DNA of 39,756 bases from assembly GCA_005878955.1 (NCBI GenBank), contig VBMI01000094.1, forward strand, positions 1-39,756, read 5' to 3'. This DNA is from Methanobacteriota archaeon. Its GTDB lineage: Archaea > Thermoplasmatota > Thermoplasmata > RBG-16-68-12. Shown here one piece after another: positions 1-39,756 of this stretch; positions within the stretch are counted from its first letter, which is position 1, and every line of letters starts with the position of its first letter. The position numbers and the translations under genes were made by a program. Below the pieces are notes generated by a model. That model worked only from the letters and a program-made list of their open reading frames with translations, ran no database searches and was not told the DNA's origin.

Positions 1-93
1 GGGGATGCGAATCTCTGCTGACATGTGGAACCTTGCACTGGTTTCGGACGGGGTGGGCCCGAGACCTGACTAGTAACCGACGTTCGCAGTATT

Positions 94-120
94 GTATTTA
101 CTTGAAGTGGACATGTCCAC
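94..120 (+). promoter_or_regulatory. TATA box plus perfect 14-bp palindrome ahead of the FN3 gene
   Basis: A TATA-like TGTATTTA lies at 94-101. A perfect palindrome, GTGGACATGTCCAC, lies at 107-120, where it would sit between the TATA box and the predicted transcription start near 122. That is a typical place for an archaeal repressor to bind. The operator role is inferred. Confidence 0.5.
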
Positions 121-165
121 CACGTCCTCTTGTCCGAGGGAACCCGCCTCGCTCGCGGGTGAGCC

Positions 166-528
166 ATGGGCGCAAAACTGCTCAGTGGGTTGGCGGCGTG
201 TCTCCTATTGTTGGGACTGGCGGGGATCGTCTTTGCGGGTGACATGAATCACAAAGAACCGACCTCCGTGACTTCGACGTGTGGTACCGCTTCGGCTACC
301 GTCTCTTGGGCGGCGGTAAGCGACGACCACCTCTCGGGCTACGATGTCTACAAGAAGCTCCACACGGACGTCGATTACGTACGCGCAAACACGCAGCTTG
401 TGTCAGCTACAACGTACTCCGTGACGGGTTTGTCGTCCTCGGCGACGTACGACTTCGCGGTCATGGCCATGTACAACGACGGCCACCGGTCCAACTTGTC
501 GACTCCCGCGAGCTGCACTACGGGCTAA
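166..528 (+). CDS. Small secreted fibronectin type III domain protein
   Basis: This 120-residue protein begins with an N-terminal signal peptide (hydrophobic residues about 4-24, ending near FAG). One fibronectin type III-like beta-sandwich follows at about 32-118. The FN3 hallmarks are a VSWAAVSDDHLSGYDVY strand pair and a late YSVTGLSSSATYDFAVMA segment. It should be exported and act as a binding or adhesive module; no catalytic residues are visible. The ATG at 166 is the first start after an in-frame stop at 160-162, and a TATA box at 94-101 implies a leader of about 44 bases. Its stop overlaps that of the convergent STAND gene by 3 bases. There is no membrane anchor, so the protein is either released or held by a partner. 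The fold call is good; the biological role is unknown. Confidence 0.72.
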   Translation: MGAKLLSGLAACLLLLGLAGIVFAGDMNHKEPTSVTSTCGTASATVSWAAVSDDHLSGYDVYKKLHTDVDYVRANTQLVSATTYSVTGLSSSATYDFAVMAMYNDGHRSNLSTPASCTTG

Positions 529-3158
529 CCGAGTTCGCGAAGCTCGTCCGAAATCTCCCCCTCGAGTCGCCCGTTCTCCTCAACTCGAGCCAGATCCAGC
601 GCGCGCTCTAGGAATTGCCGAGCCTCTTCCTTGCGAGCAGTCCGTCGCGAGGCCCGAGCGAGATGTTGGAGCGCCTGGATCCGGAGCGGGGGTTGGCTCG
701 TCCGCTCGATGAAACCCTCGGCCCGCCGGACGTACTCGCCCGCCACATCTTCCTTTCCGCGATTCCAGTTCGCGAAGGCGAGCCAGGCCGCACAGGATGC
801 CGCCGAGCCGTGCTCTTCGAGTATCTCATACGCCTCGAGCGCTTCCTCCAAGACGGGGATCATCCCGCCATAGTCGCGTCTTTCGAGTTGGACTGCGGAG
901 AGGTTGTACAACGCCGCCGCGAGAACCCCCAGCGCGCCGGTCGCCCTCGCTTCCGAAGCCGCCCGATCGAGGTACGTATTCGCGTCCTCCAGCCGATTCA
1001 GTTCGAGAAGGTTCCCGCCGAGGCCCGCGCACACCTTGGCGATGTCCAGGCGGTGCCCTCCCCGCTCGAGCAGCCGCAACGCCTCGTTCTCTTGATCTAC
1101 TGCGCCCGCGAAATCCCCCTGACGGGAACGGAGCCGTCCGAGTCCGTAGGCGCAGAGCCCCTCCCACCGTCGATCGCCGACGTCGAACGCGACGGCGCGC
1201 CCGTGTTCGAAGGCCTCCCGTGCCTCCTCGATCCGGTCCGCCGCCTCGTGGACTCCGCCAATCCAGTATTGCGTCTCTGCGAGGAGGCGGAGGGCCCCGA
1301 GCCCCTCAAGGCGCTCCCTCGCATCGAGGAGGAGGGGAAGAGCCAATCCGGACCCGCGTTGGAGCTCCGCCTTCCCCTGTCCGAGGCGGGCCTCGGCAGC
1401 GGTCCGCGGATCCCGGGCGGCGCGAGCGGCGGAAAACGCCTTCGAAGCCTCCGCCCGCCGACCCAGGGCGAACAGCGCCTGTCCCCGGAGGACGTGCATC
1501 CGTGGCGGGAAGGCCTTCTTCTCCGGGCCCCAGGACGCGGGGTCGAGGAGCGGGAGGAGCGACGCGGCGAATCCTTCCTCGATCGCGGCCTCGCCCCGAT
1601 CTAGGGCGAGCGCAATCCCCCGGTCGAAGGCCCCGGCGCGCAGGAATTGGTTGATCGCCGCGACGGCGTCAATCGTCTGGGAGATCGCGGCAAGGATCGC
1701 CCCCGCCCGGAGGTGCAGGGCCGCGAGGCGCTTCGGCGGGGTGGCCTGCAGGACGGCCTCTCGGATGAGGTCGTGAACGACGGCCCTGCCCCCGTCCGCT
1801 TCCCGGACCAGGCACCGGCGGACGAGCTCCCGGGCGTCCGCCCCGAGCGCGGCGAGCGGGACCGTACCCTCGAAAATGGATGCGAGTTCGAGCGCGCGGC
1901 GGGCACTGCTGTCGAGGCGGGCCAAGGCCTCCTCGGCGAACCATGTGGCGGACGTTCGCCGAACCCCGGCGAGCGGGAGGCGGCCCGCCCCCGCGAGTTC
2001 CAGGGAGAGCGGGTGGCCGCCGCACTGCCGGACGATCTCATCGCGGCTCGAGGCGGGGGTCCCCAGGGCTTGGAGGACGGCCATGGCATCCGGGCGGGGC
2101 AGGTCATCCAGCTCCAGCTCCCACACTCGGTTCCGCGCGAGGTCCTCGGCGCGAACGTACGGGACCCGCTCGCGGGCGAGGAAGAGGACCTTGGGGGTCT
2201 CCGAGCCCGGCTCCATCCGCAGCAGTTCGCTCAGGAGGTCGCCGGTCTCGCGATCCGCGAGGTGGGCGTCGTCGAAGACCAGGAGGGATGCGACCTCCCG
2301 GAGGTCCCGCCGGAGGAGCGAGAGATGTACGCGCCCTTCCCCTTCCGGCGGGCGCTCGAGGGAGTCCGCGAGGGCCGGACGGCCCGCGCCCGCGAGGAAG
2401 TCCGCAAGGTCCCGGAGCACCTCGTCCGCGGTCGTTTCGGGACGGAGGCGCCGCCACAGGACGTGGACGCGGCCCTTGAGGCCCGCGACCCACTTGGCCG
2501 CGAGAGCGGTCTTGCCGATGCCTGGAAGGCCCACGACAAGGAGCCCGCGGGCCACGGGGTCGGCGAAGAACGCGTCCAGGTGCCCGACCTCGATTGTCCT
2601 CCCGCGAAAGTGCGGGGGGGCCGCCGAACCCCGGACGTCAAACACCTTGCCCCCCTGGGCGTGGGCCTGTCGGTCGAGGAACCGTCGCAGATCCAGCCTC
2701 CCGTGCTCGATGCTCGAGACGAGTTCGGAGAGCTTCGGCCGGCGGGGAAGGAGGAGGCGGACCTCGTACAATCTGCGCTCCGACACCTGCCCCTGGAGGT
2801 CCACGACGGGCAGGCGCTGCTCCTCGACCTTCCGTCGGAGGGCCTGCCCCCGCCGCAGACCCGCCTCCGTCAGGAAGTATGCGAGGCGCCGGCGGGCCTG
2901 GCCCGCGACATGCACCTTTGCGGTCTTCACGAACCCGCGGGCCCGGAGCCTCCCCATCGCACGGGACACGTGGGATCGACGCGCGGCGAGCACCTGCGAA
3001 ATCCGATCCTGGGTCGCTTCCTGTGCGAGCGGGTCGTCCTCCCGGAGGTCCCCCCGCTCGAGCAGGTACAGGAGGCACTCGTCCGGGAGCGTGATACGCA
3101 GACCCACGAGGGTGGACAGTTCCACCGGGGGCTTAAAGCCCCCGAAGAGGTGAGCCAC
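525..3158 (-). CDS. STAND-family ATPase regulator: winged helix, NTPase, TPR repeats
   Basis: This 877-residue cytoplasmic protein has three parts. Residues about 24-101 look like a MarR-type winged helix, with the recognition segment near SQVLAARRSHVSRAMGRLRA. Residues about 180-400 form an NB-ARC/STAND NTPase. It has a Walker A GLPGIGKTA at 210-218, a Walker B SLLVFDDAH at 291-299, and a GGHPLSLELA motif at 380-389 equivalent to the GLPL motif. The rest is helical TPR-like repeats, for example WEGLCAYGLGRLRSRQGDFA. STAND proteins with this layout (MalT- or AfsR-like) act as ligand-gated switches, and the winged helix suggests transcription control. Translation starts at GTG 3156-3158. The gene diverges from the small gene at 3206. 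Target and ligand are unknown. Confidence 0.82.
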   Translation of the reverse strand: MAHLFGGFKPPVELSTLVGLRITLPDECLLYLLERGDLREDDPLAQEATQDRISQVLAARRSHVSRAMGRLRARGFVKTAKVHVAGQARRRLAYFLTEAGLRRGQALRRKVEEQRLPVVDLQGQVSERRLYEVRLLLPRRPKLSELVSSIEHGRLDLRRFLDRQAHAQGGKVFDVRGSAAPPHFRGRTIEVGHLDAFFADPVARGLLVVGLPGIGKTALAAKWVAGLKGRVHVLWRRLRPETTADEVLRDLADFLAGAGRPALADSLERPPEGEGRVHLSLLRRDLREVASLLVFDDAHLADRETGDLLSELLRMEPGSETPKVLFLARERVPYVRAEDLARNRVWELELDDLPRPDAMAVLQALGTPASSRDEIVRQCGGHPLSLELAGAGRLPLAGVRRTSATWFAEEALARLDSSARRALELASIFEGTVPLAALGADARELVRRCLVREADGGRAVVHDLIREAVLQATPPKRLAALHLRAGAILAAISQTIDAVAAINQFLRAGAFDRGIALALDRGEAAIEEGFAASLLPLLDPASWGPEKKAFPPRMHVLRGQALFALGRRAEASKAFSAARAARDPRTAAEARLGQGKAELQRGSGLALPLLLDARERLEGLGALRLLAETQYWIGGVHEAADRIEEAREAFEHGRAVAFDVGDRRWEGLCAYGLGRLRSRQGDFAGAVDQENEALRLLERGGHRLDIAKVCAGLGGNLLELNRLEDANTYLDRAASEARATGALGVLAAALYNLSAVQLERRDYGGMIPVLEEALEAYEILEEHGSAASCAAWLAFANWNRGKEDVAGEYVRRAEGFIERTSQPPLRIQALQHLARASRRTARKEEARQFLERALDLARVEENGRLEGEISDELRELG

Positions 3159-3205
3159 CGGTAACGGAGGGATCGAGATTGCATGCCCTGCAGGTGGTAC
3201 ACGGG

Positions 3206-3526
3206 ATGGAAGACGGATGGCGAGAGGCGTTCAGCCGGTCGAGCTCCCTGTTGCGACGGGAAGGCTTTACCGTGTCGCGAGAGCGGACAGGGTCCCGAAA
3301 CGGGAGCGCGCGTCCGCCGGACATCCTCGCGACGCACGGCGCGCGGGTCGTCCAAGCGTTCGTCCTCGTGGACGCGGACATCGACTCCGGAGATACGAGG
3401 AGACGGATTGCGGCCGCCGTCCGTCGCGGCGAGACCCGGGTGTTCGTCCGCTGGCCGCTACGATGGAGGATGCTGTCGAACGTCGACCGGTGGGGCCTCC
3501 GCGGGGTCTCGGTCGCGACGTGGTGA
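3206..3526 (+). CDS. Small protein of unknown function
   Basis: This 106-residue protein fills the gap between the divergent STAND gene and the FmdE gene. I chose ATG 3206; an in-frame TTG at 3179 would add nine residues. It is basic, with a helical N-terminus (WREAFSRSSSLLRREGF) followed by alternating strands and helices (VVQAFVLVDADI, TRRRIAAAVRRGETRVFVRW). That alternation resembles a small alpha/beta fold, distantly like a restriction-endonuclease-type core, but no convincing catalytic set is visible, so I assign no function. The amino-acid composition and the lack of another gene here support real coding. A downstream TATA box at 3545-3552 separates it from the next gene. Confidence 0.5.
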   Translation: MEDGWREAFSRSSSLLRREGFTVSRERTGSRNGSARPPDILATHGARVVQAFVLVDADIDSGDTRRRIAAAVRRGETRVFVRWPLRWRMLSNVDRWGLRGVSVATW

Positions 3527-3544
3527 GGCGCGCTGGCGCGCAAG

Positions 3545-3552
3545 GATTTACG
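3545..3552 (+). promoter_or_regulatory. TATA box of the FmdE-family gene
   Basis: GATTTACG is centred about 26 bases before ATG 3575, which places the transcription start at or next to the start codon (leaderless). Confidence 0.5.
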
Positions 3553-3574
3553 CCTCGGCGCCCTTGAGCCTCTG

Positions 3575-3979
3575 ATGGAGCTCCCGCCGGACCTCGAGGC
3601 CCTGAGGTCGTTCCATGGGCACCTCGGCGTGTACGTGATCATCGGCCTCCGCATGGGGGTGATCGGGAAGCGGCACCTCGGCACGTACAAGGGGCTGACC
3701 GCGTCCGTCCGCTCCCGCCCCGAGCCCCCGATGCTGTGCGTCGTGGACGGGGTCCAGTTCTCGAGCGGGTGCACGATGGGGAAGGGGAACATCCGCGTCG
3801 AGGCGGGGGAGGAGCCCGAAGTGGTGTTCACGAAGGACGGCCGTGTCGTGCGGGTCGGTCTGCGACCGGGCTGGCGGGAACGGATCGACCGGGAGATGTC
3901 GAAGGAGCGGGAGGTCGAGCAGTCCCTCTTCTACTTCTCCGCTCCGGAAGCGGAACTGTTCGACGTCGGGGAGTCGTAG
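3575..3979 (+). CDS. FmdE family protein (formylmethanofuran dehydrogenase subunit E-like)
   Basis: This 134-residue protein matches the FmdE/Tungsten formylmethanofuran dehydrogenase E family. The N-terminal FHGHLGVYVIIGLRMG segment at about 13-28 carries the conserved His pair and glycines. A central VDGVQFSSGCTMGKGN segment carries the family's conserved Cys. FmdE proteins bind a metal through such His/Cys residues, and their exact role is unsettled even in methanogens. Here no other methanofuran dehydrogenase subunit (fwd/fmd A-D) or molybdopterin gene is nearby, so it is a stand-alone member and need not act in methanogenesis. ATG 3575 follows a well-placed TATA box and is probably leaderless. 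The stop at 3979 is 2 bases from the stop of the convergent subtilase gene. Confidence 0.85.
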   Translation: MELPPDLEALRSFHGHLGVYVIIGLRMGVIGKRHLGTYKGLTASVRSRPEPPMLCVVDGVQFSSGCTMGKGNIRVEAGEEPEVVFTKDGRVVRVGLRPGWRERIDREMSKEREVEQSLFYFSAPEAELFDVGES

Positions 3980-3981
3980 CC

Positions 3982-6900
3982 TCACTGGCCGGGGACGTTC
4001 CAGTTCGCCGGCAGCGCGACCTGGATCCAGTATCCTCGCCCGGTGACGAGGAGGTCGCCCGCCGCCATCACGCGGGTCTGCCCCGGCACGGCGGTCGGGT
4101 CGAACGCGAGGATCGACGTCGCCCCCGTCGCCGTCATCGCCTGTCCCGCGGTCATGGTCCCGAAGCTCGGGAACGAGACGAGGTTCCACCCGCTCGACAG
4201 GGAGATCCGCGTGGACACCGGGATCACGCCCGCGACGGTGAACCGGTCCGCGACCGCGAGGTCCACGTACACGCCCTGGCCTTGGCCGACGATCCGCAGG
4301 GAGTTCTGTCCCGCCGTCCGCCCGCCGGAGAATGTGAGCCACGTCCCCGTCGCGCTGTCGTACGTCCACCCGCCCCGGAGGGGCGAGGGGGCGAGGAGGG
4401 TCTGGAACACGGTCGCGAACCGGAGGTCGGACTGCGTCACGGGGAACGACACGAGGGAGACCCCCGTGGGCAGGTCCATGCTGAACTTCGAGGCGCGGCT
4501 CGTGCTGTCCGCGGTGTTCCCCGCGGCGTCCACGGTCCGGATCAGGTAGAAGTACGTCAGGGAGGCGGCCTGGTCCCCCGCGCCGACGTCCGTGTACGAG
4601 TACGTCCCCGGGGCGGGGATGTCCGAGCCCACCTGGACGTACGACCCTCCGAGGGCGGTCGCCCGCATCACGCGGTACAGGACCGTGCCGCCGATGAGCC
4701 CTTCGTCCGAGGCCTTCTGCCACGTGAGGACCACGTTGTTGAACGTGGCCCCCGCCAGGGCGCCGGCGCTGATGGTCGCCTGTAGAGGCGGCACCGTGTC
4801 GGTCCCCGCGGTGGAGGCGATCGTCGTGCACCGGCTCTCGTGCGGTCCCCAGTTCCCGCTCGCGTCCCGGGCGTGGATCCAGAAGCACTGCGTCCCCACG
4901 GGCCACGGGGCGGAGGTCGTCCACGCGATGTCCTCGCCCACCGCGTTGAACGTGCCGTCCGCGGGGTTCATCGCCTGGCCGGTCCCGTCCGGCCCCGGGG
5001 TCGCCGCCGCGAAGAGCTCCGCCGCCGCGATCGCGCTGTTCCCGCGGGTCGTGTCGTCCGCGGTCGCGCGGAACGTCACGAGGGAGCCCCGCACGATCGG
5101 GTTCGGGACGATCGAGATGCTCCCCGGCCAGATCAGCGGGCCGAGGGTGTCCCCGCCGGGCCGGTTGATCGCGAAGTCCGAGTTCGACGCGTCCGCGCCC
5201 GCGAGGAACGGCACGCCGTTATCTTGTACAACGACGCGCACGCGGTACCTCCCGCCGTTCGGCAGGCCGGTGACGTCCCAGCTGTACGAGGTGTCCGTGG
5301 GCAGGGGCGTCGTCCCGATGAGGTTCCAGCCCTGGCCGGAGTTGTCGCTGTAGTAGAGGGTCTGGGACGCGACGTTCGTCCCGCCGAACGTCTGCCGCGA
5401 CCACGTGATCGGGATCGGGCTCGTCGTGAACGTCTCGCCGCCGTTCGGGGAGACGACCTGGACCGCGGGGTGGTCCCGCCCGATGAGCCAGATGATCGTT
5501 CGGTTCAGGACGTCCGTCCGGGCCGGGTTCGACACGACCCCGGAGACGAAGTTGATCCCGGTGAACTCGAAGTAGAAGGCGACCGTCTTCGAGGGGGTCC
5601 CGCCCCAGACGCCGACGCCCGCCGTGCCGTTGTTCCCCGTGGACACCCACTTCGTGCCGACGTTGTCCGGCGAAGCGACGCCGCCACTGTCCCGCCACAC
5701 GTACGTCAGGGTCGCGCCCGCCTGCGTGCACGAGCCGCCCGTCGTCCCGCACAGGTTCCGGACCTCGTCGCCGAACCCGCCGGAGCGATGCCCGAGGTAG
5801 TTCACGCCGCCCGTGTACCCGCCGCTGATCGGGTCGCCCGCGATGCCGATGTTCTGCGTCCAGTCCGAGGGGTCGACTTGCCACGAGTTCTTCAGCGTCG
5901 ACCGGAACCAGGAGCACCGGGCGGGCGAGTAGTACGGGTTCCCGCTCGGCGAGCACAGGGACCACGCCGCGTCGTGGGACGTGAGGAAGAGGCGCCCGCC
6001 CGCGTCGAGGTAGCTCTTCAGGAGGGGCCGCTGCGCGTCGGAGAGCTGCGGGTACTGCTCGAGCCCGGTCTGCCAGATCACGACCTTGTACGGCTGGAGG
6101 GCGGCGAGCGGCGGGTCCCCCTTCACCGCGACGTCCCACTCGTTGAACGTCCAGGCGCTGTTCGTGAGCGCGTCGAGGTACATCGGGATCCGGTCCGAGG
6201 GGAACGAGGCGTCCCCGATCACCAGCAGGACATCGCCCGCGGCGGTCGTGCGGAAGGAGTAGTGGGCCCCGCCGTTCGCGTCCCGCGTCGAGTGCCCGAG
6301 CTGGTCCGCGCTCTCGACATCGTAGTAGTAGAGCGTGTCCGTCTGCAGCCCCACGATCGGGAGCGCGTGCGAGGTGACGAGCCCGGTGTCCGTCGCGGGC
6401 CCGCCGAGGCTGGCGGGGTTCGTCCCGTACCAGACCCGGGAGTTCGCGGGCTCGTTCGTCGTCCACTTGATCGTCGCGCCGGCGTTCGTGATTCCCTCCG
6501 CCCGGACGTTCGAGATCGAGGGGGCGGACGCGTCCACGGTCGCGGTCGCGACCGCGTCGTGGGCGGGGTTCGTGTCGGAGTACACCGCCTCGATCGACCC
6601 GCCCTCGCTCACCTGGAGGATCCCGTCCGCGGCGGGGTCCCCGAAGGCCGTGTTGATCTGCCCGCGCCACACGCCCGAGCCCGGCGCGGTCTCCGGGAGG
6701 GTCACGGGTTCCGGCGTCCCCTCCACCGTGCTCCGCACGTTCGCGACGAGCGGCGCGCCCGCGTTCGCGTCATGGACCTCGATGCGGATCGTGTCGCTCT
6801 CGCTGTACACCTTCTTGTCGAGGCGGATGTCCCCGTACCCGAGGTCCAGGTCCGCCACGGCCACGACCGCGAAGCCCTGAGGGCCCGCGGGCACGTTCGC

Positions 6901-9258
6901 GCCCTCGACGTGGACCGTCCACTCCCCGGCCGCGGGGGACGTCACGATGACGCCCTCGACTGGGTTGCGGGTGTCGAAGCTCCCGGTGTTCGCGACGCTC
7001 TGGCCCTGGACGTAGATGCCGAAGACGTTCCCCTTGTACACGTCCCCCGCGGGGCTCGTGACTTGGAGGTTCAGGTTGTTCACGAGGGCGGGGTTCGCGT
7101 TGGGGAATGCGGGGTAGTCGCTGTACCCCATGACGATCCGGAGCGGGGCCGCGTTCGAGTTCACGCGGATCTTGTAGTCCGACGACTGGCCCGTGGAGAG
7201 CCCCGTGAGCTGGTCGACGACCCAGAGCTTCCGGGCCCCCTCCGTCGCCGGATTCACATACAACGCGTCGTCGAGGACGAGGCGCCCGAACCCCTGCGCG
7301 TCGTTCGGGTACGTGTTCTCGGGCGTCTGGTTCGACCCGGTGCCCGTCATCTTGCGGGAGCCCGCCATCAGGATCGCCTTCACGAGCGCCGCGCTCGGGT
7401 CGAACCCGTTCGGCGCGATCGCCGAGCCACTCGGGTAGAAGCCCTGGACGAAGTACTGGCGCACGAGCGCCGCCATCCCCGCCGCGAGCGGCGTCGAGTG
7501 GCTCGTGCCGGAGAAACCGGTCGTCGCGCCCGTGTTGAGGTTGTCCGTGGGGTTGCCGCTCGAGCTCGCGGTGTTCCCGGAGAAGAACGTCATGATGTCG
7601 GGCTTGCGCCGGCCGTCCGCGGTGGGTCCGCGGCTGCTGAAACCAGAAACCGCCTCTTGCCCCGGGTACGCGTTCGCGCCGCCGATCGTGACCGCGGACT
7701 TCGAGGTTCCCGGGCTCCCGACGGTGAACAGGCCGGACCCTCCGTTGCCCGCTGCGAAGAAGATCGCCATGTCCGGGTGGTTCCAGATGAACCGGTCGAC
7801 CATCATCGCCTGGATGTCGTACCCGTTCTCGCTCGAGCCCCAGCTGTCCGAGTGGATGCGGGAGCCGTTCCCGTACGCGACGCTGAAGAGGTCGTCGTAG
7901 TTGTCGGGGATGTACGTGAGGACGTCCCCGACCTGCGGGGCCGGGCAATCCGTCGTGGGCGCGGTGGAGCCGATGTCCTCGATGATCAACTTCGCGTCGA
8001 GCGCCATCCCGTCCTCTGTGCTCGTGCCGACAGTGGCATCCGAGCCGCCCGCGTTCCCGGACGTGGACGTCCCGTGGCCCGACGGGCAGAAGCCGTTGTT
8101 GATGCTGTCCTTGTGTGCCTCCGGGTCCCCGCCGGTCCACGGGTCGATGCCCTTGTACGGGCTCATCGGGATGTACCGGACGAGCTTCCGCCGCGTGAGG
8201 TCCGTCGTGTTGTAGATGGAGCCGGGGCCCGCGATGCCGCCCTTCTGGATCGTCGCCGTGGACTCCCGGAAGAAGTTGCTGTCGAAGTCGATCCCGGTGT
8301 CGCCCATCGTGATGATCTCCCCGGCGCCCGTGATCCCGTTCGACCAGAGCCGCCGTCCGTTCGGATCGGATGGGGCGAGCCCGGTCTGGAGCAGCGCCTG
8401 CGCGCTGTAGTCGAGGATGCGGGGCAGCTCCCACGGTTCAACCCACATCACGGACGGCATCCGGGCGACGGCGACGAGGAGGCCTGCGTCGAAGCGCGCG
8501 CGTACGACGCCCATCTCGCCGATGGTGTAGACCGAGAGCACGCCATCTTGCGGCGAATCGAAACGCACGGGGGCGATTCCCTGGAGGGAGAGGGAGCGGA
8601 CGACCTCGTCTGCGTCCGCCGTATCCGCGGTGAGGATCTGGACCGTGACGGTCCCTGCCGCGCGGGCGAGCCCGGATTGGATCTTGTACCCGGGCTGGTA
8701 CGCGCCGACCCAGTCCACGAACCGCAGGCCGGTCACCGCGTCCCTCGTCGGGCCGTCCATGGAGACGAGGAAAGCATCGTTCGGGATTGATTGGAGGACC
8801 CGCGCGCCGACGGACTGGAGCCCCTTCAGCCACTCCACTTTCACAGGGCCGATGAGGTGGACCAGGTACAGGGACGAAGCAGCGGTGGGGGACGCACGAA
8901 GATCGGGACGAACGGAAGGTTCCCCCTGCCGGACATCGAACCGGACGGGCTCGAGGTTGATCCAGTGGGAGTCCTCCTGTGAATCGACGTTGATCCCGCT
9001 CGCCTCGAACCGTGCGATTGTGGACGGCGTCGCCTCGACGAGGACGAAGGAGTCGTACGCCTCGACGATGTCCGCGCCCGGGGCGATCGCCTGCACTTGC
9101 GAGGCGGGTGCGTGGACGAGGACGGAGACCGGTGCCCCGTCGGAGGCGGTGGGGGCGATCGCGAGGAGCGTGGGGATTCCGGCGGTCAGGACGAGCACGA
9201 CGGCGAGCACCTCAGCGATTCGAACGGGCTTCAACCTCCCACCTATCCATCCGTCCAA
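3982..9258 (-). CDS. Large secreted subtilisin-like (S8) protease with multiple beta-sandwich domains
   Basis: This 1758-residue exported protease has a signal peptide at about 13-35 and a long prodomain to about 290. The S8 catalytic domain follows, with Asp320 (MGDTGID), His395 (GHGTS), oxyanion Asn505 (AAGNGG) and Ser586 (GTSHSTP). A subtilase C-terminal beta-sandwich lies at about 700-800 and an FN3 domain near 926. A Rossmann-like block at about 1006-1106 (DVLLVIGDASF, then YLDAGGRLFLTSHDAAW) resembles class-I amidotransferase folds. Ig-like domains lie near 1266 (VVSPNGGETF) and 1373, and another FN3 near 1510. Two C-terminal modules contain LVSFP. There is no C-terminal anchor, so it is probably released or cell-associated by binding. 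The start is TTG 9256-9258; an in-frame TTG eight codons later is possible. It likely acts in extracellular protein degradation that feeds peptide uptake (inference). Confidence 0.9.
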   Translation of the reverse strand: MDGWIGGRLKPVRIAEVLAVVLVLTAGIPTLLAIAPTASDGAPVSVLVHAPASQVQAIAPGADIVEAYDSFVLVEATPSTIARFEASGINVDSQEDSHWINLEPVRFDVRQGEPSVRPDLRASPTAASSLYLVHLIGPVKVEWLKGLQSVGARVLQSIPNDAFLVSMDGPTRDAVTGLRFVDWVGAYQPGYKIQSGLARAAGTVTVQILTADTADADEVVRSLSLQGIAPVRFDSPQDGVLSVYTIGEMGVVRARFDAGLLVAVARMPSVMWVEPWELPRILDYSAQALLQTGLAPSDPNGRRLWSNGITGAGEIITMGDTGIDFDSNFFRESTATIQKGGIAGPGSIYNTTDLTRRKLVRYIPMSPYKGIDPWTGGDPEAHKDSINNGFCPSGHGTSTSGNAGGSDATVGTSTEDGMALDAKLIIEDIGSTAPTTDCPAPQVGDVLTYIPDNYDDLFSVAYGNGSRIHSDSWGSSENGYDIQAMMVDRFIWNHPDMAIFFAAGNGGSGLFTVGSPGTSKSAVTIGGANAYPGQEAVSGFSSRGPTADGRRKPDIMTFFSGNTASSSGNPTDNLNTGATTGFSGTSHSTPLAAGMAALVRQYFVQGFYPSGSAIAPNGFDPSAALVKAILMAGSRKMTGTGSNQTPENTYPNDAQGFGRLVLDDALYVNPATEGARKLWVVDQLTGLSTGQSSDYKIRVNSNAAPLRIVMGYSDYPAFPNANPALVNNLNLQVTSPAGDVYKGNVFGIYVQGQSVANTGSFDTRNPVEGVIVTSPAAGEWTVHVEGANVPAGPQGFAVVAVADLDLGYGDIRLDKKVYSESDTIRIEVHDANAGAPLVANVRSTVEGTPEPVTLPETAPGSGVWRGQINTAFGDPAADGILQVSEGGSIEAVYSDTNPAHDAVATATVDASAPSISNVRAEGITNAGATIKWTTNEPANSRVWYGTNPASLGGPATDTGLVTSHALPIVGLQTDTLYYYDVESADQLGHSTRDANGGAHYSFRTTAAGDVLLVIGDASFPSDRIPMYLDALTNSAWTFNEWDVAVKGDPPLAALQPYKVVIWQTGLEQYPQLSDAQRPLLKSYLDAGGRLFLTSHDAAWSLCSPSGNPYYSPARCSWFRSTLKNSWQVDPSDWTQNIGIAGDPISGGYTGGVNYLGHRSGGFGDEVRNLCGTTGGSCTQAGATLTYVWRDSGGVASPDNVGTKWVSTGNNGTAGVGVWGGTPSKTVAFYFEFTGINFVSGVVSNPARTDVLNRTIIWLIGRDHPAVQVVSPNGGETFTTSPIPITWSRQTFGGTNVASQTLYYSDNSGQGWNLIGTTPLPTDTSYSWDVTGLPNGGRYRVRVVVQDNGVPFLAGADASNSDFAINRPGGDTLGPLIWPGSISIVPNPIVRGSLVTFRATADDTTRGNSAIAAAELFAAATPGPDGTGQAMNPADGTFNAVGEDIAWTTSAPWPVGTQCFWIHARDASGNWGPHESRCTTIASTAGTDTVPPLQATISAGALAGATFNNVVLTWQKASDEGLIGGTVLYRVMRATALGGSYVQVGSDIPAPGTYSYTDVGAGDQAASLTYFYLIRTVDAAGNTADSTSRASKFSMDLPTGVSLVSFPVTQSDLRFATVFQTLLAPSPLRGGWTYDSATGTWLTFSGGRTAGQNSLRIVGQGQGVYVDLAVADRFTVAGVIPVSTRISLSSGWNLVSFPSFGTMTAGQAMTATGATSILAFDPTAVPGQTRVMAAGDLLVTGRGYWIQVALPANWNVPGQ

Positions 9259-9310
9259 GACAGAAACCGTGTCCGGCGGGTTCGAGCTAATGGCCGCGTA
9301 GCGGTCGCGT

Positions 9311-9320
9311 TGATAAAAAG
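9311..9320 (-). promoter_or_regulatory. Probable TATA box of the subtilase gene
   Basis: On the minus strand CTTTTTATCA predicts a start near 9290 and a leader of about 30 bases before TTG 9258. The five-T run could instead serve as terminator for the upstream KaiC-like gene. Confidence 0.45.
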
Positions 9321-9384
9321 GTTCCCCCGGAGAACGAGAATTCGAAAGGCGAACCAGAATCCGCGGAACGTCGGCGGGGCGGCG

Positions 9385-10095
9385 CTACTCCGCGATCACC
9401 CGCGTCGCCTGAAGGAATCCGTTCTCGAACATGAGCGTGAAGTAGTTCGGGCTGTGCGACGACCCGCGCATCTTCACGCACCGGATTCTTCGCTGGATGT
9501 TCGCGTCGTCCACCCGCTCCATCTTGACATGGATGATTCCGTCCGCGAGGAACTCCTCGCCGAACGCCCCGAACTCGTCGTTCTTCGACTTCAGCTCGGA
9601 GATGAGGAACACGGTGGCCTTCAGGTCCCGGAGCCACTCGAACATCTGGAACATCTCCTCCCGCGGGCGGTTGAACCGGGCGAGGCTCTGCAGGACGGTG
9701 AGGGAGTCCACGACGAGGACGTCGTAGTTCAGGGACTTCTTCAGGTTGTGGGCGTACATCTTGAAGATCTCGAGCCACGTGGACTCCGCCATCCCCTCCA
9801 GGTTCTTGCGGATCATCGCGAGGTCCACGAGGCTGACCTTGTCCTCGACGTCCTTCGGGTCGAGCCCCATCGTGCGGAGGTGGCTCGCGAAGTTGTCGCG
9901 GCTCTGTTCGAGGGTGATGTACGCGCCCGTGCGGCCCTCCTTCTTCGCGCCGTGGTAGAGCAGGTTCCAGGCGAGGGTAGACTTCATCGTCCCCGCTTCG
10001 CCCGCGATGATCACGACGTGTCCCGGAGGAACGCCGCCCCCGAGCTTGTCGTCGAACCCTTGGACAAAGGTACGAATCCTCCCGGTGGATCCCAT
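9385..10095 (-). CDS. Single-domain KaiC/RadA-like ATPase
   Basis: This 236-residue protein is a RecA-superfamily ATPase of the archaeal KaiC-like (RAD55/GvpD-related) group. The Walker A motif is GEAGTMKST at 32-40 with Lys38. A TLEQS motif near 61-65 holds the catalytic acidic residue, and the Walker B YDVLVVDSL lies at 124-132 with Asp130. The C-terminal segments FLADGIIHV and KMRGSSHS are typical of KaiC domains. Only one ATPase domain is present; circadian KaiC has two. In archaea such proteins are thought to be signalling or regulatory ATPases, often without a known partner. ATG 10093-10095 is preceded by TATA GTTTATCT at 10127-10134. It is transcribed divergently from the winged-helix gene at 10301. 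Confidence 0.88.
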   Translation of the reverse strand: MGSTGRIRTFVQGFDDKLGGGVPPGHVVIIAGEAGTMKSTLAWNLLYHGAKKEGRTGAYITLEQSRDNFASHLRTMGLDPKDVEDKVSLVDLAMIRKNLEGMAESTWLEIFKMYAHNLKKSLNYDVLVVDSLTVLQSLARFNRPREEMFQMFEWLRDLKATVFLISELKSKNDEFGAFGEEFLADGIIHVKMERVDDANIQRRIRCVKMRGSSHSPNYFTLMFENGFLQATRVIAE

Positions 10096-10126
10096 TTGAG
10101 GCCGCGGTTTATCCGGGAAGTTCGGA

Positions 10127-10134
10127 GATAAACG
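10127..10134 (-). promoter_or_regulatory. TATA box of the KaiC-like gene
   Basis: GTTTATCT on the minus strand is centred about 35 bases before ATG 10095 and implies a leader of roughly 10 bases. Confidence 0.5.
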
Positions 10135-10274
10135 TTCCCCGCCGATTATCGTTATCGGTAGCCTGCAGCGCGCGCACCGAAACCCGAGGGTGCGGCCGCT
10201 TCGCTGCCGCGCAACAGAAAAAGAAGAAAGGGGGAGTGATCGCGAAAGCCCGAACCCGTGGAATTCGCCCCGAC

Positions 10275-10282
10275 GATATAGA
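10275..10282 (+). promoter_or_regulatory. TATA box ahead of the putative winged-helix gene
   Basis: GATATAGA is centred about 22 bases before GTG 10301, which fits a leaderless start there. A second weaker candidate, CTTATTTG at 10327-10334, would instead serve a start at TTG 10376. Confidence 0.45.
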
Positions 10283-10300
10283 AATTTTTGAACTCGGTCT

Positions 10301-10960
10301 GTGAGCGAAACATCCGGTGGAAAGGCTTATTTGTTATCCGTTCTGTTACCCGCCCGCTGGCGCGGAGCCGGTCCCTTGTTCGTTCCAGAGCGTAACCTGA
10401 AGGACCTCGTCGTCTCCTCCGTGCGGGCGAAGGAGCGCTCGATCAGCGCCCTCGCGAAGGACCTCACGACGGTCGGGTACAAGTTCCACAGGCTCTTCCT
10501 CGCCGGATACCTCAAGGCCCTCGCGGACGTCGGCGTCCTCCGGGAGAAGGAGATCCCGCCCGCGAAGGTGTACACGGCCTCGACGTACCGCGGGAAGAAC
10601 CTCTACGACTGCGTGGGGGAGAAGGTGCGGGCCGTGGAGTCCGACCCGAGGGCCCAGACCCGCCTCGCCGCCTCCGTGCTCTCCCGCCTATTCCGCCGGC
10701 CCGTGTTCCTGCGGGAACTGAAGGAATGCGGGGTCGACGCGATCGCGGACTTGCCGACGACATCGAAGGAGGAGCGGGAAGAGGCCCGCCGCGCCCTCGC
10801 GAAGCTGCACCTCCAGATCCCCACGAACGAGCCCGCGTACTTCGTCGACGAGCGGCGGAACGAGCTGAGAGATGCGATCATTACGGACCTCCTCGTGGAG
10901 AAGTTCGACATGGCCCCGCTCGTCCTGGACACGCGGCAGATGAAGCTCGCGGACCGGTGA
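10301..10960 (+). CDS. Putative winged-helix protein of unknown function
   Basis: The reading frame from GTG 10301 gives 219 residues. Residues about 31-95 look like a winged helix-turn-helix: a helix (NLKDLVVSSVRAKE), a short helix (SISALAKDL), a recognition-like helix (HRLFLAGYLKALADVGVL) and a wing (KEIPPAKVYTAS). The C-terminal half is helical and charged with no motif I recognise. The start is uncertain. The first 25 codons contain TTA and TTG codons rare in this genome, so TTG 10376 preceded by a second TATA-like site may be the true start. The gene ends within 2-4 bases of the 3' end of the convergent SRP RNA gene. A DNA-binding role is inferred from the fold only. Confidence 0.62.
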   Translation: MSETSGGKAYLLSVLLPARWRGAGPLFVPERNLKDLVVSSVRAKERSISALAKDLTTVGYKFHRLFLAGYLKALADVGVLREKEIPPAKVYTASTYRGKNLYDCVGEKVRAVESDPRAQTRLAASVLSRLFRRPVFLRELKECGVDAIADLPTTSKEEREEARRALAKLHLQIPTNEPAYFVDERRNELRDAIITDLLVEKFDMAPLVLDTRQMKLADR

Positions 10961-10961
10961 G

Positions 10962-11274
10962 AAGCTAGGCCACCAGGGTGGACGCCTCGCCCGAACGCTG
11001 GGGAACCTGGAGGCCTCCTCGGCCCCGCACCCCCGCAAGCGTTGGTCGTCCGCGGTGAGGCTGCTCACTTCCGTGCCTGACCCGGTCCCCGCGACTGAGG
11101 AACGCGCCGCCGCTCTCCAGCTGCGGCCCGTACCACCTCCAGCCCCGCGGGACAGGACCTCAACGTCAGCCTCCAGACCAGCACCGGACGGGGACGCCGC
11201 CCCTGGCTGTCACCGCCCCTGAGGACCGTTTGGGTCTACAAGGGGAGGCCCAACCCCCCGGTCAAGCCTAGCGG
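10962..11274 (-). ncRNA. ffs: Signal recognition particle RNA (archaeal 7S/SRP RNA)
   Basis: The minus-strand transcript is about 313 nucleotides, the usual archaeal length. It carries the universal SRP54-binding helix 8 sequence GGTCAGGCACGGAAGTGAGC followed by AGCC, at 11059-11082. The 5' GCTAGGC (11266-11272) pairs with the 3' GCCTAGC (10964-10970) to close helix 1, a feature of archaeal SRP RNAs. A TGTAG at 11236-11240 matches the UGUNR U-turn of the Alu domain. A TATA box at 11294-11301 places the start at about 11272-11274, matching the helix 1 boundary. The RNA scaffolds SRP19 and SRP54 to target ribosomes making membrane and secreted proteins. Ends are accurate to a few bases. It lies immediately downstream of nac and its small partner gene. 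Confidence 0.94.
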
Positions 11275-11293
11275 AGTTCCCAACCGGAGGTTC

Positions 11294-11301
11294 CTATTTA
11301 A
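11294..11301 (-). promoter_or_regulatory. TATA box of the SRP RNA gene
   Basis: TTAAATAG on the minus strand is centred about 25 bases upstream of the predicted RNA 5' end, inside the tail of the region after the small membrane protein gene. Confidence 0.7.
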
Positions 11302-11324
11302 TGGTTGTCGGACGCGTGCCGAAC

Positions 11325-11612
11325 TCAGGAACCTGGAGGCGGAGGAGGCTTGACGGCTCCCTGGGCTTCCAGTCTCGCGGCCTTCGTCTTCCGATACCGT
11401 CCGTAGGTGGAGATCCCGAGGATGACGCCGACGAAGATGAGGCCACCCGCGCACACGACGCGCCACGCGTCCCACGAGAACCCCTCGGGCCAGTACGGCC
11501 CCGGCCCCGCCGTCGTGAACGCGAGGAAATTGATCGCGAACAGGATTACGAAGGCTCCGAGGATCAGCGGTGCATAGACCCCGAGGAACATCCGGAGGCG
11601 CGCGGACCTCAT
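11325..11612 (-). CDS. Small two-helix membrane protein coupled to nac
   Basis: This 95-residue protein has two predicted membrane helices, about 9-32 (FLGVYAPLILGAFVILFAIN) and about 51-68 (VVCAGGLIFVGVILGIS). A basic cytoplasmic segment (YGRYRKTKAARLEAQ) and a short proline run follow. I do not recognise a family. Its ATG overlaps the TGA of nac (ATGA, 11609-11612), so translation is probably coupled. Lying between the genes for NAC and SRP RNA, two factors that meet nascent chains at the ribosome exit, it may work in membrane protein insertion or targeting. That is only inference from position. The SRP RNA promoter begins about 25 bases after its stop. Confidence 0.7.
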   Translation of the reverse strand: MRSARLRMFLGVYAPLILGAFVILFAINFLAFTTAGPGPYWPEGFSWDAWRVVCAGGLIFVGVILGISTYGRYRKTKAARLEAQGAVKPPPPPGS

Positions 11613-11986
11613 CGGGACATCAACCGGATGATCGCCTCGGCGGGCTCACCGTCCGCGTCCTCGAGCGCCTTGCGGGCCGCCGCCTTCGTGGCTCCGGTCT
11701 TCTCCGCGACCAAGTCGACGTCCTCCTCGGAGATTGCGACCCTCTCCGGGGCCGCGCCTTCGACCTTCCGGTTCATGACCATCGGCTCGCCCACGATCTG
11801 CCAGGTCTTCTGACCCTGGACGGTCATCGCGCTGACTTCGGCGGACTTGAAGACATACTCCTTCGTTGCGGTCCGGATGACGACCTCCTCGACGCCCTCG
11901 AGGTTCTCCGTCTCGATGCCCATCCGCTTCATCGCCGCCTTCAGCTGGCGGGGATTCACCCGCCCGCCAGGAACGCCCGGGATCAT
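11609..11986 (-). CDS. nac: Nascent polypeptide-associated complex protein (archaeal NAC)
   Basis: This 125-residue protein has the archaeal NAC layout. A short N-terminal region holds the ribosome-contact signature MNRKVEG-like sequences and basic residues (RQLKAAMKRMGIE). The NAC beta-barrel spans about 25-80 (VEEVVIRTATKEYVF, VQGQKTWQIVGEP). A C-terminal UBA domain spans about 85-125 (ISEEDVDLVAEKTGATKAAARKAL). Archaeal NAC forms homodimers that bind near the ribosomal exit tunnel and contact nascent chains. Length and domains match the family (about 105-125 residues). The start is ATG 11984-11986, followed by a GVPGG-type linker typical of archaeal members. The downstream membrane protein gene overlaps it by four bases, and the SRP RNA gene is next in line. 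Confidence 0.93.
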   Translation of the reverse strand: MIPGVPGGRVNPRQLKAAMKRMGIETENLEGVEEVVIRTATKEYVFKSAEVSAMTVQGQKTWQIVGEPMVMNRKVEGAAPERVAISEEDVDLVAEKTGATKAAARKALEDADGEPAEAIIRLMSR

Positions 11987-12191
11987 GGGAACACCGAGCG
12001 CACTATCGAAAGCGGGGCATTAGGCTTTGCGGCGTGCCGCGCGGTCGTCCACTCGACCCCCGCGCATCACCTCTCGGCAAGAATCGAGATGAGCCGGAGC
12101 AAGACGTCCTGGCGAATCCACGGGCCCGAGGGGGGGCGCTTCGCGAGGCGTCGCGGACATCGAGGGCCCGTACATCGGATCGTGGCGTGTA

Positions 12192-12215
12192 GTATATGTA
12201 AACGTTTATGTATAC
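12192..12215 (+). promoter_or_regulatory. vapBC operator/TATA: 24-bp near-palindrome
   Basis: Bases 12192-12215 form an imperfect inverted repeat (20 of 24 positions symmetric) around the perfect core TAAACGTTTA. The right half includes the TATA element whose spacing places the transcription start next to ATG 12240. Overlap of operator and TATA fits autorepression by VapB-VapC, as is usual for this family. Confidence 0.65.
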
Positions 12216-12239
12216 GTAGACTCATCCAACCTCGGGACC

Positions 12240-12443
12240 ATGCCCGTAAGGACGACCGTGTTGCTGCGCGAGGACGTCCGAGAGCACCTCCTTCGAAAGG
12301 TGGGACCGCGACGACTCTCCGACGCAATCAATGAGATTCTCGCGAGGGCGTTATTCCAGCGGAAGAAGTCGCTCTTTGGTGCGGATCCTTGGCTGAGTAC
12401 GAAGGGCCTTCGGGACGAGCGAGAACCCCATGAGGGTCTTTGA
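12240..12443 (+). CDS. vapB: VapB-type antitoxin (ribbon-helix-helix-like)
   Basis: This 67-residue protein has an N-terminal strand (VRTTVLLREDVREHLL) followed by two helices (RRLSDAINEILARALFQRKK), the pattern of a ribbon-helix-helix DNA-binding dimer. The acidic and Trp-containing tail (GADPWLSTKGLRDEREPH) would wrap the toxin. It should bind and neutralise VapC and repress its own promoter at the palindrome at 12192-12215. ATG 12240 is probably leaderless. The 3' end overlaps vapC by 14 bases, the classical arrangement for toxin-antitoxin pairs. An AbrB-type fold cannot be excluded from sequence alone, but the N-terminal single strand favours RHH. Confidence 0.8.
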   Translation: MPVRTTVLLREDVREHLLRKVGPRRLSDAINEILARALFQRKKSLFGADPWLSTKGLRDEREPHEGL

Positions 12444-12795
12444 CTCCTGGGCCTGGATTGAATTCTTCCGGGGCTCCCGCGCGGGGCAGGCCGTGAAGGA
12501 CATGGTGGAGGGGCAGGACATCTTGTTCACTCCGGCGATATGCCTCGCAGAAATCAAGGCGAAGTATCTCTCCGAAGCGAAAGACCCCGCCGAACGCCTC
12601 TCGTTCATCAAGTCCCGGACCTCCATCGTGGACATCGACGGAGCGGTTGCCGAGGAGGGGGCGGATCTCAAGATTCAGCATGGGCTTCACACCGTCGACG
12701 CCCTCGTCCTGGCCTCGGCACGCAGAGCGGGCGGGGAGCTCGTGACGGGCGACAAGCACTTCCGAGGGATATCGGGAGTTTTCATGCTTGAGTGA
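12430..12795 (+). CDS. vapC: VapC toxin, PIN-domain ribonuclease
   Basis: This 121-residue protein is a PIN domain of full family length. The acidic metal-binding residues are in place: Asp5 (FDSWAWIEFF), Glu41 (LAEI), Asp90 (TVDALVLASA) and Asp108 (TGDKHF). VapC toxins are Mg-dependent endoribonucleases that cut tRNA or rRNA and are held inactive by VapB. All four catalytic positions are intact, so the toxin is probably functional. The start ATG 12430 lies inside vapB, 14 bases before its stop. The next gene, abce1, has its own promoter, so vapBC is a two-gene unit. Its position beside a ribosome-recycling gene is probably accidental. Confidence 0.9.
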   Translation: MRVFDSWAWIEFFRGSRAGQAVKDMVEGQDILFTPAICLAEIKAKYLSEAKDPAERLSFIKSRTSIVDIDGAVAEEGADLKIQHGLHTVDALVLASARRAGGELVTGDKHFRGISGVFMLE

Positions 12796-12858
12796 GGTCT
12801 TCGATCCCCTGTCCTTCGACGCAAGGCGCGTCCGCCCGCGGTCTCGCGGTTTCGCACG

Positions 12859-12867
12859 TTTATATAG
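12859..12867 (+). promoter_or_regulatory. Strong TATA box of abce1
   Basis: TTTATATAG is centred about 26-28 bases before ATG 12892, a consensus archaeal promoter spaced for a leaderless mRNA. Confidence 0.75.
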
Positions 12868-12891
12868 TCCGCCTCCAATGCAAATGCCTCC

Positions 12892-14679
12892 ATGCGCATC
12901 GCGGTCGTCTTCAAGGATCGTTGCCAGCCCAAGCGCTGCAACCTTGAGTGCATCACGTTCTGTCCCCCGCAGCGGACGGGCACAGAGGTCATCTGGATCG
13001 ACAAGGAGACGGGCAAAGCCGCAATCAGCGAAGAGACGTGCATCAGCTGCGGAATATGTGTGAAAAAGTGCCCATTCGACGCAATCCGAATCATCGGCCT
13101 CCCGGAACCCCTGAAGGAGGACCTTGTCCACCAGTACAGCAAGAACGGATTCCGGCTGTTCCGCCTCCCGGTACCGAAGGCGGGGGAGGTCATCGGCCTC
13201 CTCGGTCCGAACGGCATCGGGAAGACGACGATCCTCTCGATCCTCAGCGGGGAACTGTGCCCGAACCTCGGCCACTATCGCCGGACGCGGGCCACCCGGG
13301 AGTACTGGGACGAGGTCCTCGCGAAGTACAAGGGGACCGAGCTCCACGACTACCTCGAACCCCTCGTCGCGAAGAAGGTGCGGACGGCCCTGAAGCCGCA
13401 GTACGTGGACAAGCTCCCGAAGGTCGCGAAGGGCACCGTGCGGGACCTCCTGAAGAAGGTCGACGACCAGGGTCGGCTCGACGACCTCGCCTCCCGGCTG
13501 TATCTCGAGGCCGTCCTCCACCGGGACATCGCCCACCTCAGCGGCGGGGAGCTCCAGCGGACCGCGATTGCCGCGACGATGCTGAAGGACGCGGACGTGT
13601 ACTTCTTCGACGAGCCCTCCTCGTACCTGGACATCTACCAGCGGCTCGAGGTCGCGAAGGTGATCCAGACCCTGTCGAAGGAGAAGCGGGTCGTCGTCGT
13701 GGAGCACGACCTCGCCGTCCTCGACTTCCTCGCGGACACCGTGTACCTGATGTACGGGTCGGAGGGCGCGTACGGCGTCGTCGCGCAGCCCCGCCACGTG
13801 CGGACCGCGATCAACACGTACCTCGGCGGGTACCTGAAGGAGGAGAACATCCGCTTCCGGGATCGCGAGGTCATCTTCGAGGCCCGCCCCCCGCGGAAGG
13901 ACTGGAAGGCGGAGGCCCTCGTGCGGTTCGAGCGGCTCGAGAAATCCTTCGACGACTTCTCCCTCACCGTGGAGGGCGGCTCCCTCCGGAAGGGCGAGGT
14001 CGTCGGGGTCGTTGGCCCGAACGCGACGGGGAAGACGACGTTCGTGAAGATGCTCGCGGGCGAGGAGACGCCCACTGCGGGCTCGATCGAAGGGAAGTGG
14101 GCGGTCTCGTACAAGCCACAGTACATCGAGCCCACGTTCGACGGGACGGTGCGGGAGCTGTTCGCGTCCCAGGTCGGGAACCGCGCGGAGGGCGGGTGGT
14201 TCGAGACGGAGGTCGCGCAGCCCCTCCAGATCCGCGGGATGATCGAACGGCGGGTGAAGGAGCTGAGCGGCGGCGAGCTGCAGAGGGTCGCCGTCGCGCT
14301 CGCCCTCACGCGAGACGCGGACATCTACCTGATCGACGAGCCGTCCGCGTACCTGGACTCGAACCAGCGGATGGCGGCGGCGCGGACGATCCGGCGGGTG
14401 ATGGAGAACCAGGGGAAGACCGGCCTGATTGTGGACCACGACGTATACTTCATCGACATGGTCGCGGACTCGATCATGGTGTTCAGCGGGGAGCCGGGGA
14501 CACGGGGCCATGGGGAGGGGCCGTACCCGATGCGAGAGGGGATGAACCGGTTCCTGACGCTCGTCGAGGTCACGTTCCGGCGGGACGCGGACACGAACCG
14601 CCCGCGGATCAACAAGCTAGACTCCCGCCTGGACCGGGAGCAGAAGACGGCCGGCGAGTACTACTACGCCCTCGCCTGA
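12892..14679 (+). CDS. abce1: ABCE1/Rli1 ribosome-recycling ATPase
   Basis: This 595-residue cytoplasmic protein has the complete ABCE1 architecture. The N-terminal Fe-S domain holds eight Cys at 11, 16, 20, 24, 50, 53, 56 and 60, including CISCGICVKKCP, to bind two [4Fe-4S] clusters. NBD1 has Walker A GPNGIGKTT with Lys111 and signature LSGGELQRTA. NBD2 has Walker A GPNATGKTT with Lys381 and signature LSGGELQRVA, followed by a hinge and C-terminal segment. ABCE1 works with aRF1 or Pelota to split 70S ribosomes after termination and is essential in archaea and eukaryotes. The length is normal and no residue is missing. The strong TATA box suggests high expression. Its 3' end overlaps the convergent dedA-like gene by 16 bases. 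Confidence 0.98.
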   Translation: MRIAVVFKDRCQPKRCNLECITFCPPQRTGTEVIWIDKETGKAAISEETCISCGICVKKCPFDAIRIIGLPEPLKEDLVHQYSKNGFRLFRLPVPKAGEVIGLLGPNGIGKTTILSILSGELCPNLGHYRRTRATREYWDEVLAKYKGTELHDYLEPLVAKKVRTALKPQYVDKLPKVAKGTVRDLLKKVDDQGRLDDLASRLYLEAVLHRDIAHLSGGELQRTAIAATMLKDADVYFFDEPSSYLDIYQRLEVAKVIQTLSKEKRVVVVEHDLAVLDFLADTVYLMYGSEGAYGVVAQPRHVRTAINTYLGGYLKEENIRFRDREVIFEARPPRKDWKAEALVRFERLEKSFDDFSLTVEGGSLRKGEVVGVVGPNATGKTTFVKMLAGEETPTAGSIEGKWAVSYKPQYIEPTFDGTVRELFASQVGNRAEGGWFETEVAQPLQIRGMIERRVKELSGGELQRVAVALALTRDADIYLIDEPSAYLDSNQRMAAARTIRRVMENQGKTGLIVDHDVYFIDMVADSIMVFSGEPGTRGHGEGPYPMREGMNRFLTLVEVTFRRDADTNRPRINKLDSRLDREQKTAGEYYYALA

Positions 14680-15296
14680 GCCCGCCGCTTCGCCCGCCAC
14701 TTCCTCAGATAGACGTAGCCAGCGACGCCCGCGACCGCGGTGAGGACGACGTACACGTCGACGTTCTCCGTCGTCTCCGCGAACACCCGCCATCCCTGGA
14801 GTAGCAGGAATCCCGCGGCCGTGAGCACCGTGTTCCAGATCGCGGCACCGATCGTGGAATAGACGACGAAGTTGCGGAGGCGCATCCGCCCGATCCCGGC
14901 GGGGAAGGAGATGAAGGACCGCGTCCCCGGGATCGCATGCCCGATCAGGATCCCGAGGTCCCCCCACTTCGCGAACCACGCCTCCGCCCACGCGAGGTCG
15001 GACGCGTCGAGCGCGAGGTACCGTCCGTACCGCTCGACGAGCGGGCGTCCCACTCGCATGCCGATCCCGTACGCGACGGCGTTCCCGATTGCGGCCCCCG
15101 CGGTGCCCACCGCGACGACGAGGGGGAAGCTCATCCGCCCCGTCGCCGCGAGGTACCCGCCGAAGGGCATGATGAACTCGCTCGGGATTGGCGTGATGAT
15201 GCCCTCCACGACCATGAGCGCGAAGATCACGCCGTAGCCGCCGGACGCGATCGCGGAGGCGATCCAGTCCGTGAGCCCGAGGAAGAGAGAGGGCAC
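14664..15296 (-). CDS. DedA/VTT-domain membrane protein
   Basis: This 210-residue protein has about five membrane segments and the DedA (SNARE-associated/VTT) signatures: IPSEFIMPFGGYLAATG at about 37-53, and HAIPGTRSFISFPAG, matching the family's conserved R-x-x-P-x-x-R-like motif. DedA proteins are envelope proteins linked to lipid scrambling or flipping and membrane homeostasis; some transport polyprenyl phosphates. The tail is very basic (RKWRAKRRAQARA), consistent with a cytoplasmic C-terminus. The start is GTG 15294-15296. A TATA-like CCTTAATC overlaps the stop codon of the upstream pyrC and is spaced for a leaderless start, so it may be transcribed both alone and with pyrC. Confidence 0.88.
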   Translation of the reverse strand: MPSLFLGLTDWIASAIASGGYGVIFALMVVEGIITPIPSEFIMPFGGYLAATGRMSFPLVVAVGTAGAAIGNAVAYGIGMRVGRPLVERYGRYLALDASDLAWAEAWFAKWGDLGILIGHAIPGTRSFISFPAGIGRMRLRNFVVYSTIGAAIWNTVLTAAGFLLLQGWRVFAETTENVDVYVVLTAVAGVAGYVYLRKWRAKRRAQARA

Positions 15297-15319
15297 GCGC
15301 TCGGGACCGGCCCGCGCCA

Positions 15320-15327
15320 GATTAAGG
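15320..15327 (-). promoter_or_regulatory. TATA box of the DedA gene inside the end of pyrC
   Basis: CCTTAATC on the minus strand overlaps the pyrC stop codon and is centred about 27 bases before GTG 15296. Confidence 0.45.
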
Positions 15328-16575
15328 TTGAGATGCCGTGATCATCCGTCCGGTCCGCTCGGTGACGAGCTCCCCCTCCTGGGCGACGAGCGCCCCGCGG
15401 ACGAACGTCGCTGTAGGGAACGTCGCCTCTGCTCCCTCGAAGGGCGTCCACCCGCACTTGTACCGGCATCGCCTCGCGGTCACCTTTTCGACCCGCCGCG
15501 GGTCAACGACGAGGAGGTCCGCGTCCCGTCCGATCGCGATCTCCCCCTTGTTCGCGCGGAGGAGCCTCGCCGGGTTCCCCGAGAACATCGCGACGAACCG
15601 GTCGAGCGGGAGGAGCTGGCGCCGGACGTACCGGAACAGCACGGGGAACGTCGTCGCGACCCCGGGGACGCCCGCCGGGGCCGCGTCGAAGGCCTGCGAC
15701 TTCTCCTCGAGGGTGTGGGGGGCGTGGTCGCTCGCGAACATGTCGATCCCTCCTGCGAGGAGCTCCCGCCAGAGGGCGTCGCGGTCCCCCTCCGGTCGGA
15801 GCGGCGGGTTCACCTTCCCCCTCGCTCCGAGACTCGAGGCGGTGCTGAGGAGGAGGTGGTGTGGGGTCGCCTCGCACGTCGCTCCCGGCGGCCGGGCCCG
15901 CGCCGCGCCCGCGGTCGTGACGTGGGCGATGTGGACCCGCGCGGCCCCGCGCAGGCGGGCGACCCGCTGGACGGCGGCGACCTCCGCCTCGATCGGGCGC
16001 AGGCGGTGGTGGTCCTCGAGCCCCTTCGCGGCCCCGGGACGGAACGCCGCGGGGTCCTCGCAGTGGGCCGCGAGGAACGAGTCCGCCTGGGCCACGGAGA
16101 GCAGGATCCCCGCCAGCGTCGCGTCGTCGCGGACCGCCGGCGCGTTCGTGCTCTCCGCGAGATACGTCTTGAAGGCGGTCGCCCCTCGGGAGGACTCGAC
16201 GTCGACCGCGTTCGTGGGTCCGCCGTACAGCCCGAAGTCGACGTTCGCGTTGCGGGACACCGTCCGCAGCTTGTCCCGGAGGCGTTCGCCGTCCGTCACG
16301 GGCGGCACGGTGTTGGGCATGTCGACGACCGTGGTCACACCCCCCGCCGCGGCGCTCTCCGTCCCCGAGAAGAAGTCGTCCTTCTGCGTCAGGCCGGGGT
16401 CCCGCAGGTGCACGTGCACGTCCACCCCTCCGGGCAGGATGACCGCCTCCGAGTACCGGTACACCGGGTCGCCCCGGAGCTGCTTCTTGATCGCGACGAT
16501 CCGTCCGTCCTCGACGCCGATCGCGGCGGGCTCGATCCGTCCGTCGCGGAACGCGCGCCCCTCAATGACGAGCAT
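15322..16575 (-). CDS. pyrC: Dihydroorotase
   Basis: This 417-residue cytoplasmic amidohydrolase cyclises carbamoyl-aspartate to dihydroorotate in pyrimidine synthesis. The metal and substrate residues of class I enzymes are present: His54 and His56 (VDVHVHLRDPG), the carboxylated Lys136 (AFKTYL), His171 (AAHCED), His218 (HIAHVTT) and Asp283 (ASDHAPH). I chose ATG 16573-16575 because the frame upstream encodes unrelated residues and overlaps AMMECR1. This start gives a normal family beginning, MLVIEGRAF, and a 14-base overlap with the preceding gene. It therefore forms an operon with AMMECR1, and the DedA gene follows 25 bases later. Allantoinase or hydantoinase are alternatives within the superfamily, but the motif set and length favour PyrC. 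Confidence 0.93.
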   Translation of the reverse strand: MLVIEGRAFRDGRIEPAAIGVEDGRIVAIKKQLRGDPVYRYSEAVILPGGVDVHVHLRDPGLTQKDDFFSGTESAAAGGVTTVVDMPNTVPPVTDGERLRDKLRTVSRNANVDFGLYGGPTNAVDVESSRGATAFKTYLAESTNAPAVRDDATLAGILLSVAQADSFLAAHCEDPAAFRPGAAKGLEDHHRLRPIEAEVAAVQRVARLRGAARVHIAHVTTAGAARARPPGATCEATPHHLLLSTASSLGARGKVNPPLRPEGDRDALWRELLAGGIDMFASDHAPHTLEEKSQAFDAAPAGVPGVATTFPVLFRYVRRQLLPLDRFVAMFSGNPARLLRANKGEIAIGRDADLLVVDPRRVEKVTARRCRYKCGWTPFEGAEATFPTATFVRGALVAQEGELVTERTGRMITASQP

Positions 16576-17179
16576 GCTCCGCACCCAGCTCCCGCCGCTC
16601 CGCGACCCCCCGGGGATCCACCTCCGAGAAGATCTCGGCGCGGAACGTGTACACGCGGGTCGCATCGTCGAGCCAGGCGTCCGGGAGGAGGCCCGCCTTC
16701 ATGCATGCCTCGGACAGGAACTCCTCGGCGCCCCACCCCCACTCCACGGCGACCTGGGGGAGGAGGAGCCCGCGCGCGGGCCCCTGCGCGACGACGAGCC
16801 CGTCCCGGCCGACCGAGATCGCGCGCGGGTAGTCCTTCGGCCGGCGCACGTCGAGGAGGTCGGGCTTCGTGAGGAGGGAGACCTCGAGGAGGACGCGGTC
16901 CACCTCGTCCTTCTGGAGCGGCGGGAACCTCGGGTCCTCGCAGGCCCCCTCCGCCGCCTTCACGAGGGCCTTGATCAGGGGGAAGAACGGGGAGGGGTAG
17001 CCGATGCAGCCGCGCAGGTGGCCCTCCGGGAACGTGTTCAGGGTCACGAAGGCGCCCGCCTTCTCGTTGAACCGCTCGGGCACCTTGACCGTCGGGAACG
17101 GGCGCGCCTGGACGTACGCGTCCACGGCCCGCCGCGCGATCTGCACCGCGAGCCGGCCGTCTTCGTCCGAGTACGCCAT
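16562..17179 (-). CDS. AMMECR1 domain protein
   Basis: This roughly 205-residue protein belongs to the AMMECR1 family conserved across archaea and eukaryotes. The diagnostic LRGCIG motif is present, along with AFVTLNTF upstream, the SPFFPLIKAL helix, the EVDRVLLEVSLLTKP segment and the GLLLPQVAVEWGWGAEEFLS signature. The molecular function is unknown; the fold has two subdomains and a conserved Cys in the LRGCIG loop. TATA CGTTTAAGG at 17204-17210 is spaced for a leaderless start at ATG 17177-17179; a GTG nine bases upstream (17188) is an alternative. It overlaps pyrC by 14 bases, so the two are probably co-translated, although no biochemical link is known to me. Confidence 0.9.
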   Translation of the reverse strand: MAYSDEDGRLAVQIARRAVDAYVQARPFPTVKVPERFNEKAGAFVTLNTFPEGHLRGCIGYPSPFFPLIKALVKAAEGACEDPRFPPLQKDEVDRVLLEVSLLTKPDLLDVRRPKDYPRAISVGRDGLVVAQGPARGLLLPQVAVEWGWGAEEFLSEACMKAGLLPDAWLDDATRVYTFRAEIFSEVDPRGVAERRELGAEHARH

Positions 17180-17203
17180 CGCGTCCACAAACCGCGGGGC
17201 TTC

Positions 17204-17210
17204 CTTAAAC
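17204..17210 (-). promoter_or_regulatory. TATA box of the AMMECR1-pyrC operon
   Basis: GTTTAAG on the minus strand is centred about 27 bases before ATG 17179 and supports that start over the upstream GTG. Confidence 0.55.
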
Positions 17211-17270
17211 GTTCCCGGGAGGGAATCGCGCGGGCGACTCGATGCCGGGCGCGGACGGCGGCGGGAAACC

Positions 17271-17278
17271 TATTTATC
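17271..17278 (+). promoter_or_regulatory. TATA box of the CBS-domain gene
   Basis: TATTTATC predicts transcription from about 17301, a few bases ahead of ATG 17310. Confidence 0.6.
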
Positions 17279-17309
17279 GCGAGGGGCCCCTTTCGACGTC
17301 GGCGATGGG

Positions 17310-17840
17310 ATGAGAGCGCGGGTCCCCGTCATGGAGATCATGTCCCGGACGCCCGTCACGGTGTCCCCCGACGACACGGTGGACCGCGCCGCCGCGACGA
17401 TGCGGACCCGCGACATCGGGAGCCTGATCGTCGTCGAGGGCGGAAAGCCTTCGGGGATCGTGACGGAGCGGGACATCGTCACGAAGGTCGCCGCCTCGAA
17501 CCTCGTCCCAAGCACGATCAAGGTGCGCGACATCATGTCCGCCCCCGTCGTGGCGATCCATTCCCAGGAGGAGGTCGCGGAGGCGGCGCGGGTGATGTCG
17601 GACCGGAAGATCCGCCGCCTCGCGGTCGTCGACGACGGCAAGCTCATCGGCGTGATCACGGAGAACGACATCGTCCGGATCTGGCCCCACCTGATCGAGG
17701 TCACCCGGGAGTATGCGCGTCTCGGGCTCGACGAGGACGTGCGGGGGATTGAGGGCCACTGCGAGGCGTGCGGCGTCTACTCGACGAGCCTCGTGCTCGA
17801 CAAGAAGCTCCTCGTCTGCCCCGATTGTCGGGGCGGGTGA
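17310..17840 (+). CDS. Tandem CBS-domain protein with C-terminal zinc ribbon
   Basis: This 176-residue cytoplasmic protein has a CBS pair at about 8-60 (IMSRTPVTVSPDDTV, GIVTERDIVTKV) and about 72-128 (IMSAPVVAIHSQEEV, GVITENDIVRIW). A Cys4 zinc ribbon follows at about 149-173 with CEAC and CPDC knuckles. CBS pairs bind adenine nucleotides such as AMP, ATP or SAM and act as energy-state sensors. The zinc ribbon may bind nucleic acid or a protein partner; this fusion recurs in archaea. I used ATG 17310 because it starts just after the TATA-defined transcription start; the frame is open further upstream but lies before the promoter. The V4R gene downstream has its own TATA box. Confidence 0.86.
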   Translation: MRARVPVMEIMSRTPVTVSPDDTVDRAAATMRTRDIGSLIVVEGGKPSGIVTERDIVTKVAASNLVPSTIKVRDIMSAPVVAIHSQEEVAEAARVMSDRKIRRLAVVDDGKLIGVITENDIVRIWPHLIEVTREYARLGLDEDVRGIEGHCEACGVYSTSLVLDKKLLVCPDCRGG

Positions 17841-17871
17841 GCCCGCCGCAGCCCAATAATTATTCAGGTAG

Positions 17872-17879
17872 TTTTATAG
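17872..17879 (+). promoter_or_regulatory. TATA box of the V4R-roadblock operon
   Basis: TTTTATAG is centred about 27 bases before GTG 17904 (leaderless). Just upstream is the A/T palindrome AATAATTATT at 17855-17864. Confidence 0.6.
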
Positions 17880-17903
17880 TCCGGCCCCAGGTTCGGAGAC
17901 CGG

Positions 17904-18308
17904 GTGCCCCGCTTCGTCCGGATTTCTCAGAGCGAGTTCGTGTCCGTCCGGAAGCTGTACGAGAGCGTGATGTCGTACGCGTGCCACGGTCTGTTCTTCC
18001 GGGAGGGCGTCACCCTGGCGGACGAGATCGTGACCGAGGTCGAGAGGGACGAGGACGTCCTGCAGGGCGCCCGCAAGGTCCTGATCTCCCGGGGGTGGGT
18101 CGAGGACGTCTCGTTCACCTCGGGCGGCGCCCGGGTGCGGGGGTCCGTCGAGGCCTTGGCGGGCGGCGAGGGCGAGACGTGCCATCGCCTCCGCGGGATC
18201 CTGTCCCGCCTCACGGAGATCGCGAGGAAGGAGCGCTCCCGGCTCGCGGAGGTGGAGTGCGTGAGTTCCGGGGCAAAGGAGTGCGTGTTCACCGAGGAGG
18301 GTAGCTGA
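17904..18308 (+). CDS. V4R-like ligand-sensing domain protein
   Basis: This 134-residue protein has an alpha/beta layout and a C-terminal AEVECVSSGAKECVF segment that fits the V4R (4-vinyl reductase-like) signature of two Cys in a C-x-x-x-G-x-x-x-C-x-F pattern. V4R domains bind small hydrophobic ligands or act in bacteriochlorophyll reduction and vesicle-tethering (TRAPP/Bet3-like) contexts. Here it is short and stand-alone, so a sensory role is likeliest. The GTG start is leaderless by promoter spacing. Its TGA shares one base with the ATG of the roadblock gene (TGATG), so the two are translationally coupled and probably act together. The fold call is moderate because only the C-terminal motif is clear. 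Confidence 0.65.
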   Translation: MPRFVRISQSEFVSVRKLYESVMSYACHGLFFREGVTLADEIVTEVERDEDVLQGARKVLISRGWVEDVSFTSGGARVRGSVEALAGGEGETCHRLRGILSRLTEIARKERSRLAEVECVSSGAKECVFTEEGS

Positions 18309-18661
18309 TGCCACTGGACAGGATGCTGAAGGAACTTCGCGACCGGTGCGGCTCCCAGGCCGCCGCGGTCGTGAGCCGGGACGGACTCGTGATCGCGGCA
18401 GACATGCCGGAGAACATCTCGCGGGAGACGTTCGCGATCATGTGCGCGACGATCCTGGGGGCCGGGATGACCGCCGCCACGGAGCTGCGCGTCTCCTCCC
18501 CCACCCACATCGTCCTGACCTCGAAGGAGACCCGGATCCACATCCTCGAGACGGGCCCGCGCGCCCTGATCGTCCTCGTCGTCCCGCCGGGCCGGAGCGA
18601 CGCGGAGATCGCGGCGGCTGTGACGCCGGTGATGGAGGAGGTCCGGCGCGAGATCGGGTAG
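18308..18661 (+). CDS. Roadblock/LC7 domain protein
   Basis: This 117-residue protein matches the roadblock/LC7 fold throughout its length. It has an N-terminal helix (LDRMLKELRDRCG), the AAAVVSRDGLVIAADMP strand-turn-strand, the long central helix with FAIMCATILGAGMTAATEL, and the C-terminal LIVLVVPPGRSDAEIAAA segment. These proteins dimerise and regulate small GTPases or scaffold signalling complexes. No small GTPase gene lies in the window. It overlaps the V4R-like gene by one base, and the pair resembles the sensor-plus-roadblock modules common in archaea. The next gene, a membrane winged-helix regulator, has its own promoter but might be a signalling partner. Confidence 0.88.
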   Translation: MPLDRMLKELRDRCGSQAAAVVSRDGLVIAADMPENISRETFAIMCATILGAGMTAATELRVSSPTHIVLTSKETRIHILETGPRALIVLVVPPGRSDAEIAAAVTPVMEEVRREIG

Positions 18662-18718
18662 GCCGTGCTATTTTCTGGCAAACCCCTAAATACGGCACAA
18701 ACCGTTCTACCAAACGAC

Positions 18719-18726
18719 CTATATAC
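18719..18726 (+). promoter_or_regulatory. TATA box(es) of the membrane regulator gene
   Basis: CTATATAC at 18719-18726 predicts a start near 18748. A second candidate, CTAAATAC at 18686-18693, lies 33 bases upstream. Confidence 0.55.
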
Positions 18727-18744
18727 GCCAGGTCCCGTTTCCGG

Positions 18745-19749
18745 ATGGGGAGCAGACCGCCGATGAGGGCCGCGTGGCTCGCGTTATTCGGCATACTGGC
18801 GATCGCCTGCGCCGCCGCCGCACTGTCGACGGCGGCCCGGGCCGACCCGCCCTCGATGGACGGGGGAGGCGACCCGCAGGTCGTCCTGCTCGCGGACATC
18901 CGGTCGGACTTCAACGTCATGGAGGCGGGCTCGACCCTCCCGATGCGCGTGGTCGTCGTGGAACAGCACGGCGTGCCCGTCCCCGGGGCTGTAGTGGAGC
19001 TCTCGGGGGCCGGCGTGACGTTCTCCCCTGCGATGGGGACGACGGACGCGGACGGCGTCTTCCGGTTCCGCCTCACCGCAAGCCCGACCCTGGCGACGGC
19101 GAAGACGACGATCACGGCGACGGTCACGATGCCCGGCGCGATGACCGGGACGGACCGCTTCGACCTCACGGTCGCGCGATCGCCACCGCCGGTCCAGATC
19201 GTGCCCCAGAGGGAGGCCGCGACGGTCGGCCTCGGGGCGATCCTCGCCGCGGCGCTCCTAAGCACGGAGATCGGCCGGTACGGGGCGTTCAAGGCCCTCG
19301 TGTTCCCGCTGTACTCGCGCCTCAAGAAGGAGGAGGTGCTGGATCACTTCGTCCGCGGGCAGATCTACGGGTACATCGTCTCCCACCCGGGCCAGCACTA
19401 CAACTCGATGCGGCAGGACCTGAAGGTGACGAACGGCACGCTGTCCCATCACCTCCGGACCCTCGAGATGATGGGGTTCATCAAGTCCCACCGGGACGGC
19501 GTGTTCAAGCGCTTCTATCCCGTCGAGGTGTCCGTGCCCCAGGACCGGGGCGTGAAGCTGAGCGACCTCCAGGCGAGCATCCTCGAGATGATCCGGCCCG
19601 GGTCCGGCCCGACGCAGGCGGACATCGCGGGGCGGCTGGCCGTCACCCAGCAGACCGTCTCGTACAACCTCCGGACCCTCAGCCGCGAGGGGGCGATCCG
19701 GATGGAGAAGGACGGGCGGAACACACGGTACTATCCCCCCGCCGCGTGA
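18745..19749 (+). CDS. Membrane-anchored regulator: Ig-like ectodomain plus two winged helices
   Basis: This 334-residue protein has an N-terminal signal or anchor (about 9-30) and an extracellular bacterial-Ig-like domain at about 50-150 (VPVPGAVVELSGAGVTF, TTDADGVFRFRLTAS). A membrane helix follows at about 165-183 (VGLGAILAAALLSTEI). The cytoplasmic part carries two winged-helix domains, about 200-262 (SHPGQHYNSMRQDLKVTNGTLSHHLRTLE) and about 275-330 (GPTQADIAGRLAVTQQTVSYNLRTL). It could pass a surface signal directly to DNA without a kinase, an architecture known from Thermoplasmatota. ATG 18745 coincides with the TATA-predicted start; ATG 18763 is an alternative. It sits directly before the membrane-AAA operon, which makes it a candidate regulator of that operon (inference). 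Confidence 0.85.
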   Translation: MGSRPPMRAAWLALFGILAIACAAAALSTAARADPPSMDGGGDPQVVLLADIRSDFNVMEAGSTLPMRVVVVEQHGVPVPGAVVELSGAGVTFSPAMGTTDADGVFRFRLTASPTLATAKTTITATVTMPGAMTGTDRFDLTVARSPPPVQIVPQREAATVGLGAILAAALLSTEIGRYGAFKALVFPLYSRLKKEEVLDHFVRGQIYGYIVSHPGQHYNSMRQDLKVTNGTLSHHLRTLEMMGFIKSHRDGVFKRFYPVEVSVPQDRGVKLSDLQASILEMIRPGSGPTQADIAGRLAVTQQTVSYNLRTLSREGAIRMEKDGRNTRYYPPAA

Positions 19750-19772
19750 GCGCGGGGCGGCCGGCGGCCTTG

Positions 19773-19780
19773 GTTTTATG
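19773..19780 (+). promoter_or_regulatory. TATA box of the membrane-AAA operon
   Basis: GTTTTATG predicts transcription from about 19802 and so supports GTG 19817 as the first start. The ATG at 19778 lies inside the box and cannot be used. Confidence 0.6.
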
Positions 19781-19816
19781 CCCCGCGGGCGCTATCATCT
19801 CCAGAAGGTCTCGTCC

Positions 19817-21073
19817 GTGAGGTCCCCGCGCCTCCTGTACATCGCGCTCGGCCTCGCTCTGGCTGGGGTGTTCGTGCTCCAGGCCTCGGGGGAGGCCGTC
19901 GCGACGCGGACGATCACGTATCCGTTCATCGCGGGCTCGTTCGTGATCCCGATGGACGCGCAGCAGACGGACGTTCTCCATGCGTTCGGGCTGATCCACG
20001 TGATCCTCCGGCAGGGCGTCCCCGTGTACCGGGTCCTGACCCCTCCCGCGGTCCTGTTGAAGGTCGATCCGCTCGCGCCGCCGTCTGCGTTCGACGGGGG
20101 CCCCGTCCTCGTGTGGGGGACGTACCGCGACGAGTTCCTCGCGGCGGCCGCCCAGTTCCCCACGGTCTCATACGCCCGCCTCGCGGAGGTGCAGGTGCTG
20201 GACCACGTCCTGCCGATCAAGCGGGCCACTACCGTGCTCATCCTGAAGGGGGGCTTCGACTGGGGTCGGACGCAGGACCTCCTGGACCAGCTCGCGATCC
20301 CGTACGACATTCGGAACACGACGGACGTCGTCGCCGACCCCTCGATCCTGTTCGGGTACGCGCTCGTCGTGGACGACTGCGACGGGTGGAACGGGGTGTA
20401 CCCTGGGGACGCCGTGGCGGACGCGTTCCGCGCCTTCGTCGGCGCCGGCGGCCACGTGATCTTCACGGACATCGCGCTGGAGGACATGGAGGTCCTCTTC
20501 CCCGGACACGTGTCCCTGTTCAACGCCCGGAAGGGCACGTTCAACGCGACCGTCCACACGTTCGGCGACGCGCCCTCCCAGTACTTCGGGCCCACGACGA
20601 TTTCCGTGTACACGGAGATCGACGGGATCGTGATGGGCGCCCCGTTCGCGGAGGGGGTGAACGTCCTGGTCGACGTGCCGAAGTACCCGGCGGGGTTCCT
20701 CACGACCGCGTACCGGGCCCTTGCCGCATACTACCCGTATGGGAACGGTACGGTCGAGGGGATCGCGTATCACCCCTACGAGCAGACGGGCGCCGGCCAC
20801 TCGTTCTCGTCCGTCCTGTACGGGAACACGTTCGTGTCCGCGGTCCCCTTCCTCCCGCCCGCGCCTCCACCGGTGCCCGTCGCCCTCGGCCTCCCGACAC
20901 CGCCGCCCGCGCCCCCGGTGCCGCCGCCTCCCCCGCCACCTCCGAGCTTGCCCGTCGTGAACCTCGCGTACGCGGGCTACCTGTTCTCGGGCTTCGCCGG
21001 GGTCGGGGTCACGGACGCGGTCCGGAACCGCCTGAGGCTCCGCACTCGGGAGAAGATCGCCGTGAGGGTGTGA
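19817..21073 (+). CDS. Secreted or membrane-anchored protein with amidotransferase-like fold and Pro-rich stalk
   Basis: This 418-residue protein starts with a clear signal peptide (RLLYIALGLALAGVFVLQA). Residues about 130-240 alternate strands and helices (TTVLILKGGFDWGRTQDLL, GYALVVDDCDGWNG, FVGAGGHVIFTDIALEDM), like the class-I amidotransferase-type fold seen in DUF4350/GldG-type proteins; no catalytic Cys is evident. A proline-rich stalk at about 345-380 leads to a hydrophobic segment (LAYAGYLFSGFAGVGV) and a basic tail, which suggests a C-terminal anchor. GTG 19817 is chosen by signal-peptide quality and promoter position. It is the first gene of a tight operon, one base from the next start, that includes a membrane-bound AAA+ protein. 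Function is unknown. Confidence 0.72.
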   Translation: MRSPRLLYIALGLALAGVFVLQASGEAVATRTITYPFIAGSFVIPMDAQQTDVLHAFGLIHVILRQGVPVYRVLTPPAVLLKVDPLAPPSAFDGGPVLVWGTYRDEFLAAAAQFPTVSYARLAEVQVLDHVLPIKRATTVLILKGGFDWGRTQDLLDQLAIPYDIRNTTDVVADPSILFGYALVVDDCDGWNGVYPGDAVADAFRAFVGAGGHVIFTDIALEDMEVLFPGHVSLFNARKGTFNATVHTFGDAPSQYFGPTTISVYTEIDGIVMGAPFAEGVNVLVDVPKYPAGFLTTAYRALAAYYPYGNGTVEGIAYHPYEQTGAGHSFSSVLYGNTFVSAVPFLPPAPPPVPVALGLPTPPPAPPVPPPPPPPPSLPVVNLAYAGYLFSGFAGVGVTDAVRNRLRLRTREKIAVRV

Positions 21074-21074
21074 G

Positions 21075-21959
21075 ATGCGCCTCGCCATCGCCCTCCTGGC
21101 GTGTCTGGCCCTCGTGGCGACCGTCGTGTCCGTCGCGTCCCCGCCCGCGCGCGCGACGTGGCCGTCCCCCGTCTTCGAGGAGAACCTCACCGTGGAGTGG
21201 AGCCCGCTCCGGCCCACGGCGCTCGATCGCGTCACGATCGTGATCCGGACGATCGCGCCGAACACGTTCATCAAAGGGGCGACCGTGTACCTCTCGATCA
21301 CGAGCCCGGAGAACGTGACGGACGGTCCGTTCCCGAACCCGATGGTGATCGGCAACCCGCCGACGCAGGCTACCTTCGGGGTCCGCGCGTATCCGAACGG
21401 CACCACGATGGGCTTCTACTTCGTCGCGTGGGACTACGACAACGATGTCGTGACGAGCCACGCGTACAGCTACCGCGTCGAGGGCGCGCCGGAGTTCGGC
21501 TGGAAGCATCCGACGTTCGAGGAGAACGTCGCGGTGACCGTGTTCCCGCCCATCCCCCAGCCGCACGACCCGGTCACGGTCTCGATCCGAAGCCGCGAGC
21601 CGGATGTCCGCATCGGCGGGGCGAACCTGTACCTGAAGTTCATCTACGGGACGGACCCGCCGCAGGCGGGCGGGTTCGTGATGGCGTACGTGAACACGAC
21701 GGACCTCAGCGCCACAATCCCAGGGTATCCGCCGGGGACCCAGGTCGTGTACTGGATCCTCGCGTGGGACAAGGACGTGGACACGATCGGCTCGCCGTTC
21801 TACGCGTACAACCTGTCCGTCGACAAGTACACTCGTCACGAGAACCTGCCGTTCCCGCCCGTGGAGACGGTCGTGGGGTACTCGTTCGGCCTCGCGATCC
21901 TCGTGCCCATTTCTGTGTACTTCGTGGACGCGAGACGGAGGCGGAGGTCGGGCCGATGA
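21075..21959 (+). CDS. Membrane-anchored protein with two duplicated extracellular beta-domains
   Basis: This 294-residue protein has a signal peptide at 1-27 and two homologous Ig-like domains at about 29-135 and 142-250. A membrane helix follows at about 265-284 and then a cytoplasmic tail, DARRRRRSGR. The repeats share P-x-FEEN, a P-x-x-P-x-x-x-D-x-VT-x-x-IR strand, a GA-x-x-YL strand and a W-D-x-D turn (VAWDYDNDVV and LAWDKDVDTI). The acidic turns could bind calcium. It would display both domains outside the cell with only a short tail inside. Its ATG is two bases after the previous stop, and its TGA overlaps the ATG of the AAA gene (ATGA), so stoichiometric co-expression is likely. Family not recognised. 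Confidence 0.78.
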   Translation: MRLAIALLACLALVATVVSVASPPARATWPSPVFEENLTVEWSPLRPTALDRVTIVIRTIAPNTFIKGATVYLSITSPENVTDGPFPNPMVIGNPPTQATFGVRAYPNGTTMGFYFVAWDYDNDVVTSHAYSYRVEGAPEFGWKHPTFEENVAVTVFPPIPQPHDPVTVSIRSREPDVRIGGANLYLKFIYGTDPPQAGGFVMAYVNTTDLSATIPGYPPGTQVVYWILAWDKDVDTIGSPFYAYNLSVDKYTRHENLPFPPVETVVGYSFGLAILVPISVYFVDARRRRRSGR

Positions 21960-24661
21960 CGGCCCTGGATACCGCGGTGCCGAAGCGCCGCCCGCGGATC
22001 GGCGCGACAATCTCGGACCGGGTCCGGGGCTTGGGCCTCAAGCTCCCCGCCCTCCAGGCGATCTGGGTGAAGGAACGCTCCCACCCCGTCCTCGTGAAGG
22101 GCGCGGCGTTCTTCGCCCTCGGGGCGACGGGCTTCGCGTGGATCCCGTTCTATCCGTGGTGGGCGATCCTGTTCTTCGCGTTCGTGATCGGGGCCCTCGC
22201 CCTCCGCTTCCCGCTGTTCTCGCTGATCTCCATGGGCGTCCTCGTGTCCGCCGCCGCAGCCGCCCAGATGGCGGAGTTCGGCCTCTTCTTCCTCGTCTTC
22301 ACCCTTGTGGTCTCGCTCGTCTCCCTGTTCGACTGGCGGTTCGGGTACCTCGTGTTCGGCTCCGTGTTCCTCTCCCTGCTCGGGGCCCCGTTCCTCCCGC
22401 CGCTCTTCGCCGCGGTCGTGTACAGCCGGTTCCTCGCGGTCGCGGCGATGGCGGCGTCGGCGACGTTCCTCTCCTTCCTCGTGACGTGTGGGAACGTGAC
22501 CGTCGCGGGCCTGTTCGTGGGCCCCCCGCACGGGACCAGTTTCATGGTGTTCGGGACCGCCCCGCGGCCGGACTGGACGCCGGGGGACCTCGGGGGCGCG
22601 CTCTCCTCGATCGGTCTCGCGAACCCGGACGTGATGTCGGGCCTGATCGCATCGAACTTCGGCGCGTCCCTGGTCCCGCTCCTGGAGGTCGCGCTGTGGT
22701 GCGGGGCGACGTTCCTCGTCGCCGAGCTCGCGCGGCGGAGGGACACCATCGAGAACTGGGTCCGGATGGCCCTCGCGGCGGGAGGGGCCCTCGCGGCGGG
22801 GTACGTCCTGTCGAGCCTCGCCCTGGGCGTCCCGATCCCGCTCGAGGCCGCGCCCGTCGTGCTCGGCGCCTTCGGGCTGATCGCGGGGACGACGGCGGGG
22901 GGTTTCCTGGGGAAGGAGGCGTTCCGGGAGTACTTCCTGGGCCAGACCGCGACGACCGTCGGCCGCCGGCTCGCGGACCTGCCCGAGGCCCGCTCGACGA
23001 AGTTCTCGCTCGTCGGGGGCCTCGCGGACGTGAAGGCGGACCTCCGGGAGTCGATCCTCGTCCCGCTCAAGAAGCCGGACGTCGCCGCCGCGTACGGGAT
23101 CGCCCCGCCGCGGGGGATCCTGCTCTTCGGCCCGCCGGGCTGCGGGAAGACCCTCCTGATGTCCGCCCTCGCCGGCGAGCTGAACGTCGAGATGTTCACC
23201 GTGAAGTGCTCGGACGTGATGTCGAAGTGGTACGGGGAGAGCGAGCAGAAGATCGAGCAGCTCTTCCGCACGGCGAAGGAGCGGCGCCCCGCGATCATCT
23301 TCTTCGACGACATCGACGCGATCGCGAAGTCCCGCGACCTGTACGCGGGGGACGACGTCACCCCGCGGCTCCTCGGGATGATCCTCTCCGAGATCGACGG
23401 CCTCGACAAGAGCCCCGGGCTGATCATGGTCGGGACGACGAACAAGCCCGAGCTCCTCGACTCCGCCCTCCTGAGGCCGGGCCGGTTCGACAAGATCATC
23501 TACGTCCCGCCCCCCTCGAAGGCGGAGCGGCTGGAGATCCTGGACGTCCACCTGCGGGGCCGGCCCGCCACGGGGGACGTGGACCTCGCGGGCGTGGCGG
23601 ACCGCACGGACCGGTTCTCCGGCGCGGACCTCGCGAACCTCGTGACGGAGGCTGCGGTCCTAGCGATGAAGCGGTCCCTCTCGAGCGGCGAGACGGAGCC
23701 GATCGACCGGCGGGACTTCCTGGAGGTCCTGCCGAAGGTCAAGCCGAGCATCAGCCTTGCCCAGGCGGAGGAGTACGCCCGCCTCCGGCTGATCTACGAG
23801 CGGAAGATGCACCACCTCGAGCGGGCGGCGGAGGAGGTCGGTTGGGCGGACGTGCGGGGCCTGGAGGACCTGAAAGCCTCCCTTCGGGCGACGATGGACC
23901 TCGTGTTCGCGAAGGGCGGGGCCCGGGCGGACTTCCGGCTGAAGGCGTCGAAGGGCGTGCTCCTGTTCGGCCCGCCGGGGTGCGGGAAGTCGTACCTGAT
24001 GAGGGCGGCGGCGAACGAGCTCGGGGTGCCGATCCAGGGGATCGAGGGGCCCTCCCTCCTCTCCGCGGGGCGCGATGGCGGCGCCCACGTCAAGGAGATC
24101 TTCTACATCGCCCGGGAGAACGCGCCGTCCGTGGTGCTGTTCGACGACATCGACCTCGTCGCCTCTGTCCAGGATCGGAGCCCGGACGCGCGGAACCTGC
24201 TCTCCCAGTTTCTGGCCCAGCTCGACTCGATCGGGGAGGCGGAGCGCGTCCTCGTCGTGGCGACGACGAACCGACCCCACGTCCTCGACCCCTCCCTCCT
24301 CCGGCCCGGGAGGTTCGACACGATGTTCTACGTCGCACCCCCCGATGCGGATGTGCGGCTCGTCCTCGTCGAGTCCGCGTTGCGTGGCGTCCCGACGGCG
24401 GGCGTGGACCGCGCCCTCCTCGCGGGGCTCTGCCACAAAGCCGAGGGATTCTCGAGCGCGGACGTCCTCGCCGCCGTGGACGAGGCGAAGCTCCTCGCGA
24501 TCCGTGAGGCCGCGGGGGCGATCCGCCCGGCGCACCTCGAGGCGGCGTTCGGCCGCGTGCGGCCCTCGGTGACCCCGGAGTCCCTGGGGTGGTCCCGCGA
24601 GTTCATCCGGGCGCACAACGTGCGGCTCCCGATCGAGCGGCCGCGGGAGGCGGGGCCGTGA
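21956..24661 (+). CDS. Polytopic membrane protein with two Cdc48-like AAA+ ATPase domains
   Basis: This 901-residue protein has about eight to ten membrane helices in residues 45-320. Two classical AAA+ domains follow, in Cdc48/VAT order but with no Cdc48 N-domain and no protease. D1 has Walker A GPPGCGKT (Lys398), pore loop KWYGES (424-429), Walker B IIFFDDID (Asp451, Asp452) and LLRPGRFDK carrying the arginine fingers. D2 has GPPGCGKS (Lys678), Walker B VVLFDDID (Asp730, Asp731) and LLRPGRFDT, but GRDGG where the aromatic pore loop should be. Both rings have Asp at the usual catalytic Glu of Walker B. It probably forms a membrane-tethered hexamer that pulls on or extracts proteins. The start overlaps the previous stop, and GTG of the next gene overlaps its TGA. 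Confidence 0.92.
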   Translation: MTALDTAVPKRRPRIGATISDRVRGLGLKLPALQAIWVKERSHPVLVKGAAFFALGATGFAWIPFYPWWAILFFAFVIGALALRFPLFSLISMGVLVSAAAAAQMAEFGLFFLVFTLVVSLVSLFDWRFGYLVFGSVFLSLLGAPFLPPLFAAVVYSRFLAVAAMAASATFLSFLVTCGNVTVAGLFVGPPHGTSFMVFGTAPRPDWTPGDLGGALSSIGLANPDVMSGLIASNFGASLVPLLEVALWCGATFLVAELARRRDTIENWVRMALAAGGALAAGYVLSSLALGVPIPLEAAPVVLGAFGLIAGTTAGGFLGKEAFREYFLGQTATTVGRRLADLPEARSTKFSLVGGLADVKADLRESILVPLKKPDVAAAYGIAPPRGILLFGPPGCGKTLLMSALAGELNVEMFTVKCSDVMSKWYGESEQKIEQLFRTAKERRPAIIFFDDIDAIAKSRDLYAGDDVTPRLLGMILSEIDGLDKSPGLIMVGTTNKPELLDSALLRPGRFDKIIYVPPPSKAERLEILDVHLRGRPATGDVDLAGVADRTDRFSGADLANLVTEAAVLAMKRSLSSGETEPIDRRDFLEVLPKVKPSISLAQAEEYARLRLIYERKMHHLERAAEEVGWADVRGLEDLKASLRATMDLVFAKGGARADFRLKASKGVLLFGPPGCGKSYLMRAAANELGVPIQGIEGPSLLSAGRDGGAHVKEIFYIARENAPSVVLFDDIDLVASVQDRSPDARNLLSQFLAQLDSIGEAERVLVVATTNRPHVLDPSLLRPGRFDTMFYVAPPDADVRLVLVESALRGVPTAGVDRALLAGLCHKAEGFSSADVLAAVDEAKLLAIREAAGAIRPAHLEAAFGRVRPSVTPESLGWSREFIRAHNVRLPIERPREAGP

Positions 24662-24954
24662 CTCCGTTCGAGCTCGGGCTCCTCTCCCTGGTGGGCGCCG
24701 TCTTCGTCGTCGCCGTCGTCGCCCTCCGGTTCCCGCGCGGGCGGCGGGAGTGGCCGCTGGACGCCCGCCAGACCGCCTGGCTCCTGATCAGCGGGCTCAC
24801 GGGCATCCTCGTGTTCGCGCTCCTGTATCTCGCGACGCGGGAGGTGCGGTGGCCCGCCGCCCCGACGACGACGTTCGTCGCGGTGTCAGCCGCCCTCGCG
24901 CTCCTCCTCGGGGTCGCGCTCTTCCTCCCCCAGGGCCTTCGCGCGCGACCGTGA
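24658..24954 (+). CDS. Small three-helix membrane protein
   Basis: This 98-residue protein is almost entirely hydrophobic. Three predicted helices lie at about 5-21, 39-58 and 69-88, with a basic loop (RFPRGRREWPLDARQ) between the first two, so the loop is probably cytoplasmic. No family is recognised. GTG 24658-24660 overlaps the stop of the AAA gene (GTGA), so it is the last gene of the operon and probably coupled to it. A role as accessory subunit of the membrane AAA complex is inference from position. Its last 69 bases overlap the end of the convergent beta-helix gene. Confidence 0.68.
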   Translation: MTPFELGLLSLVGAVFVVAVVALRFPRGRREWPLDARQTAWLLISGLTGILVFALLYLATREVRWPAAPTTTFVAVSAALALLLGVALFLPQGLRARP

Positions 24955-26874
24955 GCGCCACGCGACCGCGAAGAGGCCCACGGCGAGGACGACGAGGGAC
25001 GAGACCCAGACCGGGGTGAGGTCCACCCGCCGCGGGGCGCTCTCCATGTCGAACGTAAAGACGTACGTGCTCGGGAGCGGGTTCCCCGCGAGGTCCGTGG
25101 CGGTGTCCCGCACCTCGACGAAGTACGTCGCCCCGTGCTCCGCGTCCAAGATGGCGAAGCTCACCTCCCGGCCGTCCGCGCTCCACTCGAAGTCCCCGAC
25201 GCGGTACCCGAGGACGGTGACCGCCGCCTCCGTCGTCGACGGGTCCATCGCCTCGCTGAACGTGACCGTCACGCGGGAGCCGAAGCGCACCCCGACGGAG
25301 TCTGCCAGCGGGCTCGTGCCGACGACCCGCGGCGGCGTGCGGTCCGTCTCGTAGAAGATCTCCGGATGCGTCGCGGACATGTTCACGATCCGGGGCGTGT
25401 CGCGGAACGCCCGCGAGGGATGGTCGACGGAGACCTCCACGATGGAGAGGGTGAGGGTGGGCGGGGCCGTCGGATCGGAGACGAGGCTGAGGACCCCGTA
25501 CGCGGCGGGGGTCCACCGGAGCCAGCCGTCCACGTCTGTCATCCCGCCCGCGATCTCCGCGCCGTCCTGCGTGATGCGGACGTGGGCACCCGCGATGGGC
25601 GCGGAGGCCTCCGAGAGGGTCCTCACGTGCAGGAAGTTCTCCACGGTGAGGGAGGACCGCTGGTCCGTGAGGTTCACCGCGTCGAGCCGGAGGTCCGTGT
25701 TCAGGGAGACGACGTTCGACACGCTCGTGAGGAGGAACTCGTTGCTCGAGTTCGCGAGGGTCGCGTTCACGACCGTGAGCGAGCTGTTCGCGGCGTACAC
25801 GAGGGCTCGGTTGTTCTGGAGGCGCGGGCCCGCCACGGTGACGTTCACGGCGTCGTAGAAGGTGAGGAGCCCCTGCTCCGTCGCGTTCCCGGTGAAGCCC
25901 GCCGAGCGGCCGGAGTCCAGGTCGACGCCCGCGAGGACCGCGTCGCGCGTCCGGTACCGGTACAGGGTGTCCAGCGGGACGCCGTTCACGACGTTCCCCC
26001 GGGAGAGGCCGAGGGTCCGCTTCGAGTCGTACGGGATGTCCACCCCGACCCCGTTGTTCCGGAACACGTTGTCCCGCAGGGTCGCGGCCGCGTCGAACAG
26101 GAGGAGCCCGTCCCCGCCGTAGTTCGCGAGGCCGTTCCCCTCGACCGTGTTGTTCGCAAGAACGGGGTCGGCGCTCAGGACGAGGACGCCCACCCACCCG
26201 TTCCGGATCGAGTTGTTCTCGATGCGGGGCCGCCCGCCGAGGTACACATAGATTCCGAAGTAGTTGTCCACGAGCGTGTTGTTCCGGATCACCGGGTCGG
26301 CTTCCTGGGTGATGATCCCGACGCGCTGGTTGAACAGCTGCGTCTGGATGTGATTGTTCTCGATGAGGGGCGCGGCGTTCGGGCCGATGACCTGGATCGC
26401 CCGGAGGCCGCTCTCGAGGATCGTGTTGTTCGCGATCTTCGGGGAACACTGTCGGACGTCGATCGTCGTGGATCCCCAGGAGAACTCGGTGTATTCGATG
26501 TCGGAGCCGTCGGAGCCGAGGAGCTGGATCGAGACCCAGTCGTTCCGGTCCGGGAAGGGGTCGTTGGAGGTGAACATGACATGAAGGTCCGGACGCCCGA
26601 TGGAGAGGATTCGGCCGTACACGAGGATTGAGTGCGAGGCGGGCGGGGCGGTGTCGAAGCGGACTTGCACACCGGGGTCCACCGTAAGGGTCACACCCTG
26701 CGGAACCGTGACGTCCCCCGTCACGATGAACGGGCTGCCGGAGACGGTCCACGTCGTGTTCCCGGGCAACGTCCCGGACACGAGGGTCGGGCCCGCCACC
26801 GCGGTCCGGGACCAGGGGGCGGGTAAGAAGACGAGGACGAGAACGATGAGGAGAATGACCGCCCCGCGCCGCAC
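24886..26874 (-). CDS. Cell-surface parallel beta-helix protein with SbsA-like domain and C-terminal anchor
   Basis: This 662-residue protein has a signal peptide at 1-28. A right-handed beta-helix (NosD/pectate-lyase-like) at about 40-290 shows the repeated rungs IENNHIQT, IRNNTLVDNYFG, IENNSIRNG, LANNTVEGNG and LRDNVFRNNGVG. Further beta-domains follow, then an SbsA/Big-5-like Ig domain at about 515-610 (PPRVVGTSPLADSVGV, VTFSEAMDPST). A membrane helix lies at about 621-639, and the 23-residue charged tail is cytoplasmic. Such surface proteins bind or modify polysaccharides, but no catalytic residues stand out. TATA GATAAATAG at 26897-26905 puts transcription at GTG 26874, so it is leaderless. 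Many N-x-S/T sequons suggest glycosylation outside the cell. Confidence 0.86.
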   Translation of the reverse strand: MRRGAVILLIVLVLVFLPAPWSRTAVAGPTLVSGTLPGNTTWTVSGSPFIVTGDVTVPQGVTLTVDPGVQVRFDTAPPASHSILVYGRILSIGRPDLHVMFTSNDPFPDRNDWVSIQLLGSDGSDIEYTEFSWGSTTIDVRQCSPKIANNTILESGLRAIQVIGPNAAPLIENNHIQTQLFNQRVGIITQEADPVIRNNTLVDNYFGIYVYLGGRPRIENNSIRNGWVGVLVLSADPVLANNTVEGNGLANYGGDGLLLFDAAATLRDNVFRNNGVGVDIPYDSKRTLGLSRGNVVNGVPLDTLYRYRTRDAVLAGVDLDSGRSAGFTGNATEQGLLTFYDAVNVTVAGPRLQNNRALVYAANSSLTVVNATLANSSNEFLLTSVSNVVSLNTDLRLDAVNLTDQRSSLTVENFLHVRTLSEASAPIAGAHVRITQDGAEIAGGMTDVDGWLRWTPAAYGVLSLVSDPTAPPTLTLSIVEVSVDHPSRAFRDTPRIVNMSATHPEIFYETDRTPPRVVGTSPLADSVGVRFGSRVTVTFSEAMDPSTTEAAVTVLGYRVGDFEWSADGREVSFAILDAEHGATYFVEVRDTATDLAGNPLPSTYVFTFDMESAPRRVDLTPVWVSSLVVLAVGLFAVAWRSRSRAKALGEEERDPEEEREGG

Positions 26875-26895
26875 GACGACTCATAGCTCCCCGCG

Positions 26896-26905
26896 CTATT
26901 TATCG
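26896..26905 (-). promoter_or_regulatory. TATA box of the beta-helix gene
   Basis: CGATAAATAG on the minus strand is centred about 26 bases before GTG 26874 (leaderless). Confidence 0.65.
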
Positions 26906-26981
26906 AGTCTAGTACAGCCATCGGTGCATGGGAGAGGCTCGTGGAATGGGAGGAGAGGCCCGGGACGGGCCGCGGATATCC

Positions 26982-27022
26982 TTATATATCTCACAACCTC
27001 GCGTACAAATCTCCTTTTATAA
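26982..27022 (+). promoter_or_regulatory. Two TATA boxes ahead of the peptide-binding protein gene
   Basis: TTATATAT at 26982-26989 and TTTTATAA at 27015-27022 predict starts near 27011 and 27044. Both lie well upstream of ATG 27122, giving an unusually long leader for this genome. Confidence 0.6.
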
Positions 27023-27043
27023 CCTCCGCAGGCATCACGTCTC

Positions 27044-27078
27044 GTTCGGACGCGTGCATCGGTGATGCATGTCCGAAC
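27044..27078 (+). promoter_or_regulatory. 35-nt imperfect palindrome at the predicted mRNA 5' end
   Basis: GTTCGGAC (27044-27051) pairs with GTCCGAAC (27071-27078), and TGCATC pairs with GATGCA inside, with a GCG/T internal loop and a GGT tip. The 5' arm coincides with the transcription start predicted from the TATA box at 27015. It may be an operator at the start site, or a 5' mRNA hairpin affecting stability or translation. Confidence 0.6.
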
Positions 27079-27121
27079 GCGACGCGCATGTTTTTCGGGC
27101 GTCGAAGAGAGGAGGAATACG

Positions 27122-30004
27122 ATGAGGAAGCCGGTGCGAGTGGCAATAGCGCTGTCGGCCATCGCCCTCGTCGCGATCATGCTGGCCGTGCCGTTCTATA
27201 CGTCTACGGCCGCCGCGATCGACTCGACGGGGACGCGGGACACGGTGATCTACACGGTCGGCGGCCAGGACCAGATGAAGACGAGGAACTGGCTGCCGTC
27301 GATCGCGAATGACGTGTGGACGTCGGACGTCCTCGGCCGAGTGTACGACACGGTGGGCCAGACGGATCCGGTGACGGACGAGCTCGTGCCCTACATCATC
27401 AAGGGCATCGACGTCGACGGGGACGGCACGTTCCAGCGAGCGGAGAAGGGCGGATTCCTGAAGGGCGCCTGCCCGCTGCCGTGCGCGGACGAAGTGACGT
27501 GGCGCAGGACGGTCGTCGCGTACTACGACTTCAACGGGGTCCTCTACCATGACAACGTCCAAGCCGACATCGGGGACGTGATGTTCAACTACGTCATGCA
27601 GTCGATCAACCCGCGGTTCAACACGGACCTGCGGGTGTTGTGGGATGACCCGAACGCGGCGACCTTCCCCGCGAGCCGCCACCTGAACATCGACTTCCTT
27701 GGCTGCGGCACCGCGATCAGCTGGGACTTGGCCGGGACCCTTCCAGGGGACAACAACCTACGGTGCGCCCTGCGATACCGGCTCCAGGACGATTTCGCGC
27801 TGTTCTACCGAAACACGCTGGTGGGGCTCACCCTGTTCCCGCGGCACGAGTTCGAGGGGACGGGCGCCGGGCACCACCCTGGTGGTGCGGACTTCGGATT
27901 CGCGATCTACCCGGTGACCTGGCCCGTTGCGAGCAAGCGCCTGCAGGGCATCCCGACGGACGAGACCGCGATTGCGCCATTCAACTACCCTGCTGCAGAG
28001 GGCTGGCTGATGACGGACGCGGACGTGATCGGGACCGGGGCGTTCCGGTTCGGGACGTGGTCCTTCGGCGCGTTCGCGCGGGTCGACAAGTACACGAAGT
28101 ACTTCTACGGAGTGGACCCGAACAACCCCGCCGTCGTGCTCGACCCGGACCTGCCGACGTACATCCACCAACCCTTCGTCGACGCGATCCTATTCAAGAT
28201 CTACCGGACGACGCAGCTCGGCGTGCTCGCGCTCGAGTCGGGCGAGATCGATTTCTATCACTGGGCGCTGCCGCCGGAGTTCGTGCCGGACCTCCTGAAC
28301 GACCCGAACGTGCGGGTCTGGGCGAACGCGGAGCCCGGGTTCTTCTACATGGCCTACAACATGCGGCGCCAGCCCTTCGGGTACACGACGTGGCCGCCTC
28401 CGGCGGGCATGGACCGGGATCCAACGGTCGACACCGGACTTCCGTTCCGCCAGGCGTTCGCGCACCTGATTGACAAGGCGCAAATCGTGCGCGTCCTCCT
28501 GCAGAACTACGGCGTGATCGCGGACGGCACGGTGAGCCCCGCGAACACGTTCTGGTACAACGGCACGCTGCCGAAGTACGCGTACAGCACGGCCCAGGCC
28601 GCGGCGATTCTGGACAACCAGGGCTGGGTCGATACGAACGGGAACGGCTGGCGGGAGTTCCCCCGGCTCGGGGACAGCCAGTTCGACATCCTGACGCCGC
28701 AGGCGGATTACGATCCGATCCGGGCCTCCGCGGGCGCGATGATTGCGGCCGCGGCCCAGTCGATCGGCGTGAACGTGAGGTCGGCACCGACCGCGTTTGG
28801 CGCGATCACGAGCGCGATCGGTGCCGGGGACTTCGACATGTTCATCCTCGGCTGGCGGATTAGCGGCACGGACCCGGACTACCTGTTCAGCTTCTTCCAC
28901 AGTTCGAACGCGAACGGTGGGCAGAACTATCCGGGCTTCTACGACTCGGCGTTCGATGCGACGATCTCCGCGAGCCGGAAGGAGCTCGACGAGAGCAAGC
29001 GCCAGCAGCAGATCAAGTACGCCCAGGGCATCCTCGCGCAGCGGCTGCCGTACGACGTTCTGTACTACCGGACGAACATCGAGGCGGAGCGGAACGACCG
29101 GTTCGTGAACTACTCCGTGTCGTCGGGGACGATATGGAACTTCTGGTCGGTGATGAGCATCCAGCGGCCGACGAACCTGTTCATCCATGCGGTCCCCTCG
29201 GCGCCCTCCGCAATCGTGGAGGGCGGGTCGGCGGCCGTCAGCGTCTCGGTCCGGGACCAGGACGGTGCGGCGGTGAGCGGGGCGACGGTGGCGTTGTCCG
29301 TCATCTCAGGCAGCGGGACGTTCAGCGGCGGTCCGTGCACCGGGACGAACACCTGTACCGGCGTAACAACGGCCACGGGGACGTTCTCCGCGACGTACAC
29401 GGCGCCCACGCCCGTGCCCGCGGCGCCGGACGTTGAAATCACCGTCACGGCGCAGGCCGCGGGCTACCCGATCGATCAGCGGAAGGCGGTCGTCACGATC
29501 TTCGCGCTCGGCACGCAGTTCCTGTCGATCACCCCGCGCCTGAACACGGGCGACCTCGTCCCCACGGGCGAGAGTCTGGTGTTCGGCGTGGACGTGAGGG
29601 ACCAGGACGGGAACTCGGCTCCGAGCTCGGACGTGACGATGACGGTGTCGCCCTCGGGGCCCACCTTGTCTCCAAGCTGCACGACGGTGAGCCCGTGCCC
29701 GGCCTCCACGGTCCAATCGGGCGTGGTGTTCCAGGCACCGAGCAGCATCTCGGCGAGCCCGACGGTGTTCCACGTCACGGCGCGCGCGACGGGCACTGGC
29801 ACGGCCGCGACGTCGACGTTCGACTTCACGGTCGTCCAGCTGACGAACACGGTCACGTGCCCGGATGGGCGTGTGGTGCCCGCGGGGACGTCCTGCCAGG
29901 GTGGCCCGCTCGTGCCCGCGCTTGACGTGCTGCCCGTCCTCGCGACGATTGCGGCCGCCGCCGTGATCTATGGCATCGTGCGGAACCGGAAGAAGGGGGC
30001 CTAG
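27122..30004 (+). CDS. dppA: Membrane-anchored peptide-binding protein of the ABC transporter (DppA/OppA-like)
   Basis: This 960-residue protein has a signal peptide at 1-33 and an SBP_bac_5 peptide-binding domain at about 40-680 (VWTSDVLGRVYDTVG, FRQAFAHLIDKAQIV, DPDYLFSFFHSSNANGG). Two Ig-like domains follow at about 690-905 (DQDGAAVSGATVALSVI and DVRDQDGNSAPSSDVTM). A C-terminal membrane helix at about 933-953 precedes RNRKKGA. Bacterial homologues are soluble or lipid-anchored; here the protein is held by its C-terminus, with the Ig domains as a stalk. ATG 27122 is chosen for the GGAGG ribosome site seven bases upstream; an earlier in-frame ATG at 27062 lacks one. A palindromic terminator overlaps the stop and may keep expression higher than that of the permeases. 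Confidence 0.93.
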   Translation: MRKPVRVAIALSAIALVAIMLAVPFYTSTAAAIDSTGTRDTVIYTVGGQDQMKTRNWLPSIANDVWTSDVLGRVYDTVGQTDPVTDELVPYIIKGIDVDGDGTFQRAEKGGFLKGACPLPCADEVTWRRTVVAYYDFNGVLYHDNVQADIGDVMFNYVMQSINPRFNTDLRVLWDDPNAATFPASRHLNIDFLGCGTAISWDLAGTLPGDNNLRCALRYRLQDDFALFYRNTLVGLTLFPRHEFEGTGAGHHPGGADFGFAIYPVTWPVASKRLQGIPTDETAIAPFNYPAAEGWLMTDADVIGTGAFRFGTWSFGAFARVDKYTKYFYGVDPNNPAVVLDPDLPTYIHQPFVDAILFKIYRTTQLGVLALESGEIDFYHWALPPEFVPDLLNDPNVRVWANAEPGFFYMAYNMRRQPFGYTTWPPPAGMDRDPTVDTGLPFRQAFAHLIDKAQIVRVLLQNYGVIADGTVSPANTFWYNGTLPKYAYSTAQAAAILDNQGWVDTNGNGWREFPRLGDSQFDILTPQADYDPIRASAGAMIAAAAQSIGVNVRSAPTAFGAITSAIGAGDFDMFILGWRISGTDPDYLFSFFHSSNANGGQNYPGFYDSAFDATISASRKELDESKRQQQIKYAQGILAQRLPYDVLYYRTNIEAERNDRFVNYSVSSGTIWNFWSVMSIQRPTNLFIHAVPSAPSAIVEGGSAAVSVSVRDQDGAAVSGATVALSVISGSGTFSGGPCTGTNTCTGVTTATGTFSATYTAPTPVPAAPDVEITVTAQAAGYPIDQRKAVVTIFALGTQFLSITPRLNTGDLVPTGESLVFGVDVRDQDGNSAPSSDVTMTVSPSGPTLSPSCTTVSPCPASTVQSGVVFQAPSSISASPTVFHVTARATGTGTAATSTFDFTVVQLTNTVTCPDGRVVPAGTSCQGGPLVPALDVLPVLATIAAAAVIYGIVRNRKKGA

Positions 30005-30026
30005 GCCCCCTTCCCTTTTCCTTTTG
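29992..30026 (+). terminator. 22-bp perfect palindrome with pyrimidine tract after the binding-protein gene
   Basis: GAAGGGGGCC-TA-GGCCCCCTTC at 29992-30013 is perfectly self-complementary and contains the TAG stop. CCTTTTCCTTTT follows it. This looks like an intrinsic-style terminator or attenuator between the binding-protein gene and the permease operon. Confidence 0.65.
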
Positions 30027-30049
30027 TATAGGGCACGCGCGTATAGGGG
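30022..30049 (+). promoter_or_regulatory. Internal promoter region of the permease-ATPase operon
   Basis: Two similar TATA-like elements, TTTTGTATAGGG (30022-30033) and GCGTATAGGGG (30039-30049), follow the terminator. Either would start a transcript before ATG 30080, which has a GGGGAG ribosome site. Confidence 0.5.
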
Positions 30050-30079
30050 ACAGAAACCCGGGTTCCGGGGCGGGGAGCG

Positions 30080-31750
30080 ATGAGGCTCAGGACGTACCTG
30101 ATCCGAAGGGCGATTCACACGGTGATCACGCTACTCGTGGTCCTCGTGCTGCTGTTCGTGATCTTCCGTCTGATGCCCGGCGACCCGACACGGTTCTTCA
30201 TCGCGCCGGGCCAACCTCCTCAGGTGCGGGACGAGATCTGCGTGTCGTTCGGCCTGTGCAAATGGGTGAGCGCCCCCGGGAACGGGTATCAGGGGCAGAT
30301 CCAGGCAGGCGCGGACGGCGCGTACAATGTGACCGCCTTCGTGAACGACACGGCGGGCACTCGGTGTGGAGCGAATCCTTGCAACTACACCTTCGTGTAC
30401 AACAACTTCCCCCTTGAAAGGGACCAGAGGAATGGCCATCCCGGGGTCGTCGTGACCGAGGTGACGCTTGCGAAGGCGGGTGGGATTGCCAGGCCCAGTC
30501 TCCCGGATGCGGCCCCGGGAGACACGATTACCGTCAGGGCGAAGATAGTCATCGATTCGATGCCGGCGTCCTCCCTTAGGGTGTTGAAGCCGGATAACGT
30601 GACGTGGATTTTCCTTGGCGCGCCACAGACGGATTCGACGCCCAGGTACTTTTACTGGACCTTCGTCGCCCCCGACCGTGGAACCTACTGGGGCGTGATC
30701 ACTGCCCGGAACGCAACGCTCACGGAGAACTTCACGTTCGGCTTCGCGGCGAGCCCCCCCGTCCCTGGCTTCGACCTCGTCGAGGGGAAGTTCTACGGGA
30801 TCCGACCGTCCTTCCCGCAGAACGTCGCTGTCCTCAGCGTGAACGTCACGGCCCGCGCGGCGCCAATCCGGAACGTGACCGCGAACCTCGTGTCGCCCGG
30901 CGGCTTCCCGCAGGTCGACATCCACCTCCGCCACCCGCTCCAGGTCGCCCGGAGGAGCCTCGCCGAGCAGTTCGTGCTCTACTTCATCAACATGCTCTCG
31001 GGGAACTTCGGCAACTCGTTCTACACGAAGCGGCCGGTGATGGACGAGATCTCGGTGCGGATCGGGCCGACGCTCCTCCTGTTCGGGTCCGCGGTCGTCA
31101 TCTCGTACCTCCTCGGCGTCCTCCTCGGCGCGATCCTTGCGTGGCGCCGCGGGAGCAAGATGGAGCTGTCGGCAATCGTCGTCAGCCTGTTCTTCTATTC
31201 CATGCCCGTCTTCTGGTTCGGACTCGTCCTCCTCTGGTTCTTCGCGTTCGACCGACGCTGGTTCCCGCTCGGCGGCATCGGCGGGTTCGACCCGAAGACC
31301 GGCTTGGCCCTAAACGGCTTCGCGTTGGTCGGCGACATCCTGTGGCACATGGCCCTCCCGCTGGGGAACCTCGTGATTCTGGGCCTCGCGGGACACGTCC
31401 TGCTGATGCGGAACAGCATGCTCGAGGTAATGGGCGAGGACTACATTCTCACCGCGAAGGCGAAGGGGCTCAGCGAGCGGAGGATTATGTACAGGCACGC
31501 TGCCCGGAACGCCCTCCTTCCCGTCGTGACGGCGTTAGCGATTTCCATCGGCGGGGTGATTAGCGGAGGGGTTCTCACGGAGACGATCTTCTCGTGGCCC
31601 GGGATGGGCTTCTACCTCGTGGCCGCGACCCTCCAGCAGGACTATCCTTCCGTGCAGGCGGCGTTCTTCATCCTCGCGGTCCTCACGATCCTCGCGAACA
31701 CTGTCGCGGACGTTCTATATGCATACCTAGACCCCCGCGTGAGGCTCTGA
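30080..31750 (+). CDS. dppB: Peptide ABC transporter permease (DppB/OppB-like) with large ectodomain insertion
   Basis: This 556-residue membrane protein is a DppB-type permease; typical family length is 310-340. The first helix lies at about 11-31 and is followed by the family motif MPGDPTRFF. From about 58 to 290 there is an inserted extracellular region with Ig-like strands (ITVRAKIVIDSM, RYFYWTFVAPDRGTYWGVI, VAVLSVNVTARA) and several N-glycosylation sequons. The canonical core resumes with LAEQFVLYFINMLSGNFG and five more helices, including the EAA-loop segment YILTAKAKGLSERRIMYRHA that docks the ATPases. The C-terminus YAYLDPRVRL is typical. The next gene starts one base after the stop. 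The pore is unchanged, so transport is expected; the inserted domain may contact the anchored binding protein. Confidence 0.93.
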   Translation: MRLRTYLIRRAIHTVITLLVVLVLLFVIFRLMPGDPTRFFIAPGQPPQVRDEICVSFGLCKWVSAPGNGYQGQIQAGADGAYNVTAFVNDTAGTRCGANPCNYTFVYNNFPLERDQRNGHPGVVVTEVTLAKAGGIARPSLPDAAPGDTITVRAKIVIDSMPASSLRVLKPDNVTWIFLGAPQTDSTPRYFYWTFVAPDRGTYWGVITARNATLTENFTFGFAASPPVPGFDLVEGKFYGIRPSFPQNVAVLSVNVTARAAPIRNVTANLVSPGGFPQVDIHLRHPLQVARRSLAEQFVLYFINMLSGNFGNSFYTKRPVMDEISVRIGPTLLLFGSAVVISYLLGVLLGAILAWRRGSKMELSAIVVSLFFYSMPVFWFGLVLLWFFAFDRRWFPLGGIGGFDPKTGLALNGFALVGDILWHMALPLGNLVILGLAGHVLLMRNSMLEVMGEDYILTAKAKGLSERRIMYRHAARNALLPVVTALAISIGGVISGGVLTETIFSWPGMGFYLVAATLQQDYPSVQAAFFILAVLTILANTVADVLYAYLDPRVRL

Positions 31751-31751
31751 G

Positions 31752-34166
31752 ATGCTCTCGCGCCGGCGCTTCCGCGACAAGTACGACAGCTGGAAGAAGC
31801 TCTTCCTCCAGAACTGGACCCTGTTCAAGGCGAGCCGGATCGGCGTCGTCGGGCTCGCGATCATGATCGCGTTCCTGCTCATCGCGTTCACCGTGCCGTT
31901 CATCGGCCTTCGGGACCCCCTTTACTGGCTTGCGCCGGAGTCCGACACGATCTCCGTCCGGGAGTTCTGGGGCAAGCTGGTTACCCCGAGTTCCACGCTC
32001 TACGGATCCAATGCCTCCGTGGACCACACGATTGGCTTCCGGATTAAGCCCGAAGCAGGCGATGCCCGTGCGGATCGGATTTACATCGCGGAAGGGCGGT
32101 ACCTCTTCGCCGTGAGCACGCTGGACTCCCAGGACGCTTGGACCGACGTCCGGTTCGGGTGCGAGTACCCGTACGCATTCAAGGCCGACGACACGATTAC
32201 GGTCGATCCGATCGTCATAAACTACGGCGATTCCCGGGACCCGATGGTGGCGAACATCACTCTGATGTTCGGCACGCAGAACGGGACGGTCTACGTGATG
32301 CAGGACAACGTTGGGAACGCGCGGTGCCCCGTCCCCCTGACTCGAAACCTCGGGTCTCCGATTACTGGGATGGCCGCGTTCAACGGAGACCAGTACTTCG
32401 GAGTGACGTCCAGGGATCGGTTCGTCGTTGGGACCCAGGACGGCCGCCTCTTCGGGTTCACCGTCAACGGAACGGCGGGGGGATTCTACCGGGAGCTCTG
32501 GAACGACACTATCAACCCGTCCGGCGCGCCCACCCCTCCCGCGATCCATCTCGCCGGCGCGATGATCAAGGCGGGTGACTCGGTCCCCCAGTTCGCGCCG
32601 TGTTTCTACCGCTCGGGGGTCGGAGACGACACGCAGAACGGGCGGTCGTTCGTCCTGGGGACCTCGGACGGGTACGTCGTGTCCCTCTGGACCTCCAACG
32701 GGACGCTCCAGTGGGAGAACCCGCTCAGCCAGACGACCTGGTCCAGTTCCCCGGTCCTCCGCATCGGGGCCGAACTTCCGGGGACGCCCCCACTCGTATA
32801 TGCAGCGACGGACGAATCGAAGGTGTTCGTCCTCAACGCGGACACGGGGAAACCCCTCCCCTCGTGGGTCGCGGCGGCCGGTGACATTTCGGGAGGTCTT
32901 CGAATCGTCTATCCGCGAGTCATCGGCCAACCAGATACCGGCGTCTTGTACACGCCCGCAGTGTTCGGGGCGAACATCTTCATCACCTCGAGCAGTGGGT
33001 GGTTGTACAACATCAACCGGGACCCGATCCTCGGGGCGAGCAACCGGATCACGCTGGACTCCGGAGAGGTCGCGTGGGCGTTCCATGACGAGACGATCCG
33101 GCAGAACGCGACCCTCAAGACGTACTTCCGGTCTGGTCCCCACATCTTCGACAACAATAATTACGTCGTCGCGGGCGGCGGATATAACAACGGCACGACG
33201 AACCCTACCGATGACCTCGGGATTGTATATGTGCTCGACACCGCCTCGGGCCGCTTGACGTGGAAGCGGACATTCCCGTACGCGATACTCTCGACGCCGG
33301 TCGCATGGAGGGACCCGGGGGGCGCCCAGCAGCACACGTACCCAGCCGTCTGGTTCGGGACCCGACGGGGCGACTTCTACTCGTACAGCATCGCGGGCGC
33401 GTACCTCGCGCCCCTCCCTCCGAGTTGGGCGCACACTTGTCCTCCTGGTTCGCCGTCCGATTGCGTGCCCGGCCGGTACCCGAGCGGGAACTTCTACATC
33501 CTCGGGACGGACGCCCGCGGGCGGGACATCTTCAGCCAGCTCCTCTGGGGGAGCCGGATCGCGCTCCTCGTCGGGTTTGCGTCCGCGTTCTTCACGATTG
33601 CGATCGGCGTGATCGTGGGCCTCGTCGCGGGGTACTTGGGCGGCCGCGTCGAGTCGATCCTGATGCGGTTCACGGACGTCATCCTCGTGATACCCGGGCT
33701 CCCGCTCGTGATCATCCTCGCCGCCGTCCTCGGGGCGGGGGTCGGGAACATCATCCTCGTGATCGCGATCGTCGGATGGCCGGGCGTCGCGCGCGTGATC
33801 CGCGCGGAGGTGCTCTCCCTGAAGGAGCGCCCGTTCATCGACTCGGCGCGCGTGACCGGCGCGAGCAACGTGCGGATCATGTTCCGCCACATCGCGCCGA
33901 ACGTCGCCCCCCTCGCGTTCCTGTACATGACGTTCGCGGTGAGCGGGGCGATCCTCACGGAGGCGGCGCTGAGCTTCATCGGCCTCGGGGACGTGAACAC
34001 GATCAGCTGGGGGATCATGCTCCAGGACGTGTCCCAGTCGAAGGCCCTCACCGCGTGGTGGTGGCTGCTCCCTCCCGGCCTCGCGATCACGATGATCTCG
34101 CTCGCGTTCTTCCTCGTGGGGCGGGCGTTCGACGAGATCGTGAACCCGAGGTTGAGGAAACGGTGA
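31752..34166 (+). CDS. dppC: Peptide ABC transporter permease (DppC/OppC-like) with inserted PQQ-type beta-propeller
   Basis: This 804-residue protein is a DppC-type permease; typical length is about 290-300. The N-terminal helix (30-53) ends at FIGLRDPLYWLAP. The core resumes near residue 576 with NFYILGTDARGRDIFSQLLW, the normal continuation of OppC proteins. It then runs through five helices and the coupling segment FIDSARVTGASNVRIMFRHI. Between them are about 520 extracellular residues with at least seven blade-like repeats: VVGTQDGRLFGFTV, VLGTSDGYVVSLWTSNGTLQW, VFVLNADTGKPLPSW, IFITSSSGWLYNI, VYVLDTASGRLTWKRTF and AVWFGTRRGDFYSYS. These match PQQ/quinoprotein-type propeller blades. The reading frame is continuous, so it is not an assembly join. 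GTG of the ATPase gene overlaps its stop. Confidence 0.93.
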   Translation: MLSRRRFRDKYDSWKKLFLQNWTLFKASRIGVVGLAIMIAFLLIAFTVPFIGLRDPLYWLAPESDTISVREFWGKLVTPSSTLYGSNASVDHTIGFRIKPEAGDARADRIYIAEGRYLFAVSTLDSQDAWTDVRFGCEYPYAFKADDTITVDPIVINYGDSRDPMVANITLMFGTQNGTVYVMQDNVGNARCPVPLTRNLGSPITGMAAFNGDQYFGVTSRDRFVVGTQDGRLFGFTVNGTAGGFYRELWNDTINPSGAPTPPAIHLAGAMIKAGDSVPQFAPCFYRSGVGDDTQNGRSFVLGTSDGYVVSLWTSNGTLQWENPLSQTTWSSSPVLRIGAELPGTPPLVYAATDESKVFVLNADTGKPLPSWVAAAGDISGGLRIVYPRVIGQPDTGVLYTPAVFGANIFITSSSGWLYNINRDPILGASNRITLDSGEVAWAFHDETIRQNATLKTYFRSGPHIFDNNNYVVAGGGYNNGTTNPTDDLGIVYVLDTASGRLTWKRTFPYAILSTPVAWRDPGGAQQHTYPAVWFGTRRGDFYSYSIAGAYLAPLPPSWAHTCPPGSPSDCVPGRYPSGNFYILGTDARGRDIFSQLLWGSRIALLVGFASAFFTIAIGVIVGLVAGYLGGRVESILMRFTDVILVIPGLPLVIILAAVLGAGVGNIILVIAIVGWPGVARVIRAEVLSLKERPFIDSARVTGASNVRIMFRHIAPNVAPLAFLYMTFAVSGAILTEAALSFIGLGDVNTISWGIMLQDVSQSKALTAWWWLLPPGLAITMISLAFFLVGRAFDEIVNPRLRKR

Positions 34167-35458
34167 ACGACGGGAACGGCGGGCCGCTGCTCGAGGTGAA
34201 GAACCTCCGGGTCTACTTCCGGATCATGAAGGGCACCGTGAAGGCCGTCGACGGCGTGTCGTTCGACCTGCGGAAGGGGGAGACGATGGGCCTCGTGGGG
34301 GAGAGCGGGTGCGGGAAGACGACGACCGCGTACGCGGTCACCCGGCTGCTCCCGAACAACGGCGAGATCGTCGGCGGGGAGATCCTGTTCAACGGGATGC
34401 TCGTCGGGCGCGCCCACCTGCCCGCGGAACTCAGCGAGGCCCTGAAGCGCCCGACGTGGTTCGAGGAGATCCAGTCGATCCTCGCGGAGGAGGAGGCCGA
34501 ACTCGCCACCGCGGCGTCGGGCGGGGCGGTGATCGAGGCGCGGGAGGCCCTCGAGCACGAGGCGGAGCTCCTCCAGGCCGTCCGCGCGATCCTCCCCCCG
34601 GGGGTGCAGCCGACCCCCGAGATGAAGACCGCCATCGAGGAGCTCGTGGACACGGACCTGAAGGCCTGGGGGTCCGGCCGCCGCCGGAGGCGAATCGAGC
34701 GGGAGATCGAGAGCGGGATCAACGCGATCCGCTGGTCCCAGATCTCGATGATTTTCCAGAGCGCGATGAACGCGTTCAACCCCGTCTACCGCGTCGGGGA
34801 CCAGATCGCGGAGGCCCTCCTGACGCACTTCCCCGACATGACGAAGGACCAGGCCCACGAGCGGGTCCTCAAGCTGTTCGACCTCGTCGGGATCGACCGG
34901 AGCCGGGTGGACGGCTACCCGCACGAGTTCAGCGGCGGAATGCGGCAGCGGTCGATGATCGCGATGGCCCTCGCGTGCAACCCGCAGCTCCTGATCGCGG
35001 ACGAGCCCACGACCGCGCTCGACGTGATCATGCAGGACCGCATCCTCGGGGAGATCCGGGACCTCCAGCGGACGCTGAACATCGCGATGATCATCATCAC
35101 GCACGACATCAGCGTCGTGGCGGAGGTCGCGGAGAAGATCGGGATCATGTACGGGGGGAAGCTCTTCGAGTACGGGAACATCCGGGAGGTGTTCGAGCGG
35201 CCCGCGAACCCGTACACGCTCGGCCTGATGTCCGCGTTCCCGAGCATCAAGGGGGACCGGAAGCGGCTCCGCGCGATCCCCGGGAGCCCCCCGGACCTCA
35301 GCGACCCGCCGTCCGGGTGCCGGTTCCACCCGCGGTGCCGATTCGCCCAGGAGGTGTGCCGCGCGAAGGACCCGCCGATCGTCGAGGTCGCGCCCGGCCA
35401 CCTGTCCCTCTGCCACTTCGCGAAGGAGATCTACGAGGGCACGCTGAGGGAGAGCTGA
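34163..35458 (+). CDS. dppD: Peptide ABC transporter ATPase (DppD-like) with helical insertion
   Basis: This 431-residue cytoplasmic ATPase has Walker A GESGCGKTT with Lys52, a Q-loop at SMIFQ199, signature EFSGGMRQRS, Walker B LLIADEPTTALD and switch His in IITHDIS. The C-terminal oligopeptide-transporter region carries a Cys cluster, CRFHPRC with later C residues, which in Dpp/Opp ATPases binds an Fe-S cluster. About 105 extra residues (85-190), rich in Glu, Ala and Arg and probably a helical hairpin, lie between Walker A and the Q-loop, where homologues have a short lever segment. The GTG start overlaps the permease stop (GTGA). The product pairs with DppF to power import through DppB and DppC. 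Confidence 0.95.
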   Translation: MNDGNGGPLLEVKNLRVYFRIMKGTVKAVDGVSFDLRKGETMGLVGESGCGKTTTAYAVTRLLPNNGEIVGGEILFNGMLVGRAHLPAELSEALKRPTWFEEIQSILAEEEAELATAASGGAVIEAREALEHEAELLQAVRAILPPGVQPTPEMKTAIEELVDTDLKAWGSGRRRRRIEREIESGINAIRWSQISMIFQSAMNAFNPVYRVGDQIAEALLTHFPDMTKDQAHERVLKLFDLVGIDRSRVDGYPHEFSGGMRQRSMIAMALACNPQLLIADEPTTALDVIMQDRILGEIRDLQRTLNIAMIIITHDISVVAEVAEKIGIMYGGKLFEYGNIREVFERPANPYTLGLMSAFPSIKGDRKRLRAIPGSPPDLSDPPSGCRFHPRCRFAQEVCRAKDPPIVEVAPGHLSLCHFAKEIYEGTLRES

Positions 35459-35459
35459 G

Positions 35460-36650
35460 ATGATCACGGAGTCCGCGGCGCCGGAGGCCGCGACCGGGGA
35501 CGTCGTCTACCGCGTCGAGAACCTCGTGAAGCTGTTCCCGATCAAGGCGGGGTTCCTCGGGTCCCTTTTCGGGCCGGAGCAGTACGTCCACGCGGTCGAC
35601 GGCGTGAGCTTCGACATCCGGGAGGGGGAGATCCTCGGGGTCGTCGGGGAGAGCGGGTGCGGGAAGACGACGACGGGCCGCCTCCTCGTGCGGCTCGAGA
35701 CGCCGACGTCCGGCCACATGTACTTCCGCGGGACGGACATCGCGACCCTGCGGGGGCCGGAGCTGAGGGAGTTCCGGAGGAAGGTCCAGATGATCTTCCA
35801 GGACCCGTACGAGTCCCTGAACCCGCGGTTCACCGTGTTCGCCACGGTCTCCGAGCCGCTCATCGTCCACGGCGTCGGCGAGACGTACGACGAGCGGGAG
35901 GAGATGGTCGCGCGCGCCCTCGAGAGCGCGGAGCTGAAGCCGGCGGAGGAGTACATGTACCGGTACCCCCACGAGCTCAGCGGGGGGCAGCGGCAGCGGG
36001 TCGCAATCGCCCGCGCGCTCGTCCTGCGCCCGGAGTTCGTCGTGGCGGACGAGCCCGTGTCGATGCTCGACGTCTCGATCCGCGCGGGGATCATGAACCT
36101 CATGCTGAACCTGCGGCAGCAGTACGAGATCCCGTTCATGTTCATCTCCCACGACGTCTCCGTCACGCGGTACATGTCCCACCGCATCGCGGTGATGTAC
36201 CTGGGGAACATCGTGGAGCTCGCGAGCGCGGAGGAGGTGATCAAGAACCCGATGCACCCGTACACGGAGGCCCTCCTGAGCGCGGTGCCCGTGCCGGACC
36301 CGAAGGCGAGGCACGGGCGGGTGGAGATCAAGGGCGAGCTCCCGAGCCCGATCAACGTGCCGAGCGGGTGCACGTTCCACCCGCGGTGCCTGTACCGGCG
36401 GGAGATCTGCCGGGAGGTGAAGCCCGTGCTCCGGGAGGTCGTCCCCGGGCACTGGGTCCAGTGCCACTTCGCGGGGGAGATCAAGACCCGGAAGCCGGAC
36501 GACATCCCGATCGAGGAGGGCACGTGCGACGTGTGCCACGAGTACGTGACGCCGGAGATGCCGTCGCGGACGTGCAACTGCCCGCGGATCTACCACGAGG
36601 AGCACGCCGTGCAGCTCGGCGCGTGCCCGATCTGCAAGAAGCGGTTCTGA
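35460..36650 (+). CDS. dppF: Peptide ABC transporter ATPase (DppF-like) with RING-like zinc-binding tail
   Basis: This 396-residue ATPase has Walker A GESGCGKTT, Q-loop QMIFQDPYESLNP, signature ELSGGQRQRVAIARAL, Walker B VVADEPVSMLDVS and switch His FISHDVS. A Fe-S-type Cys set in the oligopeptide domain (CTFHPRC, REIC, later C) matches the family. After the normal end near residue 345 there is an added segment. Its eight ordered ligands are Cys356, Cys359, Cys372, Cys374, His379, His382, Cys389 and Cys392, with the spacing of a cross-brace RING-like or double zinc finger (RTCNCPRIYHEEHA, CPICKKRF). The start ATG 35460 follows the dppD stop by one base. The tail might recruit a partner or sense redox or zinc (inference). 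Confidence 0.94.
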   Translation: MITESAAPEAATGDVVYRVENLVKLFPIKAGFLGSLFGPEQYVHAVDGVSFDIREGEILGVVGESGCGKTTTGRLLVRLETPTSGHMYFRGTDIATLRGPELREFRRKVQMIFQDPYESLNPRFTVFATVSEPLIVHGVGETYDEREEMVARALESAELKPAEEYMYRYPHELSGGQRQRVAIARALVLRPEFVVADEPVSMLDVSIRAGIMNLMLNLRQQYEIPFMFISHDVSVTRYMSHRIAVMYLGNIVELASAEEVIKNPMHPYTEALLSAVPVPDPKARHGRVEIKGELPSPINVPSGCTFHPRCLYRREICREVKPVLREVVPGHWVQCHFAGEIKTRKPDDIPIEEGTCDVCHEYVTPEMPSRTCNCPRIYHEEHAVQLGACPICKKRF

Positions 36651-36677
36651 GGAGGCGGGTCCCTGAACCGGGTCGCG

Positions 36678-37214
36678 ATGCTGATCGCCATCGGGTACGT
36701 GGGCCTCGCCCTCGTCTCCGCGGGGATCTTTGCGGCGACCGTGACGAAGTTCGTGGACTACTCCCAGACCCAGAAGGTGTTCTCCGCCGGGGGCCTCGAG
36801 AACGCGACGTTCACGCGGATTCCGAGCGGCTGGACGATCACGCTCCGGTGGCGGTTCGAGAACCCGGGCCGGCTCCCGATCACGATCGCGATCTTCCAGT
36901 TCCAGTCCGTGGTGGACAACCGCTCGGACACCGGCCGGCCATGGGACGACCCCGCGAAGCTCGCGACGGAATACGGGATGTTCCTCTCCTTCAACCTGGA
37001 CCGGAACACGGGCCCCGTCGTCCCTCTCGGGGGGACGGCGGCCCACACGTGGACGGTGAACGTCACGGACCCGCTCGATGTCGCGAAGATCCTCCCCGAC
37101 CCCGTCGACGGAAAGTTCTACATCGGGGTCCTCGGGGGACGCGTCTGGTACTACGTCTCGGACGTCAACGCGCGGATCCCCGGGGACGCGGTGCCCTCGT
37201 ACGGGGGGTTCTGA
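36678..37214 (+). CDS. Single-pass membrane protein with extracellular beta-domain
   Basis: This 178-residue protein starts with a membrane helix (LIAIGYVGLALVSAGIFAATV) followed by an extracellular domain. The domain's strands (GWTITLRWRFENPG, ITIAIFQFQSVVDN, AHTWTVNVTDP) resemble late-embryogenesis or Ig-like beta-sandwiches. Several N-x-S/T sequons are present. No family is recognised. ATG 36678 has no ribosome site, whereas GGAGG at 36651-36655 is ideally spaced from an in-frame CTG at 36663; initiation there would add five residues. It follows dppF by 27 bases on the same strand, so it is probably part of the transporter operon. Confidence 0.68.
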   Translation: MLIAIGYVGLALVSAGIFAATVTKFVDYSQTQKVFSAGGLENATFTRIPSGWTITLRWRFENPGRLPITIAIFQFQSVVDNRSDTGRPWDDPAKLATEYGMFLSFNLDRNTGPVVPLGGTAAHTWTVNVTDPLDVAKILPDPVDGKFYIGVLGGRVWYYVSDVNARIPGDAVPSYGGF

Positions 37215-37217
37215 GCG

Positions 37218-37736
37218 GTGTTCGCGTGGACGCGGGTGCGGAGCGCCGGGCTGTTCCTTCTCTGGACCTTCCTCGCCGGCGTCATCGTGGCCGCGTTCTT
37301 CGTCACCTCCTTCTTCGGGGACTACGGCCCCGTCCGCCTCGCGGACCCGGGGACCGTGATCCTGTTCATGCCCGTGTTCACCGCGTTCATCCTGGGCCTC
37401 CTCCTCGCGGACTACGAGCTCGTCCACACGGTCGTGGCCGCTCTCCTGTCGACGTTCGTGGCGATCGGGCTCATCCTCGGGTTCATGTACGCCCCCGCCG
37501 TGGCGGGGGTCGCCGTGGGGCCGCCCCCGTACCAGGGCGCGTTCTCCTCCGTGCTGCTGTTCCCGCTCGTCCTCCTCGGGACCGTCGTCGGGCGGGCGAT
37601 CGGGGAGCGGATCCTACCGCCCGCGGAGACCCAGCGGCGCCAGCGGGCCCTGGAGGCGGAGACACGCGAGTGGCACGAGCGGCTCACGCAGATCGAGGGG
37701 AGGTCGCCCTCCGAGGACCGGGGGAAGCGGCCCTAA
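37218..37736 (+). CDS. Four-helix membrane protein of unknown function
   Basis: This 172-residue protein has four predicted membrane helices, at about 10-31, 44-64, 70-93 and 108-126. A charged, probably coiled helical tail follows (TQRRQRALEAETREWHERLTQIEG). No motif is recognised. GTG 37218 lies three bases after the stop of the previous gene, so the two are probably co-translated as the last members of the transporter operon. The tail is cytoplasmic if the basic N-terminus is inside. It could be an accessory or regulatory subunit of the transporter; that rests only on position. The stop is directly adjacent to the convergent tRNA-Val gene. Confidence 0.7.
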   Translation: MFAWTRVRSAGLFLLWTFLAGVIVAAFFVTSFFGDYGPVRLADPGTVILFMPVFTAFILGLLLADYELVHTVVAALLSTFVAIGLILGFMYAPAVAGVAVGPPPYQGAFSSVLLFPLVLLGTVVGRAIGERILPPAETQRRQRALEAETREWHERLTQIEGRSPSEDRGKRP

Positions 37737-37809
37737 TGGGCCGGGACGGATTCGAACCGTCGACCCCGATCTTGTAAGGATCGGATCATGACCGCTAGAC
37801 CACCGGCCC
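37737..37809 (-). tRNA. tRNA-Val: tRNA-Val (anticodon UAC)
   Basis: On the minus strand GGGCCGG pairs with CCGGCCC in the acceptor stem, with discriminator A73 as expected for valine. The anticodon arm is CCGATC-CTTACAA-GATCGG with anticodon TAC, and the T arm is GACGG-TTCGAAT-CCGTC. There is no intron and CCA is not encoded. It abuts the stop codon of the convergent membrane protein gene. Confidence 0.97.
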
Positions 37810-37830
37810 GCGCCCGCAAGCGGGTGGGCC

Positions 37831-37840
37831 CGCTTAAAAG
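37831..37840 (-). promoter_or_regulatory. TATA box of tRNA-Val
   Basis: CTTTTAAGCG on the minus strand is centred about 26 bases before the tRNA 5' end at 37809. Confidence 0.6.
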
Positions 37841-37878
37841 ATGCGCGGCCGGACGTCGCATTTGAGGAGCGTTCGGGA

Positions 37879-38262
37879 CTAGGATTGAAATGCAGCCTGG
37901 AGCGCCCGGATCTCCCTTCGCCAAACGGGAAGGGAGGTAGCCAAGCGTGCGAGATCTCTGGGGTCAGGGTCGCCTTCGTAGAAGCGCTGGTGGAGTGTCT
38001 CCGCGATCGTGAAGTCGTCGCGCCAGCCTCTGGCCGTGAATGGGTGTCCTAGGTCCCGCGCTATGTCGCGGGCGAACCGTCGGAGACGTTCATGCGATCG
38101 CAGCGGGATTCCCCTTCGGGCCGCGGTCGCCTTGACGACCTGTGCGTAGGCTCCCCAGAGCAGCTCGCCTGCTTTGGGGTACTCCCGCCGCCGGTAGAAC
38201 TCCCAGAAGTTCCGCAGGTAGACGTCGGCCCTCTCCTCGAACCGGCGAACGTCCTCGATCAA
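37879..38262 (-). CDS. HEPN/PaREP1-like helical protein
   Basis: This 127-residue all-helical protein contains the segment EYPKAGELLWGAYAQVVKAT followed by RGIPLRSHERLRRF. That pattern resembles PaREP1/HEPN-like proteins, in which a first helix pair (YLRNFWEFYRRRE) packs against a second helix with A-x-E-x-x-W-G-A. Some HEPN proteins are ribonucleases, but the R-x4-6-H catalytic motif is not obvious here; RSHERLRRF is only a loose candidate. Translation starts at TTG 38260-38262, just three bases after the stop of the upstream gene, so the two form a pair. Codon use is less GC-biased than in neighbours, suggesting an accessory cassette. Function is unknown. Confidence 0.6.
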   Translation of the reverse strand: MIEDVRRFEERADVYLRNFWEFYRRREYPKAGELLWGAYAQVVKATAARRGIPLRSHERLRRFARDIARDLGHPFTARGWRDDFTIAETLHQRFYEGDPDPRDLARLATSLPVWRREIRALQAAFQS

Positions 38263-38265
38263 CGT

Positions 38266-38559
38266 CTACCCCAGCGACATCCCAAGTCTGCGCGCTCTCC
38301 TAGAGACGTTGCGCGACACGGCTGAGTACCTTCGGATTCTCCCAGTGGACGCATCCACAATGAACTCCATGACGGAGGGGACGGCGGCACCGGTGTCGAC
38401 GTGGACGACCCAGGCGCCCCCTCGGCGGGCGGCGCTCCGAATCATCACGTATGCGTCGAGCCGCGGGTTCGTCATCGCCAGTTCGTCGAGGAACCTCATT
38501 ACGATTTTCGTCGCCTCTTCCGCCCCGAGGCGTTTGGATTCTTTGGACACTGAAACCAC
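38266..38559 (-). CDS. Small protein of unknown function, partner of the HEPN-like gene
   Basis: This 97-residue protein has an N-terminal helix (EEATKIVMRFLDELAMT) and a central strand pair (AWVVHVDTGAAVPSVMEFIV then DASTGRIRRYS). The pair resembles a PepSY-like hairpin, in which W-x-V and D-x-x-T-G-x-I recur. A basic tail (RNVSRRARRLG) could bind nucleic acid. The start is GTG 38557-38559, or a second GTG three codons later; a TATA-like GCGTATAGGG at 38592-38601 gives a short leader. It lies immediately ahead of the HEPN-like gene with a 3-base gap. The pair might be a toxin-antitoxin or sensor module, but nothing in the sequence proves that. Confidence 0.55.
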   Translation of the reverse strand: MVSVSKESKRLGAEEATKIVMRFLDELAMTNPRLDAYVMIRSAARRGGAWVVHVDTGAAVPSVMEFIVDASTGRIRRYSAVSRNVSRRARRLGMSLG

Positions 38560-38591
38560 AATCGGAGTTCTCGGCTATGAGCGTTTCTCGT

Positions 38592-38601
38592 CCCTATACG
38601 C
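38592..38601 (-). promoter_or_regulatory. TATA box of the two-gene cassette
   Basis: GCGTATAGGG on the minus strand predicts a start near 38570, about 11 bases before GTG 38559. It lies just beyond the stop of the upstream phosphoesterase gene frame boundary. Confidence 0.45.
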
Positions 38602-38608
38602 TACGCTT

Positions 38609-39382
38609 TCACTGTCGGTAGTCCTCGGATCGGAAGCTGGCGTCCAACCGAAGGTCGCGCAGTTTCCCCAGGTGGGTGCCGTCGAGGAGGTGGATGTCCG
38701 CGTCGTCCGTCTTAAGGAGCGCGGGGTCGAAGAGGGGCCCGAGGAAGTTCACGCGCAGGTCGTTCACCGGGACGCCGCCGCACAGCTCGTTGAGGGCGGG
38801 CACGACGACGGCCTCCTTCGGGAGCTTGGCGTACCGATTGTGCCGTCGACGAAACGGGATCCGCATCCAGCACGGCTGGATCGCCCGCGTGCCCATCGGG
38901 TCCCGGAACGCGACCGCGGGGTGGTTGTGGCCCATGACGAGGGCCTTGGACGCCATCACCTTCCGGTACGGCCACGCGTGGCCGTGACAGAACCCGACGT
39001 CCCCGATCACGAACCCCCGGGGGCCCCGGAACTTCACGGAGCGCGGGAGGACGTGGCGGAGCATGCCGTCGTGGTTGCCCTGGGCGACGTAGATCGCGTC
39101 GAACTTCTCTTGGAGGCGCGCGAAGAGGAGGTACACGTCCCGCCGCTCCCGGCTCGCCATCTTCGGTACGAAGTGCTTCACGTCCCCGAGGACGACGAGG
39201 GTCTTCGCGCCGTGCTCGGCCGCCAGGGCCTCGATTTCCTTCGACATCTTGTCGGCCTGGGAAGGGATGTGGACGCCCGCCTCCGCGAGCTGCTCCTCGA
39301 GCCCGATGTGGAGGTCGGCGACCGCGAGGATCGTGCCATCCACCAAAAGGGCGGCGTGGTCAGGGATTGGGCGGAGAATCAT
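38609..39382 (-). CDS. Archaeal calcineurin-like metallophosphoesterase
   Basis: This 257-residue protein has the full two-metal phosphoesterase set: Asp23 and His25 (VADLHIG), Asp67 (LGDVKH), Asn103-His104 (QGNHDG), His133 (FCHGHAW), and His152 and His154 (MGHNHP). It matches the archaeal SbcD-related phosphoesterase family, which is often encoded near DNA-repair helicases; no such gene is seen here. The substrate is unknown: a phosphodiester in nucleic acid or nucleotide is likely. The start is ATG 39380-39382. No convincing TATA box was found in the 126 bases up to the next stop (39383-39508), which otherwise hold nothing I recognise. Confidence 0.9.
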   Translation of the reverse strand: MILRPIPDHAALLVDGTILAVADLHIGLEEQLAEAGVHIPSQADKMSKEIEALAAEHGAKTLVVLGDVKHFVPKMASRERRDVYLLFARLQEKFDAIYVAQGNHDGMLRHVLPRSVKFRGPRGFVIGDVGFCHGHAWPYRKVMASKALVMGHNHPAVAFRDPMGTRAIQPCWMRIPFRRRHNRYAKLPKEAVVVPALNELCGGVPVNDLRVNFLGPLFDPALLKTDDADIHLLDGTHLGKLRDLRLDASFRSEDYRQ

Positions 39383-39508
39383 TTCACGGTCCTAGGGATG
39401 GTCGGGGGATGAACATTCGCTGACAGTTGACCCTAACGGGGTTGGACAAACAAAACCGGATGGGTCGCGTTCTCGTGCACGGCTAACGTCACTCACGCGC
39501 AGCGCGAA

Positions 39509-39756
39509 CTACCCACACCCTCCAGCGCCGATTACGTTCCGCCCTGTGTCGAGGATATACAGCGTGAGAGGCTGGTCCGGAGGTATCCCAACCGCTACAA
39601 AGATGTCCCCCACGCTTACGAGACCCTTCCCCTCGATATCGACGAATCGAACGCCCAGTTCGCTTCCGTCAGGGACCGGCGGCCCGTCGTAGAAGACAGT
39701 CCCCGAGTCGAGCCCCGAGACGAGTCTGAGTAGGATTTGGTCCGCAGGATACCCCG
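39509..39756 (-). CDS. 3' end of a gene truncated by the window edge (extracellular-like beta-domain)
   Basis: A minus-strand frame is open from the window end to a TAG at 39509-39511, giving about 81 C-terminal residues. It is beta-rich, with strands such as TVFYDGPPVPDGSELGVRF and FVAVGIPPDQPLTLYIL, and ends in GAGGCG. The pattern, including VSVGDIFVAVG and LTLYILDTGRNVI, recalls the C-terminal part of archaeal type IV pilin-like surface proteins, but no N-terminus is available to test this. Codon choice supports real coding: GAC, GGG and CTC are frequent and there is no stop over 246 bases. The start and the full function lie beyond the window. Confidence 0.55.
   Translation of the reverse strand, partial: GYPADQILLRLVSGLDSGTVFYDGPPVPDGSELGVRFVDIEGKGLVSVGDIFVAVGIPPDQPLTLYILDTGRNVIGAGGCG

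Follow-up and report, generated by a model that had tools for sequence, protein, structure and literature searches.

An archaeal gene neighbourhood that joins arCOG01314/DUF4350, vWA and Ig-like proteins with a MoxR ATPase has been proposed to serve secretion or membrane remodelling, and the same authors list arCOG01314 as missing in most Thermoplasmata (Makarova et al. 2015, PMC5898192). Among the MoxR/vWA pairs (NorQ/NorD, RavA/ViaA), plugging of the ring pore has been proposed for NorD (PMC9976466). A survey of the Cdc48 family recorded only one known archaeal member and described plant Spaf-like proteins with a transmembrane region, which is C-terminal (PMC5070193). Here we compare with these systems a four-gene operon found in a 39,756-nucleotide stretch of archaeal DNA, referred to as the window. 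The window is one contig of a 2.15-Mb genome in 180 contigs, estimated to be ~87% complete.

All four genes lie on the plus strand. The first, g1 (19817..21073, with an alternative ATG start at 19778), encodes a protein of 418 aa with a signal peptide, an extracellular domain of ~310 residues, a Pro-rich stalk (20849..20956, poly-proline in the alignment of g1 homologs), and a C-terminal anchor. After a single base follows g2 (21075..21959), whose product starts with a signal peptide and continues with two ectodomain repeats of beta-sandwich type, a single C-terminal transmembrane (TM) segment, and a basic tail. Repeats 1 (21159..21482, residues 29-136) and 2 (21501..21818, residues 143-248) are 34% identical (E=7e-15; 99.9% in profile comparison). 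A 4-base ATGA overlap leads into the gene for a membrane-embedded AAA+ protein of 901 aa (21956..24661), and a 4-base GTGA overlap leads from there into g4 (24658..24954), which codes for 98 aa with three TM segments. A sequence-only reading of the window had described this same tightly packed operon, including the duplicated g2 ectodomain, the three-helix protein, and an AAA protein devoid of both a protease domain and a Cdc48 N-domain, and all of these features were borne out. When searched against Pfam and NCBIfam, g1, g2, and g4 gave no match above the cut-off; g2, which has no Pfam match, may adopt an Ig-like fold.

Directly upstream of g1 (17904-19749) are V4R and Roadblock/LC7 proteins and a regulator composed of a signal peptide, an Ig-like domain, a TM segment, and a winged helix; this upstream V4R/Roadblock/winged-helix set was seen only in the genus of the window. 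On the opposite strand, convergent with the operon and overlapping the end of g4, a gene at 24886-26874 (minus strand) encodes a beta-helix (NosD-like) surface protein with a Big_5 domain and a C-terminal TM segment, and both congeners of the window have large surface proteins at this position. Farther downstream, oligopeptide ABC permeases with large insertions are encoded at 31752-34166 and 30080-31750: the OppC-like protein carries a beta-propeller stretch of PQQ-like type ahead of its permease domain, and in the OppB-like protein an insert of ~280 residues separates the N-terminal part from the permease domain.

We determined the distribution of the system with the membrane domain of the AAA protein as the only query, which kept ordinary Cdc48 proteins out. 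This domain was found in 59 of the 399 sampled genomes of the class (~15%) and in 32 of 392 of the phylum, and it spans 14 families of Thermoplasmatota. The distribution is patchy, since the domain is absent from every one of the 19 genomes sampled from the sister genus within the window's own family. Named relatives identified in this way are Thermoplasmatota/Euryarchaeota metagenome-assembled genomes, two of which are single contigs, 3.2 and 5.2 Mb in size. A non-exhaustive scan of 85,000 species genomes with conserved peptide patterns found relatives only under Thermoplasmatota, Thermoplasmata, Methanomassiliicoccales, and Euryarchaeota labels. The viral contigs searched contained no relative, and the matches in the plasmids searched were all generic FtsH/Cdc48 ones, confined to the AAA part.

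The gene neighbourhood was read in 29 loci around the membrane domain. In all 29, g2 adjoins the AAA gene, either as a separate gene or fused to it; this count includes the split genome G043, in which the contig bearing g2 (L014) extends into the beginning of the AAA gene. A g4 homolog adjoins the AAA gene in 23 loci, and the remaining six all belong to family f15. As separate genes, the order g1-g2-AAA-g4 recurs in families f1, f17, f21, and f25. Operon proteins of the same order in other families are about 30-50% identical to those of the window, and g1 homologs at the same position are 32-39% identical. A search for the same four-gene order in other archaea was the check suggested by the sequence-only reading. 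Judged by this recurring order and by the g2-AAA fusions described below, the gene set is conserved, not a group of chance neighbours. In family f17, a signal-peptidase-I-like protein is encoded directly upstream of g1 (L017:5996-7012, L059:5857-6852, and L078:6137-7258); these proteins have an extra C-terminal TM segment and visible SGSM, IIHR, and GDNN/D motifs, and their profile scores fall below the cut-off. A third arrangement (L019:10560-14692, L067:11066-14616) lacks g1 and has a pair of paralogous g2-like proteins with multiple repeats; within a locus, the two proteins end in nearly the same cytosolic tail, AE(E)EEKR[IV]T[LV]-COOH. In a tree of the motor proteins, loci with a window-type g1 form one clade (83) and third-arrangement loci another (100).

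In nine loci (L015, L016, L062, L072 [the same as L053], L073, L074, L075, L076, and L077), the AAA protein carries g2 as an N-terminal fusion, in a single open frame of about 1030-1430 aa that consists of the g2 ectodomain, its TM segment, and the AAA protein. Because of these fusions, g2 and the AAA protein most likely work as one unit, and their partnership is strongly supported by the sequences. The fusion also bears on topology: with the signal peptide and ectodomain outside, the charged linker should lie inside, so that the membrane domain would cross the membrane an even number of times and leave the AAA ring inside. In the window, the hydrophobic region comprises residues ~45-320 (about 280 residues), with both AAA domains after it, and the polytopic domain with about 10 TM segments maps to 22085..22945 on the basis of conservation and AF2 modelling. 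The AF2 model (pLDDT 76) and the positive charges are consistent with a chain that crosses the membrane ten times and whose long loop following helix 7 is predicted to be outside. The N-terminal region of the AAA protein is thus a conserved polytopic membrane domain, as the sequence-only reading had supposed. Both outcomes that this reading had named as refuting it, a gene set without conservation and an N-terminal region outside the membrane, were sought and did not appear. It has no Pfam match and no PDB sequence match, and a Foldseek comparison of its model with the PDB returned nothing below E=0.36. A likeness to the Rh/ammonium-channel fold was considered and rejected (TM-score, 0.24 or less). 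The membrane region is a family of its own. At the opposite end of the protein, the AAA proteins of L015 (Pfam, 1.6e-5) and L016 (by alignment) have a SAP domain after a Pro-rich linker. SAP domains bind nucleic acids in other proteins.

The two AAA domains differ in how well they are preserved. D1 with its lid (23015..23755) retains its motifs in 29 of 29 homologs: Walker A GxPGCGKT (23129-23152 in the window), the pore loop S[K/R]WYGESE (W-Y at 23228-23233), the sensor-1 asparagine, the RPGR arginine fingers, and the family-typical DDV[T/S]xR stretch. D2 (23849..24595) has an intact Walker A in the window and no aromatic pore loop; in many lineages its Walker A or B is lost (GKK, GKR, EH, SD), and in L074-L077 the domain is missing and the rest of the system is retained. 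Because the D1 motifs never vary, and because many lineages have only a degenerate D2 or none, the motor is D1, with D2 as an optional part. In L073, an open frame of its own (7932-9023), located after the fused D1 protein and before g4, encodes a D2-like AAA domain; this may reflect a split gene or a frameshift. In the window protein, the Walker A motifs are at residues 392 and 672 and the Walker B motifs at 447 and 726. Both Walker B motifs (23294-23317 and 24131-24154) read D-D, not D-E; for D1, this holds throughout the window's clade, and D-E is found elsewhere. A D-D Walker B may slow hydrolysis.

The sequence-only reading had counted two Cdc48-like rings. Two AAA domains are indeed present in the window; the second is not constant in the family, and neither groups with its Cdc48 counterpart. 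In a tree that included the two Cdc48 proteins of the same genome and other AAA proteins, D1 formed its own clade (bootstrap, 83), as did D2 (100), although the deep nodes are weak. "Cdc48-like" therefore denotes resemblance, not membership. The resemblance to Cdc48/p97/VAT lies in the type II AAA class and in the two tandem domains of the window protein, with VAT D2 as the closest solved match of D1; the differences are that a membrane domain replaces the N-domain, that D2 is dispensable, and that D1 and D2 fall into clades of their own. Cdc48_N was not among the best 25 Pfam matches of the window AAA protein, in which residues 45-330 form the polytopic membrane domain. In favour of a plain Cdc48 paralogue with chance neighbours, CDC48 has the top score for the AAA domains among NCBIfam models. 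However, the score for TIGR01243 is 421 bits against a cut-off of 802.65, the Cdc48 N-domain is missing, two canonical Cdc48 proteins are also encoded in the genome, and the conservation of the operon together with the fusions speaks directly against coincidence. We regard this explanation as scarcely credible.

A functional parallel is offered by FtsH and Msp1/ATAD1, which also have an N-terminal membrane part, a cytosolic AAA ring beneath it, and an aromatic pore loop. Unlike these proteins, which have 1-2 TM segments, the present one has about 10, lacks the M41 protease, and has an extracellular partner or a fused ectodomain. No peptidase was present among the Pfam matches listed, no room for one is left at the C terminus, and TIGR01241 scored 370 of 600 bits. 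The resemblance to Msp1/ATAD1 would be functional only, through an N-terminal anchor beside an AAA ring with an aromatic pore loop. An unfoldase-type D1 beside the membrane and the lack of a protease domain might be taken to indicate general membrane-protein quality control, that is, a protease-free FtsH/Msp1 equivalent that would extract any damaged membrane protein and deliver it to the proteasome. Such a general role would not predict a distribution as patchy as 59 of 399 genomes of the class, dedicated ectodomain partners, or a surface protein in the operon, and no evident HbYX-type motif was seen in the AAA C-termini that we read; we therefore consider it improbable.

The sequence-only reading had assigned g1 an amidotransferase-like fold, which we could not substantiate. 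The window protein had no Pfam match at E<=10, its profile gave only chance matches to PDB sequences, and the AF2 model, built from three close homologs, reached a pLDDT of only 32 and was not used; the similarity of the ectodomain to DUF4350 is weak (hhalign probability 18%, E=0.0013 over 61 columns). The ectodomain probably has an alpha/beta fold. The signal peptide and Pro-rich stalk attributed to g1 are present, whereas the free, secreted form is not what the sequence suggests: the protein looks membrane-anchored via its C-terminal segment. In eight loci (L015, L062, L072, L073, L074, L075, L076, and L016, the last partly masked), the g1 slot is occupied by a vWA protein. The MIDAS motif is visible in those vWA-type sequences that reach that far, and the L015 protein matches Pfam VWA at 4.6e-16. 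Neither Pfam nor hhalign found a vWA domain in the g1 of the window, and no relation between the two types of ectodomain was detectable (hhalign probability, 0.3%). Their last ~32 residues, which comprise the TM segment and tail, are nevertheless common to both (hhalign, 98.5% over 32 columns); in the window, this anchor with its basic tail (YLFaGFaG...R.KIAVR) spans 20960..21070. In each genome, the g1 tail had a single significant match, which invariably lay in this operon. The anchor is thus shared and present once per genome while the ectodomains are unrelated, from which we infer that it is the machine's own part and that the ectodomain is exchangeable. The replacement of vWA by another ectodomain on one anchor points to the anchor as a motor-docking part. 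A function of the tail as a general sorting tag was rejected because of its single significant copy per genome. In their MIDAS-bearing vWA partner, the vWA lineages recall the MoxR/vWA pairs NorQ/NorD and RavA/ViaA. Pore plugging in the manner of NorD is not expected here, because the vWA domain is extracellular, across the membrane from the ring.

A candidate client was found upstream of g1. In six of the six vWA loci with a readable upstream gene (L015, L053/L072, L062, L073, L074, and L075), the next gene upstream, which reads in the same direction, encodes a giant Ig-repeat protein and either overlaps its neighbour or is separated from it by no more than about 60 bases. The giants range from about 1,700 to >2,400 aa, several being cut by contig or stretch ends, and consist of Ig-like repeats, one C-terminal TM segment, and a low-complexity cytosolic tail. 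In L062 (433-7002), this tail contains a helix-hairpin-helix/RNAP alpha-CTD-like domain. No giant protein is encoded in the window operon. In the vWA lineages, the giant Ig-repeat protein appears to be the best client candidate. The system could instead be read in terms of sensing or force transmission, in which the ectodomains would bind ligands or neighbours, the ring would relay the signal, and the SAP and helix-hairpin-helix domains would be cytosolic outputs. The MIDAS-bearing vWA domains, the SAP domain in the AAA proteins of L015 and the closely related L016, and the helix-hairpin-helix domain of the L062 giant are consistent with such a role; yet SAP and helix-hairpin-helix domains occur in few lineages, and D1 retains all threading residues, which leaves this reading very unlikely.

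The sequence-only reading had drawn a loose analogy to MoxR operons with DUF4350-type proteins. The likeness turned out to be closer than that: related lineages have a vWA protein in the g1 slot, with a BatA match below the cut-off, and a predicted archaeal system has an equal parts list with a MoxR motor (PMC5898192). Like that arCOG01314 system, the present one would unite in one neighbourhood an extracellular anchored protein of probable alpha/beta type, putative Ig-like proteins of the surface or membrane, an AAA+ protein, and, in the related lineages, a secreted vWA protein; the two differ in the motor, which in the arCOG01314 system is MoxR/COG0714 and not membrane-embedded. Bat operons (MoxR, the vWA proteins BatA/BatB, and BatD) likewise combine an AAA+ protein with membrane-anchored extracytoplasmic vWA and ectodomain proteins. 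Their AAA+ protein is of a different class; here the motor is fused to a membrane domain and an ectodomain, and no DUF58 protein was noticed. AAA_3, the MoxR class, was not among the best 25 Pfam matches of the window AAA protein, whose motor matches PF00004 and CDC48-type models. In genome G000, AAA_3 matches are on contigs other than that of the operon. MoxR genes are present in most genomes with the system, next to DUF4350 in G424 and G080. The idea that the system is a simple MoxR replacement was rejected on these grounds; since MoxR genes coexist with it, the MoxR system and the membrane-AAA system are not mutually exclusive.

These similarities bear on the main rival explanation, a chaperone that helps to export, fold, or assemble large surface proteins, in the way suggested for the arCOG01314 system and for Bat operons. 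It draws on the parts list of Makarova et al. (flavodoxin-like anchored protein, vWA, Ig-like, and AAA+), on the match of the vWA subunits to BatA profiles below the cut-off, and on the signal-peptidase-like gene directly before g1 in three f17 loci. The motor is not MoxR, though, its pore-loop motif is like that of unfoldases that pull substrates in, and the signal-peptidase neighbour is confined to one family. We consider a secretion or assembly function rather unlikely.

The reading that we prefer, to which we give close to an even chance, is that the four genes encode one membrane complex that acts as a dedicated, protease-free Msp1/FtsH-like dislocase or remodeller of surface proteins. 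A complex of g1, g2, the AAA protein, and g4 is supported by the gene order, the g2-AAA fusion, the invariant D1 motifs, the dispensable D2, the conserved g1 anchor, and the giant protein upstream in the vWA lineages. According to this model, the ~10-helix domain would anchor the AAA protein in the membrane, both termini being cytosolic, and the D1 ring, presumably hexameric, would lie on the cytosolic face immediately below. Outside, surface proteins would be recognized or held by the g1 ectodomain and by the Ig-like domains of g2, and g4 would be a small membrane subunit. ATP hydrolysis by D1 would drive the aromatic pore loop to pull on the cytosolic tails or membrane segments of the surface proteins bound by g1 and g2, a direction of pulling that we propose by analogy to FtsH and Msp1. 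Consequently, the surface proteins would be taken apart, extracted, or released. Two features of the window count against this model: its operon encodes no giant protein, and the Walker B motif of its clade reads D-D. A broader generalization, which we offer with more reserve as possible but rather doubtful, is that the family represents a class of trans-membrane AAA+ machines, in which a D1 motor and a new polytopic fold continuous with Ig-like ectodomains would exert force across the membrane on giant proteins via exchangeable receptors.

Our search of the open-licence literature found no description of such a system, and the gene set is apparently undescribed. There is precedent for the parts list, an AAA+ protein with vWA- or Ig-type surface partners, and none that we know of for a motor built into the membrane with a fused ectodomain. 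To our knowledge, there is no other AAA+ protein whose single chain combines an ectodomain with a membrane region of about ten helices and a threading ring. The arCOG01314/Bat-type parts list may thus be one that different motors can drive. We also know of few ways in which archaeal cells can remove or remodel surface proteins from inside. The system described here probably remodels or removes large surface proteins, and it provides a concrete, testable candidate for how archaeal cells may carry out such removal or remodelling from within.

Follow-up and report, generated by a model that had tools for sequence, protein, structure and literature searches.

We analyzed a 39,756-nucleotide stretch of archaeal DNA, referred to here in its entirety as the window, which carries on its + strand an operon encoding a binding protein, the permeases DppB and DppC, and two ATPases. 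The operon combines an SBP_bac_5 protein and a DppC, both recognized by Pfam, with two ATPases recognized by their motifs, and it encodes an ABC importer of the peptide (SBP_bac_5) type from a Thermoplasmata-like archaeon, with peptide as the probable substrate. Its features are as follows:

27122–30004, + strand: tethered substrate-binding protein, SBP_bac_5, DppA-like (Pfam SBP_bac_5 E = 9e-36, weak Big_1)
29213–29899, + strand: Ig-like stalk of the binding protein (weak Big_1 match; ~265-aa extension found in most propeller-bearing systems)
about 29906–29974, + strand: TM anchor of the binding protein, directly after the stalk
30080–31750, + strand: DppB/OppB-type permease with ectodomain (BPD_transp_1 E = 2.8e-40; NCBIfam Opp/Dpp permease B models; PDB 8z1v DppB E = 5e-49)
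30185–30256, + strand: scoop-motif region of DppB, immediately before the insert (alignment with insert-free DppB)
30257–30949, + strand: 231-residue ectodomain insert of DppB, aa 60–290 (gap against insert-free relatives; alignments A1–A4)
30950–31747, + strand: conserved DppB core, TM2–TM6 (Pfam, NCBIfam and PDB chain alignments)
31752–34166, + strand: DppC/OppC-type permease, 804 aa (BPD_transp_1 E = 8e-27)
31932–33485, + strand: PQQ/BamB-like propeller insert of DppC, aa ~61–578 (PQQ_2 E = 1.9e-8; profile matches to other clades)
34163–35458, + strand: DppD-type ATPase (Walker and ABC signature motifs read from the sequence)
35460–36650, + strand: DppF-type ATPase with Cys-rich tail (read from the sequence)

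The binding protein consists of a signal region, the SBP fold, two Ig-like stalk domains and a C-terminal TM anchor. The C-terminal tail of the second ATPase (35460–36650) is Cys-rich and zinc-ribbon-like, CDVCHEYVTPEMPSRTCNCPRIYHEEHAVQLGACPICKKRF, and a NosD-like beta-helix protein that includes a Big_5 domain is encoded beside the operon on the opposite strand (24886–26874, − strand).

DppB is encoded by a single uninterrupted ORF of 556 aa. Its family assignment is secure, as PF00528 (E = 2.8e-40) and PF19300 (E = 1.2e-5) both exceeded their gathering scores, with BPD_transp_1_N covering aa 5–63 and BPD_transp_1 aa 346–555. NCBIfam permease models and PDB DppB/OppB chains align mainly from aa ~284–297 onward and otherwise only to short pieces of TM1, and VIA matches the permease part of an AF2 model to solved DppB structures with Z values of up to 22. 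None of the NCBIfam equivalogs for DppB, OppB and NikB reached its cut-off; the highest score, 220 bits for Opp2B, falls short of the required 350. This leaves the protein without a specific substrate assignment, and DppB is used here as a family name only.

Position, Conservation and Predicted Fold of the DppB Insert

The 231 additional residues of the window DppB span aa 60–290 in the alignment with L136 (30257–30949) and aa 62–292 in that with L133 (30263–30955). Outside the insert, the protein is 63–64% identical to the insert-free DppB of L131, L133 and L135. In two of the four pairwise comparisons, those with L131 and L135, a chance match breaks the gap in two, and checking of the ends by eye (FGL-DKPMWEQF versus FGL-CKW...SLAEQF) left the boundary unchanged. 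The first-pass annotation had described an extra domain of about 230 residues between helix 1 and the core, at 30250–30955, and was accurate in this. It had also described the insert as an outward-facing ectodomain in a loop equivalent to that holding the DppC propeller, which our analyses support for the loop, since the propeller likewise lies in the TM1–TM2 loop, between TM1 and the core. For sidedness the argument comes from E. coli, whose DppB scoop motif is periplasmic, enters the DppA cleft and seals the cavity (PMC12136057); an insert that starts where this motif ends would therefore face the extracellular side. All eight N-glycosylation sequons of DppB fall in the insert and none in the core, and the DppC propeller has another eight, but they are a weak sign of sidedness because the binding-protein fold, which is also outside, has just two in 655 residues. 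Another DppC in the source genome (L070, 5322–7058, contig C123), like that of L072 (2145–3770), stands beside a plain DppB and has a pair of additional TM helices at its N terminus, along with a loop insert of ~200 residues.

Two other species of the genus share the insert at 54–64% identity, and it is also present in additional families within the order. Its dN/dS is 0.21–0.35, compared to 0.08–0.16 for the core, and on the strength of the former we conclude that the insert is translated and evolves under purifying selection. Together with these ratios, the intact ORFs found in several species rule out chance and an assembly or frame artefact. Conservation within the insert is concentrated at its base (A65, P66, G67, G80, Y82, H285 and P286), the remainder being variable. 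In comparisons with the sister species, the insert's identity (55–61%) is similar to that of the propeller (52–55%) and the stalk (59–62%), and these values are well below those of the permease cores (87–96%) and the SBP fold (78%).

These data bear on the reading that the insert is a neutral decoration, gained by chance in a tolerant loop and kept by descent. The loop does repeatedly take unrelated inserts, including one in a Bacteroidia DppB (L029) whose DppC partner lacks a propeller, and the L070 paralogue of DppC in the source genome has a loop insert of its own. However, purifying selection, the conserved base residues and the retention of the insert throughout a clade of 22 or more members all speak against neutrality, which we consider quite improbable and the least likely of the explanations weighed here.

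The fold of the insert was modeled with AF2 from a 29-sequence alignment (A3) as a single chain, at a mean pLDDT of 74; a model from eight sequences had a pLDDT of 53 and was set aside. Within the insert, pLDDT is mostly 80–92, with a few loops at 66–71, and three elements are predicted:

30257–30406, + strand: first half of the outer beta-domain, aa 60–109 (AF2 strands, pLDDT ~71–88)
30443–30757, + strand: complete Ig/E-set (filamin-like) domain, aa 122–226 (AF2 pLDDT ~82–92; VIA-align to filamin C)
30824–30952, + strand: second half of the outer beta-domain, aa 249–291 (AF2 strands, pLDDT ~70–88)

The central element aligns with filamin C in VIA-align over 98 residues (Z 10.8, rmsd 2.5), and the strands on either side of it probably pair as a second, split beta-domain, so that the insert is predicted to be one Ig/E-set domain lodged in a split beta-domain. 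The likeness to filamin and E-set Ig-like domains is one of fold, applies to the central domain only and implies no shared function; the structural match list for the insert consists mostly of other Ig folds. No named Pfam Ig family reached its gathering score in the window insert, the only match being Big_13 (E = 0.2), and the inserts of relatives match Pfam Y_Y_Y (L128) or InlK_D3 (L009). Searching PDB sequences with a profile of the insert returned only weak scores, to designed Cake proteins and to assorted Ig proteins, and MalF-P2 was not among the matches.

Distribution and Order of Appearance of the Two Ectodomains

DppB–DppC pairs were gathered from the source organism's own family and order, from 300 genomes of its class, and from matches in other phyla. 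Pairs in the 95-row tree of DppC cores were classified by insert length (DppC pre-core of at least 450; DppB of at least 190; contig-edge cases set by hand), which gave 29 pairs with both insertions, 24 with the propeller only, none with the DppB insert only and 42 with neither, L151 and the L147 group being counted as propeller-type by length rather than by sequence and L029 landing in the last category under these cut-offs. Propellers related to that of the window DppC were recognized by Pfam in L131, L135, L136, L124, L128, L113 and L009, and by profile comparison in the 139, 142, 61 and 162 groups (probability 88–98%).

The first-pass annotation had proposed that the two insertions are linked, and had named genomes with one insertion and not the other as evidence against this. 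Such cases exist, with 24 of the 53 propeller-type DppC proteins standing beside a plain DppB, and obligate pairing is thereby refuted. The clearest counterexamples are L131, L133 and L135, which combine a related DppC propeller with a DppB of 320–328 aa; among the systems with a plain DppB, the propeller is recognizable by Pfam in L131, L135 and L136 and by profile in L133. At least seven genomes (G018, G046, G074, G044, G032, G063 and G054) hold both kinds of system. What stands of the proposed link is that, within the archaeal class, DppB inserts occur only beside a propeller-type DppC, with none in the 42 propeller-less pairs. Outside the class, a loop insert of ~120 residues is present in the Bacteroidia DppB L029, whose DppC partner has no propeller. 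A class-wide search with an insert-free model listed matches that are nearly uniform at ~300–350 codons, a model of this kind favoring such genes.

DppB length alone was rejected as a sign of the insert. The DppB proteins of L065 (3962–5119), L066 (5515–6705) and L067 (6514–7704) are long through ~60–70 extra residues between TM3 and TM4, which look like two added TM helices, and the long DppB of L071 probably reflects an early ORF start; none of these was counted.

Several unusual permeases were also seen. In L009 (9726–12941), a kelch propeller (~aa 260–500) is nested in the PQQ-like propeller region of DppC; this kelch-in-PQQ arrangement is also found in L010, L011 and perhaps L110, L009 alone having been scanned. 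L143 (3042–6515) is a DppB–DppC fusion in one ORF of 1157 aa that retains both ectodomains, an L124-like insert in the DppB loop and a propeller-like one in DppC. In another genome, DppB and DppC share one frame of 1698 aa (L092, 1501 onward; L115, 2601–7697), whose DppB end looks frameshifted and may be a sequencing error.

A tree of the joined DppB and DppC cores, rooted on propeller-less relatives, has one propeller clade of 45 rows (support 100/100). The earliest branch within it (L131, L133, L135 and L136) lacks a DppB insert and is split from the other 41 rows with support of 96/86; a clade of 22 rows with DppB inserts (96/91) includes the window, and a separate gain of a DppB insert lies in L147–L149. 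Presence of the insert changes twice on this tree and its type four times. By profile comparison, the inserts of the window, the L009 group, L075, L113, L114, L128 and the ~375-aa forms (L118–L134) are related, and those of L122/L123, L124 and L147–L149 are not recognizably related to them. These results demonstrate that the propeller came first and that the DppB site was filled later, at least twice, by four mutually unrecognizable types at one site. As the same loop was used by four unrelated-looking types, it is the site that is favored and not one sequence. The order also suggests that the DppB insert may depend on the propeller; since its presence changes only twice on the tree, this signal is weak and we claim nesting only.

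The first-pass annotation had read the two ectodomains as a joint extracellular gate or vestibule in which DppB insert and DppC propeller bind each other. Their equivalent loops on two pseudosymmetric subunits, the restriction of DppB inserts in the class to propeller backgrounds and the presence of both ectodomains in the L143 fusion are consistent with such a gate. Nevertheless, the 24 propeller-type systems without a DppB insert include the closest insert-free relatives, the type of the DppB insert changes while the DppC propeller stays recognizably related, and with two presence changes the nesting may be a historical accident. We therefore regard direct binding of the two as unlikely, whereas a looser functional link between them is plausible.

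Proposed Role of the Insert and Comparison with Known Systems

How archaeal membrane-tethered binding proteins meet their translocators is poorly known. Here the binding protein is tethered by its C-terminal helix on the Ig-like stalk, and the TM1–TM2 loop ectodomains of both permeases stand where the translocator meets it. We propose that the DppB insert serves as an extracellular arm for the tethered binding protein, which it would guide to its place over the pore, or cap or clamp there, with the DppC propeller on the opposite side. The maltose system offers a parallel. The P2 loop of MalF is topologically equivalent to the loop that holds the insert, as TM3 of MalF corresponds to TM1 of six-helix subunits; to our knowledge, its partner MalG has no domain comparable to P2. 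MalE is contacted by MalF-P2 (residues 91–271), and has been reported to be touched by loops from MalF and MalG alike (PMC3150292).

That the DppB insert is a MalF-P2-like accessory module for docking or capping the tethered binding protein is the reading we prefer, tentatively and at slightly less than an even chance. The insert lies directly after the scoop motif, it has a conserved base and a variable remainder, as expected of an anchored module, its center is a predicted Ig/E-set domain, and the insert as a whole shares a high rate of divergence with the propeller and the stalk. In addition, one loop was used for all four types, and within the class on propeller backgrounds only. An insert that is later, optional and repeatedly reinvented suggests help with docking, and is not required for the propeller to exist. 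Fast divergence, however, would also fit a spacer, a glycan shield or some other module without conserved contacts.

The insert is evidently unnecessary for basic function, because propeller-type systems without it are common, and the tether does not need it either, because L131, L135 and L136 have the same stalked, tethered binding protein. A correlation between stalk and DppB insert was looked for and rejected on the same three insert-free systems: the C-terminal extension of the binding protein is ~245–290 aa in most propeller-bearing systems, whether the DppB insert is present or absent, and 343 aa in L124. The binding proteins of L061, L063, L064 and L067 have C-terminal extensions of ~940–990 aa.

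Alternatively, the ectodomains could be surface spacers or anchors that bind the S-layer or surface glycoproteins, set distance or act as a shield, independently of the transport cycle. Ig-like, kelch and PQQ domains are typical surface modules, and the eight sequons in each of insert and propeller, the fast divergence and the unrelated folds at one site all agree with such a role. It is harder to reconcile with the fact that, in both permeases, the domains were inserted precisely in the loop where the binding protein docks and not at a terminus, and the sequons are again a poor guide given their scarcity in the binding-protein fold. We find a spacer role doubtful. Similarly doubtful is a broader version of the docking reading, in which the ancestral DppC propeller and DppB modules grafted later and repeatedly after the scoop motif would form a two-sided extracellular platform. 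These exchangeable modules, whose folds would be unrelated (Ig-like, perhaps beta-helix-like and others), would together with the propeller receive the stalked binding protein and control which peptides or partner proteins get to the pore.

A literature search of incomplete coverage did not find such ectodomains described on Dpp permeases. Plain permeases, permeases with the propeller only, and permeases with the propeller and unrelated DppB modules, sometimes as paralogs in one genome, form a natural series that would allow the role of permease ectodomains to be tested comparatively. Repeated grafting after the scoop motif marks a site in Opp/Dpp importers where extra domains are tolerated and perhaps advantageous.

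Among known systems, the OppABCD and DppABCD of M. tuberculosis (8j5q and 8wd9) are ABC importers of peptides whose DppB cores are homologous but in which neither permease has an ectodomain insert. E. coli DppB (8z1v–8z1z) is of the same permease family and shares the TM core, and the window insert starts at the end of its scoop motif; however, E. coli has only that motif of ~30 residues there, with no folded ectodomain, and its DppC lacks a propeller. MalF of MalFGK2 differs in permease family, and no sequence similarity of its P2 to the window insert was found. P2 is likewise a folded domain, of ~180 residues, placed in an extracytoplasmic permease loop before the core helices, and it contacts the binding protein.
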